In this document: positions 1-64,000 of the stretch, piece by piece
How the letters are laid out: each line of letters starts with the position of its first letter
How positions within the stretch are numbered: position 1 is the stretch's first letter
DNA from: Opitutaceae bacterium
Lineage (GTDB): Bacteria; Verrucomicrobiota; Verrucomicrobiia; Opitutales; Opitutaceae
NCBI GenBank assembly: GCA_028688225.1
Contig: JAQTYQ010000011.1
Coordinates: 1 to 64,000, forward strand
DNA length: 64,000 nucleotides
Direction: 5' to 3'
Program-made: the position numbers and the translations under genes
The notes under the pieces: model-generated
Database searches by the model: none
What the model saw: the letters and a program-made list of their open reading frames with translations, nothing else
Told to the model about the DNA's origin: nothing

Positions 1-416
1 GTGAAGTCGTCGCTGGGGTTCATGGCGTCGAGTACAGGCACCAACTTTGGCATCGCTCACCGCGTTGTGACCAGCTGTGCGCGCCAGCGCACCACTTTTT
101 CCGAGCGCCGTCTCGGAAAAAGGCCGCTCACTATCCTTGAGTCTGTTGTTTTCCTGCGTGCATTTTTTCGTAACCGCCTGAAAGGCAGTACCCACGAATG
201 CACACTAATGGCCACGAATTCTTGGCAACCCATTCGTGCCAATTCGTGTGGATTCGTGGGCAAAAACTCCCATTCCATTTGGTTGCGGCTCCGCCGCGGT
301 AGGAAATCCGTGGTCAAAAGGATCGGCGGCTCCGGCTGGCTGCGCCGGAAGACGACCGGATTTGCCGCTTGCGTCGGTCAATTGGAAATCGGAAATCTCA
401 ACTCGAAAACCCCGCC

Positions 417-501
417 GCCCGGGTGGTGAAATTGGCAGACACGAGGGTCTTAGAAGCCCTTGCCGCAAGGCTTGCCGGTTCGAGTCCGGCCCCGGGCACC
501 A
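417..501 (+). tRNA. tRNA-Leu (anticodon UAG)
   Basis: GCCCGGG...CCCGGGC acceptor stem, encoded CCA, GGTTCGAGTCC T-arm, anticodon stem-loop AGGGT-CTTAGAA-GCCCT, long variable arm. Confidence 0.95.
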
Positions 502-732
502 GCCTCCGCCCTACGGGCTTCAGCCGTCGCCAAGGCTATGGCTGACAAGACGGCTGGCAGGCCACCCTTGAGCATACGGGGGTTTGGTCTTCGTGGGAGA
601 ACACGGGGGGCGGAGGCTGTCCTCCGTAGCTGGGCGAAGGCGGGCATTACCCTCAAGGTCCTGCTGTCTCTTGCGAAAGCCACCGCGGGTTTGCCTTGCC
701 GGGTGTGGTTCCCGTAGCGTCAGTTATATCGC

Positions 733-1467
733 ATGGACACCGCCGGCAATCCCCAGCCCGCAACCTCCGCCCTGGCGCCGGCCACCTGGCTTTCCGCCTG
801 GCCCGATGCGCTGGCTTTTGCCGGGGGACTGGCGCTGGCCTGGTGGTTCCAATGGCAGGTGCGCGATCTGGTGTGGAGCCTGTGGCTTTCGAGCCTGCTC
901 GTGGGTTATGCGATGATCGTCTGGAACATCCTGTGTCCGGTGATCGCGGCCCGCCGGGAGGCGGCGGGCAACGGGGCTCCGTTTCTGGCCCAGGCGGGCA
1001 TCACGGGCTTTATGCTGCTCGGCGCCCTGTTCATGCTGGCGTTCTTCACGTTCCATTTCGGCATGTTTCATTTTGTGCACTCGGCCTTCCTCAGCCTCTT
1101 TTTCCCGGTGTCCGGGGCGCCGGCGCGGGGTTTCCCCTCGGCATCACTCTACCTGCAGGTGTTGGCCGCGTACTGGCCGTTTGTGCTGGTGGCGGCGGTG
1201 GCGGAACGAAAGGCTTTTCGCCCGCCCGGCAGAGCCGCGCCGGACACGTCAGTCAAAGCGGCGGACGTGAACCGGCGCCTGGCCGAAAGGGCCAGGGGTG
1301 GTGCCATGATGGAACCGTACAAAAACGTGATCCGGCTGCACCTGCTGATCTTCTTCTTCGCCTTCGCCCACTTCGCCCGGGTGGAAAACTTTTTCGTCTA
1401 CGCGGTCGTCTATGCCGTCTACTTCTTCCCGTGGCGGCTGGTGAAGAAGAATCAGGCAGCGTCCTGA
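733..1467 (+). CDS. Multi-pass membrane protein, DUF6498-like
   Basis: 244 aa ORF with several hydrophobic segments; FHFGMFHFVH motif. Confidence 0.7.
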   Translation: MDTAGNPQPATSALAPATWLSAWPDALAFAGGLALAWWFQWQVRDLVWSLWLSSLLVGYAMIVWNILCPVIAARREAAGNGAPFLAQAGITGFMLLGALFMLAFFTFHFGMFHFVHSAFLSLFFPVSGAPARGFPSASLYLQVLAAYWPFVLVAAVAERKAFRPPGRAAPDTSVKAADVNRRLAERARGGAMMEPYKNVIRLHLLIFFFAFAHFARVENFFVYAVVYAVYFFPWRLVKKNQAAS

Positions 1468-1500
1468 ATCGTGACGACGGTTTGGGCTTGCGCGTTGGTT

Positions 1501-1550
1501 GTAGCCGGGGTCGGCGACCCCGGCTGACCGGCCTCAACGAGGCCGGCTAC
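1501..1550. repeat. Palindromic intergenic repeat GTAGCCGGGGTCGGCGACCCCGGC..GGCCTCAACGAGGCCGGCTAC
   Basis: Two internal hairpins; related copies near 6080 (partial) and 17076. Confidence 0.7.
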
Positions 1551-1620
1551 AGAAACCATGGTTCCGGTTGGTAAGGTTCAGCATGAAATCATGGTCTAAT
1601 CGCATAATCCCATTGAGGTT

Positions 1621-4600
1621 TTACTTGGCCACGCCGATGTCGATGGCACCGATGTCAAGCGTCTGCTGCCGGTCCTGCAGCCGGACCGTCAGGCGTTTTT
1701 CCCTCTGGGCGGGGGCCCCGAAGCCGGTGATCAGGCGGACCTGAACCGTGACGGGTCCAAGGGCAGTCTGCCGGCGGTCGCCATAATAATTGATCTGCAC
1801 CCGGTAGGGGCCGGACTTCGGAGCGCGGAGCATGAACTCCTCCGGGCCGTAGCCTTGGGTGAAATCCCGGGACATGCATCCGCCCTGATAAGTGAGCGGA
1901 TGGTCGTAGCGCGCGGTTTCGCCGTTGGGATCGGTCACCCACAGGTCGATGTCGCAATCGTTGGCATCCCAGGTGAGCACGGCGCGGAGGTCGACGGGCA
2001 GGTTCTTCTGCAGCCGCGGATCGACCTTGCCCAGATCGAGTTTCTGTCCGCCGGTGGCGGCGATGGCGTTCAGCTCGGAAAGGGCGATCAGCTCGATTTC
2101 CGGGAAGCGGCTGTCCCAGGGCCGGTCGACCACCACCCAGAGGAGATCCACGGCGCGCTGGTATTGTTTCAACGCCGCGCAGGTGAGCGCGAGGTCCCGG
2201 TGGCTTTGCGGTTCATCCGGCCGGAGGGCGAGCACGCGCTCGAACAGCGGAAGGGCCAGGTCCGGGCGATCCGCCTGCACCAGCCGCTGGGCCAGCACCC
2301 GCAGCAATGCGACGTCCTCCAGCTCGAGTTCGGCGAGGTTCGAGAGGATCCGCAGGGCGGTGTCCCCGTCGCCGCGTTCGAAGAAAAAGTCCGCGACGTC
2401 GAGGAAGAAACCCGGCTGCCGGGCATGGTCGGTCCGCTCCTCGAGATAAACCGCGTAAGCCTGTCCGGGGGACGCGCGGCGCAGCCGTTCCAGGTAGCCG
2501 GTGTCGGGCGACCAGCGCTGGAGGGAGATGGTGGCGGCGGTTTCGGACTGGGTTGGGGCCGCGGTGCTGCCTTCACCCTTTGCCTGGTCATTGGATTCGG
2601 GAATGGAAAGGGAAACGCCTCCTCCGTCCATGCCGCTGGCGTCCATGGCCACGCGGGCGGGCGCGCTGGCCCGTGATCCCGCCAAGGTTGTGGCTGCACG
2701 ATAGTTCACGGTTTCGTCCGTTTCGACGGCGAATGCGCTTAAGTGCACTTCCTCATCTGCGTCCAGTGTGAAGGGAGATACGGCGCCAGGGGTGGCAGCC
2801 GGTAGGGCGTCCCCAACATCCTCAATCGCATGAGGGGGCGGGGCGGGACGGCCCGGAGTAGTCGGCACCGGCTCCGGGACCACCGTCTCCTTGGATGGGG
2901 GTGGAGGCGTGTCCTTCGGAAAGTTCTTTTCCCACCAGGCCAGCCGCTCCTTGAAAAGGCTGACGATCATTTCGCGATGTTCGTCGTGCGTCTTCTGGCG
3001 ACCACCGGCGACCGCCTGCCGCTGGGCGTTCCATTCCGCCAGCAGTTCGTCGGGTGGCGTGATGTCGTAGCGCACATAGTCGGCCACCGTCTCCAGCACG
3101 ATGAGCGACGTGTCCGGCGTCACGATGCCGAACTCACGGCTCGTGCGGCGGATGTCCTCGCGGTTGGCGGCATGATCGGTCGCGAGAAAGCTGATTTTGG
3201 AGGCGGCCCAGCCGCGGGCGGCAAGATGGCCCGGGTTTTCTCCCGCATGCACCGTGACCTCGACCGCGCGGGCGTCGCCGTCGTGGTGCCCGAGTCTGAG
3301 GCTGAGCGTGGCTTCGGGCCGCCGCAGGATGCCGGTGATCACCAGGGTTCCCCCGGTCACGGCTGCGCCCGGCTCGGGGAACACCTGCGCGGCGGCTTCG
3401 GGGTTGTGCTCGATGCCGAGCACGCGCAGCGATTCCGACCGCAGAACAGCGGCGGCGCGGGCGGGATCCATCTCGAGCAGATTTACAAACTCGCCGGCCT
3501 GCCGGTTGGCCAGGCCGCGCAACCAGGCCGGATCGGCGCGCGGACTGGCGAGCACCGCATGCACCGTCCCGTGCAAGGGCAGGCGGGCGGAGGCCGTTCC
3601 ATAGTTCAGGAGGCCATCGGAAAACAGCAGCCATTCTCCGACCGCGGGATCGTCCTTGAGGCCGTCGAGGGACGTGGCTCCGTCGTAAATGGTGTTTTCA
3701 AGCTCGCGCTTCAGGGCGGACCAGTCGCCACCCTGCACCTTGAAGCTGACGGGGGCCGAGGCATGGTCGCGCAGGTTGATCAACCGCACCTCCACGCTGC
3801 CCACCGTCGCAAACCAGGCGTCGAGCAGGGTGAATTCGCGCTGGTGATCGCGCTCGCGGCCCGAGCCGGAACTGTCCCAGAGCAGGCCGACGACACGCGG
3901 TGCCGGGCGGGGCTTCGACGCGCCGATGACCGGCACCTCCGCGTAGAAATACTCCTGCTCCCGGAAACGCTCTGTGAGCACGCGCGGGTGCTCCAGGAGC
4001 GGCAGGGAGAGCTCCACCAGGCCGCGGGCGGTGAAATTCGTCCGTTCGATTTCGAGGAATTTGCCGTCGCGCCAGGCCGGCAGCTCGAGGGCCAGGGTGG
4101 TCCGCACCTGGGCGGGCGTGCGGCCGGCGGCGTAGGCCGTGAGAGCGAGCCGGAAGGTTTTCAACGGCTCGGGAAAGTCCAGGTTCAGCCGGTAGGCGGG
4201 CTGGCCGGAGGTTCGCGCGACATCCTCCTGGTAGGCGATGACCACCCGGCGCCGGCCGTGGGCGGGGAGGGGATAGATCCGGGCGCGGTAGTTGTTGCCG
4301 GCCGTCTGTTCGAGGAGCCCGGGATCGACCCCGCGGCGCTCGATCTGCTCAAAGACGACCTGGCCGCGCGCCTTGTCCACCGGCACGGCCTCGCGCAGGC
4401 GGCCGTTCACATCCAAGGCAAAGCGGACGACGCTTTGGCCGTCGAGCAGCGGAAACAGAAACGTGCCCTCGAGAACCCGCGAATTGGGATTATAGAAGGT
4501 GAGGTCAAAAGTGGTGACGGCGATCCGGCCGGTGACTTCCGTCGTGACCAGGGCCGATTCGACTGCCACCGGCGCCGTATTTTTGTCGGTCAGCTCCACG

Positions 4601-4848
4601 CGCTGGGCTTGGAGCGGCAGGCTGATCCAGCCGGTGGCTAGGAGAGCCAGCACGAGAACAAAGGGATGTTTGCCAAGGGTAGGGGCGGTTATCCTTAACC
4701 GCCCGCCGGCACGGAAAAATGGACACGGCGCGTTAGGGATAACGCGCCCCACCCGTGTTGTCGCCCGTCCGGGGCGGTTTACCTGGAAAAGGGATTGGAA
4801 AACATGTCCTGGGTGAAAAGAGATCAGGGAGGGAAGGAATGATTTCAT
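1621..4848 (-). CDS. VIT domain / TPR / C-terminal DUF2135-like protein
   Basis: N-terminal VIT-like region (VESALVTTEVTGRIAVTTFDLTFYNPNSRVLEGTFLFPL), vWA-like middle, TPR-like region, C-terminal LTWDANDCDIDLWVTDPNGE...YGPEEFML. Confidence 0.85.
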   Translation of the reverse strand: MKSFLPSLISFHPGHVFQSLFQVNRPGRATTRVGRVIPNAPCPFFRAGGRLRITAPTLGKHPFVLVLALLATGWISLPLQAQRVELTDKNTAPVAVESALVTTEVTGRIAVTTFDLTFYNPNSRVLEGTFLFPLLDGQSVVRFALDVNGRLREAVPVDKARGQVVFEQIERRGVDPGLLEQTAGNNYRARIYPLPAHGRRRVVIAYQEDVARTSGQPAYRLNLDFPEPLKTFRLALTAYAAGRTPAQVRTTLALELPAWRDGKFLEIERTNFTARGLVELSLPLLEHPRVLTERFREQEYFYAEVPVIGASKPRPAPRVVGLLWDSSGSGRERDHQREFTLLDAWFATVGSVEVRLINLRDHASAPVSFKVQGGDWSALKRELENTIYDGATSLDGLKDDPAVGEWLLFSDGLLNYGTASARLPLHGTVHAVLASPRADPAWLRGLANRQAGEFVNLLEMDPARAAAVLRSESLRVLGIEHNPEAAAQVFPEPGAAVTGGTLVITGILRRPEATLSLRLGHHDGDARAVEVTVHAGENPGHLAARGWAASKISFLATDHAANREDIRRTSREFGIVTPDTSLIVLETVADYVRYDITPPDELLAEWNAQRQAVAGGRQKTHDEHREMIVSLFKERLAWWEKNFPKDTPPPPSKETVVPEPVPTTPGRPAPPPHAIEDVGDALPAATPGAVSPFTLDADEEVHLSAFAVETDETVNYRAATTLAGSRASAPARVAMDASGMDGGGVSLSIPESNDQAKGEGSTAAPTQSETAATISLQRWSPDTGYLERLRRASPGQAYAVYLEERTDHARQPGFFLDVADFFFERGDGDTALRILSNLAELELEDVALLRVLAQRLVQADRPDLALPLFERVLALRPDEPQSHRDLALTCAALKQYQRAVDLLWVVVDRPWDSRFPEIELIALSELNAIAATGGQKLDLGKVDPRLQKNLPVDLRAVLTWDANDCDIDLWVTDPNGETARYDHPLTYQGGCMSRDFTQGYGPEEFMLRAPKSGPYRVQINYYGDRRQTALGPVTVQVRLITGFGAPAQREKRLTVRLQDRQQTLDIGAIDIGVAK
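4683..4748. repeat. Paired REP-like hairpins (GGGCGGTTA-TCCT-TAACCGCCC and GGCGCGTTA-GGGA-TAACGCGCC)
   Basis: Two perfect 9-bp-stem inverted repeats of the same family, 22 bp apart. Confidence 0.8.
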
Positions 4849-4981
4849 GGGATGAGCGGGGGAGAAGGGTGGACCGGCCGACCTAGGAAACGGGATTCGG
4901 GGCTTCCAACATTCAACAGACGACCGGCCGCGCATTTTCTTAGATGCGTCATTGTGCGGTGCGGCGCCATGGATCGCGGCG

Positions 4982-5890
4982 TTATCGTCCGCCTGCCTTC
5001 CGTTCGAATGCGAAGAGGTATTGCTGCGCCAGGCCGGCGTGCGCCCCGAAATGCACCCGGCCGAAGTGGGCGATCTGCTGGGGCGCCCAGCCTTCCAGCC
5101 CATAGCGGGCTTTCATCGCCCTGATGATCCACACATCCACGGGAAACGCCTCGAAGCGGCCGGCGCCGAACAGGAGCACGCAGTCCGCCACTTTTTCGCC
5201 CACGCCGGGCAGTTCGCGCAGCCGCTCCTTGGCCTCGGCGTAAGGCAGTTGTCCGGTCTGTTCCAGCCAGTCCGGCCGCCCGGCGAGGAACTGTGCGGTC
5301 TGCTGCACATAGCGCGCCCGGAAGCCGAGCAGACAGGCCCGCAGGTCCTCCTCCCGCACTGCGGCCAGTTCGGTCCACGTGGGCAGGCGGTGGAACTCCG
5401 GCACGATTTCGCGGCCGTGCCGCCGGGCCAGCAGTTCGATCATCTGCTTGATCTGCACGATCTGCTTGGTGGCGCTGCAGAGAAAGCCCAGCAGCGTCTC
5501 GCCCAACGGCTGCCGGAGCAGGCGCAGCCCGCGGAACGACTCGAGGCAACGGGCCAGGTGCGGGTCGCTTCGCCACGGCAGGCCGTCGGCCAGCCGGGCA
5601 AAGCCGGTCCCGGCGGCGAAATACGGCGGCAGTTTGTGGGCGACGGTTTCGGCGAGAGTCTGTGGCGCGGACCACAACAAGGCGCCCTGCTCCGAGAGCT
5701 TGAGGCGCGCCACGCAATCGGACCATACTCCCTGCCAGGAGCCGTCCGCCGTGCGGACCCAGCGGAAGGCTTGGCCGCCGTCGAGGATCTCGGCCAGCAC
5801 GGCGGGCGCCAACATTTCGGACTGACCGGCTTCCGGCGGCGGATCTAGGACGAGCGGCTGCCAGTCGGACCAAGCGAGGAAAGAAGGCAT
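4982..5890 (-). CDS. 8-oxoguanine DNA glycosylase/lyase (OGG1-like, HhH-GPD)
   Basis: LGFLCSATKQIVQIKQMIELLAR, LRELPGVGEKVADCVLLFGAGRFEAFPVDVWI (HhH-GPD with Lys and Asp). Confidence 0.85.
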   Translation of the reverse strand: MPSFLAWSDWQPLVLDPPPEAGQSEMLAPAVLAEILDGGQAFRWVRTADGSWQGVWSDCVARLKLSEQGALLWSAPQTLAETVAHKLPPYFAAGTGFARLADGLPWRSDPHLARCLESFRGLRLLRQPLGETLLGFLCSATKQIVQIKQMIELLARRHGREIVPEFHRLPTWTELAAVREEDLRACLLGFRARYVQQTAQFLAGRPDWLEQTGQLPYAEAKERLRELPGVGEKVADCVLLFGAGRFEAFPVDVWIIRAMKARYGLEGWAPQQIAHFGRVHFGAHAGLAQQYLFAFERKAGGR

Positions 5891-6110
5891 AGGGATGGAT
5901 GGTGCCGGGATAGCTATAGGGTAGGAATGTCTTATGGTGACGCGACGCCTCCGTCGCGTGTTCCCTCGTTCTGCTGGCCAGCAGAACGGCGACGAGGGGC
6001 GTCGCCACTCCAGTTTACAGGCTGTCCACGGCATACACTGAAAGTGTGAAGTAACCAGGCTATGGCAGGCGGCTCCACTTGTAGCCGGGGTCGCCCCCAC
6101 GCCATCTCCT

Positions 6111-6590
6111 TCATTTCTCCGGCATTTCCCAGAGGAAGCTTTCTTTTGCGATCAGGGTTTTGCCGCCGGCCGCGAGCAGGCGCAGCTGCCACGCCACGGG
6201 CCGGATCTTCGCGTCGGGCCAGTCGGCGCCGGTGAGTCCAAGCTGATAGACCGGGCTGCCGGCCGGAATGTCGGTGGGGAAGGTGAACGTCCTCGGCTCG
6301 GGCGAGGCCGGGGTGATGATCTGCAGCTCAAATTTTGCGCCGGCGAGCGGCAGATCCGTGTTCTTCAGCCGCACGAGCCAGTAGAAGCCGGCGCGCCGGG
6401 CGGGCTGCGAACGCAGCGGGATGATCCCGCCGGTGTTCTCCCGGCCGTCGAAATACTCGGACACGCGCTGGAACGATGCGGCGTCGCGCCAGCCGGTGAA
6501 GACCCGCACGATTTCGACTCCGGCGGCCTGGCTGCGGCCGGGCAGCAACAGCAGCAGGAGCAGCGGCAGGAGGCGCAGCAGGGATCTCAT
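6111..6590 (-). CDS. Secreted hypothetical protein
   Basis: Signal peptide MRSLLRLLPLLLLLLLPGRSQA. Confidence 0.6.
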   Translation of the reverse strand: MRSLLRLLPLLLLLLLPGRSQAAGVEIVRVFTGWRDAASFQRVSEYFDGRENTGGIIPLRSQPARRAGFYWLVRLKNTDLPLAGAKFELQIITPASPEPRTFTFPTDIPAGSPVYQLGLTGADWPDAKIRPVAWQLRLLAAGGKTLIAKESFLWEMPEK

Positions 6591-6686
6591 GTCACAGACG
6601 ATGATGGGCAATCCGCACCGGCACAAGGGCGCAGAGTGGAAAGCCCCGGCGGCCTTCCGCTCAACCGGTAGCCTTGGGGGAAGTAT

Positions 6687-6762
6687 GTAGCAGCCGACGT
6701 CAGGAGGCTGTCGAGAGAGAGGAATTGCCGCTAATCTCCAGCCTCGTCACCTCGGCTGCTAC
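6687..6762. repeat. Dispersed hairpin repeat, copy 1
   Basis: GTAGCAGCCGACGTCAGGAGGCTG ... CAGCCTCGTCACCTCGGCTGCTAC; arms identical to copy at 20611-20682. Confidence 0.85.
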
Positions 6763-6859
6763 GCCGTTGAGAGAGTTTCGACTGCATGGACGAAAACTAA
6801 GGCGCCATTGAGGGCGCAGGCATCCGTTGGTTTCGGTCATCGAAACGATGAGCTCCGCC

Positions 6860-8518
6860 TTACCGATCGAGGTACACGTCCTTGTACTGATGGATGCCGA
6901 GCAGCGCCGGGCGCCAGTTCCGCACCGCCGGATGGCAGAGGAAGACACGGGTGTTGAAAAAGACCGGCGCGATCGGCGCCGCATCCAGCAGGATGGCCTC
7001 GGCCTGCTGATAAAGCTCGTTGCGCCGCGCCGGGTCCTGCTCCGCCCCGGCCGCCCGGACCAGCCGGTCGTAGGCGGGATTCGCCCAGCCGGTGGAGTTG
7101 TTGCCGCCATCGGAGGTGAACAGCTCGAGATAAGTGCTGGGGTCGACGTAGTCGCCGATCCAGTGGGCATAGGAGATGTCGTAATTGAGCAGGCGCTCGT
7201 CGCTGAGCCACACGCGCTGCTCCTTGTTGGCGAGGGTGACCTCGATGCCGAGTTCGCGCCGCCACATCTGCTGGACGGCCTCCAGCAGCCGCTGGTTGAG
7301 TTCGAGGGTGGCAAACTGGATTTCCACCTTGGGAAAGCCGCGGCCACCGGGATAACCCGCCTCGGCGAGCAACCGCCGGGCCGCCGAAAAATCATCCGGG
7401 ATGCCGGCCCGGGCCGTGTAGCCGGCGGTATCCGGCGGTGTCAGGCAGTGCGCGGGTTGCTGGCCGCCGAGCAGGACGTCCCGGACCAGCGCGGTTCGGT
7501 CCAGGGCGCGGGCCAGCGCCTGGCGCACGTGCGGATCGCTGAAGGGCGGCCGCCGGGTGTTGAAGCGCATGAACGCGGTGTCGAGGAACGGATCGATGCG
7601 CAGGATCGCCGGTTGATCCCGGCGGTAGGCGGCAATCTTCGACAGCGGCACGTCGGAGGTCAGGTGCAGCTGGCCGGCGCGGAAAGCGGCCTCCTGCGTG
7701 GCCGCATTCTCGATCGGATAGAAGACCATGCGATTCAGCCGCACGTGCCGCGCGTCCCAGTAGTTTGGGTTGCGCCCGACCACGACGCGGCTGCCGGGCG
7801 ACCATTCCTGGAGGATGAAGGGTCCGTTGCAGACCATGTTTTCCGGCCGCGTCCACGGCACGGCACGGTCGTCGAACCGGCCGAATTTCTCCATGCTGGA
7901 CCGGTGCACCGGAAACCAGGCGGGCAGGGTGACCGCTGCCGCGAGATAAGGCGCGGGCCGCTCCAGGGTGAGTTCGAGGGTGGAGTCGTCGGGAACGCGC
8001 ACGCCGACCTGCGCGAAGTCGGTGATGCGTCCGGCATTGAAGGCCTCGGCGTTTTTCAACGGATAAAGCACGTAGGCGTACTCCGAGGCGAGCCGCGGCG
8101 ACAGGACGCGGTGGATGCCAAAGACGAAATCATGCGCCGTGAGGGCGTCGCCGTTGCTCCAGCGGGCGCCGGGCCGCAGGTGAAACCGCCAGACCAGTCC
8201 GTCGGCGGAGGTTTCCCAGCGCTCCGCCAGGGCGGGGATCGGTTGCGAGGTGCGCTCGTCGATGCCGGTCAGACCCTCGAAGAGCGCCAGCACGATGTTG
8301 AAGTCGTTGAACGAGACGACGACATGCGGGTCGAGGTCGCGCGGCTCGGAGCCGTTGCCGACGTAGAGCACATGGTCGCGGATGCCGGCCTCCACCGGCG
8401 TCTCGCGGTGCGCACAGCCAGTAACCCAGAGGCCAGCGGCCAGAAGACAGAGGACAACGGCCGGATGACAGGCAGCAGCAAGCAGAGAACGGACGCCGAC
8501 AACGTTGTCAGGACGCAT
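6860..8518 (-). CDS. Peptide ABC transporter substrate-binding protein (OppA/SBP family 5)
   Basis: Lipoprotein-like signal LLAAGLWVTGCAH; EPRDLDPHVV, LAERWETSADGLVWRFHLRPGARWSNGDALTAHDF. Confidence 0.9.
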   Translation of the reverse strand: MRPDNVVGVRSLLAAACHPAVVLCLLAAGLWVTGCAHRETPVEAGIRDHVLYVGNGSEPRDLDPHVVVSFNDFNIVLALFEGLTGIDERTSQPIPALAERWETSADGLVWRFHLRPGARWSNGDALTAHDFVFGIHRVLSPRLASEYAYVLYPLKNAEAFNAGRITDFAQVGVRVPDDSTLELTLERPAPYLAAAVTLPAWFPVHRSSMEKFGRFDDRAVPWTRPENMVCNGPFILQEWSPGSRVVVGRNPNYWDARHVRLNRMVFYPIENAATQEAAFRAGQLHLTSDVPLSKIAAYRRDQPAILRIDPFLDTAFMRFNTRRPPFSDPHVRQALARALDRTALVRDVLLGGQQPAHCLTPPDTAGYTARAGIPDDFSAARRLLAEAGYPGGRGFPKVEIQFATLELNQRLLEAVQQMWRRELGIEVTLANKEQRVWLSDERLLNYDISYAHWIGDYVDPSTYLELFTSDGGNNSTGWANPAYDRLVRAAGAEQDPARRNELYQQAEAILLDAAPIAPVFFNTRVFLCHPAVRNWRPALLGIHQYKDVYLDR

Positions 8519-8649
8519 CATCACCGGCGCGAAATGAAGCACGGCGGACGCCAGCCGCCAAGGGCCGTTTTTAGGTCGCCGTTCCGCCGCGGCTCGCGCA
8601 GAACCTTTTTTGCCGATTGTGGCTAAGAAATGCGCCGCCCGTGCGTGAC

Positions 8650-9213
8650 ATGAGGAGTCAACCGCCTGTGAACCCGGACCCATCACCGTCCACCCGCACC
8701 CATGAAAACGCCGCGTTTGTGCGCATTGCCGTCGAACAATACCAGGCCCCGCTGCTGCGCTATGCCGCCCGCCTGGTCGGCGACCCCGACCGGGCGCGCG
8801 ACGTGGTGCAGGACACGTTTGTCCGCCTCATGGCCCAGCCGCCGGCCGCAGTCGACAGCCACCTGGCCGAATGGCTCTTCACGGTGTGCCGGAACCGCGC
8901 GTTCGACATTCACCGCAAGGAGGGGCGCATGAAGCAATTCGCCGAGGGCGCCGTCGAGCGCGTCGCGGCCGTCGACCCACGGCCCGGCGCCGCGCTTGAG
9001 GCCGAGGAAACGCAGGCCGCGGTCCTGCGCCTCATCGACCGCCTGCCGGTCAACCAGCAGGAGGTCATCCGGCTGAAGTTCCAAAACGGCTTCAGCTACA
9101 AGGAAATCAGCCGCATCACGGAGCTCTCGGTGAGCAACGTGGGCTTTCTGATCCACACCGCCATCAAGACGCTGCGGCGCGAGTGGACGGTGGAAACGCA
9201 GGGCGCCGAATGA
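8650..9213 (+). CDS. ECF RNA polymerase sigma factor
   Basis: Sigma region 2 (GDPDRARDVVQDTFVRLM) and region 4 (LPVNQQEVIRLKFQNGFSYKEISRITELSVSNV). Confidence 0.9.
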   Translation: MRSQPPVNPDPSPSTRTHENAAFVRIAVEQYQAPLLRYAARLVGDPDRARDVVQDTFVRLMAQPPAAVDSHLAEWLFTVCRNRAFDIHRKEGRMKQFAEGAVERVAAVDPRPGAALEAEETQAAVLRLIDRLPVNQQEVIRLKFQNGFSYKEISRITELSVSNVGFLIHTAIKTLRREWTVETQGAE

Positions 9214-9244
9214 CGCGCGCCACCCACACCAGGAGACGAATGCC

Positions 9245-11563
9245 ATGAACAATTTCGAACAGACCAGACTAAATCCCGATGACCCGCGCCTGACGGCCTA
9301 CGCCCTGGGCGAATTGGAGGACGATGAGCGCATCCGGATCGAGGCGGCGGTCGCCGCCGATCCGGCGTTGCAGGACGCGGTGATCGAAATCCGCATCACG
9401 GCCGGCCGACTGAGTGCCGCACTTGAGGCTGAGCCGCTGCCTCAATCCGTGCCACTGGCGCATCACGAAGCCTACCACACCGTCCGCCCGGCCCGGGTCT
9501 TTCGTTTTCCCTACTGGGGCATGGCCGCGCTGGCGGCCGCGGCGTGCCTGGCCCTGGTTTTTGCCCTGCGCGAGCTGCCCCAAGCGCAAAAGAACGCCCG
9601 GCAGCAGGCTGCGGCGCTGGCCGGGCAGACGGCCGCGCAATCGTCCGAGGCGGAGAAAGGGCCCGCCGTCGCGATGCAGCCTCCCAACCACGTCGAGATT
9701 CAATTCCCGAAGGTGGCGGAGAATGCTCCGCTGTTGCCGGTGGAGACGACGGACCAGTGGGGCGTGGTGGTTCCCAATCCGCCTCAGGCTGCGGCGGTGG
9801 CTGCTTACGATGCCGCCGGAGCCACGAGCAGCGCCGGCAGCATGCCGACAGCCATCCGCCAGGGTCAGGACTTCGACGTGGCGATGGACAAAAGCCGCGC
9901 CCACTTTGAGGGTGGCGCCGCCGGCGAAACGGCAGACAAGGAAGTGAGATTGGCGCCATTTGTCGTGGATGCGCCCGCGGATATGAATTACCACGCTACC
10001 AACACCCTGGCCGGGACGCGCAGCAAAACCGATCTGAAAGACATGTTGCCCGCACCTGAACCCGTGCCGGTGCCCCCCCCGTCGGGGAGCGTGGTGACGA
10101 CCGGCGGCGGCCAGCCGTTCAACACCGAGGCCTACGACTACGTCGCCGACAACGGCTTCCTCGCCGCCGCGCAGCACCCGCTTTCGATCTTCTCCGTCGA
10201 CGTCGACACCGCCAGCTATAGCAACGTGCGGCGCTTCCTGACCGGCGGCCGGCGCCCGCCGCGGGACGCCGTGCGCATCGAGGAGCTGGTCAACTATTTC
10301 ACCTACGGTTACGCCGCGCCGAAACCGACAGACCAGGATCCGTTTGCCGCTTCGCTGGAAGTGGCTGCCGCGCCGTGGGCGTCGACCCACCGGCTGGTGC
10401 GCATCGGGCTGAAGGGTCGTGAGATTCCCATCGCTGACCGCCCGGCCGCCAACCTGGTGTTCCTGATCGACGTCTCGGGGTCGATGGACGAGCCGAACAA
10501 GCTCCCGCTCGTGCAGGAGTCGTTGCGGATGCTGGTCGAAAAACTGAAGCCGGGGGATCGCGTCGCCATCGTCACCTATGCCGGTGAATCGGGCCTCGCC
10601 TTGCCCTCCACGCCCGTCAGCCACCGGCAGGAAATCTTCGATGCGCTCGACCGGCTCGATGCTGGCGGTTCGACCAACGGCGGCATGGGTATCCAGCTCG
10701 CCTACGACGTGGCCAAGGCCAATTTCATCCCGAGCGGCGTCAACCGCGTGGTCCTCGCCACCGACGGCGATTTCAACGTGGGGGTGACGAGCCGGGGCGA
10801 CCTCGTGCGCCTGATCGAGGAAAAGGCAAAAAGCGGCGTGTTTCTCACCGCCCTGGGTGTCGGCATGGGCAACTACAAGGACGCCACGCTCGAGCAGCTC
10901 GCCGGCAAGGGGCATGGCGCCTACGCCTATCTCGACTCGGTGCGCGAGGCCCGCAAGGTGCTGGCGGAGCAGATCAACGGCACGCTTGCGGTGATCGCAC
11001 GGGATGTGAAGGTACAGGTCGAGTTCAACCCCGCGCAGGTGCAGGCCTACCGCCTCATCGGTTACGAGGACCGGCTGCTCAAGCCGGAGGATTTCAACAA
11101 CGACAAGATCGACGCCGGCGACGTCGGCGCCGGCCACACCGTGACCGCCCTCTACGAGGTTGTGCCTGCCGGCGTGGAGTGGAGGCCGGAATCGACGGTC
11201 GACGAACTGAAATACCAGTCGACGGCAAAACAGAAAACAGAAAACGGAAAGCGGAAAGCGGAAGAGCTTCTCACCGTGAAGATCCGCTACCAGGCGCCGG
11301 ACGGCGGTGCGAGCAAGCTGCTGGAGTTTCCGCTCACGGATCAGGGCGGAGCGTTTGCCGACGCCAGTCCGGACTTCAAGTTCGCGGCGGCGGTGGCCGG
11401 CTTCGGCCTGGTGCTGCGCGACTCGCCGCACAAGGGCACGACGACGCTCGACCAGGTGCTACACTGGGCCGAACAAGGCACGGCTTCCGACACCGGCGGC
11501 TACCGGGCCGAGTTCATCTCGCTGGTCAAGCGCGCCGAGGAGATTTTACCATCACAGGGATAG
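9245..11563 (+). CDS. vWA domain protein (YfbK/DUF3520-like) with N-terminal anti-sigma-like region
   Basis: N-terminal LTAYALGELEDDERIRIEAAVAAD; one TM; LVFLIDVSGSMDEPNKLPLVQ MIDAS; directly downstream of the ECF sigma gene. Confidence 0.9.
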   Translation: MNNFEQTRLNPDDPRLTAYALGELEDDERIRIEAAVAADPALQDAVIEIRITAGRLSAALEAEPLPQSVPLAHHEAYHTVRPARVFRFPYWGMAALAAAACLALVFALRELPQAQKNARQQAAALAGQTAAQSSEAEKGPAVAMQPPNHVEIQFPKVAENAPLLPVETTDQWGVVVPNPPQAAAVAAYDAAGATSSAGSMPTAIRQGQDFDVAMDKSRAHFEGGAAGETADKEVRLAPFVVDAPADMNYHATNTLAGTRSKTDLKDMLPAPEPVPVPPPSGSVVTTGGGQPFNTEAYDYVADNGFLAAAQHPLSIFSVDVDTASYSNVRRFLTGGRRPPRDAVRIEELVNYFTYGYAAPKPTDQDPFAASLEVAAAPWASTHRLVRIGLKGREIPIADRPAANLVFLIDVSGSMDEPNKLPLVQESLRMLVEKLKPGDRVAIVTYAGESGLALPSTPVSHRQEIFDALDRLDAGGSTNGGMGIQLAYDVAKANFIPSGVNRVVLATDGDFNVGVTSRGDLVRLIEEKAKSGVFLTALGVGMGNYKDATLEQLAGKGHGAYAYLDSVREARKVLAEQINGTLAVIARDVKVQVEFNPAQVQAYRLIGYEDRLLKPEDFNNDKIDAGDVGAGHTVTALYEVVPAGVEWRPESTVDELKYQSTAKQKTENGKRKAEELLTVKIRYQAPDGGASKLLEFPLTDQGGAFADASPDFKFAAAVAGFGLVLRDSPHKGTTTLDQVLHWAEQGTASDTGGYRAEFISLVKRAEEILPSQG

Positions 11564-11676
11564 GTTTGGCATTAGGCCACAGAGGGAACACCGAGGACAC
11601 GGAGACAGTTATACAAGCAATGCGAACCGGGGACGGCTTCCCAGATCGCGCCGATGCGTTCACCGCTTGAATTGCC

Positions 11677-11985
11677 CTACCACCGTGCCTGGTGGAGGAG
11701 AAAGACGATGGCGATCGCCACGATCGCTGAAAAGAAGGCAATCGTGACCGATTTCAAAATCCAATACCGAGAAAGAGTTCGATGTACGGCCTGTTGGATA
11801 ATTACTATCGCTCCGGCTCCTCCCACAAGCGCCATCAGGTCCCAGGCAGCTTCGCGCAGCAAGGCGCCACGGTATACGATGTCGAGAAGGATTCCGTAGG
11901 TGAGAATGAGGTACCCTGTGCGAACGCTGGCATTCTCCACCGCAATTGTCCGTTCATCTATGTCGACCGATTCGCTTTTCATCAT
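11677..11985 (-). CDS. Small membrane protein downstream of HTH regulator
   Basis: Two hydrophobic segments; start overlaps the HTH stop (TTATGATG), AAAGGAG SD. Confidence 0.65.
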   Translation of the reverse strand: MMKSESVDIDERTIAVENASVRTGYLILTYGILLDIVYRGALLREAAWDLMALVGGAGAIVIIQQAVHRTLSRYWILKSVTIAFFSAIVAIAIVFLLHQARW

Positions 11986-12200
11986 AAATCTCCTTTCAGG
12001 CAAAAGAGTTCGTCAACCGGCTTTCCAAGCCGCTTTGCCAGGATGAACGCCAGCAAGGCAGAAGGGCAGTACTGGCCGGTCTCAATCGAGCTGATTGTCT
12101 GCCGGGTTACGCCGGCAAGCTGCGCAAGCTCGCCTTGCGACAGATTCCGCTCCGCGCGCGCGACCTTGAGCCGATTCTCAAGCTGCAACTTGGAACCCAT
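11982..12200 (-). CDS. XRE-family HTH transcriptional regulator
   Basis: LKVARAERNLSQGELAQLAGVTRQTISSIETGQYCPSALLAFILAKRLGKPVDELF. Confidence 0.9.
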   Translation of the reverse strand: MGSKLQLENRLKVARAERNLSQGELAQLAGVTRQTISSIETGQYCPSALLAFILAKRLGKPVDELFCLKGDL

Positions 12201-12469
12201 AACATGGGAATAGTTACTGGGTGCCACTTTGTATGCCAAGTATAATGGGCATTATGACGTGAATAACAGGCATTCTGATAAGCATACTTAGCCAGATTTA
12301 TGCACCAAGAGATTTCGGTTTGTTCGGCCAACGTCGAGCCATGTTGAAAAAGCGACGTCTGCTTTTAGGCATTCTTGTTCAGCCGCGAGGCGCTGAATTT
12401 CGGAAATTGCCAGTTGAAGACCGGCTGCAGACGCATTGGGCTTGCGCCGACAATCAGGACTTCGGAGTC

Positions 12470-12859
12470 ATGCGCGAATTATCGACCGGCAGGACGAGGA
12501 AGGTGCATCCCTACCAGTGGCTCTGGGAGCCGCTGGAGGAGGATCCGACGTTTCTACTGCGGCCGATGTTCGGCGGCAAGAGCGTCTACCTCGACGGCAA
12601 GCTGATGCTGTATTTCACCGCGGGGGAGGAACCGTGGCGCGGGGTGCTGGCCTGCACGGACCGCGTCCATCACGCGTCGTTGCTGGCAGAGTTTCCCGAA
12701 CTGGCGCCCCATCCGGTCCTGCCGAAGTGGCTGTATCTGCCGGAGAGCGCGGACAGCTTCGAATCCACGGCGGCACGGCTGGTCGCACTGGCCCGGCGCC
12801 GCGACCCGCGGCTCGGCGTCAGCCCGCAGCCGAAGAAACGCAAGCGGCCGAAGGCATAA
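12470..12859 (+). CDS. Hypothetical protein
   Basis: 129 aa ORF from MRELS, folded-domain composition (HPYQWLWEPLEEDPTFLLRPMFGGKSVYLDGKLML). Confidence 0.6.
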   Translation: MRELSTGRTRKVHPYQWLWEPLEEDPTFLLRPMFGGKSVYLDGKLMLYFTAGEEPWRGVLACTDRVHHASLLAEFPELAPHPVLPKWLYLPESADSFESTAARLVALARRRDPRLGVSPQPKKRKRPKA

Positions 12860-12861
12860 GC

Positions 12862-14733
12862 TTACCTTGCACCTTCGAGGACGGCTTCCTCGCGTTCACG
12901 GCGGAACTGGCTGGTGTAGAGCTCGTAGTAGTGGCCGCGGCGGCGCAGCAGCTCCTCGTGCGTGCCGGCTTCCTCGATCACTCCCCGGTTGATGACGAGG
13001 ATGCGGTCGGCGCGGCGGATGGTCGAGAGGCGGTGGGCGATGACGAAGCTGATGCGGCCGGCGAGGAGGCGTTCGATGCCGGCCTGGATCGCCTGCTCGG
13101 TCTCGGTGTCGATCGACGACGTGGCCTCGTCCATCACGAAGATCTGCGGGCGGGCGAGCAGGGCGCGGGCGAACGATACGAGCTGTTTCTGTCCGGTCGA
13201 GAGGCGGTTGCCACCCTCGCCGACCTGCGTGTCGTAGCCGTGCTCCATCTGGGAGATGAACTCGTGGGCGTTGACCAGCCGCGCCGCCTCCTCGATCTCG
13301 GCGTCGGTGGCGTCGAGCCGGCCGTAGCGGATGTTCTCGCGCACGGTGCCCTTGAAGAGATGCGGCGTCTGCAGCACGATGCCGAGCTGCGCCTGCAGCC
13401 AGTGCAGGCTGCGCTGCCGGTAGTCGGTGCCGTTGAAAAGGAGTCCGCCCTGCGTCGGCTCGTAAAAGCGGCAGACGAGGGAGACGATGGTGCTTTTGCC
13501 GCCGCCGCTGGGGCCGACGAGCGCGATCGTCTGCCCGGCACGCACGGTGAGGTTGAAGTCGCGCAGCACCGGCGAGCCTTCCTCGTAGGCGAAGGTGACG
13601 TGGCGGAACTCGATCGCGTCGATCTTTGCCGCGTAACCATCCGGGGCGAGGGGTTGGACGGCGCCCGCCACCACCGGGACCGATGCGCTGACCTCTGCCA
13701 TCCGGCGTTTGACGTCGTCCGAGTCCGTGATCTTCGGCTCGGTGGCGAGCAGGCCCATGACGCGTTCGCCGGCGGCCTGGGCCGCCTGCATCTCGGTGAG
13801 GGTGCGCGCCATCTGGTTGATGGGATTGAAGAACTGGCCGGCAAAGTTGATGAAGGCCACGAGCGTGCCAAGGGTCATGCCGCCGACGGCGGTGAAATGC
13901 CCGCCGCCCCAGAGCGCGAGGCCGGCGGCGAGGCTGCCGAGCGTCATCACGATCGGATAGTACACGGCGGACTGCCGCGCGTTCTTCACCGACGCCGCGA
14001 ACATGGCGGCGCTGAGCTGCTGGAATTCACCCAGGTTGTCGGCCTCGCGCACCAGGGTCTTGGTGGTGCGCACGCCCTGGATGGACTCGTTGTACGCCGC
14101 GGTGATCTGCGAGTTGTACTTCCGGATCTCGCGGTGACTGAGCAGCATCATCCGCTGGAAGTATTTGCTGACGAGGGCGAGCGGCGGCAGCACGGCCAGC
14201 ACGATGAGCGCGAGCCGCCAGTGCATGAGCAGGAGGCTGACGGCGATCATGAGCACGAGGCACGTGCCCCACACCAGGTCGAGGAAACCCCAGGCGATGA
14301 TGCGCGCCAGGCGGTCGCAATCGGAGGTGAGGCGGGTGATGAGCCAGCCGACGGGCCGGTGATCGTAGAACGCGAACTCGAGCTCCTGCAGCCGGTCGAA
14401 GCAGAGCCGGCGGATATCGTGGCTCAGGTGGTTCGAAATCTTGCCGGCCAGCTCGATGAACACCCAGATGCCGAGACTCAGCAGCGCGGTGAGCAGCAGG
14501 TAGAGGCCGATGCCGGGCCGGAGGTCGGCCTGGGCGCCGCGCTGCACGACTGTGTCGATCGTCCAGCGGGTGACCTGGGCGAACGACGCGTCGATGGCCG
14601 CGATGAGCATGCCGGTGAATGCGAGCGGAATGAGGAAGCGTTTCAGCCGCAGGGCGTGCTGAAAGATCTTCCACCACAGGCCGGCGTCGAGGCGCGCCTG
14701 GAATTCATCTTCGTGTAGCAATGGGGCGGACAT
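12862..14733 (-). CDS. ABC exporter, fused TM and ATPase (MsbA/BmrD-like half transporter)
   Basis: Walker A GPSGGGKST, signature LSTGQKQ, Walker B IFVMDEATSSID. Confidence 0.93.
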   Translation of the reverse strand: MSAPLLHEDEFQARLDAGLWWKIFQHALRLKRFLIPLAFTGMLIAAIDASFAQVTRWTIDTVVQRGAQADLRPGIGLYLLLTALLSLGIWVFIELAGKISNHLSHDIRRLCFDRLQELEFAFYDHRPVGWLITRLTSDCDRLARIIAWGFLDLVWGTCLVLMIAVSLLLMHWRLALIVLAVLPPLALVSKYFQRMMLLSHREIRKYNSQITAAYNESIQGVRTTKTLVREADNLGEFQQLSAAMFAASVKNARQSAVYYPIVMTLGSLAAGLALWGGGHFTAVGGMTLGTLVAFINFAGQFFNPINQMARTLTEMQAAQAAGERVMGLLATEPKITDSDDVKRRMAEVSASVPVVAGAVQPLAPDGYAAKIDAIEFRHVTFAYEEGSPVLRDFNLTVRAGQTIALVGPSGGGKSTIVSLVCRFYEPTQGGLLFNGTDYRQRSLHWLQAQLGIVLQTPHLFKGTVRENIRYGRLDATDAEIEEAARLVNAHEFISQMEHGYDTQVGEGGNRLSTGQKQLVSFARALLARPQIFVMDEATSSIDTETEQAIQAGIERLLAGRISFVIAHRLSTIRRADRILVINRGVIEEAGTHEELLRRRGHYYELYTSQFRREREEAVLEGAR

Positions 14734-14808
14734 GGGAGAAAAAATCGGAAAACCGGGAGAGTGGAAAATCGGGAGACGGCAGGATCCGGAGGGTGGTCGG
14801 GAGGCGTT

Positions 14809-16740
14809 TTATCCAGCGTTGAGTTCCTGGGTGAATTCGGCGGCGAGGCTGGTCTGGATCTGCCAGAGCCGCCGGTAGAAGCCGTCGAGGCGTGCCAGTT
14901 CGGAGGGCGGGCCGGTCTGGATGATGCGGCCGTGGTCGAGCACGAGAACGCGGTCGGCGTGCGCCAGGGTGGACAGGCGGTGGGCGATGACGAGGGTCGT
15001 GGCCCGGCCGCGACGGGCCTTGAGCGCGTCGATGATCAGCGTCTCGGTCTCGCTGTCCACGGCGCTGAGCGCATCGTCCAGGATGAGGATGGGCGGATGC
15101 TTGAGGATGGCGCGGGCAAGGGCCACGCGCTGCCGTTGGCCGCCGGAAAGTGTGATGCCGCGCTCGCCGATGAGCGTGTCGTAGCCCGCCTCAAAGCCCA
15201 GAATGGTGTCGTGGATGCAGGCGGCGCGGGCGGCCTCGGTCACGTCGTGGTCGGGCGCGTCGCCGCGGCCGAGCCGGATGTTGTCGCCGAGCGTCTTGGA
15301 GAAGAGGAAGGGCTCCTGCATCACGGTGCCGATCTGGCGGCGCACCCACGGGCGGGGCAGCGTCGACAATTCGAGGCCGTCGAGGCGGATCGAACCCTCC
15401 GTATAGTCGTAAAGGCGCACCAGCAGATGGATGAAGGTGGACTTGCCGGAGCCCGACGGACCGAGGATGGCGAGCGTCTCGCCCGCGGCGACGTCGAAGG
15501 AAAGGCCGTTGAGCGTGCCGCGCCCGGCGCTGCCGGCCGCCGTGGCGTGGGTGAAATGCAGGTCGCGCACGACGATCGCGCCGCAGAGGGGTGGCAACGC
15601 CGGGAATAAAGGAGGCTGGAGGCGGGAGACCGGATCGAAAGCGGCGCGGGGTTGGTCAGCTGCCGTTCCGGCCTCCGGCCTCCAGTCTCCCGCCTCCGAT
15701 CCTGACTCGCGAACCTCGTCGAGGATTTCGCGGATGCGCCGGAGGGCCACGGAGGTCTTGCCGACCTCGGTGAGGATGCGGCCCATCTGGCGCACAGGCC
15801 AGAGCATGGTGCCCAGGTAGGCGAGGAAGGCGAACAGCACGCCCACCGAGAGATCGCCGGTGGTGATCCAGTGCGCGCCCACAAGCAGGGTGAGGCCGAT
15901 CTGGCAGAGCGTCACGAAATCGGAAATCGACCAGTACCAGGCCATCAGCCGCAGCAGGCGCAGGTTGCGATCGCGATAGACGGCGTTGGGACCGGCAAAC
16001 TTGGCCCGCTCATGGTCCTGTCGCGCGAAGGCGCGCACCACGCGGATGCCGGTGAGGTTTTCCTGGATGACGGCGGTGAGCGCACCCTCGGCCTCGTCGA
16101 CGCCCTTGAAGACGTGCCTCACCCACCCGAAGTAGACGTAGCCATAGAGCACGAGCGGCCCGATGAGCGCGAACGACACGGCGGTCAGGCGCGGGCTCAG
16201 CGCCAGCATGAGCGGCAGGGCGGCTGCGGCCAGCAGCGCGGCGTTGGCGAGCTCCATCACCTGCACGGCGAGAAACTGCCGCAGGGTCTCGACGTCGCTG
16301 GTGCAGCGCTGCACGAGGTCGCCGGTGTCGATCCGGTCATGGTAGCGCGCGGGCAGGTGGTTGAGATGGTCGTACAGGTCGTCCTTGAGCCGGCGCGCGA
16401 TGCCGTCGGAGGCAATCGCGGCATGGCGGCCCTTGAGATAGGCGAAGACGCCGCCGAGCGCCGTGAGGATGACCATCGCGGCCGGGGCGAGCCAGAGGTG
16501 CGTGCGCAGGTGTTCCGGACCGCCGAGCAGCGCCAGCAGCACGCGCAGCGGCCGGCCGGGGTCGGCGGCCGCGGGCCGGCCGGCTACGGCGGAGTCGATC
16601 GTGACGGTGCCGACGAGCGGCACGAGGTAGTTGAAGCCGGTGGCCAGCAGCAGCGCCGCGATCGCCGCGGTGTAGCGCAGGCGCTGGCCGCGCATCAGCC
16701 GCCAGACAAGTTGAAACTGGGAGGAGCCGTCGGAGACCAT
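14809..16740 (-). CDS. ABC exporter, fused TM and ATPase (MsbA/BmrC-like half transporter)
   Basis: Walker A GPSGSGKST, signature LSGGQRQ, Walker B ILILDDALSAVD (D in place of catalytic E). Confidence 0.93.
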   Translation of the reverse strand: MVSDGSSQFQLVWRLMRGQRLRYTAAIAALLLATGFNYLVPLVGTVTIDSAVAGRPAAADPGRPLRVLLALLGGPEHLRTHLWLAPAAMVILTALGGVFAYLKGRHAAIASDGIARRLKDDLYDHLNHLPARYHDRIDTGDLVQRCTSDVETLRQFLAVQVMELANAALLAAAALPLMLALSPRLTAVSFALIGPLVLYGYVYFGWVRHVFKGVDEAEGALTAVIQENLTGIRVVRAFARQDHERAKFAGPNAVYRDRNLRLLRLMAWYWSISDFVTLCQIGLTLLVGAHWITTGDLSVGVLFAFLAYLGTMLWPVRQMGRILTEVGKTSVALRRIREILDEVRESGSEAGDWRPEAGTAADQPRAAFDPVSRLQPPLFPALPPLCGAIVVRDLHFTHATAAGSAGRGTLNGLSFDVAAGETLAILGPSGSGKSTFIHLLVRLYDYTEGSIRLDGLELSTLPRPWVRRQIGTVMQEPFLFSKTLGDNIRLGRGDAPDHDVTEAARAACIHDTILGFEAGYDTLIGERGITLSGGQRQRVALARAILKHPPILILDDALSAVDSETETLIIDALKARRGRATTLVIAHRLSTLAHADRVLVLDHGRIIQTGPPSELARLDGFYRRLWQIQTSLAAEFTQELNAG

Positions 16741-16774
16741 GGTGGAGAAAAGGTCGGAAGGAAGGTGGAAAATG

Positions 16775-16801
16775 AAAAAGCCCGCTCGATGAGGAGCGGG
16801 C
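16775..16801 (-). terminator. Intrinsic terminator/attenuator upstream of ABC exporter operon
   Basis: Minus strand GCCCGCTC-CTCATC-GAGCGGGC-TTTTT, 35 nt before the ABC start codon. Confidence 0.8.
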
Positions 16802-16891
16802 CCGCGCGCAAAAGTGAAAGAGTTTCTCCCGGAGGGGGCCCGCTAGAGTCGCGGAGGGCGGGCCGGTGATGAAGAGCTAGGCAGTCATCGA

Positions 16892-16951
16892 TCAGTCCGC
16901 GCAGCCGGACGAAAAGTCGGCGGCATAAATCATGAGGGGAGGGCGGGTCAT
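16892..16951 (-). CDS. Putative 19-aa leader peptide MTRPPLMIYAADFSSGCAD
   Basis: ATG with AAGGA SD about 7 nt upstream; precedes mutually exclusive hairpins and a terminator. Confidence 0.5.
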   Translation of the reverse strand: MTRPPLMIYAADFSSGCAD

Positions 16952-17075
16952 GGCACGGTTCCTTGGTTGAGGTGTGCGCCGGTTAAAGCGACCGTCGAAA
17001 ACGCAGGCAAGCGGAAAGTGGCCGGGGAAAGGGCAACTCCGAATCGTTATGACGATTGGGGTTGCACTGATTGTT

Positions 17076-17130
17076 GTAGCCGGGGTCGCCGACTCCGGAG
17101 GACCGGCCTCAGCGAGGCCAGCCATAGAAA
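17076..17130. repeat. Palindromic intergenic repeat, second copy of the 1501-1550 family
   Basis: gtagccggggtcgccgactccggaggaccggcctcagcgaggccagccatag. Confidence 0.65.
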
Positions 17131-17151
17131 CTGGGATCTGCGATCCCTGGC

Positions 17152-20100
17152 TCAACCGCGCCGTCGGCGCAGCCAGCCGGCCAGCATCCCGGCTAGGCCT
17201 AATCCCAGCAAGGCGGACGTCGAGGGCTCGGGGATGGGCGTGAAATGGAGCACCAAGTCGTTGCCTTCCTGGGTCAGGAAGAACTGCCCGATGCCAACCG
17301 AGCTGCCGAAACTGGACCAATCGAGCGAGAAAAAGGCGGGGTCAAATCCGCTGATGCCGCCGGTGGCGGTGGCGATGACGAAATCGTAGTACAGGGTGTT
17401 GTTGAATTCGGGCGGCGGAATTTCGCCCCCCGCTTCGTAGTAGCCTGCCGGCATGATCTTCAGGTAAAAGGGGTCGGCTTCGGTGGACGTGATGGTCAGC
17501 GAGCCGGTGACCTTGAGCAGGTCCCAGGTGATGCCGGCGGTGCCAACGGCATCCTTGCTCTCCCACATGTAGGTGCCGCCCGAGGCGAGCGTCAGGCCGG
17601 TGCCGAAGCCGAGCACACCGACCGGATCGGACTCGAACAGGTTGCCGGGCCAGAGCAGCTGCGTCGAGCCCACGGTCACGCCTCCCGGCGGGGCGAAGGT
17701 GCCATAGCCGGCCAGCACGCCCCGGGTGAAGGTCAGGGAATTGGTGAGCGTCACGTCCGTGTAGACGCCGAGTCCGCCTTCCTCAGGTGCAAGTGCGGGG
17801 GCGACATTGACGGTGACGGGGCCGGTGCCAAGCGCCCCGTTGCTCATGGCGACGAGGGCCCCGCCGGTGATGGTCGTGCCGCCGGAGTAATTGCTGGCGC
17901 TCGGCCCGGGCAGCGAACCGAGGAGCTGCATGCCGTCCCCGGTCTTCACGAGGCTGCCGCTCCCATTGATCGCGCCGCTGTAGTAGTTGTCGTCATCCCA
18001 GCCGGTTTGATTGATCGTGAGCGTGGCCCCGGTATCCAAGTTGATGACGCTGGATGCGGCCGGCGCATCCTTGCTCTCCAATCCACCGATGGTTGCCGAG
18101 ACGGAGGGACCGAAATTGACCGTGGTGCTGTCGTAGAGCCGCAGCCGCCCGTCGGTGGTGAAGGTGTCGAGGATGTCGAGCGTGCCCTGCCAGATCTCGT
18201 GATCGTCGGCTGGACCTTCGACACCCATGAGCTCGACGGGACCGCTGAGCTGGACCGTGCCCGTCCCCTCCTTGATCAGCGCGCCCGAGCCGGAGATGGC
18301 ACCGGAGAGGGTGTAGCTGTTCAACGCTCCGCTATCGAGGAGCAGGTCATGGTAACCCGGAATATTGATGGTGTTCGCAATGGTGAGACCGGCGGTCGTG
18401 GTGGCGAGAACGACGTTGCCGTAGACGGTGAGATCACCGGTGCCGAGGGCCGTGGGGGCGCCGAGTTCGAGCCGGCCACCCTGCAGGGTGGTGCCGCCGG
18501 TGTAGGTGTTGGCGCTCGCCAAGGTGACCGTGCTTTTCCAACTGGCAAAGGCTCCCGGACTGCTGTCGGGGGAGTCATTGTTCCAGAGACCGATGGTCAC
18601 ACTGTAGGTGTTGGTGCCAATGTCGGAAGGCAGCGAGGACACCGTCAAATGTCCCTCCTTGACCGCGGCCAAGGACAGGGTCGCTGGGATAACCTCGCCC
18701 GGGGTGATTTCCAAAGTCGCGGCGGTGCTGGTGCCGAGGAAGGTGTCGCTGGGAAGATAGTAGAGATCGTCGGTCGTCAACGAAACGCTTCTCGGGGAAG
18801 CCGGATTGGGCGAATCGATGCCGTAGATGAACGTGCCGGCGCCGGAAACCAGCGAAGAAAGAGAGAGCGCGGCGAGATTCACATCATAGTCGAAACCGAG
18901 GTAGCCCTGGTTATTGATGGTGATGGAAGCAGCCGGGCGAAAGGCAGCGGAGTTGGTGAAACGCAGGACGGAATTATCGATGGTGACGTCCCCGTAATTA
19001 TTGTTGCCGGCCAGCACAAGGCTGAGGGCTTGGCCGGAGGACGACTCGACGACGATGCTGCGCGACATCGACGTGGTTGGGTTGTCGGTCAGGTCGCTTT
19101 CCACGCGCAGGAGGCCGCCGCCGCCGCCGAATTTGTAGATGTCGCCCTCAGGGGTGATCGTGGCCGAGCTGGTGAACGTGGCGGCCGTGCTGGAGCCCAG
19201 ATGCAGGCTGGAGAAACCGGTGAGATCGATCGGGTCGGTGACAATGTAGGGCGAGGCGGGAGTATTCGTGTCGAAGCCGATCGCGCCGCTGGAGCCGGTG
19301 GTAAACCTATCGATGAATCTAGTCGAAGCGCCGGCGGAGAACGTGGAAACCGTGGTGCCAACATAGGCGCCGGAATTGACGACCATGGCACCCGGCACCA
19401 GCGGGATGGCGTCGGCCGCATCGAGAATGACCCGGCCCTCATTGATGGAAGCCCCGCCGGTGATGCCGATCGCACCCTGCATCACCAGGGTGCCCGAGCC
19501 CGTCTTGGACAGGATATATCCCGCTTCGGGTGCCGATTCGCTCACGGCACCGGTGAGAACGACTGGATTCGGGCCCTCGACTGCGATCGTCGAGGACGTG
19601 GAAAGCGTGACCGGACCGGTGAAGGTAAGTTTGCCGTCGTGGGTCTGCAGATAAACGTTGCCGGTATTGAGGACGAGGGGATTGGCAAGGGAGCGATCGG
19701 CGTCGAGGCTTTCGATGGTGGAATCGGCGTTAATCGTGAGTGTGGCTCCCGTGGCACCGCCCAGCGCGTTGTCGTGGCCGAGCGCAAGAGTGCCGCCGCT
19801 CAGGATGAACTGACTGGTGCTGCCGATGGTGAGACTGTTGTCGCCGCTCAGGGCCAGCACGCCGCCGCCGGTCTTGGTGAGGTTGACACCGCTGCCTACC
19901 GTGAGGGTTCCACCCACTTCGATGCGGCCCTCATCCGAGTAGCAGCTGCTGTCGACGAACCAGGTTTGCGATGCACCCAGGGTAATGCCCAGGGAGGAGT
20001 CAAAGTATACGGTGTCGCCATTGTTCGTCAGGCCGCCCGCGCCAATCGTCAGGGTGGCTCCGCTGTCCGTGCCAAACTCGTGATAATCACGGTCAATGAT

Positions 20101-20331
20101 GAGGGAATTGATCGAAACGGGGGCGTTAAGGTTGGTGCGGTAGCGCCGCATCGAGCCGAGGGACACGTCGGAGCCGGTCGTGGGCGCCACGCCGCCCTCC
20201 CAGTTGGCGCCGTTGGTCCAGTTGTTGTCTGCGCCGCCGCCCGTCCAGACGATGCTCTGGGCAGAACCAGGGGCAACGAAGACCATACCAAACGCCGCCG
20301 CAACCAAGGCAGCCTGCCATCGCTGAAACAT
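17152..20331 (-). CDS. Autotransporter-associated beta-strand repeat protein with PEP-CTERM anchor
   Basis: Signal peptide; repeated G/T/S-rich beta segments (LTKTGGGVLALSGDNSL, LSKTGSGTLVMQGA, YTGGTTLQGGRLELG); C-term PEPSTSALLGLGLAGMLAGWLRRRRG. Confidence 0.9.
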   Translation of the reverse strand: MFQRWQAALVAAAFGMVFVAPGSAQSIVWTGGGADNNWTNGANWEGGVAPTTGSDVSLGSMRRYRTNLNAPVSINSLIIDRDYHEFGTDSGATLTIGAGGLTNNGDTVYFDSSLGITLGASQTWFVDSSCYSDEGRIEVGGTLTVGSGVNLTKTGGGVLALSGDNSLTIGSTSQFILSGGTLALGHDNALGGATGATLTINADSTIESLDADRSLANPLVLNTGNVYLQTHDGKLTFTGPVTLSTSSTIAVEGPNPVVLTGAVSESAPEAGYILSKTGSGTLVMQGAIGITGGASINEGRVILDAADAIPLVPGAMVVNSGAYVGTTVSTFSAGASTRFIDRFTTGSSGAIGFDTNTPASPYIVTDPIDLTGFSSLHLGSSTAATFTSSATITPEGDIYKFGGGGGLLRVESDLTDNPTTSMSRSIVVESSSGQALSLVLAGNNNYGDVTIDNSVLRFTNSAAFRPAASITINNQGYLGFDYDVNLAALSLSSLVSGAGTFIYGIDSPNPASPRSVSLTTDDLYYLPSDTFLGTSTAATLEITPGEVIPATLSLAAVKEGHLTVSSLPSDIGTNTYSVTIGLWNNDSPDSSPGAFASWKSTVTLASANTYTGGTTLQGGRLELGAPTALGTGDLTVYGNVVLATTTAGLTIANTINIPGYHDLLLDSGALNSYTLSGAISGSGALIKEGTGTVQLSGPVELMGVEGPADDHEIWQGTLDILDTFTTDGRLRLYDSTTVNFGPSVSATIGGLESKDAPAASSVINLDTGATLTINQTGWDDDNYYSGAINGSGSLVKTGDGMQLLGSLPGPSASNYSGGTTITGGALVAMSNGALGTGPVTVNVAPALAPEEGGLGVYTDVTLTNSLTFTRGVLAGYGTFAPPGGVTVGSTQLLWPGNLFESDPVGVLGFGTGLTLASGGTYMWESKDAVGTAGITWDLLKVTGSLTITSTEADPFYLKIMPAGYYEAGGEIPPPEFNNTLYYDFVIATATGGISGFDPAFFSLDWSSFGSSVGIGQFFLTQEGNDLVLHFTPIPEPSTSALLGLGLAGMLAGWLRRRRG

Positions 20332-20424
20332 GCACTACGGCCTAATGCAACTTATCGTCAGTCTGCAAGAGATTATTCTTTTGCATCCGCCGACGCCTCT
20401 GGAGCCGATCCTGGCAAGGCAATC

Positions 20425-20448
20425 GTAGCAGCCGACGTCAGCAGGCTG
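20425..20448 (+). repeat. Half-copy of the dispersed hairpin repeat (one arm)
   Basis: gtagcagccgacgtcagcaggctg, one mismatch to the arm consensus. Confidence 0.7.
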
Positions 20449-20610
20449 TCGGAAAACTTTCGGCGGCATCCGGCTTGTCCCGCCATAGCCGGCAGGCGAC
20501 GGCGGACGATGCCGCCCTTTCAGACGTTGCAGGGCAGGGTTGCCCTCCTTCGCCATGGCTTCGGAGCGCAGGCCTGACTCCGCCAGGTTTGCAATTTCCG
20601 ACGTTGCCAA

Positions 20611-20682
20611 GTAGCAGCCGAGGTGACGAGGCTGTTTCTGTTGGCAGCCTTTTTAGTCCAGCCTCCTGACGTCGGCTGCTAC
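20611..20682. repeat. Dispersed hairpin repeat, copy 2 (inverted relative to copy 1)
   Basis: Both 24-bp arms identical to copy 1; loop differs in length and sequence. Confidence 0.85.
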
Positions 20683-20859
20683 CGGCCAACTGCATGAGTT
20701 CGCCTGAGCCGGCCTCCCCGCGCTCGGCGGTTGACCGGGGCGGGTTTCTGGTTACTAACTCCGGCTCCCGTCCAGCTGAGTCTGCAGCTGCCGGGCGTTT
20801 GCGACACCCGCGGTTGAGGCTATGTTTCCCTCCGTCTGGTCGCAGACCGAGAAGCGAGC

Positions 20860-21837
20860 ATGAAGACGAAATCCAAATTGTATCTCCACCGCACCGCCGG
20901 CAAGGTCGCGCCCCGGATCGCCCGCGGCTACGATCCGCGATTCAAGGTCACGTCCGCCTACCGCGCGGAACTGCCCGACCTGATGCATGCCGTCGACTCG
21001 ATCCAGGGCGCGAAGGTGCCCATCCAGCATGTGGGGGTGGCAAATTTCCGGCTGCCGGTCCGGGTGCGCGCGAAGCGCGGAGCCGCGTTCGCCCTCGAGG
21101 CGCGGGTGACCGGCACCGTGTCGCTCGAGGCCGAGCTCAAGGGCATCAACATGAGCCGCATCGTACGCTCGTTCTACGATCACAAGCACGGGGTCTTTAC
21201 GCTTGAGTGGCTGGGCCGCATCCTCCGTGCCTACCTGCGCCGCATCCGGAGCAAGGATGCGCGGCTGAAGGTCGCGTTCTCGTGGCCGCTCCGGCAGCGC
21301 AGCCTGCGCAGCGGCCTCGAGGGCTGGCAGTATTACCAGGTCGCCTTCGAGGGTGTCCTGACCCACACCGGCCGCTACCGGCGTTTCCTCCATTTTGATT
21401 TTGTCTACTCGTCGGCCTGCCCGTGCTCGGCGGAGCTGGCGGAGCATGCCCGGGCCGGCCGCGGCGTCTACTCGATCCCCCATTCCCAGCGCAGCAAGGC
21501 GCGCGTCAGCGTCGAGATCGCCCCCGGCCGCCGGCTCGCCGTCGAGGATCTGCACGCGCACTGCCTCCGCGCGCTCCGGACCGAGACCCAGGTGATGGTG
21601 AAGCGCGAGGACGAGCAGGCGTTCGCCGAGTTGAACGGCGCCTACATCAAATTCGTCGAGGATGCCGCGCGGCTGCTCTACCACGAACTCAACCGCGATC
21701 CGCGCATCCGGGATTTCCAGGTCGCCTGCGCGCACCTCGAATCGCTGCATTCCCACGACGCGGTCAGCGTCATCTGCAAGGGCGTGCCGGGCGGTTTCAC
21801 CGGGGACTTCATGGATTTCGGGCAGCTCGTCTGCTGA
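20860..21837 (+). CDS. folE2: GTP cyclohydrolase I type 2 (FolE2/MptA family)
   Basis: [36 protein letters not shown]; ...[13 protein letters not shown]. Confidence 0.9.
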
Positions 21838-21875
21838 GGTTTCCCGGCGGACCGCCGGTCCGCCGGGAAAACCTC
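21838..21875. terminator. Long hairpin immediately after folE2
   Basis: aggtttcccggcggacc-gcc-ggtccgccgggaaaacct. Confidence 0.5.
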
Positions 21876-22019
21876 AAGGTGGCCGCTGCGTTCAACGACA
21901 CTCATCTGCGGCAGATGATCGGCTATCTTGCCATCACCAAACTGAAACTGGCCCTGCTGGTGAATTTCAGGCACGCCAAGCTCCAGTGGAAACGCGTGGT
22001 TCGCGAAGCAGAAGAGTAA
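21874..22019 (+). pseudogene. C-terminal remnant of a GxxExxY-family protein
   Basis: In-frame LKVAAAFNDTHLRQMIGYLAITKLKLALLVNFRHAKLQWKRVV before a stop; no upstream part of the gene. Confidence 0.6.
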
Positions 22020-22329
22020 TCCGCGGACATCGGTGAAATCCGCGGCCAAAGCAAATGCGGCGTCATCGTGGTTTCTGGTTAAGTCCGCGGAGGAGGTTAT
22101 CCAACCTCGGCCACCTTCGTTCCCTCCGGTGCAATAACAAGAAGATGATAGCCCGCGTTGCGGCCTGCACGGAGGGACAGCCGCGATTCGCGCTGTTTGC
22201 ATGACGATGGCCGCGGGCAGTCGGCCTGATGGATTTTCATAGTGCTCGGGATGAGCGCGTTGGTTCGCGACCGGCCTGGATGGCACGTTTCCGGCACCAC
22301 CCGGCGGTGACTATCTACTGTCGCCTATC

Positions 22330-22608
22330 ATGACTTGGTCCAATGCATGCGGATTTTGTTTACTTGGTCTGGCCATGCTGTGGCTGCCGGCACTGGCGCC
22401 GGGGCTCATGACGCCAAATCCGTTGTACGGCACCAGCACACGGGAACTCTGGCTGGAATGCATGGGCACGCTCAACGCCGTGCTGGGCGCGGGTGTGCTG
22501 GGCTGGCATGCGATGAAGCAGGCCTGGCGCATCCCGGTCTGGCTCGAGCCCGTGCCACAGCCGGAGCCTCCGCTGGCGTTGCCGCGACCGGTCCGCGCCG
22601 GCGTTTGA
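22330..22608 (+). CDS. Small membrane protein
   Basis: 92 aa with two hydrophobic segments. Confidence 0.5.
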   Translation: MTWSNACGFCLLGLAMLWLPALAPGLMTPNPLYGTSTRELWLECMGTLNAVLGAGVLGWHAMKQAWRIPVWLEPVPQPEPPLALPRPVRAGV

Positions 22609-22657
22609 GCCCGATTCAATCCCGATGTTCGTCGCGGGGCGCTGGCGCCGGCATTTT

Positions 22658-23548
22658 TCAGGCTGGCGTGGACGGGCCGTAGCCGGGCGTGGCGCCGCGT
22701 TGTGATGCCACCCATTCGCCCAGCCGGCAGGCACGGGCGAGGCTCGCTCCGTCGGAGATCCGGCCGTTGAGCAGGTGGGTGGCCAGGGAAGCCAAAAATG
22801 CGTCGCCCGCGCCCACCGTGTCCGCGACCACGACCGGGCGGCCCGGTTCCCAGAGCCAGCGATCAGCGCGCAGCAGACCTGCGCCGCGTGCCCCGGCGGT
22901 GACACAGACGGTGGTGCAGCCGGTCAGTCGGGCGAGGGTGCGTGCGTCGGTCTCCTCGCGTCCGGGCTCTTCGGCGGCCCCGGCGGCCAGCCGCGCCGCT
23001 TCGGCGGCATTGAGTTTGAGCAGTGTGGCGCGCCGGGCGAGCGTGCTCACCAGCTCGAGATCGTCATGGGGCGGGCGCAGGTTGACGTCGAAAACGCGCA
23101 GGGCATCGTCCGGCAGCAGGGTGAGCAGGCGGTCAAGGGTGGCACGATTGGACGCCGAACGCTGCGCCAGCGAGCCGAAGACCACCGCCCGTCCGGTGGC
23201 GGCGGTTTGCCTCAGGCCCTCGCCCACGAGGATCTGATCCCAGGCCACGTTCGCCGCGATTTCGTACCGGGCGTCGCCGTCGGCGCCGAGCGCCGCGCGG
23301 ACATAGCCGGTGGGCAAATCTCCATGCCGGGTGATGCCGTCGGCGGGGAGACCCCAGTGCCGGAGGCGGCGCAGCAATTCGTCCCCCAGCAGGTCGCGGC
23401 CGACCGCGGAAACGACATGCGCGCGCTGTCCGAGCCGGTGCAGATGGTAGGCGACGTTGAACGGCGCGCCGCCGGGGTACAGCCCGTCGGGCAGAAAATC
23501 CCAGAGGATTTCGCCAAAACAGATGATGCCGGCGGATGAGTGGGTCAT
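22658..23548 (-). CDS. PfkB-family carbohydrate kinase (fructokinase-like)
   Basis: FGEILWDFLPDGLYPGGAPFNVAYHLHRLG; DTVGAGDAFLASL. Confidence 0.92.
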   Translation of the reverse strand: MTHSSAGIICFGEILWDFLPDGLYPGGAPFNVAYHLHRLGQRAHVVSAVGRDLLGDELLRRLRHWGLPADGITRHGDLPTGYVRAALGADGDARYEIAANVAWDQILVGEGLRQTAATGRAVVFGSLAQRSASNRATLDRLLTLLPDDALRVFDVNLRPPHDDLELVSTLARRATLLKLNAAEAARLAAGAAEEPGREETDARTLARLTGCTTVCVTAGARGAGLLRADRWLWEPGRPVVVADTVGAGDAFLASLATHLLNGRISDGASLARACRLGEWVASQRGATPGYGPSTPA

Positions 23549-23587
23549 GGCTCAGGCGGCTTGGATCAATCGTAACCGGGCCGCTGG

Positions 23588-23680
23588 TCAGAGCAGCGAA
23601 CCTTGCTCGCTGCCGGCGGGTTTGAAGCCGATGGCCTGGCAGCCCTTGGCCGCAAACATCCGGCCCTGCGACGTGCGCTG
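23588..23680 (-). pseudogene. Diverged duplicate of the last 30 codons plus stop of ruvB
   Basis: Gapless 93-nt alignment to 24383-24475, 12 mismatches; encodes QRTSQGRMFAAKGCQAIGFKPAGSEQGSLL*. Confidence 0.9.
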
Positions 23681-23681
23681 G

Positions 23682-24020
23682 TTAGCCAAGACGGAAGATT
23701 TCGCGAAGCCGGCGGGCAATCTGCTGCTGCCGGTCGGAGGAGACGCGCCCTATGACGGCGCTGGAACGAGTTTTCGCGATTGTATGGATAAAAAGGCAGT
23801 TGGTGGTGGTCTTGAATTCGAGGCCATCAGCAGCATTGAGGTAAATACGATGGGCGGAGATCGATTCCGCCGGCTTGAGCTTGGTGCAGTAAAGGACGTT
23901 GATTTTGTCAGCGCCGGCGGCCGCGCAGACTTCGGGCGGAGAGAGGACAACCGCGGGATGTTCGTCGCGGTCGTGCTCGTTGATCCGGGCTCTGACGATG
24001 TCCCATTGGGTGAAGTTCAT
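23682..24020 (-). CDS. Type II toxin, MazF/PemK-like
   Basis: WDIVRARINEHDRDEHPAVVLSP..., start overlaps antitoxin stop by 4 bp. Confidence 0.8.
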   Translation of the reverse strand: MNFTQWDIVRARINEHDRDEHPAVVLSPPEVCAAAGADKINVLYCTKLKPAESISAHRIYLNAADGLEFKTTTNCLFIHTIAKTRSSAVIGRVSSDRQQQIARRLREIFRLG

Positions 24021-24241
24021 GCGGTCTCGTCGGTGCGGGCTCCGTTGATCTCAGCCAGATCCTGCGCGGTGGGCTGGAAGTGGCCCGGCGGACGGTGAGG
24101 AACGGGTTCCGCCGGCGGATGGTAGACGAGTTGGAAACGGTCGGGGCCGTGCTGGAGGTAGACCACGTCGCCGCGTTTGGCCCGGGCGCCGACGCGCGCG
24201 AAGTTGCGCTTGGCCTCGCTGAAACGAATGGTGCTTGTCAT
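24017..24241 (-). CDS. Cognate antitoxin
   Basis: Small ORF MTSTIRFSEAKRNFARVGARAKRGDVVYL... directly upstream of the toxin, ATGA overlap. Confidence 0.7.
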   Translation of the reverse strand: MTSTIRFSEAKRNFARVGARAKRGDVVYLQHGPDRFQLVYHPPAEPVPHRPPGHFQPTAQDLAEINGARTDETA

Positions 24242-24382
24242 GGGTCCCAAGTGAGTCCCGCATGGTACCCGTGTCAAACCGAAAGGCTGGGGCTTTAACC
24301 GCAGGACGCTGAGGCAGCGGAGCCATCTTCATTCTCTGCTGCCTCTGCGCCCTCGTGTGTCAGTGAAAGACTGAACGTGCAA

Positions 24383-25468
24383 TCACAGCAGCGAGCCCTG
24401 CTCGTTGCCGGCGGGCTTGAAGCCGATGGCTTGGTAGCCCTTGGCTGTGAGCATCCGGCCCTGCGGCGTGCGCTGCAGATAGCCCTCCATGATCAGGAAC
24501 GGCTCGTGCACCTCCTCGAGGGTATCGGCTTCTTCGCCGACGGCCACGGCGATGGTGTTCATGCCGACGGGGCCGCCGGCATAATGCTCGGCCATCACGC
24601 GCAGGATGCGTTTGTCCATCTCGTCGAGGCCGCGCGTGTCGATTTCGAGCAGTTCCAGCGCGGCGGTGGCCACGGGTCGGGTGATTTTGCCCTGCGCTTT
24701 TTCCTGCGCATAATCGCGGATGAAATAGATGAGGTTGTTGGCGATGCGCGGCGTGCCCCGGGCGCGGCTGGCGATTTCGCGGGCGCCATCGTCGTCGATC
24801 TCGACCTGCAGGAGCCGGCAGGAGCGGCGCACGATGCCGAGGAGGGTGCCGGCGTCGTAGTAATCGAGGCGGGTCTGCAGCGTGAAGCGGCTGCGCAGCG
24901 GCGCGGTGAGCAGGCCGGCGCGCGTGGTGGCGCCGACGAGCGTGAACTTCGGCAGGCTCAGCCGTACGCTGCGGGCGTTGGGCCCCTGGTCGATCATGAT
25001 GTCGAGCCGGTAGTCCTCCATCGCCGAGTAGAGGTATTCCTCGACCGTCTTCGGGATGCGGTGGATCTCGTCGATGAACAGCAGGTCGCCCTCCTCGAGG
25101 TTGGTCAGCAGGCCGGCCAGGTCGCCCGCCTTCTCGATGACGGGGCCGGAGGTCACGCGTACGTTGCGGCCCATCTCGGCGCCGAGGATGAAGGCGAGGG
25201 TGGTCTTGCCGAGGCCGGGCGGGCCGCTGAACAGGATGTGGTTGAGCGCCTCACGGCGCTTCCGCGCTGCGCCCACCATGACCTTCAGGCGCTCGACGGT
25301 CTTGGACTGGCCGGCGAAGTCGCCGAACGCCAGCGGCCGCAGCGCCGTCTCGGCGGGTGTCAGCGGGGCCGCGAGGGCGGAGCGCAGGAAATCCACGCCG
25401 GCCGGCGGCGCGGTGGGCGCCGTCGCGCCGATTTTTGATTTTTGGTCTTTGATTTTGGATTCGGCCAC
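24383..25468 (-). CDS. ruvB: Holliday junction branch migration helicase RuvB
   Basis: LRPLAFGDFAGQSKTVERLKV; FSGPPGLGKTTLAFILGAEMG; GPNARSVRLSLPKFTLVGATTRAGLLTAPLRSRF. Confidence 0.97.
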   Translation of the reverse strand: MAESKIKDQKSKIGATAPTAPPAGVDFLRSALAAPLTPAETALRPLAFGDFAGQSKTVERLKVMVGAARKRREALNHILFSGPPGLGKTTLAFILGAEMGRNVRVTSGPVIEKAGDLAGLLTNLEEGDLLFIDEIHRIPKTVEEYLYSAMEDYRLDIMIDQGPNARSVRLSLPKFTLVGATTRAGLLTAPLRSRFTLQTRLDYYDAGTLLGIVRRSCRLLQVEIDDDGAREIASRARGTPRIANNLIYFIRDYAQEKAQGKITRPVATAALELLEIDTRGLDEMDKRILRVMAEHYAGGPVGMNTIAVAVGEEADTLEEVHEPFLIMEGYLQRTPQGRMLTAKGYQAIGFKPAGNEQGSLL

Positions 25469-25715
25469 GAGGATGGGGATTAAGCTGGAATGGAAACTGC
25501 CGTCTCCGTCTTCGCCGGGCTCTGGCGAGATCGATCGGCAGGTTTTTTTGCGGACGACATTGCAAGCCCGCCAGGGACGGAGGGCTTCGCCTTGGGCGCG
25601 ATGGTTTGTCGGAAAGACTCTTGGTTCGACTGCATGGATATGGCTGGGTCAGCCGGCGGTGTTTGCGACCAGTCTGGAAATCACCGATCAAAAAACATAA
25701 ATCGGAAATCCCAAA

Positions 25716-27008
25716 TCACGCCGTCCATTCCACCCCGGCGCCGAGGGCGCGGAGGTTTTCCACGAAGCGGGGGTGGGCGCGCTGGATGATCTCGGCGTTG
25801 CGCACGACGCTGCGGCCGGGGACGCTGGCCGCGACCATGTAGAGCGCCACGGCGGCGCGGATGACGTAGGGCGCCTCGACCACGGCGGGCCGCAGCGGCT
25901 TGTCGCCGAAGACAATCACGCGGTGAGGATCGCACACGACGACATGCGCCCCGAATTTGGCGAGTTCCGGCAGCCAGGTGAAGCCGCCCTCGTAGACCTT
26001 GTTCCAGAAGTGGATTTCCCCCCGGGCGCGGACGGCCAGCGCGATCATGCACGGCAGGAGGTCGACGGGGAAATAGGGCCAGGGCGCGGCCTCGATCTTG
26101 GGCAGCAGGTTGGGCGTGTAGGGCGGCTCGATCACAAGCCGCTGGCCGCGCCGCACCACGGCGGTGTTCCCCTCATGCTCGACGCGCACGCCGAGCTTGG
26201 CAAAGGCGCGCGTGATCAGGTCGAAATGGTGGGGCAGCGATTTTTCGACACGGACCTCGCCGCCGGTGATGGCCCCGAGCGCGAGGAAGGTGACGATCTC
26301 GTGGTAGTCGCTGTTGATCGTGAACGTGCCGCCGTGCAGCTGCTTGACGCCCTCGATCCGCAGCATGCTGGTGCCCGCGCCCTCGATCTTCGCGCCCATG
26401 GCGTTGAGGACGGCACAGAGATCCTGCACGTGCGGTTCGCTGGCGGCGTTGATGAGCGTCGACCCGCCCTCGGCCACAGCGGCCGCCATGATGAAATTCT
26501 CCGTCGCCGTCACCGACATGTAATCCTGCCAGTGGCGCGTGCCGCGGTAGGATCCGTCCAGCGTGAGGGTCAGCTCCCCGTCGTGCGCGATCCCGGCGCC
26601 GAGCGCCCGGAGGATTTCCAGATGCGGATCAAGCTCGCGGATGCCCAGCGAGCAGCCCTTGGCGCTGGCCGGCATGGTCAGCCGCTTCATGCGCCCGAGG
26701 AGGGGGGCGAACAGCAGCACCGTCGAACGCATGCCGGCGGGCAGCTCGCCCCGGAGGCGCCCGGTGTCGAAGCGGGTGTGATCCACGCGCAGCTCGCCCT
26801 TCGCCTTGTCCCACGTGATGCGTGAACCCTGAGCCGTGAAGAATTCGACCAGCTTTTCCAGGTCGGTGATCGCGGGCACGTTCAGCAGCCGCACCGGCTC
26901 GGAGGCGAGCAGGGTCGCGCACAGGACGGGCAGCACGGAATTCTTGTTGCCGGACGGCACGATGGTGCCGGAGAGCGGTTGGCCGCCGTTGACGATGAGA
27001 TCAGCCAT
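25716..27008 (-). CDS. murA: UDP-N-acetylglucosamine 1-carboxyvinyltransferase
   Basis: MADLIVNGGQPLSGTIVPSGNKNSVLPVLCATLL; catalytic-Cys-like AKGCSLGIRELD. Confidence 0.88.
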   Translation of the reverse strand: MADLIVNGGQPLSGTIVPSGNKNSVLPVLCATLLASEPVRLLNVPAITDLEKLVEFFTAQGSRITWDKAKGELRVDHTRFDTGRLRGELPAGMRSTVLLFAPLLGRMKRLTMPASAKGCSLGIRELDPHLEILRALGAGIAHDGELTLTLDGSYRGTRHWQDYMSVTATENFIMAAAVAEGGSTLINAASEPHVQDLCAVLNAMGAKIEGAGTSMLRIEGVKQLHGGTFTINSDYHEIVTFLALGAITGGEVRVEKSLPHHFDLITRAFAKLGVRVEHEGNTAVVRRGQRLVIEPPYTPNLLPKIEAAPWPYFPVDLLPCMIALAVRARGEIHFWNKVYEGGFTWLPELAKFGAHVVVCDPHRVIVFGDKPLRPAVVEAPYVIRAAVALYMVAASVPGRSVVRNAEIIQRAHPRFVENLRALGAGVEWTA

Positions 27009-27073
27009 GAAGAAGGCGTCCACCCGGGGTGGACGCCTTCTTATGCGATTCGAAGCGCGGCGGTTGGCAAGGC

Positions 27074-28156
27074 TTAACTGCCTGCCGGGGGGCCGCCCTC
27101 GGGGCGTCCGCCGCCCCGATAATCTCCGCCGCCACCATGGCGGCGGCGACGGCGTCCGTGATGACGGTGCTCGCCGCCAAAACCGCGCGATTCACCGGAA
27201 GACTGGCCGCCGGGCTGGCCGTCCCGCGGACCGCGCTGGTCGCCGTGAAAACGACGGCCGCGTCCGCCACGACGACGGCGGCGCTGACCGCCATCGCGGT
27301 TGTATCCTCGTTCGCCTTGGAAGCCGGTCTCGGGTTTCGGCGCCTCGGCGGGTGAACCGCCGAAGAGCTTCTTCAACCAGCCGAAAAAGCCGCCGGATTT
27401 CTTCGGGGCCTCGATCGTGGGCGCGGGAGTGAATCCGCCCTGCTCCGGCTCGTTGCTGGGGGTCCGTCCTTGCTCGCTCCAAGCCGGGGAGGGCTCGGCG
27501 CGTGGTTCGGCGGGCCGGTCGTTGCGACGTTCGCGCTCCGGGCGGAAGTAGGACCGATCTTCACGACGATCCTCGCGGCGCGGACGGAAACCGGCCGGCT
27601 GGCTGTCGGCAGTCCGGTCCTGTTCCCGATCGGGCTGGCGGGCCACGTCACGGAAGGAGTCGCTTTCCCAGCTTTGCTCGACGCGCTTCTGCGCCTCGGG
27701 CGGGAGGATTTTCAACTCCGGCTTCGGCTCCGTTTCGGCCGGCTCGGCTTGCGCGGGCAGGCTGCTGGCCGAACGGGCTTCCACGGGGGCTGCCGCGGAT
27801 GCGGTGGGAGCCTCGATGGCTGGCGCGGCGACCGGAGCCGGAATCGGCGAGGGCGCCGGAATGCTCGCTTCGGCGGGGACGGGCTCCACGGGAGCAGGCG
27901 CCGGTGCCGGGGGAGCGAACGGGTTTTTGTACTCGGTCGGAGCGGCGACGATGGACACCGCCGTGGGTTTGTAGTCAGCCGCGGGAGCGGCGGGAGCGGC
28001 CTGGCTGGATGGACTGGCCGGACGTTTGCCGCGGGCCAGGCCGGAGCCGCGGTTGTTGCTAAACGCGCTGGGTGGGTTGGGGTTGGATGGCGTGCTTGGT
28101 GCACTCGCAGTCTCGGCGGCCGGGGTCACGGCGCCGGACGATTCTGGATCTGACAT
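27074..28156 (-). CDS. Intrinsically disordered Pro/Ala-rich protein with RGG/Arg-rich C-terminus
   Basis: Low-complexity PAP-rich N-half, KKSGGFFGWLKKLFGGS, RRRRRGGRGRRFHGDQRGPRDG tail. Confidence 0.75.
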   Translation of the reverse strand: MSDPESSGAVTPAAETASAPSTPSNPNPPSAFSNNRGSGLARGKRPASPSSQAAPAAPAADYKPTAVSIVAAPTEYKNPFAPPAPAPAPVEPVPAEASIPAPSPIPAPVAAPAIEAPTASAAAPVEARSASSLPAQAEPAETEPKPELKILPPEAQKRVEQSWESDSFRDVARQPDREQDRTADSQPAGFRPRREDRREDRSYFRPERERRNDRPAEPRAEPSPAWSEQGRTPSNEPEQGGFTPAPTIEAPKKSGGFFGWLKKLFGGSPAEAPKPETGFQGERGYNRDGGQRRRRRGGRGRRFHGDQRGPRDGQPGGQSSGESRGFGGEHRHHGRRRRRHGGGGDYRGGGRPEGGPPAGS

Positions 28157-28422
28157 GTTATGTGTATTTGTTTGGAACGGCGCTCACCGTTGCCGGGAGC
28201 AGCCTGTGGTTTGTGGAGAGGCATGCGGAACGCGCTGCGCGCGCTCAACACCTGCCATAAAGGATGGACCATCAGTCAAAAGCCCACCTCCGGCAACTCC
28301 AAAACCGAGGGACCAGTCTGGATGAGCGGCCACGAGCTTATTAACGACATAAACCATAATTACTTGCATGACTCATTCGACGGGCTTGCCAGCCGGGTCC
28401 TCCCGGCCTAGGCACACGTTGC

Positions 28423-28794
28423 ATGGACAAGCTTGAAGAGATCTTTCAACTGCAGAACGAACTCAACCGGCGCATCGGGGTGAACCTTCCGCCGCCGACC
28501 GACGAGGAGAAAACCAAGTGGGTCCTGAACTACACCCGCGCCTTGCAGCAGGAGACGGCCGAGCTGATCGATTCGGTGCCGTGGAAATGGTGGGCCAAAT
28601 ATCAGCAGTTCGACGAGCAGAACGCCAAGGTGGAGGTGGTCGACCTGTTTCATTTTCTCGTCTCCCTCGCGCAGACGCTGGGCATGAGTGCCGAGGATGT
28701 CTACCAGGCCTACATCAAGAAGAACCGGGTCAACCATCAGCGCCAGGACAGCGGCTATGCGAAGAAGGACGAGGCCGACTCGAAGCACATCTGA
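28423..28794 (+). CDS. Dimeric (all-alpha) dUTP diphosphatase-like
   Basis: YTRALQQETAELIDSVPWKWWAK...NAKVEVVDLFHFLVSLAQTLGMS (ExxE/ExxD). Confidence 0.8.
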   Translation: MDKLEEIFQLQNELNRRIGVNLPPPTDEEKTKWVLNYTRALQQETAELIDSVPWKWWAKYQQFDEQNAKVEVVDLFHFLVSLAQTLGMSAEDVYQAYIKKNRVNHQRQDSGYAKKDEADSKHI

Positions 28795-28850
28795 GGCGGT
28801 TTCCAGCTGGCGCTGGAAGCCGTAGGGCCGGCGACCGTTCGTGCACATTC

Positions 28851-29141
28851 ATGGTTCGTTTCATGGACTGCCGACCTCTATGCGGCGCGTGTTGCATCGC
28901 GCCATCCATCTCTTCGCCCATTCCCGGCATGCCGCACGGCAAGCCCGGGGGCATTCCCTGTGTGCAGTTGCGGCCCGACTATCGCTGTGCGCTGTTCGGC
29001 CGGCCGGAGCGGCCGGCGGTGTGCGTCAGCCTGCGTCCGACCGACGAGATGTGCGGAAGCAGACGTGAAGACGCGATGCATTATCTCACGACCCTCGAAA
29101 TAGTGACATTACCATCAGCCGGAGATGCCTGTCCGCCGTAG
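28851..29141 (+). CDS. YkgJ-family cysteine-cluster protein
   Basis: MDCRPLCGACCIAPSISSPIPGMPHGKPGGIPCVQLRPDYRCALFGRPERPAVC. Confidence 0.85.
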   Translation: MVRFMDCRPLCGACCIAPSISSPIPGMPHGKPGGIPCVQLRPDYRCALFGRPERPAVCVSLRPTDEMCGSRREDAMHYLTTLEIVTLPSAGDACPP

Positions 29142-29191
29142 CCTCAGCGAAGGTGGATGCGGTGCCTCGCGGGAGGAGGCGCCGGCCTGCC

Positions 29192-29635
29192 TCACGCGGT
29201 TGGAGCCGGCGCTGCGCCCGCCGTGATCGGGGTCAGACGGGAGAAGAAGTCCCGCGTGAGGTCGGGGCGGTGGCGCACCGTCAGCACGTCGTAGAGCTTG
29301 GCGAGCTGACGCTCGACCTGCTCCAGGCGCGGCTCCTTGGAGACCAGCAGCAGCATGCTGCTCGTGGAGCCGTCATCGACCGGCACGCAGACGATGGCCT
29401 CGAGATTGAAGCCCCGGCGCGCGAACAACCCCGTGATGTGGGACATCGTGCCGGGATGATTGCGCACGCGCAGTTCAAGCACGGCGGCGGCCGACCCTTC
29501 CGGTTTGTAACGTAATACGTTACCAGTTGCCGGGAGCTTGGCCGGTTCCGGTCTTGAGGGCATGTCAACTAATAGTTGACGTGCGGTCGGGGATGCATGC
29601 GCGGAAGAGGGCGGGGCGGAAGGGTGGTCAGGCAT
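29192..29635 (-). CDS. ilvN: Acetolactate synthase small subunit
   Basis: ACT-like LELRVRNHPGTMSHITGLFARRGFNLEAIVCVPVDDGSTSSMLL; overlaps ilvB. Confidence 0.88.
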   Translation of the reverse strand: MPDHPSAPPSSAHASPTARQLLVDMPSRPEPAKLPATGNVLRYKPEGSAAAVLELRVRNHPGTMSHITGLFARRGFNLEAIVCVPVDDGSTSSMLLLVSKEPRLEQVERQLAKLYDVLTVRHRPDLTRDFFSRLTPITAGAAPAPTA

Positions 29636-31328
29636 GGGAGGTGGCGAGTTCGGGTTCAGCGATCATCTGGCGGTTGGCGGCGCCGGGTGGCACCATCGGA
29701 TACACGTTGGCCTTGCCGTGGATGGGAATATCGATCACGCACGGACCAGGGGCGGCCAGCGCCCCGGCCAGATCGGCGAGCGGATCTCGTCCGGGATCCA
29801 GCCGGATGCCACGCACGCCGAACGCCTGGGCGAGGGCGGCAAAGTCGGGCACGGCGGTGAACTGCGAGGCCGCGTAGCGCCGGCCGTAGAACAGCTCCTG
29901 CTGCTGGCGCACGAGGCCGAGCTGGGCGTTGTTGAAGATCAGCACGGCCACGGGCAGGCCGAGTTCGGCCAGGGTCGCAAGTTCCTGGATGTTCATGAGG
30001 ATGGAGCCGTCGCCGCTCACGCACACCACGCGGCGACCGGACGCGGCCAGCGCGGCCCCGATCGCGGCGGGCAGGCCGAAGCCCATGGTTCCGAGCCCAC
30101 CCGAGGTGAGCAGCGTGCGCGGCCGGCGGACCGGATAGGCCTGCGCCACCCACATCTGATGCTGGCCCACGTCGGTGGTGATGATGGTGTCCGGCGGCAG
30201 GATTTCGCCGAGGAAACGGCAGAGGTTGACCGGATGCAGCGGGTCTTCGGCCCGCGGCGGATGCCGCAGTGGATGCGCCCGCCGGAATTCGACGGCGCGC
30301 GTCCGCCAGGCGGGGCGGTTTTGCGCCGGCAGACGGTCGAGCAGGCGGCGCAGGATGTCAGCCGCGTCGCCCACGAGGCCAAGAAAGGTGGATTTGATTT
30401 TCCCGATTTCGGCGGCGTCGACGTCGATATGCACGATCGCCGCGTGTGGACAGAATTCCGCCACTTTGCCGGTGGCGCGGTCGTCGAAGCGCGCGCCGAT
30501 GGCAACCAGCAGGTCGGCCTCCTCAAGCAGAAGGTTGGTGCCCCGGGTGGCATGCATGCCGAGCATGCCCATGAACAAGGGATCGCCGGGTGGCATAGCG
30601 CCGAGGGCCATGAGCGTGCAGACGACCGGCGCCGAGATCCGGCGGGCGAGCCCCTGGGCGAGATCCGTCGCGCCGGAAGTGATCACGCCGCCGCCTAGAT
30701 AGAGGATGGGCCGGCGGGCCTCGACCAACAGGCGCGCCAGCGCGTCAATGCGCTCCTCCGGACAAGCGGGAATGGGGATCGGGCCGCCGGGGGCCGGCCA
30801 CGCGTGCACCTCGGTGGCGGCGACCTGCACATCCTTGGGCACGTCGATGGCCACGGGGCCGGGCCGGCCGGACTCGGCGAGCTGGAAGGCGAGCGGCACG
30901 ATGTCGAGCAGCTCGGCCGGATGGCGCACGAGGAAATTGTGCTTCGTGACCGGCAGCGTCAGTCCGTAGGTGTCGACCTCCTGAAAGGCGTCGGTGCCGA
31001 TGAGCGCCTGCGGCACCTGGCCGGTGATGGCCACGAGCGGCACGGAGTCGAGCCGGGCGTCGGCGATCGCCGTGAGGAGATTGGTTGCACCCGGTCCGGA
31101 AGTCGCGAGGCAGACGCCAGCCCGGCCGGTGACGCGGGCCATACCCTGGGCGATGAAACCCGCGCCCTGTTCATGGCGCGTCAGGATGTGGCGGATGGCG
31201 CTCTGCTTTCCCGCAGAGTGCAGCGCGTCGTAAAACGGCAGGTTGGCCCCGCCGGGAATCCCCGCAAGGGTGCGGACACCCTGCCGTTCGAGCAGGGTGC
31301 GCAAGAGGTTGGCTCCGGTGATTTTCAT
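29628..31328 (-). CDS. ilvB: Acetolactate synthase large subunit
   Basis: GIPGGANLPFYDAL, RHEQGAGFIAQGMARVTGRAGVCLATSGPGATNLLTAIADA, TPP motif GDGSILMNIQELATLAELGLPVAVLIFNN. Confidence 0.95.
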   Translation of the reverse strand: MKITGANLLRTLLERQGVRTLAGIPGGANLPFYDALHSAGKQSAIRHILTRHEQGAGFIAQGMARVTGRAGVCLATSGPGATNLLTAIADARLDSVPLVAITGQVPQALIGTDAFQEVDTYGLTLPVTKHNFLVRHPAELLDIVPLAFQLAESGRPGPVAIDVPKDVQVAATEVHAWPAPGGPIPIPACPEERIDALARLLVEARRPILYLGGGVITSGATDLAQGLARRISAPVVCTLMALGAMPPGDPLFMGMLGMHATRGTNLLLEEADLLVAIGARFDDRATGKVAEFCPHAAIVHIDVDAAEIGKIKSTFLGLVGDAADILRRLLDRLPAQNRPAWRTRAVEFRRAHPLRHPPRAEDPLHPVNLCRFLGEILPPDTIITTDVGQHQMWVAQAYPVRRPRTLLTSGGLGTMGFGLPAAIGAALAASGRRVVCVSGDGSILMNIQELATLAELGLPVAVLIFNNAQLGLVRQQQELFYGRRYAASQFTAVPDFAALAQAFGVRGIRLDPGRDPLADLAGALAAPGPCVIDIPIHGKANVYPMVPPGAANRQMIAEPELATSHA

Positions 31329-31379
31329 AGTGGTGGGCGGTTTGAGAGCCCGCTCCTGCGCCGGGAACCGGTCGGGGCC

Positions 31380-31415
31380 AAAAAAAGCCCCCCCCGGTGC
31401 GGCACCGGAGGGGGC
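31380..31415 (-). terminator. ilvBN attenuator terminator
   Basis: Minus strand GCCCCCTCCGGTG-CCG-CACCGGGGGGGGC-TTTTTTT, 13-bp stem, 51 nt before the ilvB start. Confidence 0.85.
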
Positions 31416-31431
31416 AAAGTCAGATCAACAA

Positions 31432-31524
31432 TCAGGACCCTCGCGGCGCGCGGCAGAGCGCAACGACGACGACCACGAGGGCGAGGCCGAGGGATGGGAG
31501 AATCGTCGTGCCGGAGGGTTTCAT
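31432..31524 (-). CDS. ivbL-like leader peptide MKPSGTTILPSLGLALVVVVVALCRAPRGS
   Basis: Five consecutive Val codons plus Leu codons; followed by terminator then ilvB; TTGACA at 31560-31565. Confidence 0.75.
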   Translation of the reverse strand: MKPSGTTILPSLGLALVVVVVALCRAPRGS

Positions 31525-31760
31525 GGGTGGGGGGACAAGAGGGGCGAAGAACGCGGTTGTGTCAAGACCGCAGCTGGCCACGGCGCCGACCCTCCGGATG
31601 GCGCCAGGATCGTCCGCGGCAGAGAAAAGACTGGACCGCATCGGTGTAACGATCGTTACACCAAAGCGGTCGTGGAGAACGCACCCCCGCGTTCCTGCGC
31701 GCACTGCGTCCTGCCGGGTGACTCTGACGCCAGATTGCCGGCTGGATCTCCAGAGGAGCG

Positions 31761-32372
31761 CTATTCGTCTGCTTCGTGCGTCACCTTGAAGGCCAGCGCC
31801 GCGGCGGCACCGCCGACCAGCTCGGCCGCGAGATAAACGCCGAGCTGGCTGAGTTTTTCGACGCCCATGAGCACGACACCCAGGCCCACGGCTGGATTAA
31901 AGGCGCCGCCCGAGATGCCGCCCACCGCGACTGCGCCGACGAACACGGTGAAGCCGATGGCGAGTCCGTAGAACGAGTTGCCGGCGGTGCCCCTGGCCGT
32001 GGCGGTGTTCAACACCGTCCAGGCAAGGGCGAAGGTGAAGAGGAACTCGGCCACCAGCGAGGGACCAACCGCGTGCGAGGCCGATCCCAGCATGGGCTTG
32101 CCCTTGAGCGCGACCACGATGAGCGCCGCGAGCAGTCCGGCGGCAAGCTGCGCCACCCAATAGGACAAGGCGTCCTTCCGGTCGCATTTGCCCCGCAGCC
32201 AGACGGCCAGGGTGACGGCGGGATTGAAATGGCCGCCGGAGACATGGCCGCCGGCGAAGATCATGACCATGAGCACGGAACCGATGGCCAGCGGAGCGAG
32301 CGGCCCGGACGCCATGCCAACGGTGAACACGAGAAAAAAGGTTCCGATGAATTCGACGAAGTATTTCTTCAT
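31761..32372 (-). CDS. MIP/aquaporin family channel
   Basis: Two NPA motifs (GGHFNPAVTLA, GGAFNPAVGLG), six hydrophobic segments. Confidence 0.93.
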   Translation of the reverse strand: MKKYFVEFIGTFFLVFTVGMASGPLAPLAIGSVLMVMIFAGGHVSGGHFNPAVTLAVWLRGKCDRKDALSYWVAQLAAGLLAALIVVALKGKPMLGSASHAVGPSLVAEFLFTFALAWTVLNTATARGTAGNSFYGLAIGFTVFVGAVAVGGISGGAFNPAVGLGVVLMGVEKLSQLGVYLAAELVGGAAAALAFKVTHEADE

Positions 32373-32628
32373 GAGATTGAGGGGCTGGTTGACCTTGTGT
32401 CCGGCTCGATCATCGAGTCGAGCGCGAATCGTGCCGACCGGCGGTTAGCCGGTCGGCTACCGGTGTCGCGGAAGCAGTCGGACCGCTGTCGTTGTCGGCC
32501 ATGCCCGGCCGGTTCGGCACGACCGAGCTAAACTCGATACCGTGGGGCAAAGCTGGTTTTCATAAACTTTTGTAAGAATCGTACTGCCGCGTTGCCTCAT
32601 GGCCCGGGTTCTCCTAGGTAACTCCGCC

Positions 32629-33174
32629 ATGCACGATCAGATTGCCGTGATCCAGGGCGACATCACCACGCTGGCCGTCGATGCCATCGTCAACGCTGCC
32701 AACGAATCGCTCCGCGGTGGCGGCGGTGTGGACGGCGCCATCCATCGCGTGGCGGGACCCGCACTGCTGGCCGAATGCCGCAAGCTGGGCGGCTGTCCGA
32801 CCGGGCAGGCGAAGCTGACCCGCGGTCATGATCTGCCCGCGAGATATATCATCCACACGGTTGGACCGGTCTGGCACGGCGGCGCGGCGGGCGAACCCGA
32901 TCTGCTGGCCGCGTGTTATCGCAACTCCCTGCAGCTGGCGGGGAAAAAGGGTCTCGCCAGCATTGTCTTTCCGTCGATCAGCACCGGCATTTACGGCTAT
33001 CCCATCGCCCTGGCCTGCCGCATCGCGCTGCGTACCACCAAGGCCTTCCTGGAGCGCCATACGCGGCCGCGCGTCGTGACGTTTGTCTGCTTTTCGGCCC
33101 ACGATCTCGACGAATACAAGCTAGCCTTGGACGAGATCGTGAACGGAGGCGCGCACCTGCATCCGGTGGTGTAA
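32629..33174 (+). CDS. Macro-domain O-acetyl-ADP-ribose deacetylase-like
   Basis: IQGDITTLAVDAIVNAANESLRGGGGVDGAIHRVAG; FPSISTGIYGYPIALA. Confidence 0.93.
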   Translation: MHDQIAVIQGDITTLAVDAIVNAANESLRGGGGVDGAIHRVAGPALLAECRKLGGCPTGQAKLTRGHDLPARYIIHTVGPVWHGGAAGEPDLLAACYRNSLQLAGKKGLASIVFPSISTGIYGYPIALACRIALRTTKAFLERHTRPRVVTFVCFSAHDLDEYKLALDEIVNGGAHLHPVV

Positions 33175-33434
33175 AACTTGGCGCCTTGGCCTCGGGCGAA
33201 AAAAGATCGAGCTCCAGTCTGTCGCGGTTAACCTGAATTCTCACAGCCACGCTGGCCCCATAGAGCAGGCCGTGAGCTGGAGCCGCGGCGCCCTCGCCGC
33301 GTGCAGCTGTGGCGCAGATGAGGACAACGCGGCGAGGGCGTCGCGTCCCCATGCATCCCGGTCAATGACTGGTGCCGCAATCACCCGGTCGCCCTTGCGG
33401 GAATACCGGACATGGCTTCAGTCTCCCATGAGCC

Positions 33435-34043
33435 ATGAGATCGATCGTTCTGTTGCTGGCCGTGCTGGGGTTTGCCACTGTCACCATGGCCACGACCGGG
33501 GAGAAGAGCTCCATGGGAAACAAAACTGAATTCGCCGTGCTGGGGGGAGGATGCTTCTGGTGCATGGAAGCCGTGTTCGAACACGTGCCCGGGGTAAAGG
33601 CGGTGCTCAGCGGCTACGCCGGCGGCCGCACGTCGCATCCGACCTACCAGGAGGTCTGCACCGGCACGACCGGCCACGCGGAAGTGGTGCGCATCGAGTT
33701 CGATCCGACGGTGCTCAGCTATGAGCATCTGCTCGACGTGTTCTGGGATGCGCACGACCCCACGACGCCCGACCGCCAGGGAGCCGACGAAGGCACGCAA
33801 TACCGCTCAATCATCCTTTATGCCACCGAGGCCCAGAAAGCCGCCGCGGAAAAATCCAAGACGGCCGCCCAAGCCCGGCGTTCCGATCCCATTGTCACCC
33901 AGATCGTACCCTTGCCGGAGTTCTTTCCCGCCGAGGAATATCACCAGCACTATTTCGCGAAGAATCCCACCGCGGGTTATTGCCGGGTCGTCATCCGGCC
34001 CAAGGTGGCCAAGCTCCAGAAGGAAGGCGTGATTTCGGAGTAG
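33435..34043 (+). CDS. msrA: Peptide-methionine (S)-S-oxide reductase
   Basis: GGGCFWCMEAVFEHVPGVKAVLSGYAGG; TPDRQGADEGTQYRSIILY. Confidence 0.96.
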   Translation: MRSIVLLLAVLGFATVTMATTGEKSSMGNKTEFAVLGGGCFWCMEAVFEHVPGVKAVLSGYAGGRTSHPTYQEVCTGTTGHAEVVRIEFDPTVLSYEHLLDVFWDAHDPTTPDRQGADEGTQYRSIILYATEAQKAAAEKSKTAAQARRSDPIVTQIVPLPEFFPAEEYHQHYFAKNPTAGYCRVVIRPKVAKLQKEGVISE

Positions 34044-34128
34044 GCCGCGCGGGGACATCGTGGCGGCGCCCAATGCCGGATTGGCCGCCGCTTGAAAATG
34101 CCGGAATCCTGACTAACCGGTAAGTACC

Positions 34129-34521
34129 ATGAAGAAACTATGCGGAGTCCTGACCCTGTTTTTGTGCGCCACAGTGGCGGCGTGGGCGGCCGGAAAATAC
34201 CCGGGCATCTCCCAGGAGGCACTCAAGCAGGCAATTGCAGACAAGTCGGTCGTGCTGCTGGATGTGAACGGCAGCGACAGCTTCAAGGCTGGCCACATCC
34301 CCGGCGCGATCGACTATGCGGTCTGCAAGGACCAGCTGGCCGATCTGCTCCCGGCCGACAAGCATGCGCTGATTGTCGCGTATTGCGGCGGGGAAATGTG
34401 CACGGCCTACCAGGCGGCGGCCGAGGCCGCGGAAAAGCTTGGCTACACCAACGTGAAGCACTTCTCGCCCGGCATCAGCGGCTGGCGGAGTTCCGGCGAG
34501 AAGGTCGAGCCGGGCTCGTGA
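34129..34521 (+). CDS. Secreted rhodanese-like protein
   Basis: Signal peptide; VLLDVNGSDSFKAGHIPGAIDY; YCGGEMCTAYQAAAEAAEKLGYTNVKHFSPGISGW. Confidence 0.85.
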   Translation: MKKLCGVLTLFLCATVAAWAAGKYPGISQEALKQAIADKSVVLLDVNGSDSFKAGHIPGAIDYAVCKDQLADLLPADKHALIVAYCGGEMCTAYQAAAEAAEKLGYTNVKHFSPGISGWRSSGEKVEPGS

Positions 34522-34574
34522 CCCGCTTTGGGACGATCCGGACCGGATGCGATGACCGCCGGCAGCGTTGGGTC

Positions 34575-35729
34575 CTATAACGACCGCAGGAGAATGCCGG
34601 CGAGTTCGTCATGGGCGAGCGGCAGTGGGTTGGCCTTCATGCTGCTGGCCTGAGCGGCTTTTTCGACCAGGGTGGCGACATGCTCGGAGCCGACGCCGTA
34701 GGCGCTCAGCCCGGGGATCTGCAATTCGTCGACCAGGGCCCGCACCCAACGGACGCCGTCCTCGGCGGTGGCGGTGGCATCGCCGGTGAGGAAACCGGCC
34801 ACGGCGGCATAACGCCGCCGGATGCCATCGCCGGAGGGCCGCGCCTGCGCGGCCCGCAGATTGGCTTCCATGACCTGGGGCAGCAACGCGGCGCACACCG
34901 CTCCGTGCGGCGCGGGGAACATGCCGCCAATGGGCGCGGCGAAACCATGCACCGCACCCAGACCGGCGTTGGCCAGCGCCAGGCCGCCGCAGAGACTGGC
35001 GAACGCCATGTCCTCGCGGGCGGCGGCATTGTGGCCATCATGACAGGCCGGGCGCAGTGCGCGCGCCGCCCGCCGGATGCCTTCGGCGCAGAGCCCGTCG
35101 GTGAGCGGATTCGCCCGGCACGAGACCAAGGGCTCGATCAGCTGCGTGAGCGCGTCGAGACCGGTGCTGGCGGTCAGCGCGGAGGGCAGGTCGGAGGTCA
35201 GCTCGGGATCGACCAGCGCCAGCCGGGGCAACATCAGCGGGCTGCGCAGGCTGACCTTGATTTGCTGCGCCGGCACGCCGAGAACGGCATTGCGGGTAAC
35301 CTCGGCGCCGGTGCCGGCGGTCGTGGGAATCGCGATGCAAGGCGCGGCGGGTTGCGTGAGCGGCTGTGCGCGACCGACAACCTCGAGATAGTCAAGAAGG
35401 TCGCCCGGGTTGGTGAGAAGCGCCGAGACGGCCTTGGCCGTATCCAGCGGACTGCCGCCGCCGAAACCGATGACAAGGTCGCAGCCGGCGGTCCGGGCCT
35501 GTGCCGTTGCGGTGATGACGGCGCCGGTCGTCGGCTCGCCAGTCAGGGAGAAGGGGGTGGCGGCGACGCCCTCGGCCGCCAGCAGGCCGAGCAGTTTTTC
35601 CGCGCGGCGCGGATCGCGTCCGGTCACCACGAAGGCGTGGCGGCCAAACGCCCGGGCGGCGGTGCCGGCTTCGCGCAGCGCGCCGGGGCCGAAGACGATG
35701 CGGGCGGTGGTGGCGAATTCAAAGCGCAT
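34575..35729 (-). CDS. Iron-containing alcohol dehydrogenase
   Basis: VIGFGGGSPLDTAKAVSALLTNPG; IPTTAGTGAEVTRNAVL; HGFAAPIGGMFPAPHGAVCAALLP. Confidence 0.92.
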   Translation of the reverse strand: MRFEFATTARIVFGPGALREAGTAARAFGRHAFVVTGRDPRRAEKLLGLLAAEGVAATPFSLTGEPTTGAVITATAQARTAGCDLVIGFGGGSPLDTAKAVSALLTNPGDLLDYLEVVGRAQPLTQPAAPCIAIPTTAGTGAEVTRNAVLGVPAQQIKVSLRSPLMLPRLALVDPELTSDLPSALTASTGLDALTQLIEPLVSCRANPLTDGLCAEGIRRAARALRPACHDGHNAAAREDMAFASLCGGLALANAGLGAVHGFAAPIGGMFPAPHGAVCAALLPQVMEANLRAAQARPSGDGIRRRYAAVAGFLTGDATATAEDGVRWVRALVDELQIPGLSAYGVGSEHVATLVEKAAQASSMKANPLPLAHDELAGILLRSL

Positions 35730-35810
35730 GAGATTTTGGCTGCGCCAAAATCCCTATTGGAAGGGCGCTTTCCAAGGAAGGCAAATTGCCCGGCGTGCTG
35801 TCTGGCGGCC

Positions 35811-36116
35811 TTACCAGTCTGAGTCCGGCGGGAAGAGACTGGCAAATTTCACGCTCGTGCGGGTCCCGGCCATCAGCGGGGCCACGGTGTCGCGCCACGC
35901 CTGGTAGTGCGCGGTCTCCTTGTGCGCGGCCGGCGCGGCGGGGGTGCGGTAGGCCTCGACGAGAACAAAGCGCGCGGGATCGTCGGCCTGCTGGGCGACG
36001 TCGAAGCGGGCGATGCCCGGCTCGCGCAGGCTGGCGCGGGCATTGGCGAGCGTCGCGGCCTTGAAAGCTTCGACGCATTCGGGTCTTACATGAACGTGGA
36101 CGTGGACTACGAGCAT
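35811..36116 (-). CDS. Antibiotic biosynthesis monooxygenase-domain protein
   Basis: [68 protein letters not shown]. Confidence 0.87.
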
Positions 36117-36289
36117 AAGCAGATGGATTCTGGACGGATCGATAGCTCTGCTCCCACCTCCTGTCGAAACTGATATTCAAAAAAAATGGCCCCGTGACCG
36201 CAGGCAGACTTGACCTGCGAGGGGCTGCTCGCAGCATGGACCGTGCGCTTGCGGCAAGGGTCGCAGCGTTGCTTGAACCCCTTACTCCC

Positions 36290-36514
36290 ATGCACTGGAA
36301 GATCAAGATTCTGGAGAACCACAGCGGGGAAATTGGTGAAGCAGTCGAGCACGAGGATCACCTGATCGAGGCGGAGGAATACCACTACGATCAGGGTCAG
36401 GTGTTGGAAGTCGCCGTCCACCGGACGGCCGACGAACCCTGGCACATTTTCACCGACCTCGACTCGGGCCATCGCTTCAAGATCCCGCCGGCGAAATACT
36501 GCAAGATCGACTGA
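36290..36514 (+). CDS. Hypothetical protein
   Basis: MHWKIKILENHSGEIGEAVEHEDHLIEAEEYHYDQGQ... Confidence 0.5.
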   Translation: MHWKIKILENHSGEIGEAVEHEDHLIEAEEYHYDQGQVLEVAVHRTADEPWHIFTDLDSGHRFKIPPAKYCKID

Positions 36515-36573
36515 GGATTCTCCAGAATCCCAGCCCCACCGCGCACGGCCCTTCTGCCGCGGGCCGTGGAGAA

Positions 36574-38604
36574 TTACAATTCACCCAGCAACGGCGGCAT
36601 GGGGCAGCCAAGCGAATCGGCAAAGGCGCGGAGCAATTCCCCCTCCTTGGCGTGGATCTGGTTGTCGTGACTCACGGTGTGGGCGCAGGCAAGGAGCAGG
36701 CGCTGTTTGATCGGGAACGAGGCGCCGGTGAGCTTGTCGAGCGAAGCGTCAACCGGTGCGAATGCGCATGCTTCGGGGTTCAGCAGTGAAAGCTTCGTTT
36801 CAATGAGCTTGATCTGGCTGGTTCCGTTGCGGAAGGCAGCCTCGGCGGCCTGGCGATCGGCTTCCACGGTGCCGTCGGCCTGCTCGGGTCCCTGCATGGC
36901 GCCAGCCCAGGCCAGGGCGGAAAGGAGCACGGCAATCTCGTCCACCACCGCGTTAAACGAATAGATCTGCGTCGGGGCCACGGCCGGCGCGCCGGCGACC
37001 GTGAGATGGCGGAGCAGCACCTTCTGGAGGGCATACTCGAAATAGGACAGCTGCCGGTCAGCCTCGATCAGCGCCTGACAGGTGGCGGCAAAGGCGGAAA
37101 GCCCGGTAGGCGGCAGTTGGCGCAGCGCGGACAGGGCCAGTTGCGCCAGCGGGAGTTTTGCGTCGATGGCCAGCCGGGCGAAGTGCGGCAGCAGCTCCCG
37201 GACGAGACCGGCCGCTTCGCCGCCGGCGCGGGACTCGAGGAGGGCAGTCTGTTTTTCGCCGACCGCATCACGCTGCTCGATCAGCAGGCCGTAAACCACG
37301 GCGGGCGCTTCGCGGGGGACGCGGGCGGCGTCGCGCAGCCGCACGGGGATGGCATCAAGCACATCCCGGGCGTGCGCCACGTGCTGCGGAGTGATGCTGC
37401 CGATCTGGGCCATGACGACGGCGGGTGCGAGCCCAATGGCGTGTCTCGGTGAAGGGGGCGGCACGCTCGCCGGGGTGTTGTAAGCGCGCTGCACGGCCAC
37501 CTCCGGCGGGAGCGGCGGAGGGCCATAACCCACGCTTTGAAAACTCTCCTTGCGCACATCGACAACTTCGTCCGGCTGGTAGTACCGGCCATCCCACTGC
37601 GGATCAATGGCCCGGATGCGCAGATCGAGGGGCGGGTGGGTGGCCCAGAGGCCGTCAAGCAGCATGGAATCAAAACCCTGGGCGAAGAAGAAGTGGCCGA
37701 TCTCCGTGGCCTTGTCGGTGGCGAGATGCGAACCGAGCGCATAGCCGCCGATTTTGCGCAGCGCGCCGACGATGCCGCCGGGATTGCGCGTAAACTGGAC
37801 GGACGAGGCGTCGGCGAGGAATTCGCGCTGGCGTGACACCGCGGCCTGGATCAGCCGCCCGAAAAAATAGCCGACGTAGCCGACGATCATGAGCGCGAGG
37901 CCGATGGCGATGATGACAAGCACGCCGCCTCCTCCGCCGCGTCCCCGGCCGCCGCTGACCCGGCCGCGGGCGAAGCCGCGCAAAATGCCGCGGCCGATGA
38001 GTCCAATCACGAGAATGCCGAATACGGTGGCGGCGAGCTTCACGTTCAGCCGCATGTCGCCGTTCAGGATGTGGCTGAATTCGTGGGCAATCACGCCCTG
38101 CAACTCATCGCGATTGAGCTTCTCGACCGTGCCGCGGGTGACGGCCACCACGGCGTCGCTGGTGGTGAGGCCGGCGGCAAAGGCGTTGAGGCTAGGTTCA
38201 TCGTCCAACACATACACGGCCGGGACCGGCACGCCCGAGGCGATGGCCATCTCCTCGACGACATTGAGGAGGCGGCGCTCGTTGAGGTCGGTGGTGCGCG
38301 CATCCACTTGCCGGCCGCCGACGCCCTCGGCCACCACGGCGCCGCCACCGCGAAACTGCGACCATTTATAGAGCGAGGCGAAACCGACGACGGTCAGCGT
38401 GCCCGCAGCGACGGCGAGCAGCACCGACGGATCGATCCATTGAAACTCGTAATCCGCGGTGGCCGGCCGCGCGTGTGCCCAATGCAGGAGGAACATCGCC
38501 GCGAGGTAGCTGAGGAGGATGGTGCCGAGCACGGCGAGGCCGAAGAGCACAACGAGGCGCGTGGTGCGCTTGCGGGCGTGTTCCTGGGCCTCAAAGAAGT
38601 CCAT
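36574..38604 (-). CDS. M48 family metallopeptidase (HtpX-like) with C-terminal extension
   Basis: GVIAHEFSHILNGDMRLN zinc motif; N-terminal TM segments. Confidence 0.9.
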   Translation of the reverse strand: MDFFEAQEHARKRTTRLVVLFGLAVLGTILLSYLAAMFLLHWAHARPATADYEFQWIDPSVLLAVAAGTLTVVGFASLYKWSQFRGGGAVVAEGVGGRQVDARTTDLNERRLLNVVEEMAIASGVPVPAVYVLDDEPSLNAFAAGLTTSDAVVAVTRGTVEKLNRDELQGVIAHEFSHILNGDMRLNVKLAATVFGILVIGLIGRGILRGFARGRVSGGRGRGGGGGVLVIIAIGLALMIVGYVGYFFGRLIQAAVSRQREFLADASSVQFTRNPGGIVGALRKIGGYALGSHLATDKATEIGHFFFAQGFDSMLLDGLWATHPPLDLRIRAIDPQWDGRYYQPDEVVDVRKESFQSVGYGPPPLPPEVAVQRAYNTPASVPPPSPRHAIGLAPAVVMAQIGSITPQHVAHARDVLDAIPVRLRDAARVPREAPAVVYGLLIEQRDAVGEKQTALLESRAGGEAAGLVRELLPHFARLAIDAKLPLAQLALSALRQLPPTGLSAFAATCQALIEADRQLSYFEYALQKVLLRHLTVAGAPAVAPTQIYSFNAVVDEIAVLLSALAWAGAMQGPEQADGTVEADRQAAEAAFRNGTSQIKLIETKLSLLNPEACAFAPVDASLDKLTGASFPIKQRLLLACAHTVSHDNQIHAKEGELLRAFADSLGCPMPPLLGEL

Positions 38605-38679
38605 GTGCCGTTACGGCAGAAGCGAGCTTGCGCGCACGGGGGGAATTCGCCGGCCAGCAGGCTCCTGCTGCTTCCGATC

Positions 38680-39282
38680 CTACGTAAACTTCACCTTCGG
38701 TGCTTCGCGCTGGGCCTGGTCCTCGACCTGGAAAAGCTGGGCATCCGTGAACCCGAACATGCCGGCGAAGATGACGTTGGGGAAGGTCTCGCGGGTGGTA
38801 TTGTAGATCATGACGGCGTCATTATAGGCTTGGCGGGCAAACGAGACCTTGTTCTCCGTCGAGGTGAGCTCCTCGCTGAGCTGCATCATGTTCTGGTTGG
38901 CCTTGAGGTCGGGATATTGCTCGGCGACGACCATCAGGCGCGACAGCGCCCCGGCCAGGCCGGTCTCGGCACCCACCAGGCTTTTGACCGCGGACGCATC
39001 GGCGGGATTGGCGGCAGCGGCCTGCGAGGCGGCGAAGGCGATGTTACGGGCCTTGATGACATTCTCGAGCGTCTCGCGTTCGTGCTTGAGATAGCCCTTG
39101 GCAATCTCGACCAGATTCGGGATGAGATCGTAGCGACGCTTGAGCTGAACGTCGATCTGGGCGAAGGCGTTCTTGAAACGGTTGCGGAGGGCGACAAGCC
39201 GGTTGTAGATGCCGACCACGAACAGGGCCAGCACGACAATGGCGGCGAGGAGGACAAGCAGAACGATGAGGGCAATGCTCAT
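38680..39282 (-). CDS. LemA family protein
   Basis: YNRLVALRNRFKNAFAQIDVQLKRRYDLIPNLVEIAKGYLKHERETLENVIKARN. Confidence 0.95.
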   Translation of the reverse strand: MSIALIVLLVLLAAIVVLALFVVGIYNRLVALRNRFKNAFAQIDVQLKRRYDLIPNLVEIAKGYLKHERETLENVIKARNIAFAASQAAAANPADASAVKSLVGAETGLAGALSRLMVVAEQYPDLKANQNMMQLSEELTSTENKVSFARQAYNDAVMIYNTTRETFPNVIFAGMFGFTDAQLFQVEDQAQREAPKVKFT

Positions 39283-39435
39283 GGGGGAGTGAGGTTGGAA
39301 GCGGTGAACTTTCGCGGGGAATTTAGGTCAAAGGTGGCAATCGAGGCGAGCCTGAACCCGTTACACCGCCCCGGCTTATTTGTAGGCTCGGGCGGGCTTG
39401 CCTCGCCCGAGCGCGCCGCGCAACCTCCCAGACGC

Positions 39436-42111
39436 ATGCACCGTCCGATGTCGCATTTGCTGCTTGCCGCGCTGGCAGTCTGGGCCCTGGCCACGGCGGT
39501 GACACGCGGCCAGAGCACCGCGCCGCCGAATCTGACGATCCCGGCCGATCCTACGCCCACAGCGCCGCTGATGCGGGCCGGCGAAGCGGCAGCGGCGCCG
39601 GGCGGCTGGATCGTGCGCGAAGCGGCGGCCACGCGGGCCCTGCAACTCGGATTCTCGCCGGCGGCGGCGGCGCTTTTGCGGGAGCTGCTGGAATCGCCGG
39701 AAACTCCCGGGGCAGCGAAGAACCGCCTGCTCCTGGAGCTGGCCGGAGCGCTGCTCGACCAGGGACGGCTGGCGGACGCCCAGCAGGCGCTCGACCGGTT
39801 TCAGGGGCTGCGCCCACCGGCTTATCATCTGCGCCAGGGGCTGATCGCGGCCCATCAACATCAACTCGACCCGGCGCGCACGGAGGCAGCCCAGGTGCGG
39901 GTGGAGGAACTGCCGCCGGCCGAGCGCGGCTGGTTCTATTTTCTCGAGGGCATGATCGCGGAGGGCGGCGGCGATCTCGGCCAAGCCCAGACGGCCTATG
40001 GTCAGGCGGTCAATGCGGCCGTCTCGGACCTGCAGCGGGCCCGCTTTCTGCTTGAGCGCGAAAAGGCCAAGCTGCTCTTCAGTCAGGCCACCGACCAGCA
40101 GGCGGCGATGCTGGCGCGCAACGTCGAACGTTATCAGGGGCAAAAAGTCGGCTATTCTTTCGCCCGGCAGTACGCCACGGTGCTCGATGCCCTGAACCGC
40201 AAGCCCGAGGCGGTGACGCTGTTGCAGCGGCAGCTGCAGCTTTTGCCCGGAGAAGAGCGCCAGGAACTCGACGACATGCGGTTGCTGCTGGGGCTCATTG
40301 CCGGCGCGGAGAGCGGGGTGGGTCGCAATGCGTTGTCCGGTCTGCTGGACGGGGCGGTGAGTCGCGAGCCCCAGCGCATGGCGTTGCAACTCCTGGCCCG
40401 CGCCAGCGGCGCGGCGCGATCGGAATTCCGGGTGAAACTCGACCAGCTGATCGCGGCGCCGGCGCCGCATCCGATCCTGGAGGATTTGCTGGTGTTCCGC
40501 GCGCAGGTGGCGCTGGCGGAAAAAAACTACGGCCGGGCGGAGGAGGATGCGAAGACACTGCTGGAGCGTTTCCCGGGTTCGCAGCTCAAGGCGCAGGCGC
40601 TCGGCGTGCTGACGGGCGTGGCCTGGGAACTGCGGCGCTACCGCACGGCGGCCGACTATGCGGCGCAACTGCGGGCCGAACTGCCGGCCGGCGACATGCG
40701 GGCTCAGCTCGGCGTGCTGGTGGCGGACGCGGATTTTCGCGCCGGGGATTTTAAAAATGCCGCCGACGCCTATGGTTCAGCCCAGCGGGAGCCGCCGGTG
40801 GCGGTGGCGCCGGGCGTGCTGTTGTTCCAGCGGGTGCTTTCGGAAATCAGCGCCGAGCGACTTGACGCGGCGCAGGCGCTGCTCGACGGGGCGGCGGTGA
40901 CGGCGGGCGTTGACGCGGTGAGTCGCTGGCAGGCGGAATGGAACCTTGCGCGGGCGCTGCAGGTGCGCGGGCAGACCGCGGAGGCGCTGAAACGGGTGGC
41001 CCGGCTGGTCAGTGAGCCGGATGCGGCCGCGCTGCCGCCCGATCTGCGGGTGCGCATGGCTTGGCTGCAGGCGCGGCTGGCGTTCGAAGCCGGTTCGCCG
41101 GCGGAGGCGATCCGGCTCGTGGACGGGCTGCAGGCGCGGCTGGCCTCGCCGGCCATGGCGACCTTGCCGGCCCCGCTCAAGACCGATGTGGCCAGCACCA
41201 GCGTCCTGTTGAAGGCCCAGGCGCTGCTGGCAACCAACCACGCGCGGACCGGCGCCGGACAGGAGGGTCTCGAACTGCTGAAAAAGTTGCGCGCCGATTA
41301 CCCGAAGAGCGATGCGGCGGTTTATTCGTTCATCGCCGAGGCAGCCTATTATTCAGCGCGCAACGAGATCGTCGAGGCACAGCGTCTGCTGACCAAGCTG
41401 GCCGACGACTACCGGGACAATCAGTACGCGCCGTTCGCGCTGTACGAAGCCGCGCTCAACGCCGAGCGGCGCGGCCAGGACAATTATTATGAGGACGCCT
41501 ACCGGCTCATTGAGCGGCTGGTCACCGAGTATCCGCGGAGCGAGCTGGTGTTCTATGCGCGGTTGAAGCAGGGCGACCTGCTGCGCAAGCTCAACCGCTT
41601 CGCCCCCGCGCAGCGGGTCTACGAGCTGCTGGTCAACGATTTTGCCCCGCACCAGGATGTCCTGCTGGCGCAACTGGCGCTGGCTGACTGCCATTACGCG
41701 CAGGCGGTCAGCGATCCCTCGCATGGGGAAAGTGCGGCCGCGATCTACGAGCGGCTGCAGGACCTGCCGCAGGCGCCGGTCGACCTGCGGGTTGAAGCAG
41801 GCTTCAAACATGGTTACGCCCTGGCCAAGCGCAGCAATGCGGACCGGGCGCAGGCCACGTGGATGCTAGTAATGAACACCTTTCTGCTCGATCCCACCCG
41901 GGCGGCCGAACTGGGGGCCAAGGGGCGCTACTGGATGTCGCGCGCCTTGCTGGAGCTGGGCGATCTTTACGAGAAGGAGGCCAGACTGGAGCAGGCGCGG
42001 AAGGCTTACGAGCTGTTGCTCCAGCAGAAACTGCCGGGCGGAATGCTGGCGCAGCAGCGGCTGATGCGATTCCAGTCCGGGAAGGGTGGCGGCGAGGGCG
42101 AATCAGAGTGA
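39436..42111 (+). CDS. Secreted TPR-repeat protein
   Basis: Signal peptide from MHRPMSHLLLAALAVWALATAV; many TPR-like helical repeats; start set after removing antisense overlap. Confidence 0.85.
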   Translation: MHRPMSHLLLAALAVWALATAVTRGQSTAPPNLTIPADPTPTAPLMRAGEAAAAPGGWIVREAAATRALQLGFSPAAAALLRELLESPETPGAAKNRLLLELAGALLDQGRLADAQQALDRFQGLRPPAYHLRQGLIAAHQHQLDPARTEAAQVRVEELPPAERGWFYFLEGMIAEGGGDLGQAQTAYGQAVNAAVSDLQRARFLLEREKAKLLFSQATDQQAAMLARNVERYQGQKVGYSFARQYATVLDALNRKPEAVTLLQRQLQLLPGEERQELDDMRLLLGLIAGAESGVGRNALSGLLDGAVSREPQRMALQLLARASGAARSEFRVKLDQLIAAPAPHPILEDLLVFRAQVALAEKNYGRAEEDAKTLLERFPGSQLKAQALGVLTGVAWELRRYRTAADYAAQLRAELPAGDMRAQLGVLVADADFRAGDFKNAADAYGSAQREPPVAVAPGVLLFQRVLSEISAERLDAAQALLDGAAVTAGVDAVSRWQAEWNLARALQVRGQTAEALKRVARLVSEPDAAALPPDLRVRMAWLQARLAFEAGSPAEAIRLVDGLQARLASPAMATLPAPLKTDVASTSVLLKAQALLATNHARTGAGQEGLELLKKLRADYPKSDAAVYSFIAEAAYYSARNEIVEAQRLLTKLADDYRDNQYAPFALYEAALNAERRGQDNYYEDAYRLIERLVTEYPRSELVFYARLKQGDLLRKLNRFAPAQRVYELLVNDFAPHQDVLLAQLALADCHYAQAVSDPSHGESAAAIYERLQDLPQAPVDLRVEAGFKHGYALAKRSNADRAQATWMLVMNTFLLDPTRAAELGAKGRYWMSRALLELGDLYEKEARLEQARKAYELLLQQKLPGGMLAQQRLMRFQSGKGGGEGESE

Positions 42112-42235
42112 AGGCATCCCATGGACGAAGTCTCGGCCAGCAGCGCCGAACCAATACCGGCGGACGGGAACGCCCCGTCCCGGTCTCTTTGGCGTTTACG
42201 ATCCGGGCCAAAGCAGGACATAGTCACCGGCAACC

Positions 42236-42913
42236 ATGACGGGCCTGGATTTCAGTCTATTCACCAGCGGCGGACCGATGATGTGGGTGCTGCTCGCAAT
42301 GAGCCTCGCCGGCACGCTGCTTTTCATCGAGCGGCTGCTGTACCTGCACCGCGGGCAGATTCGCTCCACGGCGTTCGTTGGCGGCATCAGGAACATCCTG
42401 GCCAAGCGGCGATTGCTGGAAGCGCTGACCGTCTGCGAGGAGACTCCCGGCCCCGTGGCGGCGGTTGTGAAGGCGGCGCTGCTGCACGCCGACGACGACG
42501 AACTGAAGATGCGGCTGGCGGTGCAGGAGGCGGCGCTGGTCGAGATTCCCGTGCTGGAGCGGCGGCTGGGTTCGATCGCGGCGATCGCCCAGGTGGCGCC
42601 GCTCGTCGGACTGCTGGGCACGTTGCTGGGCATGATCACGACGTTTCACGCCTTTATGCAGGGCGGCAATTATGCCACGGCGAACGCCTTGGCGGGCGGC
42701 ATGTGGCAGGCGCTCCTCAGCACCGCCGGCAGCCTCATTGTCGCCATCCCCGGGCATCTGGCCTACCATTTTCTCAGCGGCCGGGTGCGCGCCATCGTGC
42801 GCGACGTGGAATGGGCGGGCAATGAGATCATGAAGTACCTGCTCGTGGAGTACCGGAACCTCCCGGCAAACGGCAACGGCAGCGCGGCGGCCGGGTCGCA
42901 GGGCAAACCATGA
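42236..42913 (+). CDS. ExbB/TolQ/MotA proton channel protein
   Basis: RLGSIAAIAQVAPLVGLLGTLLGMITTFHAF; LLSTAGSLIVAIPGHLAYHF. Confidence 0.92.
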   Translation: MTGLDFSLFTSGGPMMWVLLAMSLAGTLLFIERLLYLHRGQIRSTAFVGGIRNILAKRRLLEALTVCEETPGPVAAVVKAALLHADDDELKMRLAVQEAALVEIPVLERRLGSIAAIAQVAPLVGLLGTLLGMITTFHAFMQGGNYATANALAGGMWQALLSTAGSLIVAIPGHLAYHFLSGRVRAIVRDVEWAGNEIMKYLLVEYRNLPANGNGSAAAGSQGKP

Positions 42914-43359
42914 TCACGCGTCCGCTGGATCTCGCCTCGAGACTGCGGCGGCCGCCGCGGAGTTTTGACGCGCTGTTGCTCGTCAACGCGGCGCTGCTCG
43001 TTTTGTTTTTCCTCCTGTTTGGTTCGCGGTTTGTGCTCGCCCCCGGCTTGGGCGTGAATTTCAAGCTGCCGGAAATGCGGGGAGCGATGGAAGGCGCGGC
43101 GCGGGCGACCGTCGTCATCAGTGTGCCTCGTTCGGATATGGTGCTGGTGGAGGACGGCATGTTCAATTATGCGCAACTGCGCGACTGGCTGCAGAAACGT
43201 GCCCGCAACGAGAAGGGACTGGTGTTGCTCGTGCGTGCCGACCGACGGGTTCCCTCGGAGGACATGGGTGTCATCGCGGAAATGGCTGTGCAGGCCGGTT
43301 TCGCCGGCATCCAATGGGCCATGGAGCCGGTGCGCGGGGAAGCCACCAGCGGACACTGA
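42910..43359 (+). CDS. ExbD/TolR-like biopolymer transport protein
   Basis: Single N-terminal TM, ExbD periplasmic domain; ATGA overlap with exbB. Confidence 0.82.
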   Translation: MITRPLDLASRLRRPPRSFDALLLVNAALLVLFFLLFGSRFVLAPGLGVNFKLPEMRGAMEGAARATVVISVPRSDMVLVEDGMFNYAQLRDWLQKRARNEKGLVLLVRADRRVPSEDMGVIAEMAVQAGFAGIQWAMEPVRGEATSGH

Positions 43360-43380
43360 GGCCGAAGAGGGACACGGACA

Positions 43381-44123
43381 TGTCGACGCCAACCAAGCGA
43401 CGCCGGGCCGGGTGGTGGGTGGCGGGATTGACGGTCGTTTTTGCCGGACTGGGGTTTGCCCTGCTGTTTCGGCCGCTGGGTCAACGTGGGAACACCACAT
43501 CGCCGGTCGCAGCGGCCACCGCCGCCGTCAATATCACGCGTCTCGACGAAGGGATGGGCGACCGGTTTTTGCGGGAACAAGCCACCCTTTTTGACCCGAC
43601 TCCGCTCTTCCTGCCGACCACCTGGAACACGAACCAACAGCCGCTTCCCGCCGCCGTGCAACGCCAGCCCGGACAGGTATTCCGCACTTTTGCCCCCAAA
43701 CTCATGTACGATGAAGCGGAACTGGCACTCCCGGTCGGATCGATGTCCTCCCTGCCGAAGCGGCCGGCAGATCTGCTCAAGGAACCCTCGCATGATCCGT
43801 TTCTCGGATTTGACCGGGAGGATGTGCCGCTGAGCTCCCCGGCCCCCCGACAGGGATTTATCGAGGTGCGCGAGACCGGCAGCGGCGAAATGGTGCTAGC
43901 CTGCCAGCTGGATGGTCCGGTGGCACTGCCGGCTGGCCGGGACTGGCAACCGGCGGAATTTCTGGTCGCGGTCACCGCCGCCGGGCTGCTGGGACGGCCG
44001 GTGGACACCGCCAGTTCCGATGTCGAGGAGGTGGATGCATTTTTTCGCGACTATCTGGCGAAAACCCTTCATTTGGGAGAGCGTTTGCCGCCCGGCATTT
44101 ACCGGGTGGTCGTCGGGCCGTGA
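43381..44123 (+). CDS. Membrane-anchored hypothetical protein in the exbBD operon
   Basis: N-terminal KRRRAGWWVAGLTVVFAGLGFALLF; 21 bp after exbD. Confidence 0.7.
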
Positions 44124-44265
44124 ATCAGGCCGCCGGGCCGTATTTTACGTCTGGAGGGAACAGGGCCGGCGTGAACCGCAAAAATGAGCAAAGATTACAG
44201 TTGACGGCTAAAAACCCGTTGTTCACGTTCAACCCTTCTTTCCCTTTCTGGCCTAGCCTTGGTCT

Positions 44266-44341
44266 GCCCAGATAGCTCAGTCGGCAGAGCACGTCCTTGG
44301 TAAGGACGGGGTCGCCGGTTCAAATCCGGTTCTGGGCTCCA
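44266..44341 (+). tRNA. tRNA-Thr (anticodon GGU)
   Basis: GCCCAGA...TCTGGGCTCCA; anticodon loop TTGGTAA. Confidence 0.97.
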
Positions 44342-44410
44342 GGTCAAACGTCGGCGGCTTCTCCGACGCTAAACCAGAAGTCAACCATCTAACCCAAACG
44401 TCTCTCTCAC

Positions 44411-45601
<1,191 letters not shown>

Positions 45602-45690
45602 CCCTTCACCAACGCTTTACGGCGTGCGCCGAGGCCCCGCTCCCGGGACCTCGGCGGCGTTGTCTAACAAGAGAAAGAGAATCATCACGG

Positions 45691-45766
<76 letters not shown>

Positions 45767-45779
45767 AGCCACGACGCAT

Positions 45780-45983
45780 ATGAAAAATCCATTCCGCGCC
45801 ACCCGCATCTTTGCCGGGGAAATATACGCCGAGCTGCAAAAGGCCTCCTGGCCCACGCGGCAGGAGCTGTGGGACTCGACGGTCGTCGTGATCGTGGCGT
45901 CCCTGCTCCTCGGTCTGTTCACCAGCATCACCGACTTTTCCCTGTACCAGTTCGTGGATCTCTTCACGAAGCTCGCCAGCTAA
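45780..45983 (+). CDS. secE: Preprotein translocase subunit SecE
   Basis: EIYAELQKASWPTRQELWDSTVVVIVASLLLGLFTSITDFSL. Confidence 0.93.
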   Translation: MKNPFRATRIFAGEIYAELQKASWPTRQELWDSTVVVIVASLLLGLFTSITDFSLYQFVDLFTKLAS

Positions 45984-45991
45984 TTTCCCGC

Positions 45992-46570
45992 ATGTCCGCT
46001 CCGATATCAGCGCCGCCCGGCGCCCAGTGGTTCGCCTTGCACACCCTTTCGGGCCAGGAACCGAAGGTGAAGACCTACATCGAGAAATTCAAGGCGGCCG
46101 AGGAGCTCGACGATTTTATTTTTGAGGTATTGCTGCCCACGGAGACTGTTTCGGAGGTCAAGGCAGGGAAGAAATCCAGCAAGGTCCGCAAGCTCTACCC
46201 CGGTTATGTGTTCATCAGCATGCGGCTTTATGATGAAAACGGCCTGGTGATGAACAAGCCGTGGTACTTCGTGAAGGAGGCAGCCGGCGTGATCGGGTTT
46301 GTCGGCGGCGATCATCCGGCAGCGCTCCGCCAGACCGAGATCGATGAGATCAAATCCCGCATTGAGGCGGCCACCGGCAAAGAAGTGCCCAAGGTGCAGT
46401 ACGAAATCGGCGAGGAGGTCAAGATTACGGACGGGCCCTTCCTGAATCTCAACGGTCGCATCGACGAAATCGATCCCACCCGCGGCAAGCTCAAGATTTC
46501 CGTCTCCATTTTCGGCCGGTTCACGCCGGTCGAGCTCGAATATTGGCAGGTGCAGCGCATCACCGACTGA
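45992..46570 (+). CDS. nusG: Transcription termination/antitermination protein NusG
   Basis: [53 protein letters not shown]. Confidence 0.97.
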
Positions 46571-46617
46571 CGCCGGCCTCGCTGCCATCGCTCCCTAACC
46601 CATTTCGTCAGACCACC

Positions 46618-47043
46618 ATGGCCAAAAAAATCCAGGGCTACATTCGTCTCCAGCTGCCGGCTGGCGCGGCCAACCCGGCGCCGCCGGTCGGCCCCGCGCT
46701 CGGCGCGCAAGGCGTCAATATCATGGCGTTTTGCAAGGAGTTCAACGCCAAGACCAAGGACCAGGCTGGCATGATCCTGCCGACCATCATCACCGTCTAC
46801 GCGGACAAGAGTTTCAGTTTCATCCTGAAGTCGCCGCCGGCTTCCGTCCTGCTCAAGAAGGCGGCCAACATCGCCAGCGGCTCGGCCAAGCCCAATCAGG
46901 ACAAGGTCGGCAAGGTCACCCGCAAACAGCTGGCTGAGATCTACAAGATCAAGGCCAAGGACCTCAACGCCAAGAGCGAGGAGGCGGGCATCCGCATCAT
47001 CGCCGGCACCGCGCGTAACATGGGTCTGGAGGTCGTCGACTGA
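46618..47043 (+). CDS. rplK: 50S ribosomal protein L11
   Basis: [46 protein letters not shown]. Confidence 0.98.
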
Positions 47044-47122
47044 ACTTCGTCCGCCAACCGAACGAACCAACCACTCACCGCGGGAGTCCCGCCCGGGACG
47101 TTCGCACCGCAAGGAGTCATTG

Positions 47123-47815
47123 ATGGAAAAAAAGAGCAAACGCTATCGCAGCGCCCTGCAGGCCGCTGATCTCACCAAGGAGTATCCGCTGAAAGATGCG
47201 GTGGACATCCTCGCCAAATTTCCCAAGGCCAAGTTCGACGAGACGGTCGAACTTTCCTTCCGCCTCGGCGTCGATCCCTCCCAGGGTGACCAGATGGTGC
47301 GCGGCACCACGCCGCTGCCCAACGGCACCGGCAAGAAGGTCCGCGTGCTCGTCTTTACCGACAATCCCAAAGCGGCGCTGGACGCCGGCGCCGACCATGC
47401 CGGCTTGCAGGACCTGATGCAGAAAATCCAGGAGGGCTGGCTCGATTTTGACGTCGCGATCGCCACCACCGAGGCGATGAAGACCGTCCGCACTATCGCC
47501 CGGGTGCTGGGTCCCAAGGGTCTGATGCCCAATCCCAAGTCGGGCACCGTGACCGACGACATTCCCGCTGGCATCAAGGCGGTCAAAGCCGGCCGGGTGG
47601 AGTTCAAGATGGACAAAGCCGCCAATATCGGGGTGGGCATTGGCAAGCGTTCGTTCGCTCCGGCGCAGATCCTGGAGAACGCCGCCGCCGTCCTGGAGGC
47701 GGTGGGCAAGGCCAAGCCGTCTTCCTTCAAGGGCCGCTACATCCTCACCCTGGCGCTTTCCTCGAGCCAGAGCCCCGGCATCCGCATCGCCGGCAACGAA
47801 TACAGCAAATATTGA
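47123..47815 (+). CDS. rplA: 50S ribosomal protein L1
   Basis: RVLGPKGLMPNPKSGTVT. Confidence 0.98.
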   Translation: MEKKSKRYRSALQAADLTKEYPLKDAVDILAKFPKAKFDETVELSFRLGVDPSQGDQMVRGTTPLPNGTGKKVRVLVFTDNPKAALDAGADHAGLQDLMQKIQEGWLDFDVAIATTEAMKTVRTIARVLGPKGLMPNPKSGTVTDDIPAGIKAVKAGRVEFKMDKAANIGVGIGKRSFAPAQILENAAAVLEAVGKAKPSSFKGRYILTLALSSSQSPGIRIAGNEYSKY

Positions 47816-47830
47816 ACCGGAGCGCCACCC

Positions 47831-48352
47831 ATGAGAGTTGAGAAGAAATATCTGATCGAGGAGGTGGCCGGCCACCTCAAGAAATCCGACTATGTCATCC
47901 TGGCGAACTATGACAAGATGACCGTCGCCGATGTGTCCGAACTCCGGCGGCGTCTTGCCGCCCACAACGCGGAGTTCCACGTCGTCAAGAACAGCTCGCT
48001 GCGCGTGGCCGCCCAGGCGCTGGGCCTGCCGAATTTCGACAGTGCGCTGATCGGCCCCACCGCTGTCATTGTCGGCGGCAAGAATTCGCCTGGCGTCGCC
48101 AAGGTCATTCGCGACTTCATCAAGGAGAAGCAGAAGATCGTGGTGAAAGCCGGGGTGCTCAGCAACAAGTTAATCTCCACCAGGGAGATCGAGAAGCTGG
48201 CTGAGCTGCCGTCGCTCGACACGCTGCGCGCGCAGTTGCTCGGCTTGCTCAACCAACCCGCGGGCATGTTCGTGCGCGTGCTCAACGCCGTCCCGCAGGG
48301 CGTCGTCAACGTCCTCCAGGCCAAGGTGCGCGCCGCGGAGGAGAAGCAATAA
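47831..48352 (+). CDS. rplJ: 50S ribosomal protein L10
   Basis: L10 N-terminal motif, position in cluster. Confidence 0.96.
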   Translation: MRVEKKYLIEEVAGHLKKSDYVILANYDKMTVADVSELRRRLAAHNAEFHVVKNSSLRVAAQALGLPNFDSALIGPTAVIVGGKNSPGVAKVIRDFIKEKQKIVVKAGVLSNKLISTREIEKLAELPSLDTLRAQLLGLLNQPAGMFVRVLNAVPQGVVNVLQAKVRAAEEKQ

Positions 48353-48495
48353 CCAATCACAACCACTTTCCCGGCTCCGGTGGCCCGTTGCGGGCCGCCG
48401 TCCACGGAAAACAACATCAATCGCCGCAGGCTAGGGGACACGTCTCTTAAACGCACTTCCGGTCCGAAGTCGCTAGTCCGCGGCAAGAGATCACC

Positions 48496-48882
48496 ATGAG
48501 CAACATCACCAAGGAACAAGTCATCGAGTGGCTTTCCAGCCAGTCGGTCCTCGAAATCGCCGGTCTTGTGAAAGACCTCGAGACCAAATGGGGCGTTTCC
48601 GCCGCCGCGCCCGTTGCGGTGGCCGCCGCGCCTGCCGCCGGTGCCGCCGCCGCACCCGCCGCCGAGGAGAAGACCGAATTCACCGTCGTCCTCGTCGAGG
48701 CCGGCGCCAACAAAATCGGCGCCATCAAGGAGGTCCGCGCCATCACCGGTCTCGGCCTCAAGGAAGCCAAGGATCTGGTGGAAGGTGCGCCCAAGCCCGT
48801 CAAGGAGGGTGCGTCCAAGCAGGAGGCGGAGGAGATCAAGAAGAAGCTCGAAGCCGCCGGCGCGAAGGTCGAGCTCAAGTAA
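48496..48882 (+). CDS. rplL: 50S ribosomal protein L7/L12
   Basis: [49 protein letters not shown]. Confidence 0.98.
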
Positions 48883-49051
48883 CCGGCGCTTGGCGATCCA
48901 TACCGCACAGCATCCATGTATTGCGGGACAGGCCGTGTTGATCCGCGGCCTGTCTCTTGTCTTTCCCTCAATCCGTTCTTTTTTGCCGCGACGGCCTGTC
49001 ACGGGTCGCCGCGTCCGCACGCCGTCCTCATTTAATTAACCGGGAGTATCC

Positions 49052-52855
<3,804 letters not shown>

Positions 52856-52901
52856 GGCCGGGCGTTTTCGCAACCTTTAACGACAACCTGGGAGATATTT
52901 C

Positions 52902-57038
<4,137 letters not shown>

Positions 57039-57063
57039 GTTTGCGTTTTGGCAAAACCAACCC

Positions 57064-57100
57064 GAGGCCGCGGACATGCCCGTCCGCGGCCTCTTTTTCT
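57064..57100 (+). terminator. Intrinsic terminator after rpoC
   Basis: GAGGCCGCGGAC-ATGCCC-GTCCGCGGCCTC-TTTTT. Confidence 0.92.
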
Positions 57101-57263
57101 CCATCAACTTGAGCGATTGCCGCAGTTGCGGGGTTACGGAAGCTGTCCCGGCCTTGAGCGGATGGGGCGCCTGCAAAAAAGCCTTGTCATTCATCAAAGC
57201 CTGGCCGATTCTGGATATCCCTCCCGCCAAATGACACTAGTTGAGCTTAGCTCCTGGTGTCAT

Positions 57264-57297
57264 GCGCCCGGCCTCCTCCCAGGCCGGGCGCTTTTTT
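57264..57297 (+). terminator. Second intrinsic terminator
   Basis: GCGCCCGGCCT-CCTCCC-AGGCCGGGCGC-TTTTTT. Confidence 0.9.
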
Positions 57298-57828
57298 GGG
57301 CGGATTGCCCTCAGATATGAAAAGGGTCCCGCCCTCATGAGCTGAATGGAGGGAGCGTAGTTGCGCCTTCCACCGGCGATCGACATTTGCCTGTTGGCTG
57401 GGCCGCGTTACTTCGAACCGTGCCCTCCCGCGCAGAGAAGGCATCAGGTCGGCAACGATGATTGGCGGACGGACTGATAGGAGACCGAACTTCCCTTCCG
57501 ATCTTCTTGATAGGCAGTTTCATTTCGCCTCCGACACACTGCTGCGGGATCTGCGGCTGCGCTCTGTGCCACGAAGCCTGCGACCAAGTTGTAACTTTGG
57601 CCTTGCGTTGCGGTGAACGGGCATGCTTTCCTGACCGTCCTTTTTTTCTCTCAACGCCGCGCGTTCTCAGCTTCGGCTGAAGACGCATCCAGGACCGCGA
57701 GTTTGGGGGCCAAATCCCAGATTTCGCGGGCCGTCTTTTTTTTCGCGAAAAACGCTTGCCGATGGTGACCCCGCTGGTAGCGTTCGCGACTTTTCCCTCT
57801 ACATCAGCAATCACTCTCAAGTCTTTAT

Positions 57829-58248
57829 ATGCCAACCATCAACCAACTCGTGAGGAAGGGCCGCCGCCAGGTCCGCGCCAAATCGAAGGCGCCGGCTCTG
57901 CAGGGCAACCCGTTCCGTCGCGGTGTCTGCGTGCAGGTCATGACCCGTACGCCCAAGAAGCCCAACTCCGCCATCCGCAAGGTGGCCAAGGTGCGCCTCA
58001 CGAACGGTTATGAAGTCATTTCCTACATTCCGGATGAAGGCCACAACCTCCAGGAGCACTCAATCGTGCTGGTTCGCGGAGGGCGGGTGAAGGATCTGCC
58101 GGGCGTCCGCTACCATATTGTACGGGGTACGCTTGACGCGACTGGAGTCGAGAAACGCCGGCGCAGCCGTTCCAAATACGGGGTCAAGCGTCCGAAAGCC
58201 GGTGCCAAACCCGCCGCGGCCGCTGCGGCCCCGGCCCCCAGCACCTAA
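57829..58248 (+). CDS. rpsL: 30S ribosomal protein S12
   Basis: [37 protein letters not shown]. Confidence 0.99.
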
Positions 58249-58263
58249 GGAGATTTCTGAGCC

Positions 58264-58737
58264 ATGTCACGCCGTCACAGAGCCGAGAAACGGGAGATCA
58301 TTCCGGACATTCGTTACAGCAGCCCCCTGGTTGCGCATCTGATCAATGTCATCATGGAGCGGGGCAAAAAGAACCTCGCCCAGCGGATAGTTTATGGTGC
58401 GTTTGAACGCGTGAGCGAGAAGCTGGGCAAGGGCGATCCGGTCGATCTGCTCATCGGCGCGCTGGAGAACGCCCGTCCGCGTCTGGAGGTGAAGAGCCGG
58501 CGCGTCGGCGGTGCGACCTATCAGGTGCCGGTGGAGATTTCCTACGAGCGGCAGGAGAGCCTGGCCTTGCGCTGGATCGTGGCGGCGGCCACCGAACGCA
58601 AGGGGACGCCCATGCCGGAGGCCCTCGCCGCCGAGCTCGTCGACGCTTACAATAACACGGGAACGGTCGTCAAAAAGAAGGAAGACACCCACAAGATGGC
58701 CCAGGCCAATCGCGCCTTCGCCCACCTCCGCTGGTAA
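58264..58737 (+). CDS. rpsG: 30S ribosomal protein S7
   Basis: [28 protein letters not shown]. Confidence 0.98.
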
Positions 58738-58751
58738 CAGCCTCCTTGCGC

Positions 58752-60935
58752 ATGTCCGTCACGCTCCAGATCGCCACCGATAAAGCCAAGCTGTCGCCAG
58801 CCAATGCGCCGCAGCGCCCTGCTCCCATGGAGTGGACCCGCAACATTGGCATCGCGGCCCACATCGATGCCGGCAAAACGACCACGACCGAGCGCATCCT
58901 CTATTACTCCGGCGCCGTGCACAAGATGGGCGAGGTGCATGAAGGCACCACGGTCACCGACTGGATGGAGCAGGAACGCGAACGCGGCATCACCATCACC
59001 TCCGCCGCCATTTCCTGTGCGTGGATTCCGTCCGTGGGGCCGTTCGCACCCATCAAACACCGGATCAACATCATCGACACACCCGGACACGTTGACTTCA
59101 CCGCCGAGGTGGAGCGTTCGCTGCGCGTGCTCGATGGTGCCGTCGCCGTTTTCTGTGCGGTCGGCCGCGTCCAGCCGCAATCCGAGACCGTGTGGCGCCA
59201 GGCCAACAAGTATCGCGTCCCGCGTCTGGCTTTCGTGAACAAGATGGATCGGGTGGGGGCCAATTTCATGGCCTGCATCGAGGAGATGCGAAAGAAGCTC
59301 AGCGCCAATGCCCATCCATTGTTTCTGCCCATCGGCGCCGAGGAGAATTTCCGGGGCCTGGTCGACCTTGTGCAGATGCAGGCCTATTATTTCGAGGAAG
59401 ACGCCTCCGATCCGCTCGGCCTCACCCCCAAGATCGGGGCGATCCCCGCCGAACTGCTTGCCGATGCCAAGCACTACCGCGAAAAGCTCATTGAGGCCGT
59501 GGCGGATTGTGACGACGAGATCGCACACAAGTACCTCGAGGGGGCGGAAATCGGCGTCAACGAGTTGATGGTCGGCATCCGCAAGGCGACGGTCTCGCTC
59601 AAGTTCTGCGGCGTGGTCCCCGGATCCGCCTTCAAGAAGAAGGGTGTGCAGCGCCTGCTCGACTGCGTCGTCAACTATTTGCCCAATCCGCTCGATTTGC
59701 CGCCGACCAAGGGGCAGACCGGCGATGGGCAGGAGGCCTTTGCCAAGGCGGACGATCGCGGGAAAACCGTGACGCTGGCCTTCAAACTGTGGAGCGATCC
59801 GTTTGTCGGCCGCCTGATTTTCACCCGCGTCTATCAGGGCAAGCTCACCAAGGGCCAGTCGGTTTACAATCCGCGCACCCGCCGCAACGAGCGCATTTCG
59901 CGCCTGCTGCTCATGCGCGCGATGGACAAGGAGGAGATCGATGTGGCCTATGCCGGCGACATCTGCGCGGTGGTGGGTCTCAAGGACGTCATCACGGGCG
60001 ACACGCTCTGCGACGACGAGGCCGACATCCGCCTCGAGCCCCCGACATTCCCCGAGCCGGTCATCTCCATGTCGATCGAGCCGAAATCGAAGACCGATCA
60101 GGAGAAGATGGGCACCGCCCTCCAGCGGCTGTCAGCTGAGGATCCGACCTTCCGCACTTTCACCGACACCGACACCGGCCAGACGATCATCGCGGGCATG
60201 GGCGAACTGCACCTCGAGATCATTCGCGACCGCATGTTCCGCGAATTCAAAGTCGAGGCCGACGCGGGCAAGCCGCAGATCGCCTACCGCGAGAGCATCA
60301 CCGGCCAGGCCGACGGCGAGGGCAAGTTCATCCGCCAGTCGGGCGGCCGCGGCCAGTACGGTCATTGCAACGTCAAGATCGAGCCGAACCAGAAGGGGAA
60401 AGGCATTGAGGTTATCAATGAGATCGTCGGGGGGACCATTCCGAAGGAATACATCAAGCCCGTCACCGAGGGCATCCTCGAAGCCGCCAACAACGGCGTC
60501 GTGGCCGGTTTCCCGGTCATCGATTTCAAGGCCCGGATCGTCGATGGTTCGTTCCACGAAGTCGACTCATCGGAACTCGCCTTCAAGATGGCCGGCATCT
60601 TCGCGTTCAAGCATGCGATGGCCAAGGCCAAGCCGATTCTCCTCGAGCCGATCATGAAGATCGAGGTCACCGTCCCCGAGGAGTACCAGGGCGACATCAT
60701 GGGCGACATCAACCGTCGCCGCGGCCACATCCAGGGCATGGAGCAGCGCGAAGGCGCCTGCATCATCACCGCCATGGTGCCGCTTGAGACGATGTTCGGC
60801 TACGCCACGGACATCCGCTCGCTTTCCAAGGGTCGCGCCTCCTATTCGATGGAGCCTTCCCATTTTGACCAAGTGCCGGCGCAGCTCCTCACCAAGATCG
60901 TTGAAAACTCATCCCGGGCCCCGGCCCGCACCTAA
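58752..60935 (+). CDS. fusA: Elongation factor G
   Basis: RNIGIAAHIDAGKTTTTERILYYSG; NIIDTPGHVDFTAEVERSLRVLDGAV. Confidence 0.98.
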   Translation: MSVTLQIATDKAKLSPANAPQRPAPMEWTRNIGIAAHIDAGKTTTTERILYYSGAVHKMGEVHEGTTVTDWMEQERERGITITSAAISCAWIPSVGPFAPIKHRINIIDTPGHVDFTAEVERSLRVLDGAVAVFCAVGRVQPQSETVWRQANKYRVPRLAFVNKMDRVGANFMACIEEMRKKLSANAHPLFLPIGAEENFRGLVDLVQMQAYYFEEDASDPLGLTPKIGAIPAELLADAKHYREKLIEAVADCDDEIAHKYLEGAEIGVNELMVGIRKATVSLKFCGVVPGSAFKKKGVQRLLDCVVNYLPNPLDLPPTKGQTGDGQEAFAKADDRGKTVTLAFKLWSDPFVGRLIFTRVYQGKLTKGQSVYNPRTRRNERISRLLLMRAMDKEEIDVAYAGDICAVVGLKDVITGDTLCDDEADIRLEPPTFPEPVISMSIEPKSKTDQEKMGTALQRLSAEDPTFRTFTDTDTGQTIIAGMGELHLEIIRDRMFREFKVEADAGKPQIAYRESITGQADGEGKFIRQSGGRGQYGHCNVKIEPNQKGKGIEVINEIVGGTIPKEYIKPVTEGILEAANNGVVAGFPVIDFKARIVDGSFHEVDSSELAFKMAGIFAFKHAMAKAKPILLEPIMKIEVTVPEEYQGDIMGDINRRRGHIQGMEQREGACIITAMVPLETMFGYATDIRSLSKGRASYSMEPSHFDQVPAQLLTKIVENSSRAPART

Positions 60936-60956
60936 ACCCTCGTTCTTTGCCCCGCC

Positions 60957-61265
60957 ATGAAAGGCCAGCGTATCCGCATCAAACTTCAAGGTTTTGACTA
61001 CCGAGTCATCGACCAGTCGGCCTCGGAAATCGTCGAGACGGCCAAGCGCTCCGGCGCCCGCGTCTCCGGTCCGATCCCCCTGCCGACCAGCATCGAGAAA
61101 CTCTCGGTCAACCGCTCGCCGCATGTGGACAAGAAGTCCATGGAGCAGTTCGAGGCACGCACCCACAAGCGCCTCATCGACATCATCGAGCCCACCGCCC
61201 AGACCGTCGATGAGCTCAAAAAACTGAACCTCCCGTCCGGCGTCGACATTACCATCAACGTTTAA
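60957..61265 (+). CDS. rpsJ: 30S ribosomal protein S10
   Basis: [34 protein letters not shown]. Confidence 0.98.
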
Positions 61266-61368
61266 CGAACACCTTCTGATAGACAGTTAGCAGCCGGCCG
61301 GCGGCTCACCGCTGGCACTTGCTAATGTAGGTCTCTCGAAACGGAACCCTCCACCTACCGCTTAGCCC

Positions 61369-62019
61369 ATGATCGCTACACTTTTAGGTAAAAAGATCGG
61401 GATGACGCAGATCTATGACGCAGAAAACGTCTTGATCCCCGTCACCGTGGTCGAAGCCGGTCCCTGCCCTGTGGTGCAGGTGAAGACCGCGGAGAGCGAC
61501 GGCTACAACGCCGTGCAGCTCGGCTTCGCCAAGAAAAAGGTCAAAAATACCAGCAAGGCCGAGCTCAACCACGCCAAGAAGGCCGGCCTCGCCGAGGCGC
61601 CGCGCGCGCTGAACGAAGTACGCCTGGCCGAGGCTCCCGCCGTGAAGCCGGGCGACATCGTCACGGTCACGGCCTTCAAGGAAGGTCAGTTTGTGGACGT
61701 CATCGGCGTCTCGAAAGGCAAGGGGTTCCAGGGCGTCGTCAAGAAGCACGGCGTGGCTGGCGGCCCGGCGGCCCACGGCTCCATGTTTCACCGCCGCATC
61801 GGTTCCATCGGCATGCGCCAGACCCCCGGTCGCTCGTGGAAGAACCAGTCGATGCCTGGCCATCTCGGCTCGGAACGCTGCACCATGCAGAATCTGCGGG
61901 TGGTGAAGGTGCTCCCGGAAAAGAATCTGCTCCTCGTGAAGGGCGCAATTCCCGGCGCGAACGGTGACAGTGTCATCGTCCGTACCGCGATCAAGGGCCA
62001 GCCCAAGGCCGCGCAATAA
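61369..62019 (+). CDS. rplC: 50S ribosomal protein L3
   Basis: LLGKKIGMTQIYD; GGPAAHGSMFHRRIGSIGM. Confidence 0.98.
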   Translation: MIATLLGKKIGMTQIYDAENVLIPVTVVEAGPCPVVQVKTAESDGYNAVQLGFAKKKVKNTSKAELNHAKKAGLAEAPRALNEVRLAEAPAVKPGDIVTVTAFKEGQFVDVIGVSKGKGFQGVVKKHGVAGGPAAHGSMFHRRIGSIGMRQTPGRSWKNQSMPGHLGSERCTMQNLRVVKVLPEKNLLLVKGAIPGANGDSVIVRTAIKGQPKAAQ

Positions 62020-62040
62020 CGAACCGGAGATTCCGCAGCC

Positions 62041-62679
62041 ATGAAACTCAAAATTTACAGTCCCGACGGCGCCAAGAGCCGCGAAGCCGATTTCAATATC
62101 CCCACCTTCGAGGGCGAGAAGGGTGTCCAGGCCGTCAAGGAGGTCGTCGTGGCCCACCAGGCCAACGCCCGTCTCGGCACGCATTCCACCAAGAAGCGCG
62201 GCGAAGTCCGCGGCGGCGGCAAAAAACCCTGGCGGCAGAAAGGCACCGGCCGCGCCCGGGCTGGCTCCATCCGCTCGCCCTTGTGGGGCGGCGGTGGCGT
62301 TGTGTTCGGCCCCAAGCCGCGCGACTATTCCAAAAAGATCAACGCCAAGGTGAAGGCGCTGGCCTTCAGTCGCGCCCTTTTCGATCGCGCGGTGGCCGGC
62401 GATCTCGACGTCATCGAGAAATTCGAGGCCAGCCCGGTGAAGACCAAGGTCATGAACCAGGTGCTCACCCGCATCGCCCCCCGGGGCAAGGTGCTCATCG
62501 TCGACGATCCGTTCACGCCCGAAACCCGCCGCGCGGCGCGCAACCTCAACCGCATCACCCTGCAGGAGGCCGTCCGGCTCAACACTCTCGATCTTTGCCA
62601 GTACCGGAAGATCGTCGTGTCGACCAAGGCCCTGGAAAAGATCATCGCCCGCGTCAGCGCGGCCAATGGAGGCAACTGA
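62041..62679 (+). CDS. rplD: 50S ribosomal protein L4
   Basis: RGGGKKPWRQKGTGRARAGSIRSPLWGGGGVVFGPKPRDY. Confidence 0.98.
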   Translation: MKLKIYSPDGAKSREADFNIPTFEGEKGVQAVKEVVVAHQANARLGTHSTKKRGEVRGGGKKPWRQKGTGRARAGSIRSPLWGGGGVVFGPKPRDYSKKINAKVKALAFSRALFDRAVAGDLDVIEKFEASPVKTKVMNQVLTRIAPRGKVLIVDDPFTPETRRAARNLNRITLQEAVRLNTLDLCQYRKIVVSTKALEKIIARVSAANGGN

Positions 62680-62963
62680 TGATTAACGCCGACAAAGTGC
62701 TCAAGCACATGCGCCTGACGGAGAAGGCCAACAAGCTCTCCTCCGAATACAGCCAGTACACCTTTGAGGTCACTCCGACCGCCACCAAGCACACCGTGCG
62801 CGAGGCCGTCGAGCAGACCTTCAAGGTCACGGTCGTGCGCGTGAACATCCAGAATGTCCGCGGCAAGAACAAGCGCAGCCGCCAGGGCCGGCCGAGCCGC
62901 ACCTCGGACTATAAGAAGGCCGTCGTGACCCTCAAGGAGGGCGACAAGATCGAACTCGTCTGA
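62679..62963 (+). CDS. rplW: 50S ribosomal protein L23
   Basis: INADKVLKHMRLTEKANKLSSEYSQYTFEV; TGATG overlap with rplD. Confidence 0.95.
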   Translation: MINADKVLKHMRLTEKANKLSSEYSQYTFEVTPTATKHTVREAVEQTFKVTVVRVNIQNVRGKNKRSRQGRPSRTSDYKKAVVTLKEGDKIELV

Positions 62964-62992
62964 GCGCCCACCGCTGAAAGGAAATCACCGTC

Positions 62993-63859
62993 ATGCCACT
63001 CAAAACCTTCCGTCCGATCACTCCGACCCTCCGCTATACCGCGCTGAATCGCCCGGAGGAGATCGTCGCCAAGCGCCCGGAGCGCGGGCTGATCGAGCAC
63101 AAGCACAAGACCGGCGGGCGCAATTGCTACGGCCGGCTCACCTCGCGCCGTCGTGGCGGCGGGCACAAGCAGCTGTACCGCATCATCGATTTCAAGCGCG
63201 CCAAGCTCGACATGCCCGCCCAGGTGCAGGCGATCGAGTATGATCCCAACCGGACCGCGCTCATCGCACTGGTGGCCTATCGCGATGGCATGAAAAATTA
63301 CATTCTCGCCCCCAAGGGGCTCAAGGTCGGCGACACCGTCATCAGCGCCAGCCGGTGCGAAAACAACGAGTATCGTCCGGGAGATACCTATCCGCTTGAG
63401 ACCATCCCGCCCGCGACCCGCGTGCATGCTGTCGAACTCATTCCGGGCCGCGGCGCCCAGCTCGCCCGCTCGGCCGGTGCCGGCCTCGAACTGATTGCCG
63501 TCGAGAATGGCAACGCCCAGCTCAAACTGCCGTCGGGCGAGATTCGTCTCGTCAATGCCCGGTGCCGCGCAACCATCGGCGAGGTCGGCAATGCCGACCA
63601 CATCAACGAGTCACTGGGCAAGGCCGGTCGCAACCGCTGGCTCGGCCGGCGTCCGCGCGTCCGCGGCATGGCGATGAATCCGGTCGACCATCCCAACGGC
63701 GGCGGCCAGGGCAAGTCCAAGGGCGGTGGCGGCCGGCAGCAGGTCGTCTCCCCGTGGGGCCAGCTCGCCAAGGGTTTCCCGACGCGCCGTCGCTCCCGGC
63801 CTTCCAACAGCCTCATTCTTCTCCGCCACAACGGCCGCCCGCCGCGTGGCAAGAAGTAA
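62993..63859 (+). CDS. rplB: 50S ribosomal protein L2
   Basis: KTGGRNCYGRLTSRRRGGGHKQLYRIIDFKR. Confidence 0.98.
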   Translation: MPLKTFRPITPTLRYTALNRPEEIVAKRPERGLIEHKHKTGGRNCYGRLTSRRRGGGHKQLYRIIDFKRAKLDMPAQVQAIEYDPNRTALIALVAYRDGMKNYILAPKGLKVGDTVISASRCENNEYRPGDTYPLETIPPATRVHAVELIPGRGAQLARSAGAGLELIAVENGNAQLKLPSGEIRLVNARCRATIGEVGNADHINESLGKAGRNRWLGRRPRVRGMAMNPVDHPNGGGQGKSKGGGGRQQVVSPWGQLAKGFPTRRRSRPSNSLILLRHNGRPPRGKK

Positions 63860-63904
63860 CCCCACCCGGCATCCCGCGTTTCCAGCCTCCATCCCTCTCC
63901 CACC

Positions 63905-64000
63905 ATGGCCCGTTCAATCAAGAAAGGTTACTTCGTCGATCCGCACCTGATGGCCAAGATCGAGAAGGCCAGCAAGGCCAGCTCGCGCAAGCCCATCCAG
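63905..64000 (+). CDS. rpsS: 30S ribosomal protein S19 (truncated at window end)
   Basis: MARSIKKGYFVDPHLMAKIEKASKASSRKPIQ. Confidence 0.95.
   Translation, partial: MARSIKKGYFVDPHLMAKIEKASKASSRKPIQ

Follow-up and report, generated by a model that had tools for sequence, protein, structure and literature searches.

The window analysed here, i.e. the whole stretch of 64,000 nucleotides of Opitutaceae DNA, carries an operon of two ABC transporter genes on its minus strand. ABC1 (14809–16740; 643 aa) and ABC2 (12862–14733; 623 aa) are both complete half-transporters according to their Pfam domains (ABC_membrane and ABC_tran). As originally predicted, the two differ from each other, with a degenerate Walker B motif in ABC1 (LILDD) and a canonical one in ABC2 (VMDE). 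BmrC, BmrD, TM287 and TM288 are among their PDB matches, and no NCBIfam equivalog cut-off was reached by either protein. We assign the pair as a predicted heterodimeric ABC exporter of the BmrCD/TM287-288 type, with a putative role in drug export. Distribution of the operon is patchy, as no match was obtained in four out of five congeners.

A gene for a large PEP-CTERM protein with passenger-associated transport repeats (17152–20331) lies on this strand, 5′ of the leader described below, and the GTP cyclohydrolase gene folE2 (Pfam GCHY-1) occupies positions 20860–21837. A YfbK-type von Willebrand factor A protein is encoded near the ABC operon in several genomes (9245–11563 in the window, 2–2158 in L033, and 1–2103 in L036). 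These proteins share a similar N-terminal stretch; their genes are located 5′ of the operon in the relatives and 3′ of it in the window.

The leader of ABC1 is encoded on the minus strand, and all elements named in the original prediction are found there, base-exact. It begins with a putative promoter, comprised of a −35 element TTGCCT (17005–17010), recognized by conservation of CTTGC, and a −10 element TTTAAC (16982–16987), placed by conserved-promoter analysis after a spacer of 17 nt. The transcript is predicted to start near 16975, about 24 nt 5′ of a leader ORF of 19 codons and a TGA stop (MTRPPLMIYAADFSSGCAD, 16892–16951), whose position is conserved at 42 of 43 loci. A start downstream of 16830 had been named as evidence against attenuation; the conserved promoter instead puts the start 5′ of the ORF. 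The sequence AAGGA, proposed as the Shine-Dalgarno (SD) of this ORF, is present at 16964–16960 and may act as such in the window, but it is not a general feature of the family, since only 6 of the 43 leaders have an SD-like motif.

Six segments, numbered 0 to 5, make up the rest of the leader. Segments 0 and 1, both within the ORF, were missed by the original prediction, which otherwise described the hairpins as they are. Segment 0 (16936–16947) covers the first leader codons and has segment 1 as its partner; it is indicated by 0:1 covariation, and is weak in the window, where the duplex is interrupted and amounts to −11.2 kcal/mol. Segment 1 (16896–16908), at the ORF end, can pair with 0 or 2, as indicated by 1:2 covariation and by a GCGG:CCGC pairing in the minimum free energy (MFE) fold of the window. 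In the same fold, helix 1:2 is topped by an inner stem, GATGA...TCATC (16868–16889), located 3′ of the stop codon and also present in the nearest relative, L032. Segment 2 (GGCCCGCC, 16857–16864) can pair with 1 or 3, the latter pairing being the predicted hairpin A, in which GGCCCGC (16864–16858) pairs with GCGGGCC (16843–16837). Segment 3 (AGCGGGCCC, 16844–16836) can alternatively form the antiterminator with segment 4 (GGGCCCGCTC, 16794–16803), since it is perfectly complementary over 9 bp to GGGCCCGCT (16803–16795), as had been claimed. The terminator itself, GCCCGCTC-CTCATC-GAGCGGGC-TTTTT, spans 16801–16775; segment 5 (GAGCGGGC, 16780–16787) is its 3′ arm, indicated by 4:5 covariation, and is followed by the U-tract (16775–16779). 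Described earlier as lying directly before the ABC gene, the terminator does adjoin it, with an exact gap of 34 nt to the ATG of ABC1 at 16740.

Judged by complementarity, the six segments can adopt two mutually exclusive sets of pairings, 0:1 + 2:3 + 4:5, which includes the terminator, or 1:2 + 3:4, which includes the antiterminator. The exclusive pairings of the proposed “classic three-way layout” are therefore present, but the layout was understated, as five alternating helices extend over six segments. Taken alone, the window makes just a moderate case: folding of 220 nt gives z = −2.6, and there are 7 terminator-like sites in 9 kb, compared with 5.4 expected. Comparative evidence raises the observation far above chance and beyond what the window alone can offer.

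For this comparison, leaders were taken as the regions upstream of ABC1 orthologues in relatives. A common plan is present in most of them: a CTTGCC promoter, a short ORF, hairpins with GAGCGGGC and CCCGCTC, a U-tract, and the ABC gene. At 39 of 43 loci the CTTGC motif is found no more than 80 nt 5′ of the leader ATG, against 4.6 in shuffles. The leaders of the window, L032, L009 and L013 were poorly aligned by MAFFT, so that complementarity was used to set the segments. The same plan recurs in more divergent leaders ahead of ABC1, found in additional genera as well as another family of the order, while some ABC1 orthologues have no leader (e.g. L008, L011, L104, and L107).

A covariance model was built on the leaders of nine relatives, with neither the window nor its nearest relative among them. 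In a search of 252 genomes of the family, all 32 of its best matches were located just upstream of ABC1 orthologues. This operon specificity was obtained with a model that saw RNA only and nothing of the gene. In the 4.3-Mb genome of the window, the window leader was the best match (E 8e-4, the next one being 0.12); its score of 26.7 bits is that of a divergent family member. A scan of the phylum (388 genomes) yielded one additional leader; it precedes an ABC1 with 54% identity in a different family of the same class. In G009, G020:C3, and G095, matches scoring less than about 38 bits do not adjoin ABC1 and were taken as background. Searches of Rfam returned no family at threshold; the matches obtained, suhB/mmgR and anti-hemB, were sub-threshold and were treated as resemblance of terminator hairpins. 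Leaders of this family are conserved in Opitutaceae-type Verrucomicrobiota, and sequence comparison places that of the window among the divergent ones.

Two further features were observed in parts of the family. In one group of genera (L009, L013, L109, L111, L112, L113, L114, and L115) the loop between segments 3 and 4 is a near-invariant TTTCCCTCCC(ATCCC), while segments 1 and 2 vary; a binding site, or a role in trans of the terminated RNA, is possible. L009 and L111 also resemble the suhB/mmgR small-RNA family, below threshold. In L108, from the other family, a T-run also follows hairpin 2:3, resulting in two tandem terminators.

Placement of the leader ORF is highly regular. The frame that begins at the first ATG past the promoter reaches its first stop codon 12–55 nt before segment 3 in 42 of 43 leaders, compared with 9.7 in shuffles, and one leader per genus gives 16 of 16 against 3.8 expected. 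The ORFs in relatives have 15–26 codons. Stop codons vary among TGA, TAG and TAA from locus to locus, but their place is constant, and segments 0 and 1 sit within the ORF at ribosome-sized spacing. The exception is L032, in which an ORF of 6 codons is followed by a second one of 15, the stop of the former overlapping the start of the latter (ATGA); the two halves of this split leader are possibly coupled, or the assembly lost a base. As 37 of the 43 ORFs have no SD-like motif, their putative translation probably starts SD-independently.

Pairing between segments was assessed by a swap test, in which the pairing energy of each leader is compared with the energy after exchanging partners among leaders. 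In 16 one-per-genus leaders, z was −5.1 for 0:1, −6.6 for 1:2, and −4.2 for 4:5, and non-adjacent segments showed no covariation (z from −0.4 to +2.8). In all 43 leaders, values were −7.1 for 0:1, −10.6 for 1:2, −2.1 for 2:3, −4.0 for 3:4, and −6.7 for 4:5. Here the only signal among non-adjacent segments was a weak one for 2:5 (−2.4), as would be expected from the near-identity of segments 3 and 5. Helices 2:3 and 3:4 are present but nearly invariant, and too uniform for strong covariation, as expected when each segment must pair with two partners. A compensated change is illustrated by L092, where segment 1 has GAC in place of GGC and segment 2, correspondingly, has GTCCGC in place of GCCCGC. 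Both the leader ORF and the alternative pairings are kept at orthologous loci, with covariation; the lack of conservation that the original prediction named as counter-evidence is not seen. A relay without segment 0 was also considered and dropped, because it predicts read-through of the untranslated leader, yet 0:1 covaries.

Dependence on translation was modelled by folding transcripts that end just past segment 3, with the footprint of a ribosome masked at one codon after another; equilibrium folding of whole leaders was of little use by itself, while transcripts ending at this point were informative. With an early ribosome, helix 1:2 has 10.7 pairs and 2:3 has 3.1, and with a late ribosome the values are 0.5 and 7.4. 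Of the 43 leaders, 36 shift by more than one pair between early and late and one is reversed; shuffled ORFs show no shift on average (7.02 vs 6.99). In transcripts ending past segment 4, an early ribosome gives helix 3:4 an advantage of over one pair relative to a late ribosome in 23 of 43 leaders, the reverse being found in none (Wilcoxon p 4e-10; p 0.65 with shuffled ORFs). Within these models, the position of the ribosome determines which helices form. The three helices compete when no ribosome is present. At many loci, the equilibrium fold of transcripts that include segment 4 favours 3:4 regardless of ribosome position, so that the switch must rely on the order of folding. In the window the rule is followed weakly: helix 3:4 forms fully at early codons and is mostly lost at late ones, and 1:2 prevails only for P-site codons ~ 2–4. 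In L032 the 2:3 response is absent from the model.

Short ORFs of conserved position and putative translation overlap the regulatory hairpins, and an exclusive antiterminator and intrinsic terminator stand ahead of the first gene, a combination kept in orthologous loci and in line with the ribosome-mediated attenuation that was originally proposed. Considering these features together with the folding models, the leader is very probably a ribosome-mediated transcription attenuator of a heterodimeric, BmrCD/TM287-288-like ABC exporter. This reading is based on conservation, operon specificity, covariation, and dependence on ribosome position in the folding models, and a change of termination in cells would be its consequence. 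In the relay, segment 0 would correspond to the first codons, segment 1 to the last codons, segments 2 and 3 to the region past the stop codon, and segments 4 and 5 to the terminator arms. A ribosome reaching the end of the ORF would cover segment 1, allowing 2:3 and then the terminator 4:5 to form, and the pump would be off. A ribosome held within the first ~ 9 codons would cover segment 0 and leave segment 1 free; 1:2 and then 3:4 could form, and RNA polymerase would read into the pump genes. Without a ribosome 0:1 may form, favouring the off state, in a balance with 1:2 that would vary by locus. Most likely, the pump is switched on when ribosomes are delayed near the beginning of the frame, as under a translation-blocking antibiotic. 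The type of pump and the analogy with bmrCD suggest that the trigger may be a ribosome slowed by a translation inhibitor which the pump itself exports.

Other explanations of the leader can be weighed against this evidence, beginning with those in which the encoded peptide or particular codons matter. ErmCL and MsrDL are examples of drug-dependent arrest-peptide leaders. In a sequence-specific arrest of this kind, the drug and a nascent-chain motif would stall the ribosome at one codon, and the peptide of the main group does look conserved (M-T-R...L-V-A-x-A-G-x-x-x-x-stop), while leaders of that kind control other resistance genes, such as that of MsrD (PMC10314930). Substitutions, however, are not more conservative in the coding frame (BLOSUM mean −0.40, vs −0.29 in another frame), and codon positions 1 and 2 are more variable than position 3, revealing no clear purifying selection on the leader peptide. 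Its Ala-Gly motif is segment 1 and disappears where the RNA changes, so that the RNA explains the motif. Arrest by the peptide was dropped as the first-choice reading after this negative coding-selection test, and we consider it unlikely. Attenuation by amino-acid starvation, of the trp or his type, would agree with the relay topology, which is the same as in the his leader, but it is hardly credible for an operon that encodes an exporter, and single-codon runs are absent from every leader, as is any residue common to all at early codons.

The ORF could also be incidental, if a ligand or an RNA-binding protein selected the hairpins, as might be supposed from an RNA structure that is more conserved than the peptide and from the absence of an SD in most leaders. 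The regular placement of start and in-frame stop documented above (42 of 43 vs 9.7 expected), a stop that varies in identity and not in place, the ribosome-sized spacing of segments 0 and 1 within the ORF, and the lack of an Rfam family at threshold make such a non-translational attenuator quite improbable. It is even less probable that the hairpin is a mere terminator of the upstream gene, or the end of a free small RNA, with the ABC promoter below it. A gene on the same strand does lie upstream in the window (17152–20331), and terminated leaders would accumulate as small RNAs; in many relatives, however, the terminator is only ~ 31–55 nt from the ABC gene (34 in the window), which leaves no room for another promoter with its 5′ UTR. 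In addition, upstream genes differ by locus, some of them pointing away, while the promoter 5′ of the ORF recurs in 39 of 43.

Ribosome-mediated attenuation, the reading preferred here, has its closest structural counterpart in the his operon attenuator of Salmonella and E. coli, which likewise combines a short ORF with five alternating helices, A:B, B:C, C:D, D:E, and E:F. In Salmonella, B:C and D:E give read-through, E:F terminates, and an untranslated leader terminates via A:B; function is proven, early stalling leading to read-through and full or no translation to termination (PMC4046918). The family of the window differs in having no His codons and in belonging to another phylum and another operon; with no threshold match to the Rfam his leader family and no run of His codons, it is not placed in that family. 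In the bmrB leader of bmrCD from B. subtilis, a translation-dependent terminator, antiterminator and anti-antiterminator likewise precede a heterodimeric multidrug ABC exporter; translation of the leader is required, 50S inhibitors induce, and loss of the start codon results in more termination (PMC4191407). The ORF of bmrB is, however, ~ 162 nt long and contains the terminator within the coding region (PMC4191407), whereas the window family has ORFs of 15–26 codons, a terminator 3′ of the stop, and a longer relay. The “bmrB-like” label of the original prediction thus holds for the analogy of logic and target and not for homology, which we do not claim, and the leader is not of the bmrB type with its long ORF. 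The family is homologous to neither system, having the topology of his and the target and proposed signal of bmrB-bmrCD. The patA leader of PatAB in Streptococcus pneumoniae similarly places a terminator, an antiterminator and an anti-antiterminator ahead of an ABC exporter pair; in the available part of that source, neither a leader ORF nor a conserved five-helix relay is described (PMC4319486). Sinorhizobium meliloti peTrpL, according to the available part of its description, is a leader-peptide attenuator linked to multidrug resistance and differs in that its peptide acts in trans (PMC7298713).

How the lag of the ribosome is perceived can be proposed more tentatively. With a chance that we put slightly short of even, the relay may read only the progress of the first ribosome, as a codon-independent measure of its lag that uses neither control codons nor an arrest peptide. 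If so, the pump would be induced by every inhibitor slowing translation of the first ~ 9 codons, and a his-type six-segment relay would have been recruited to a multidrug-type exporter in Verrucomicrobiota. No earlier report of such a system in this phylum was found in the open-access literature. The pairings persist although the RNA varies, so that the fixed features (the relay and the position of the ORF) can be told apart from the free one (the peptide), and this separation makes the sensing of delay without a special codon or peptide directly testable. The leader family would represent a conserved translation-sensing attenuator ahead of a pump of the drug-resistance kind in Verrucomicrobiota.
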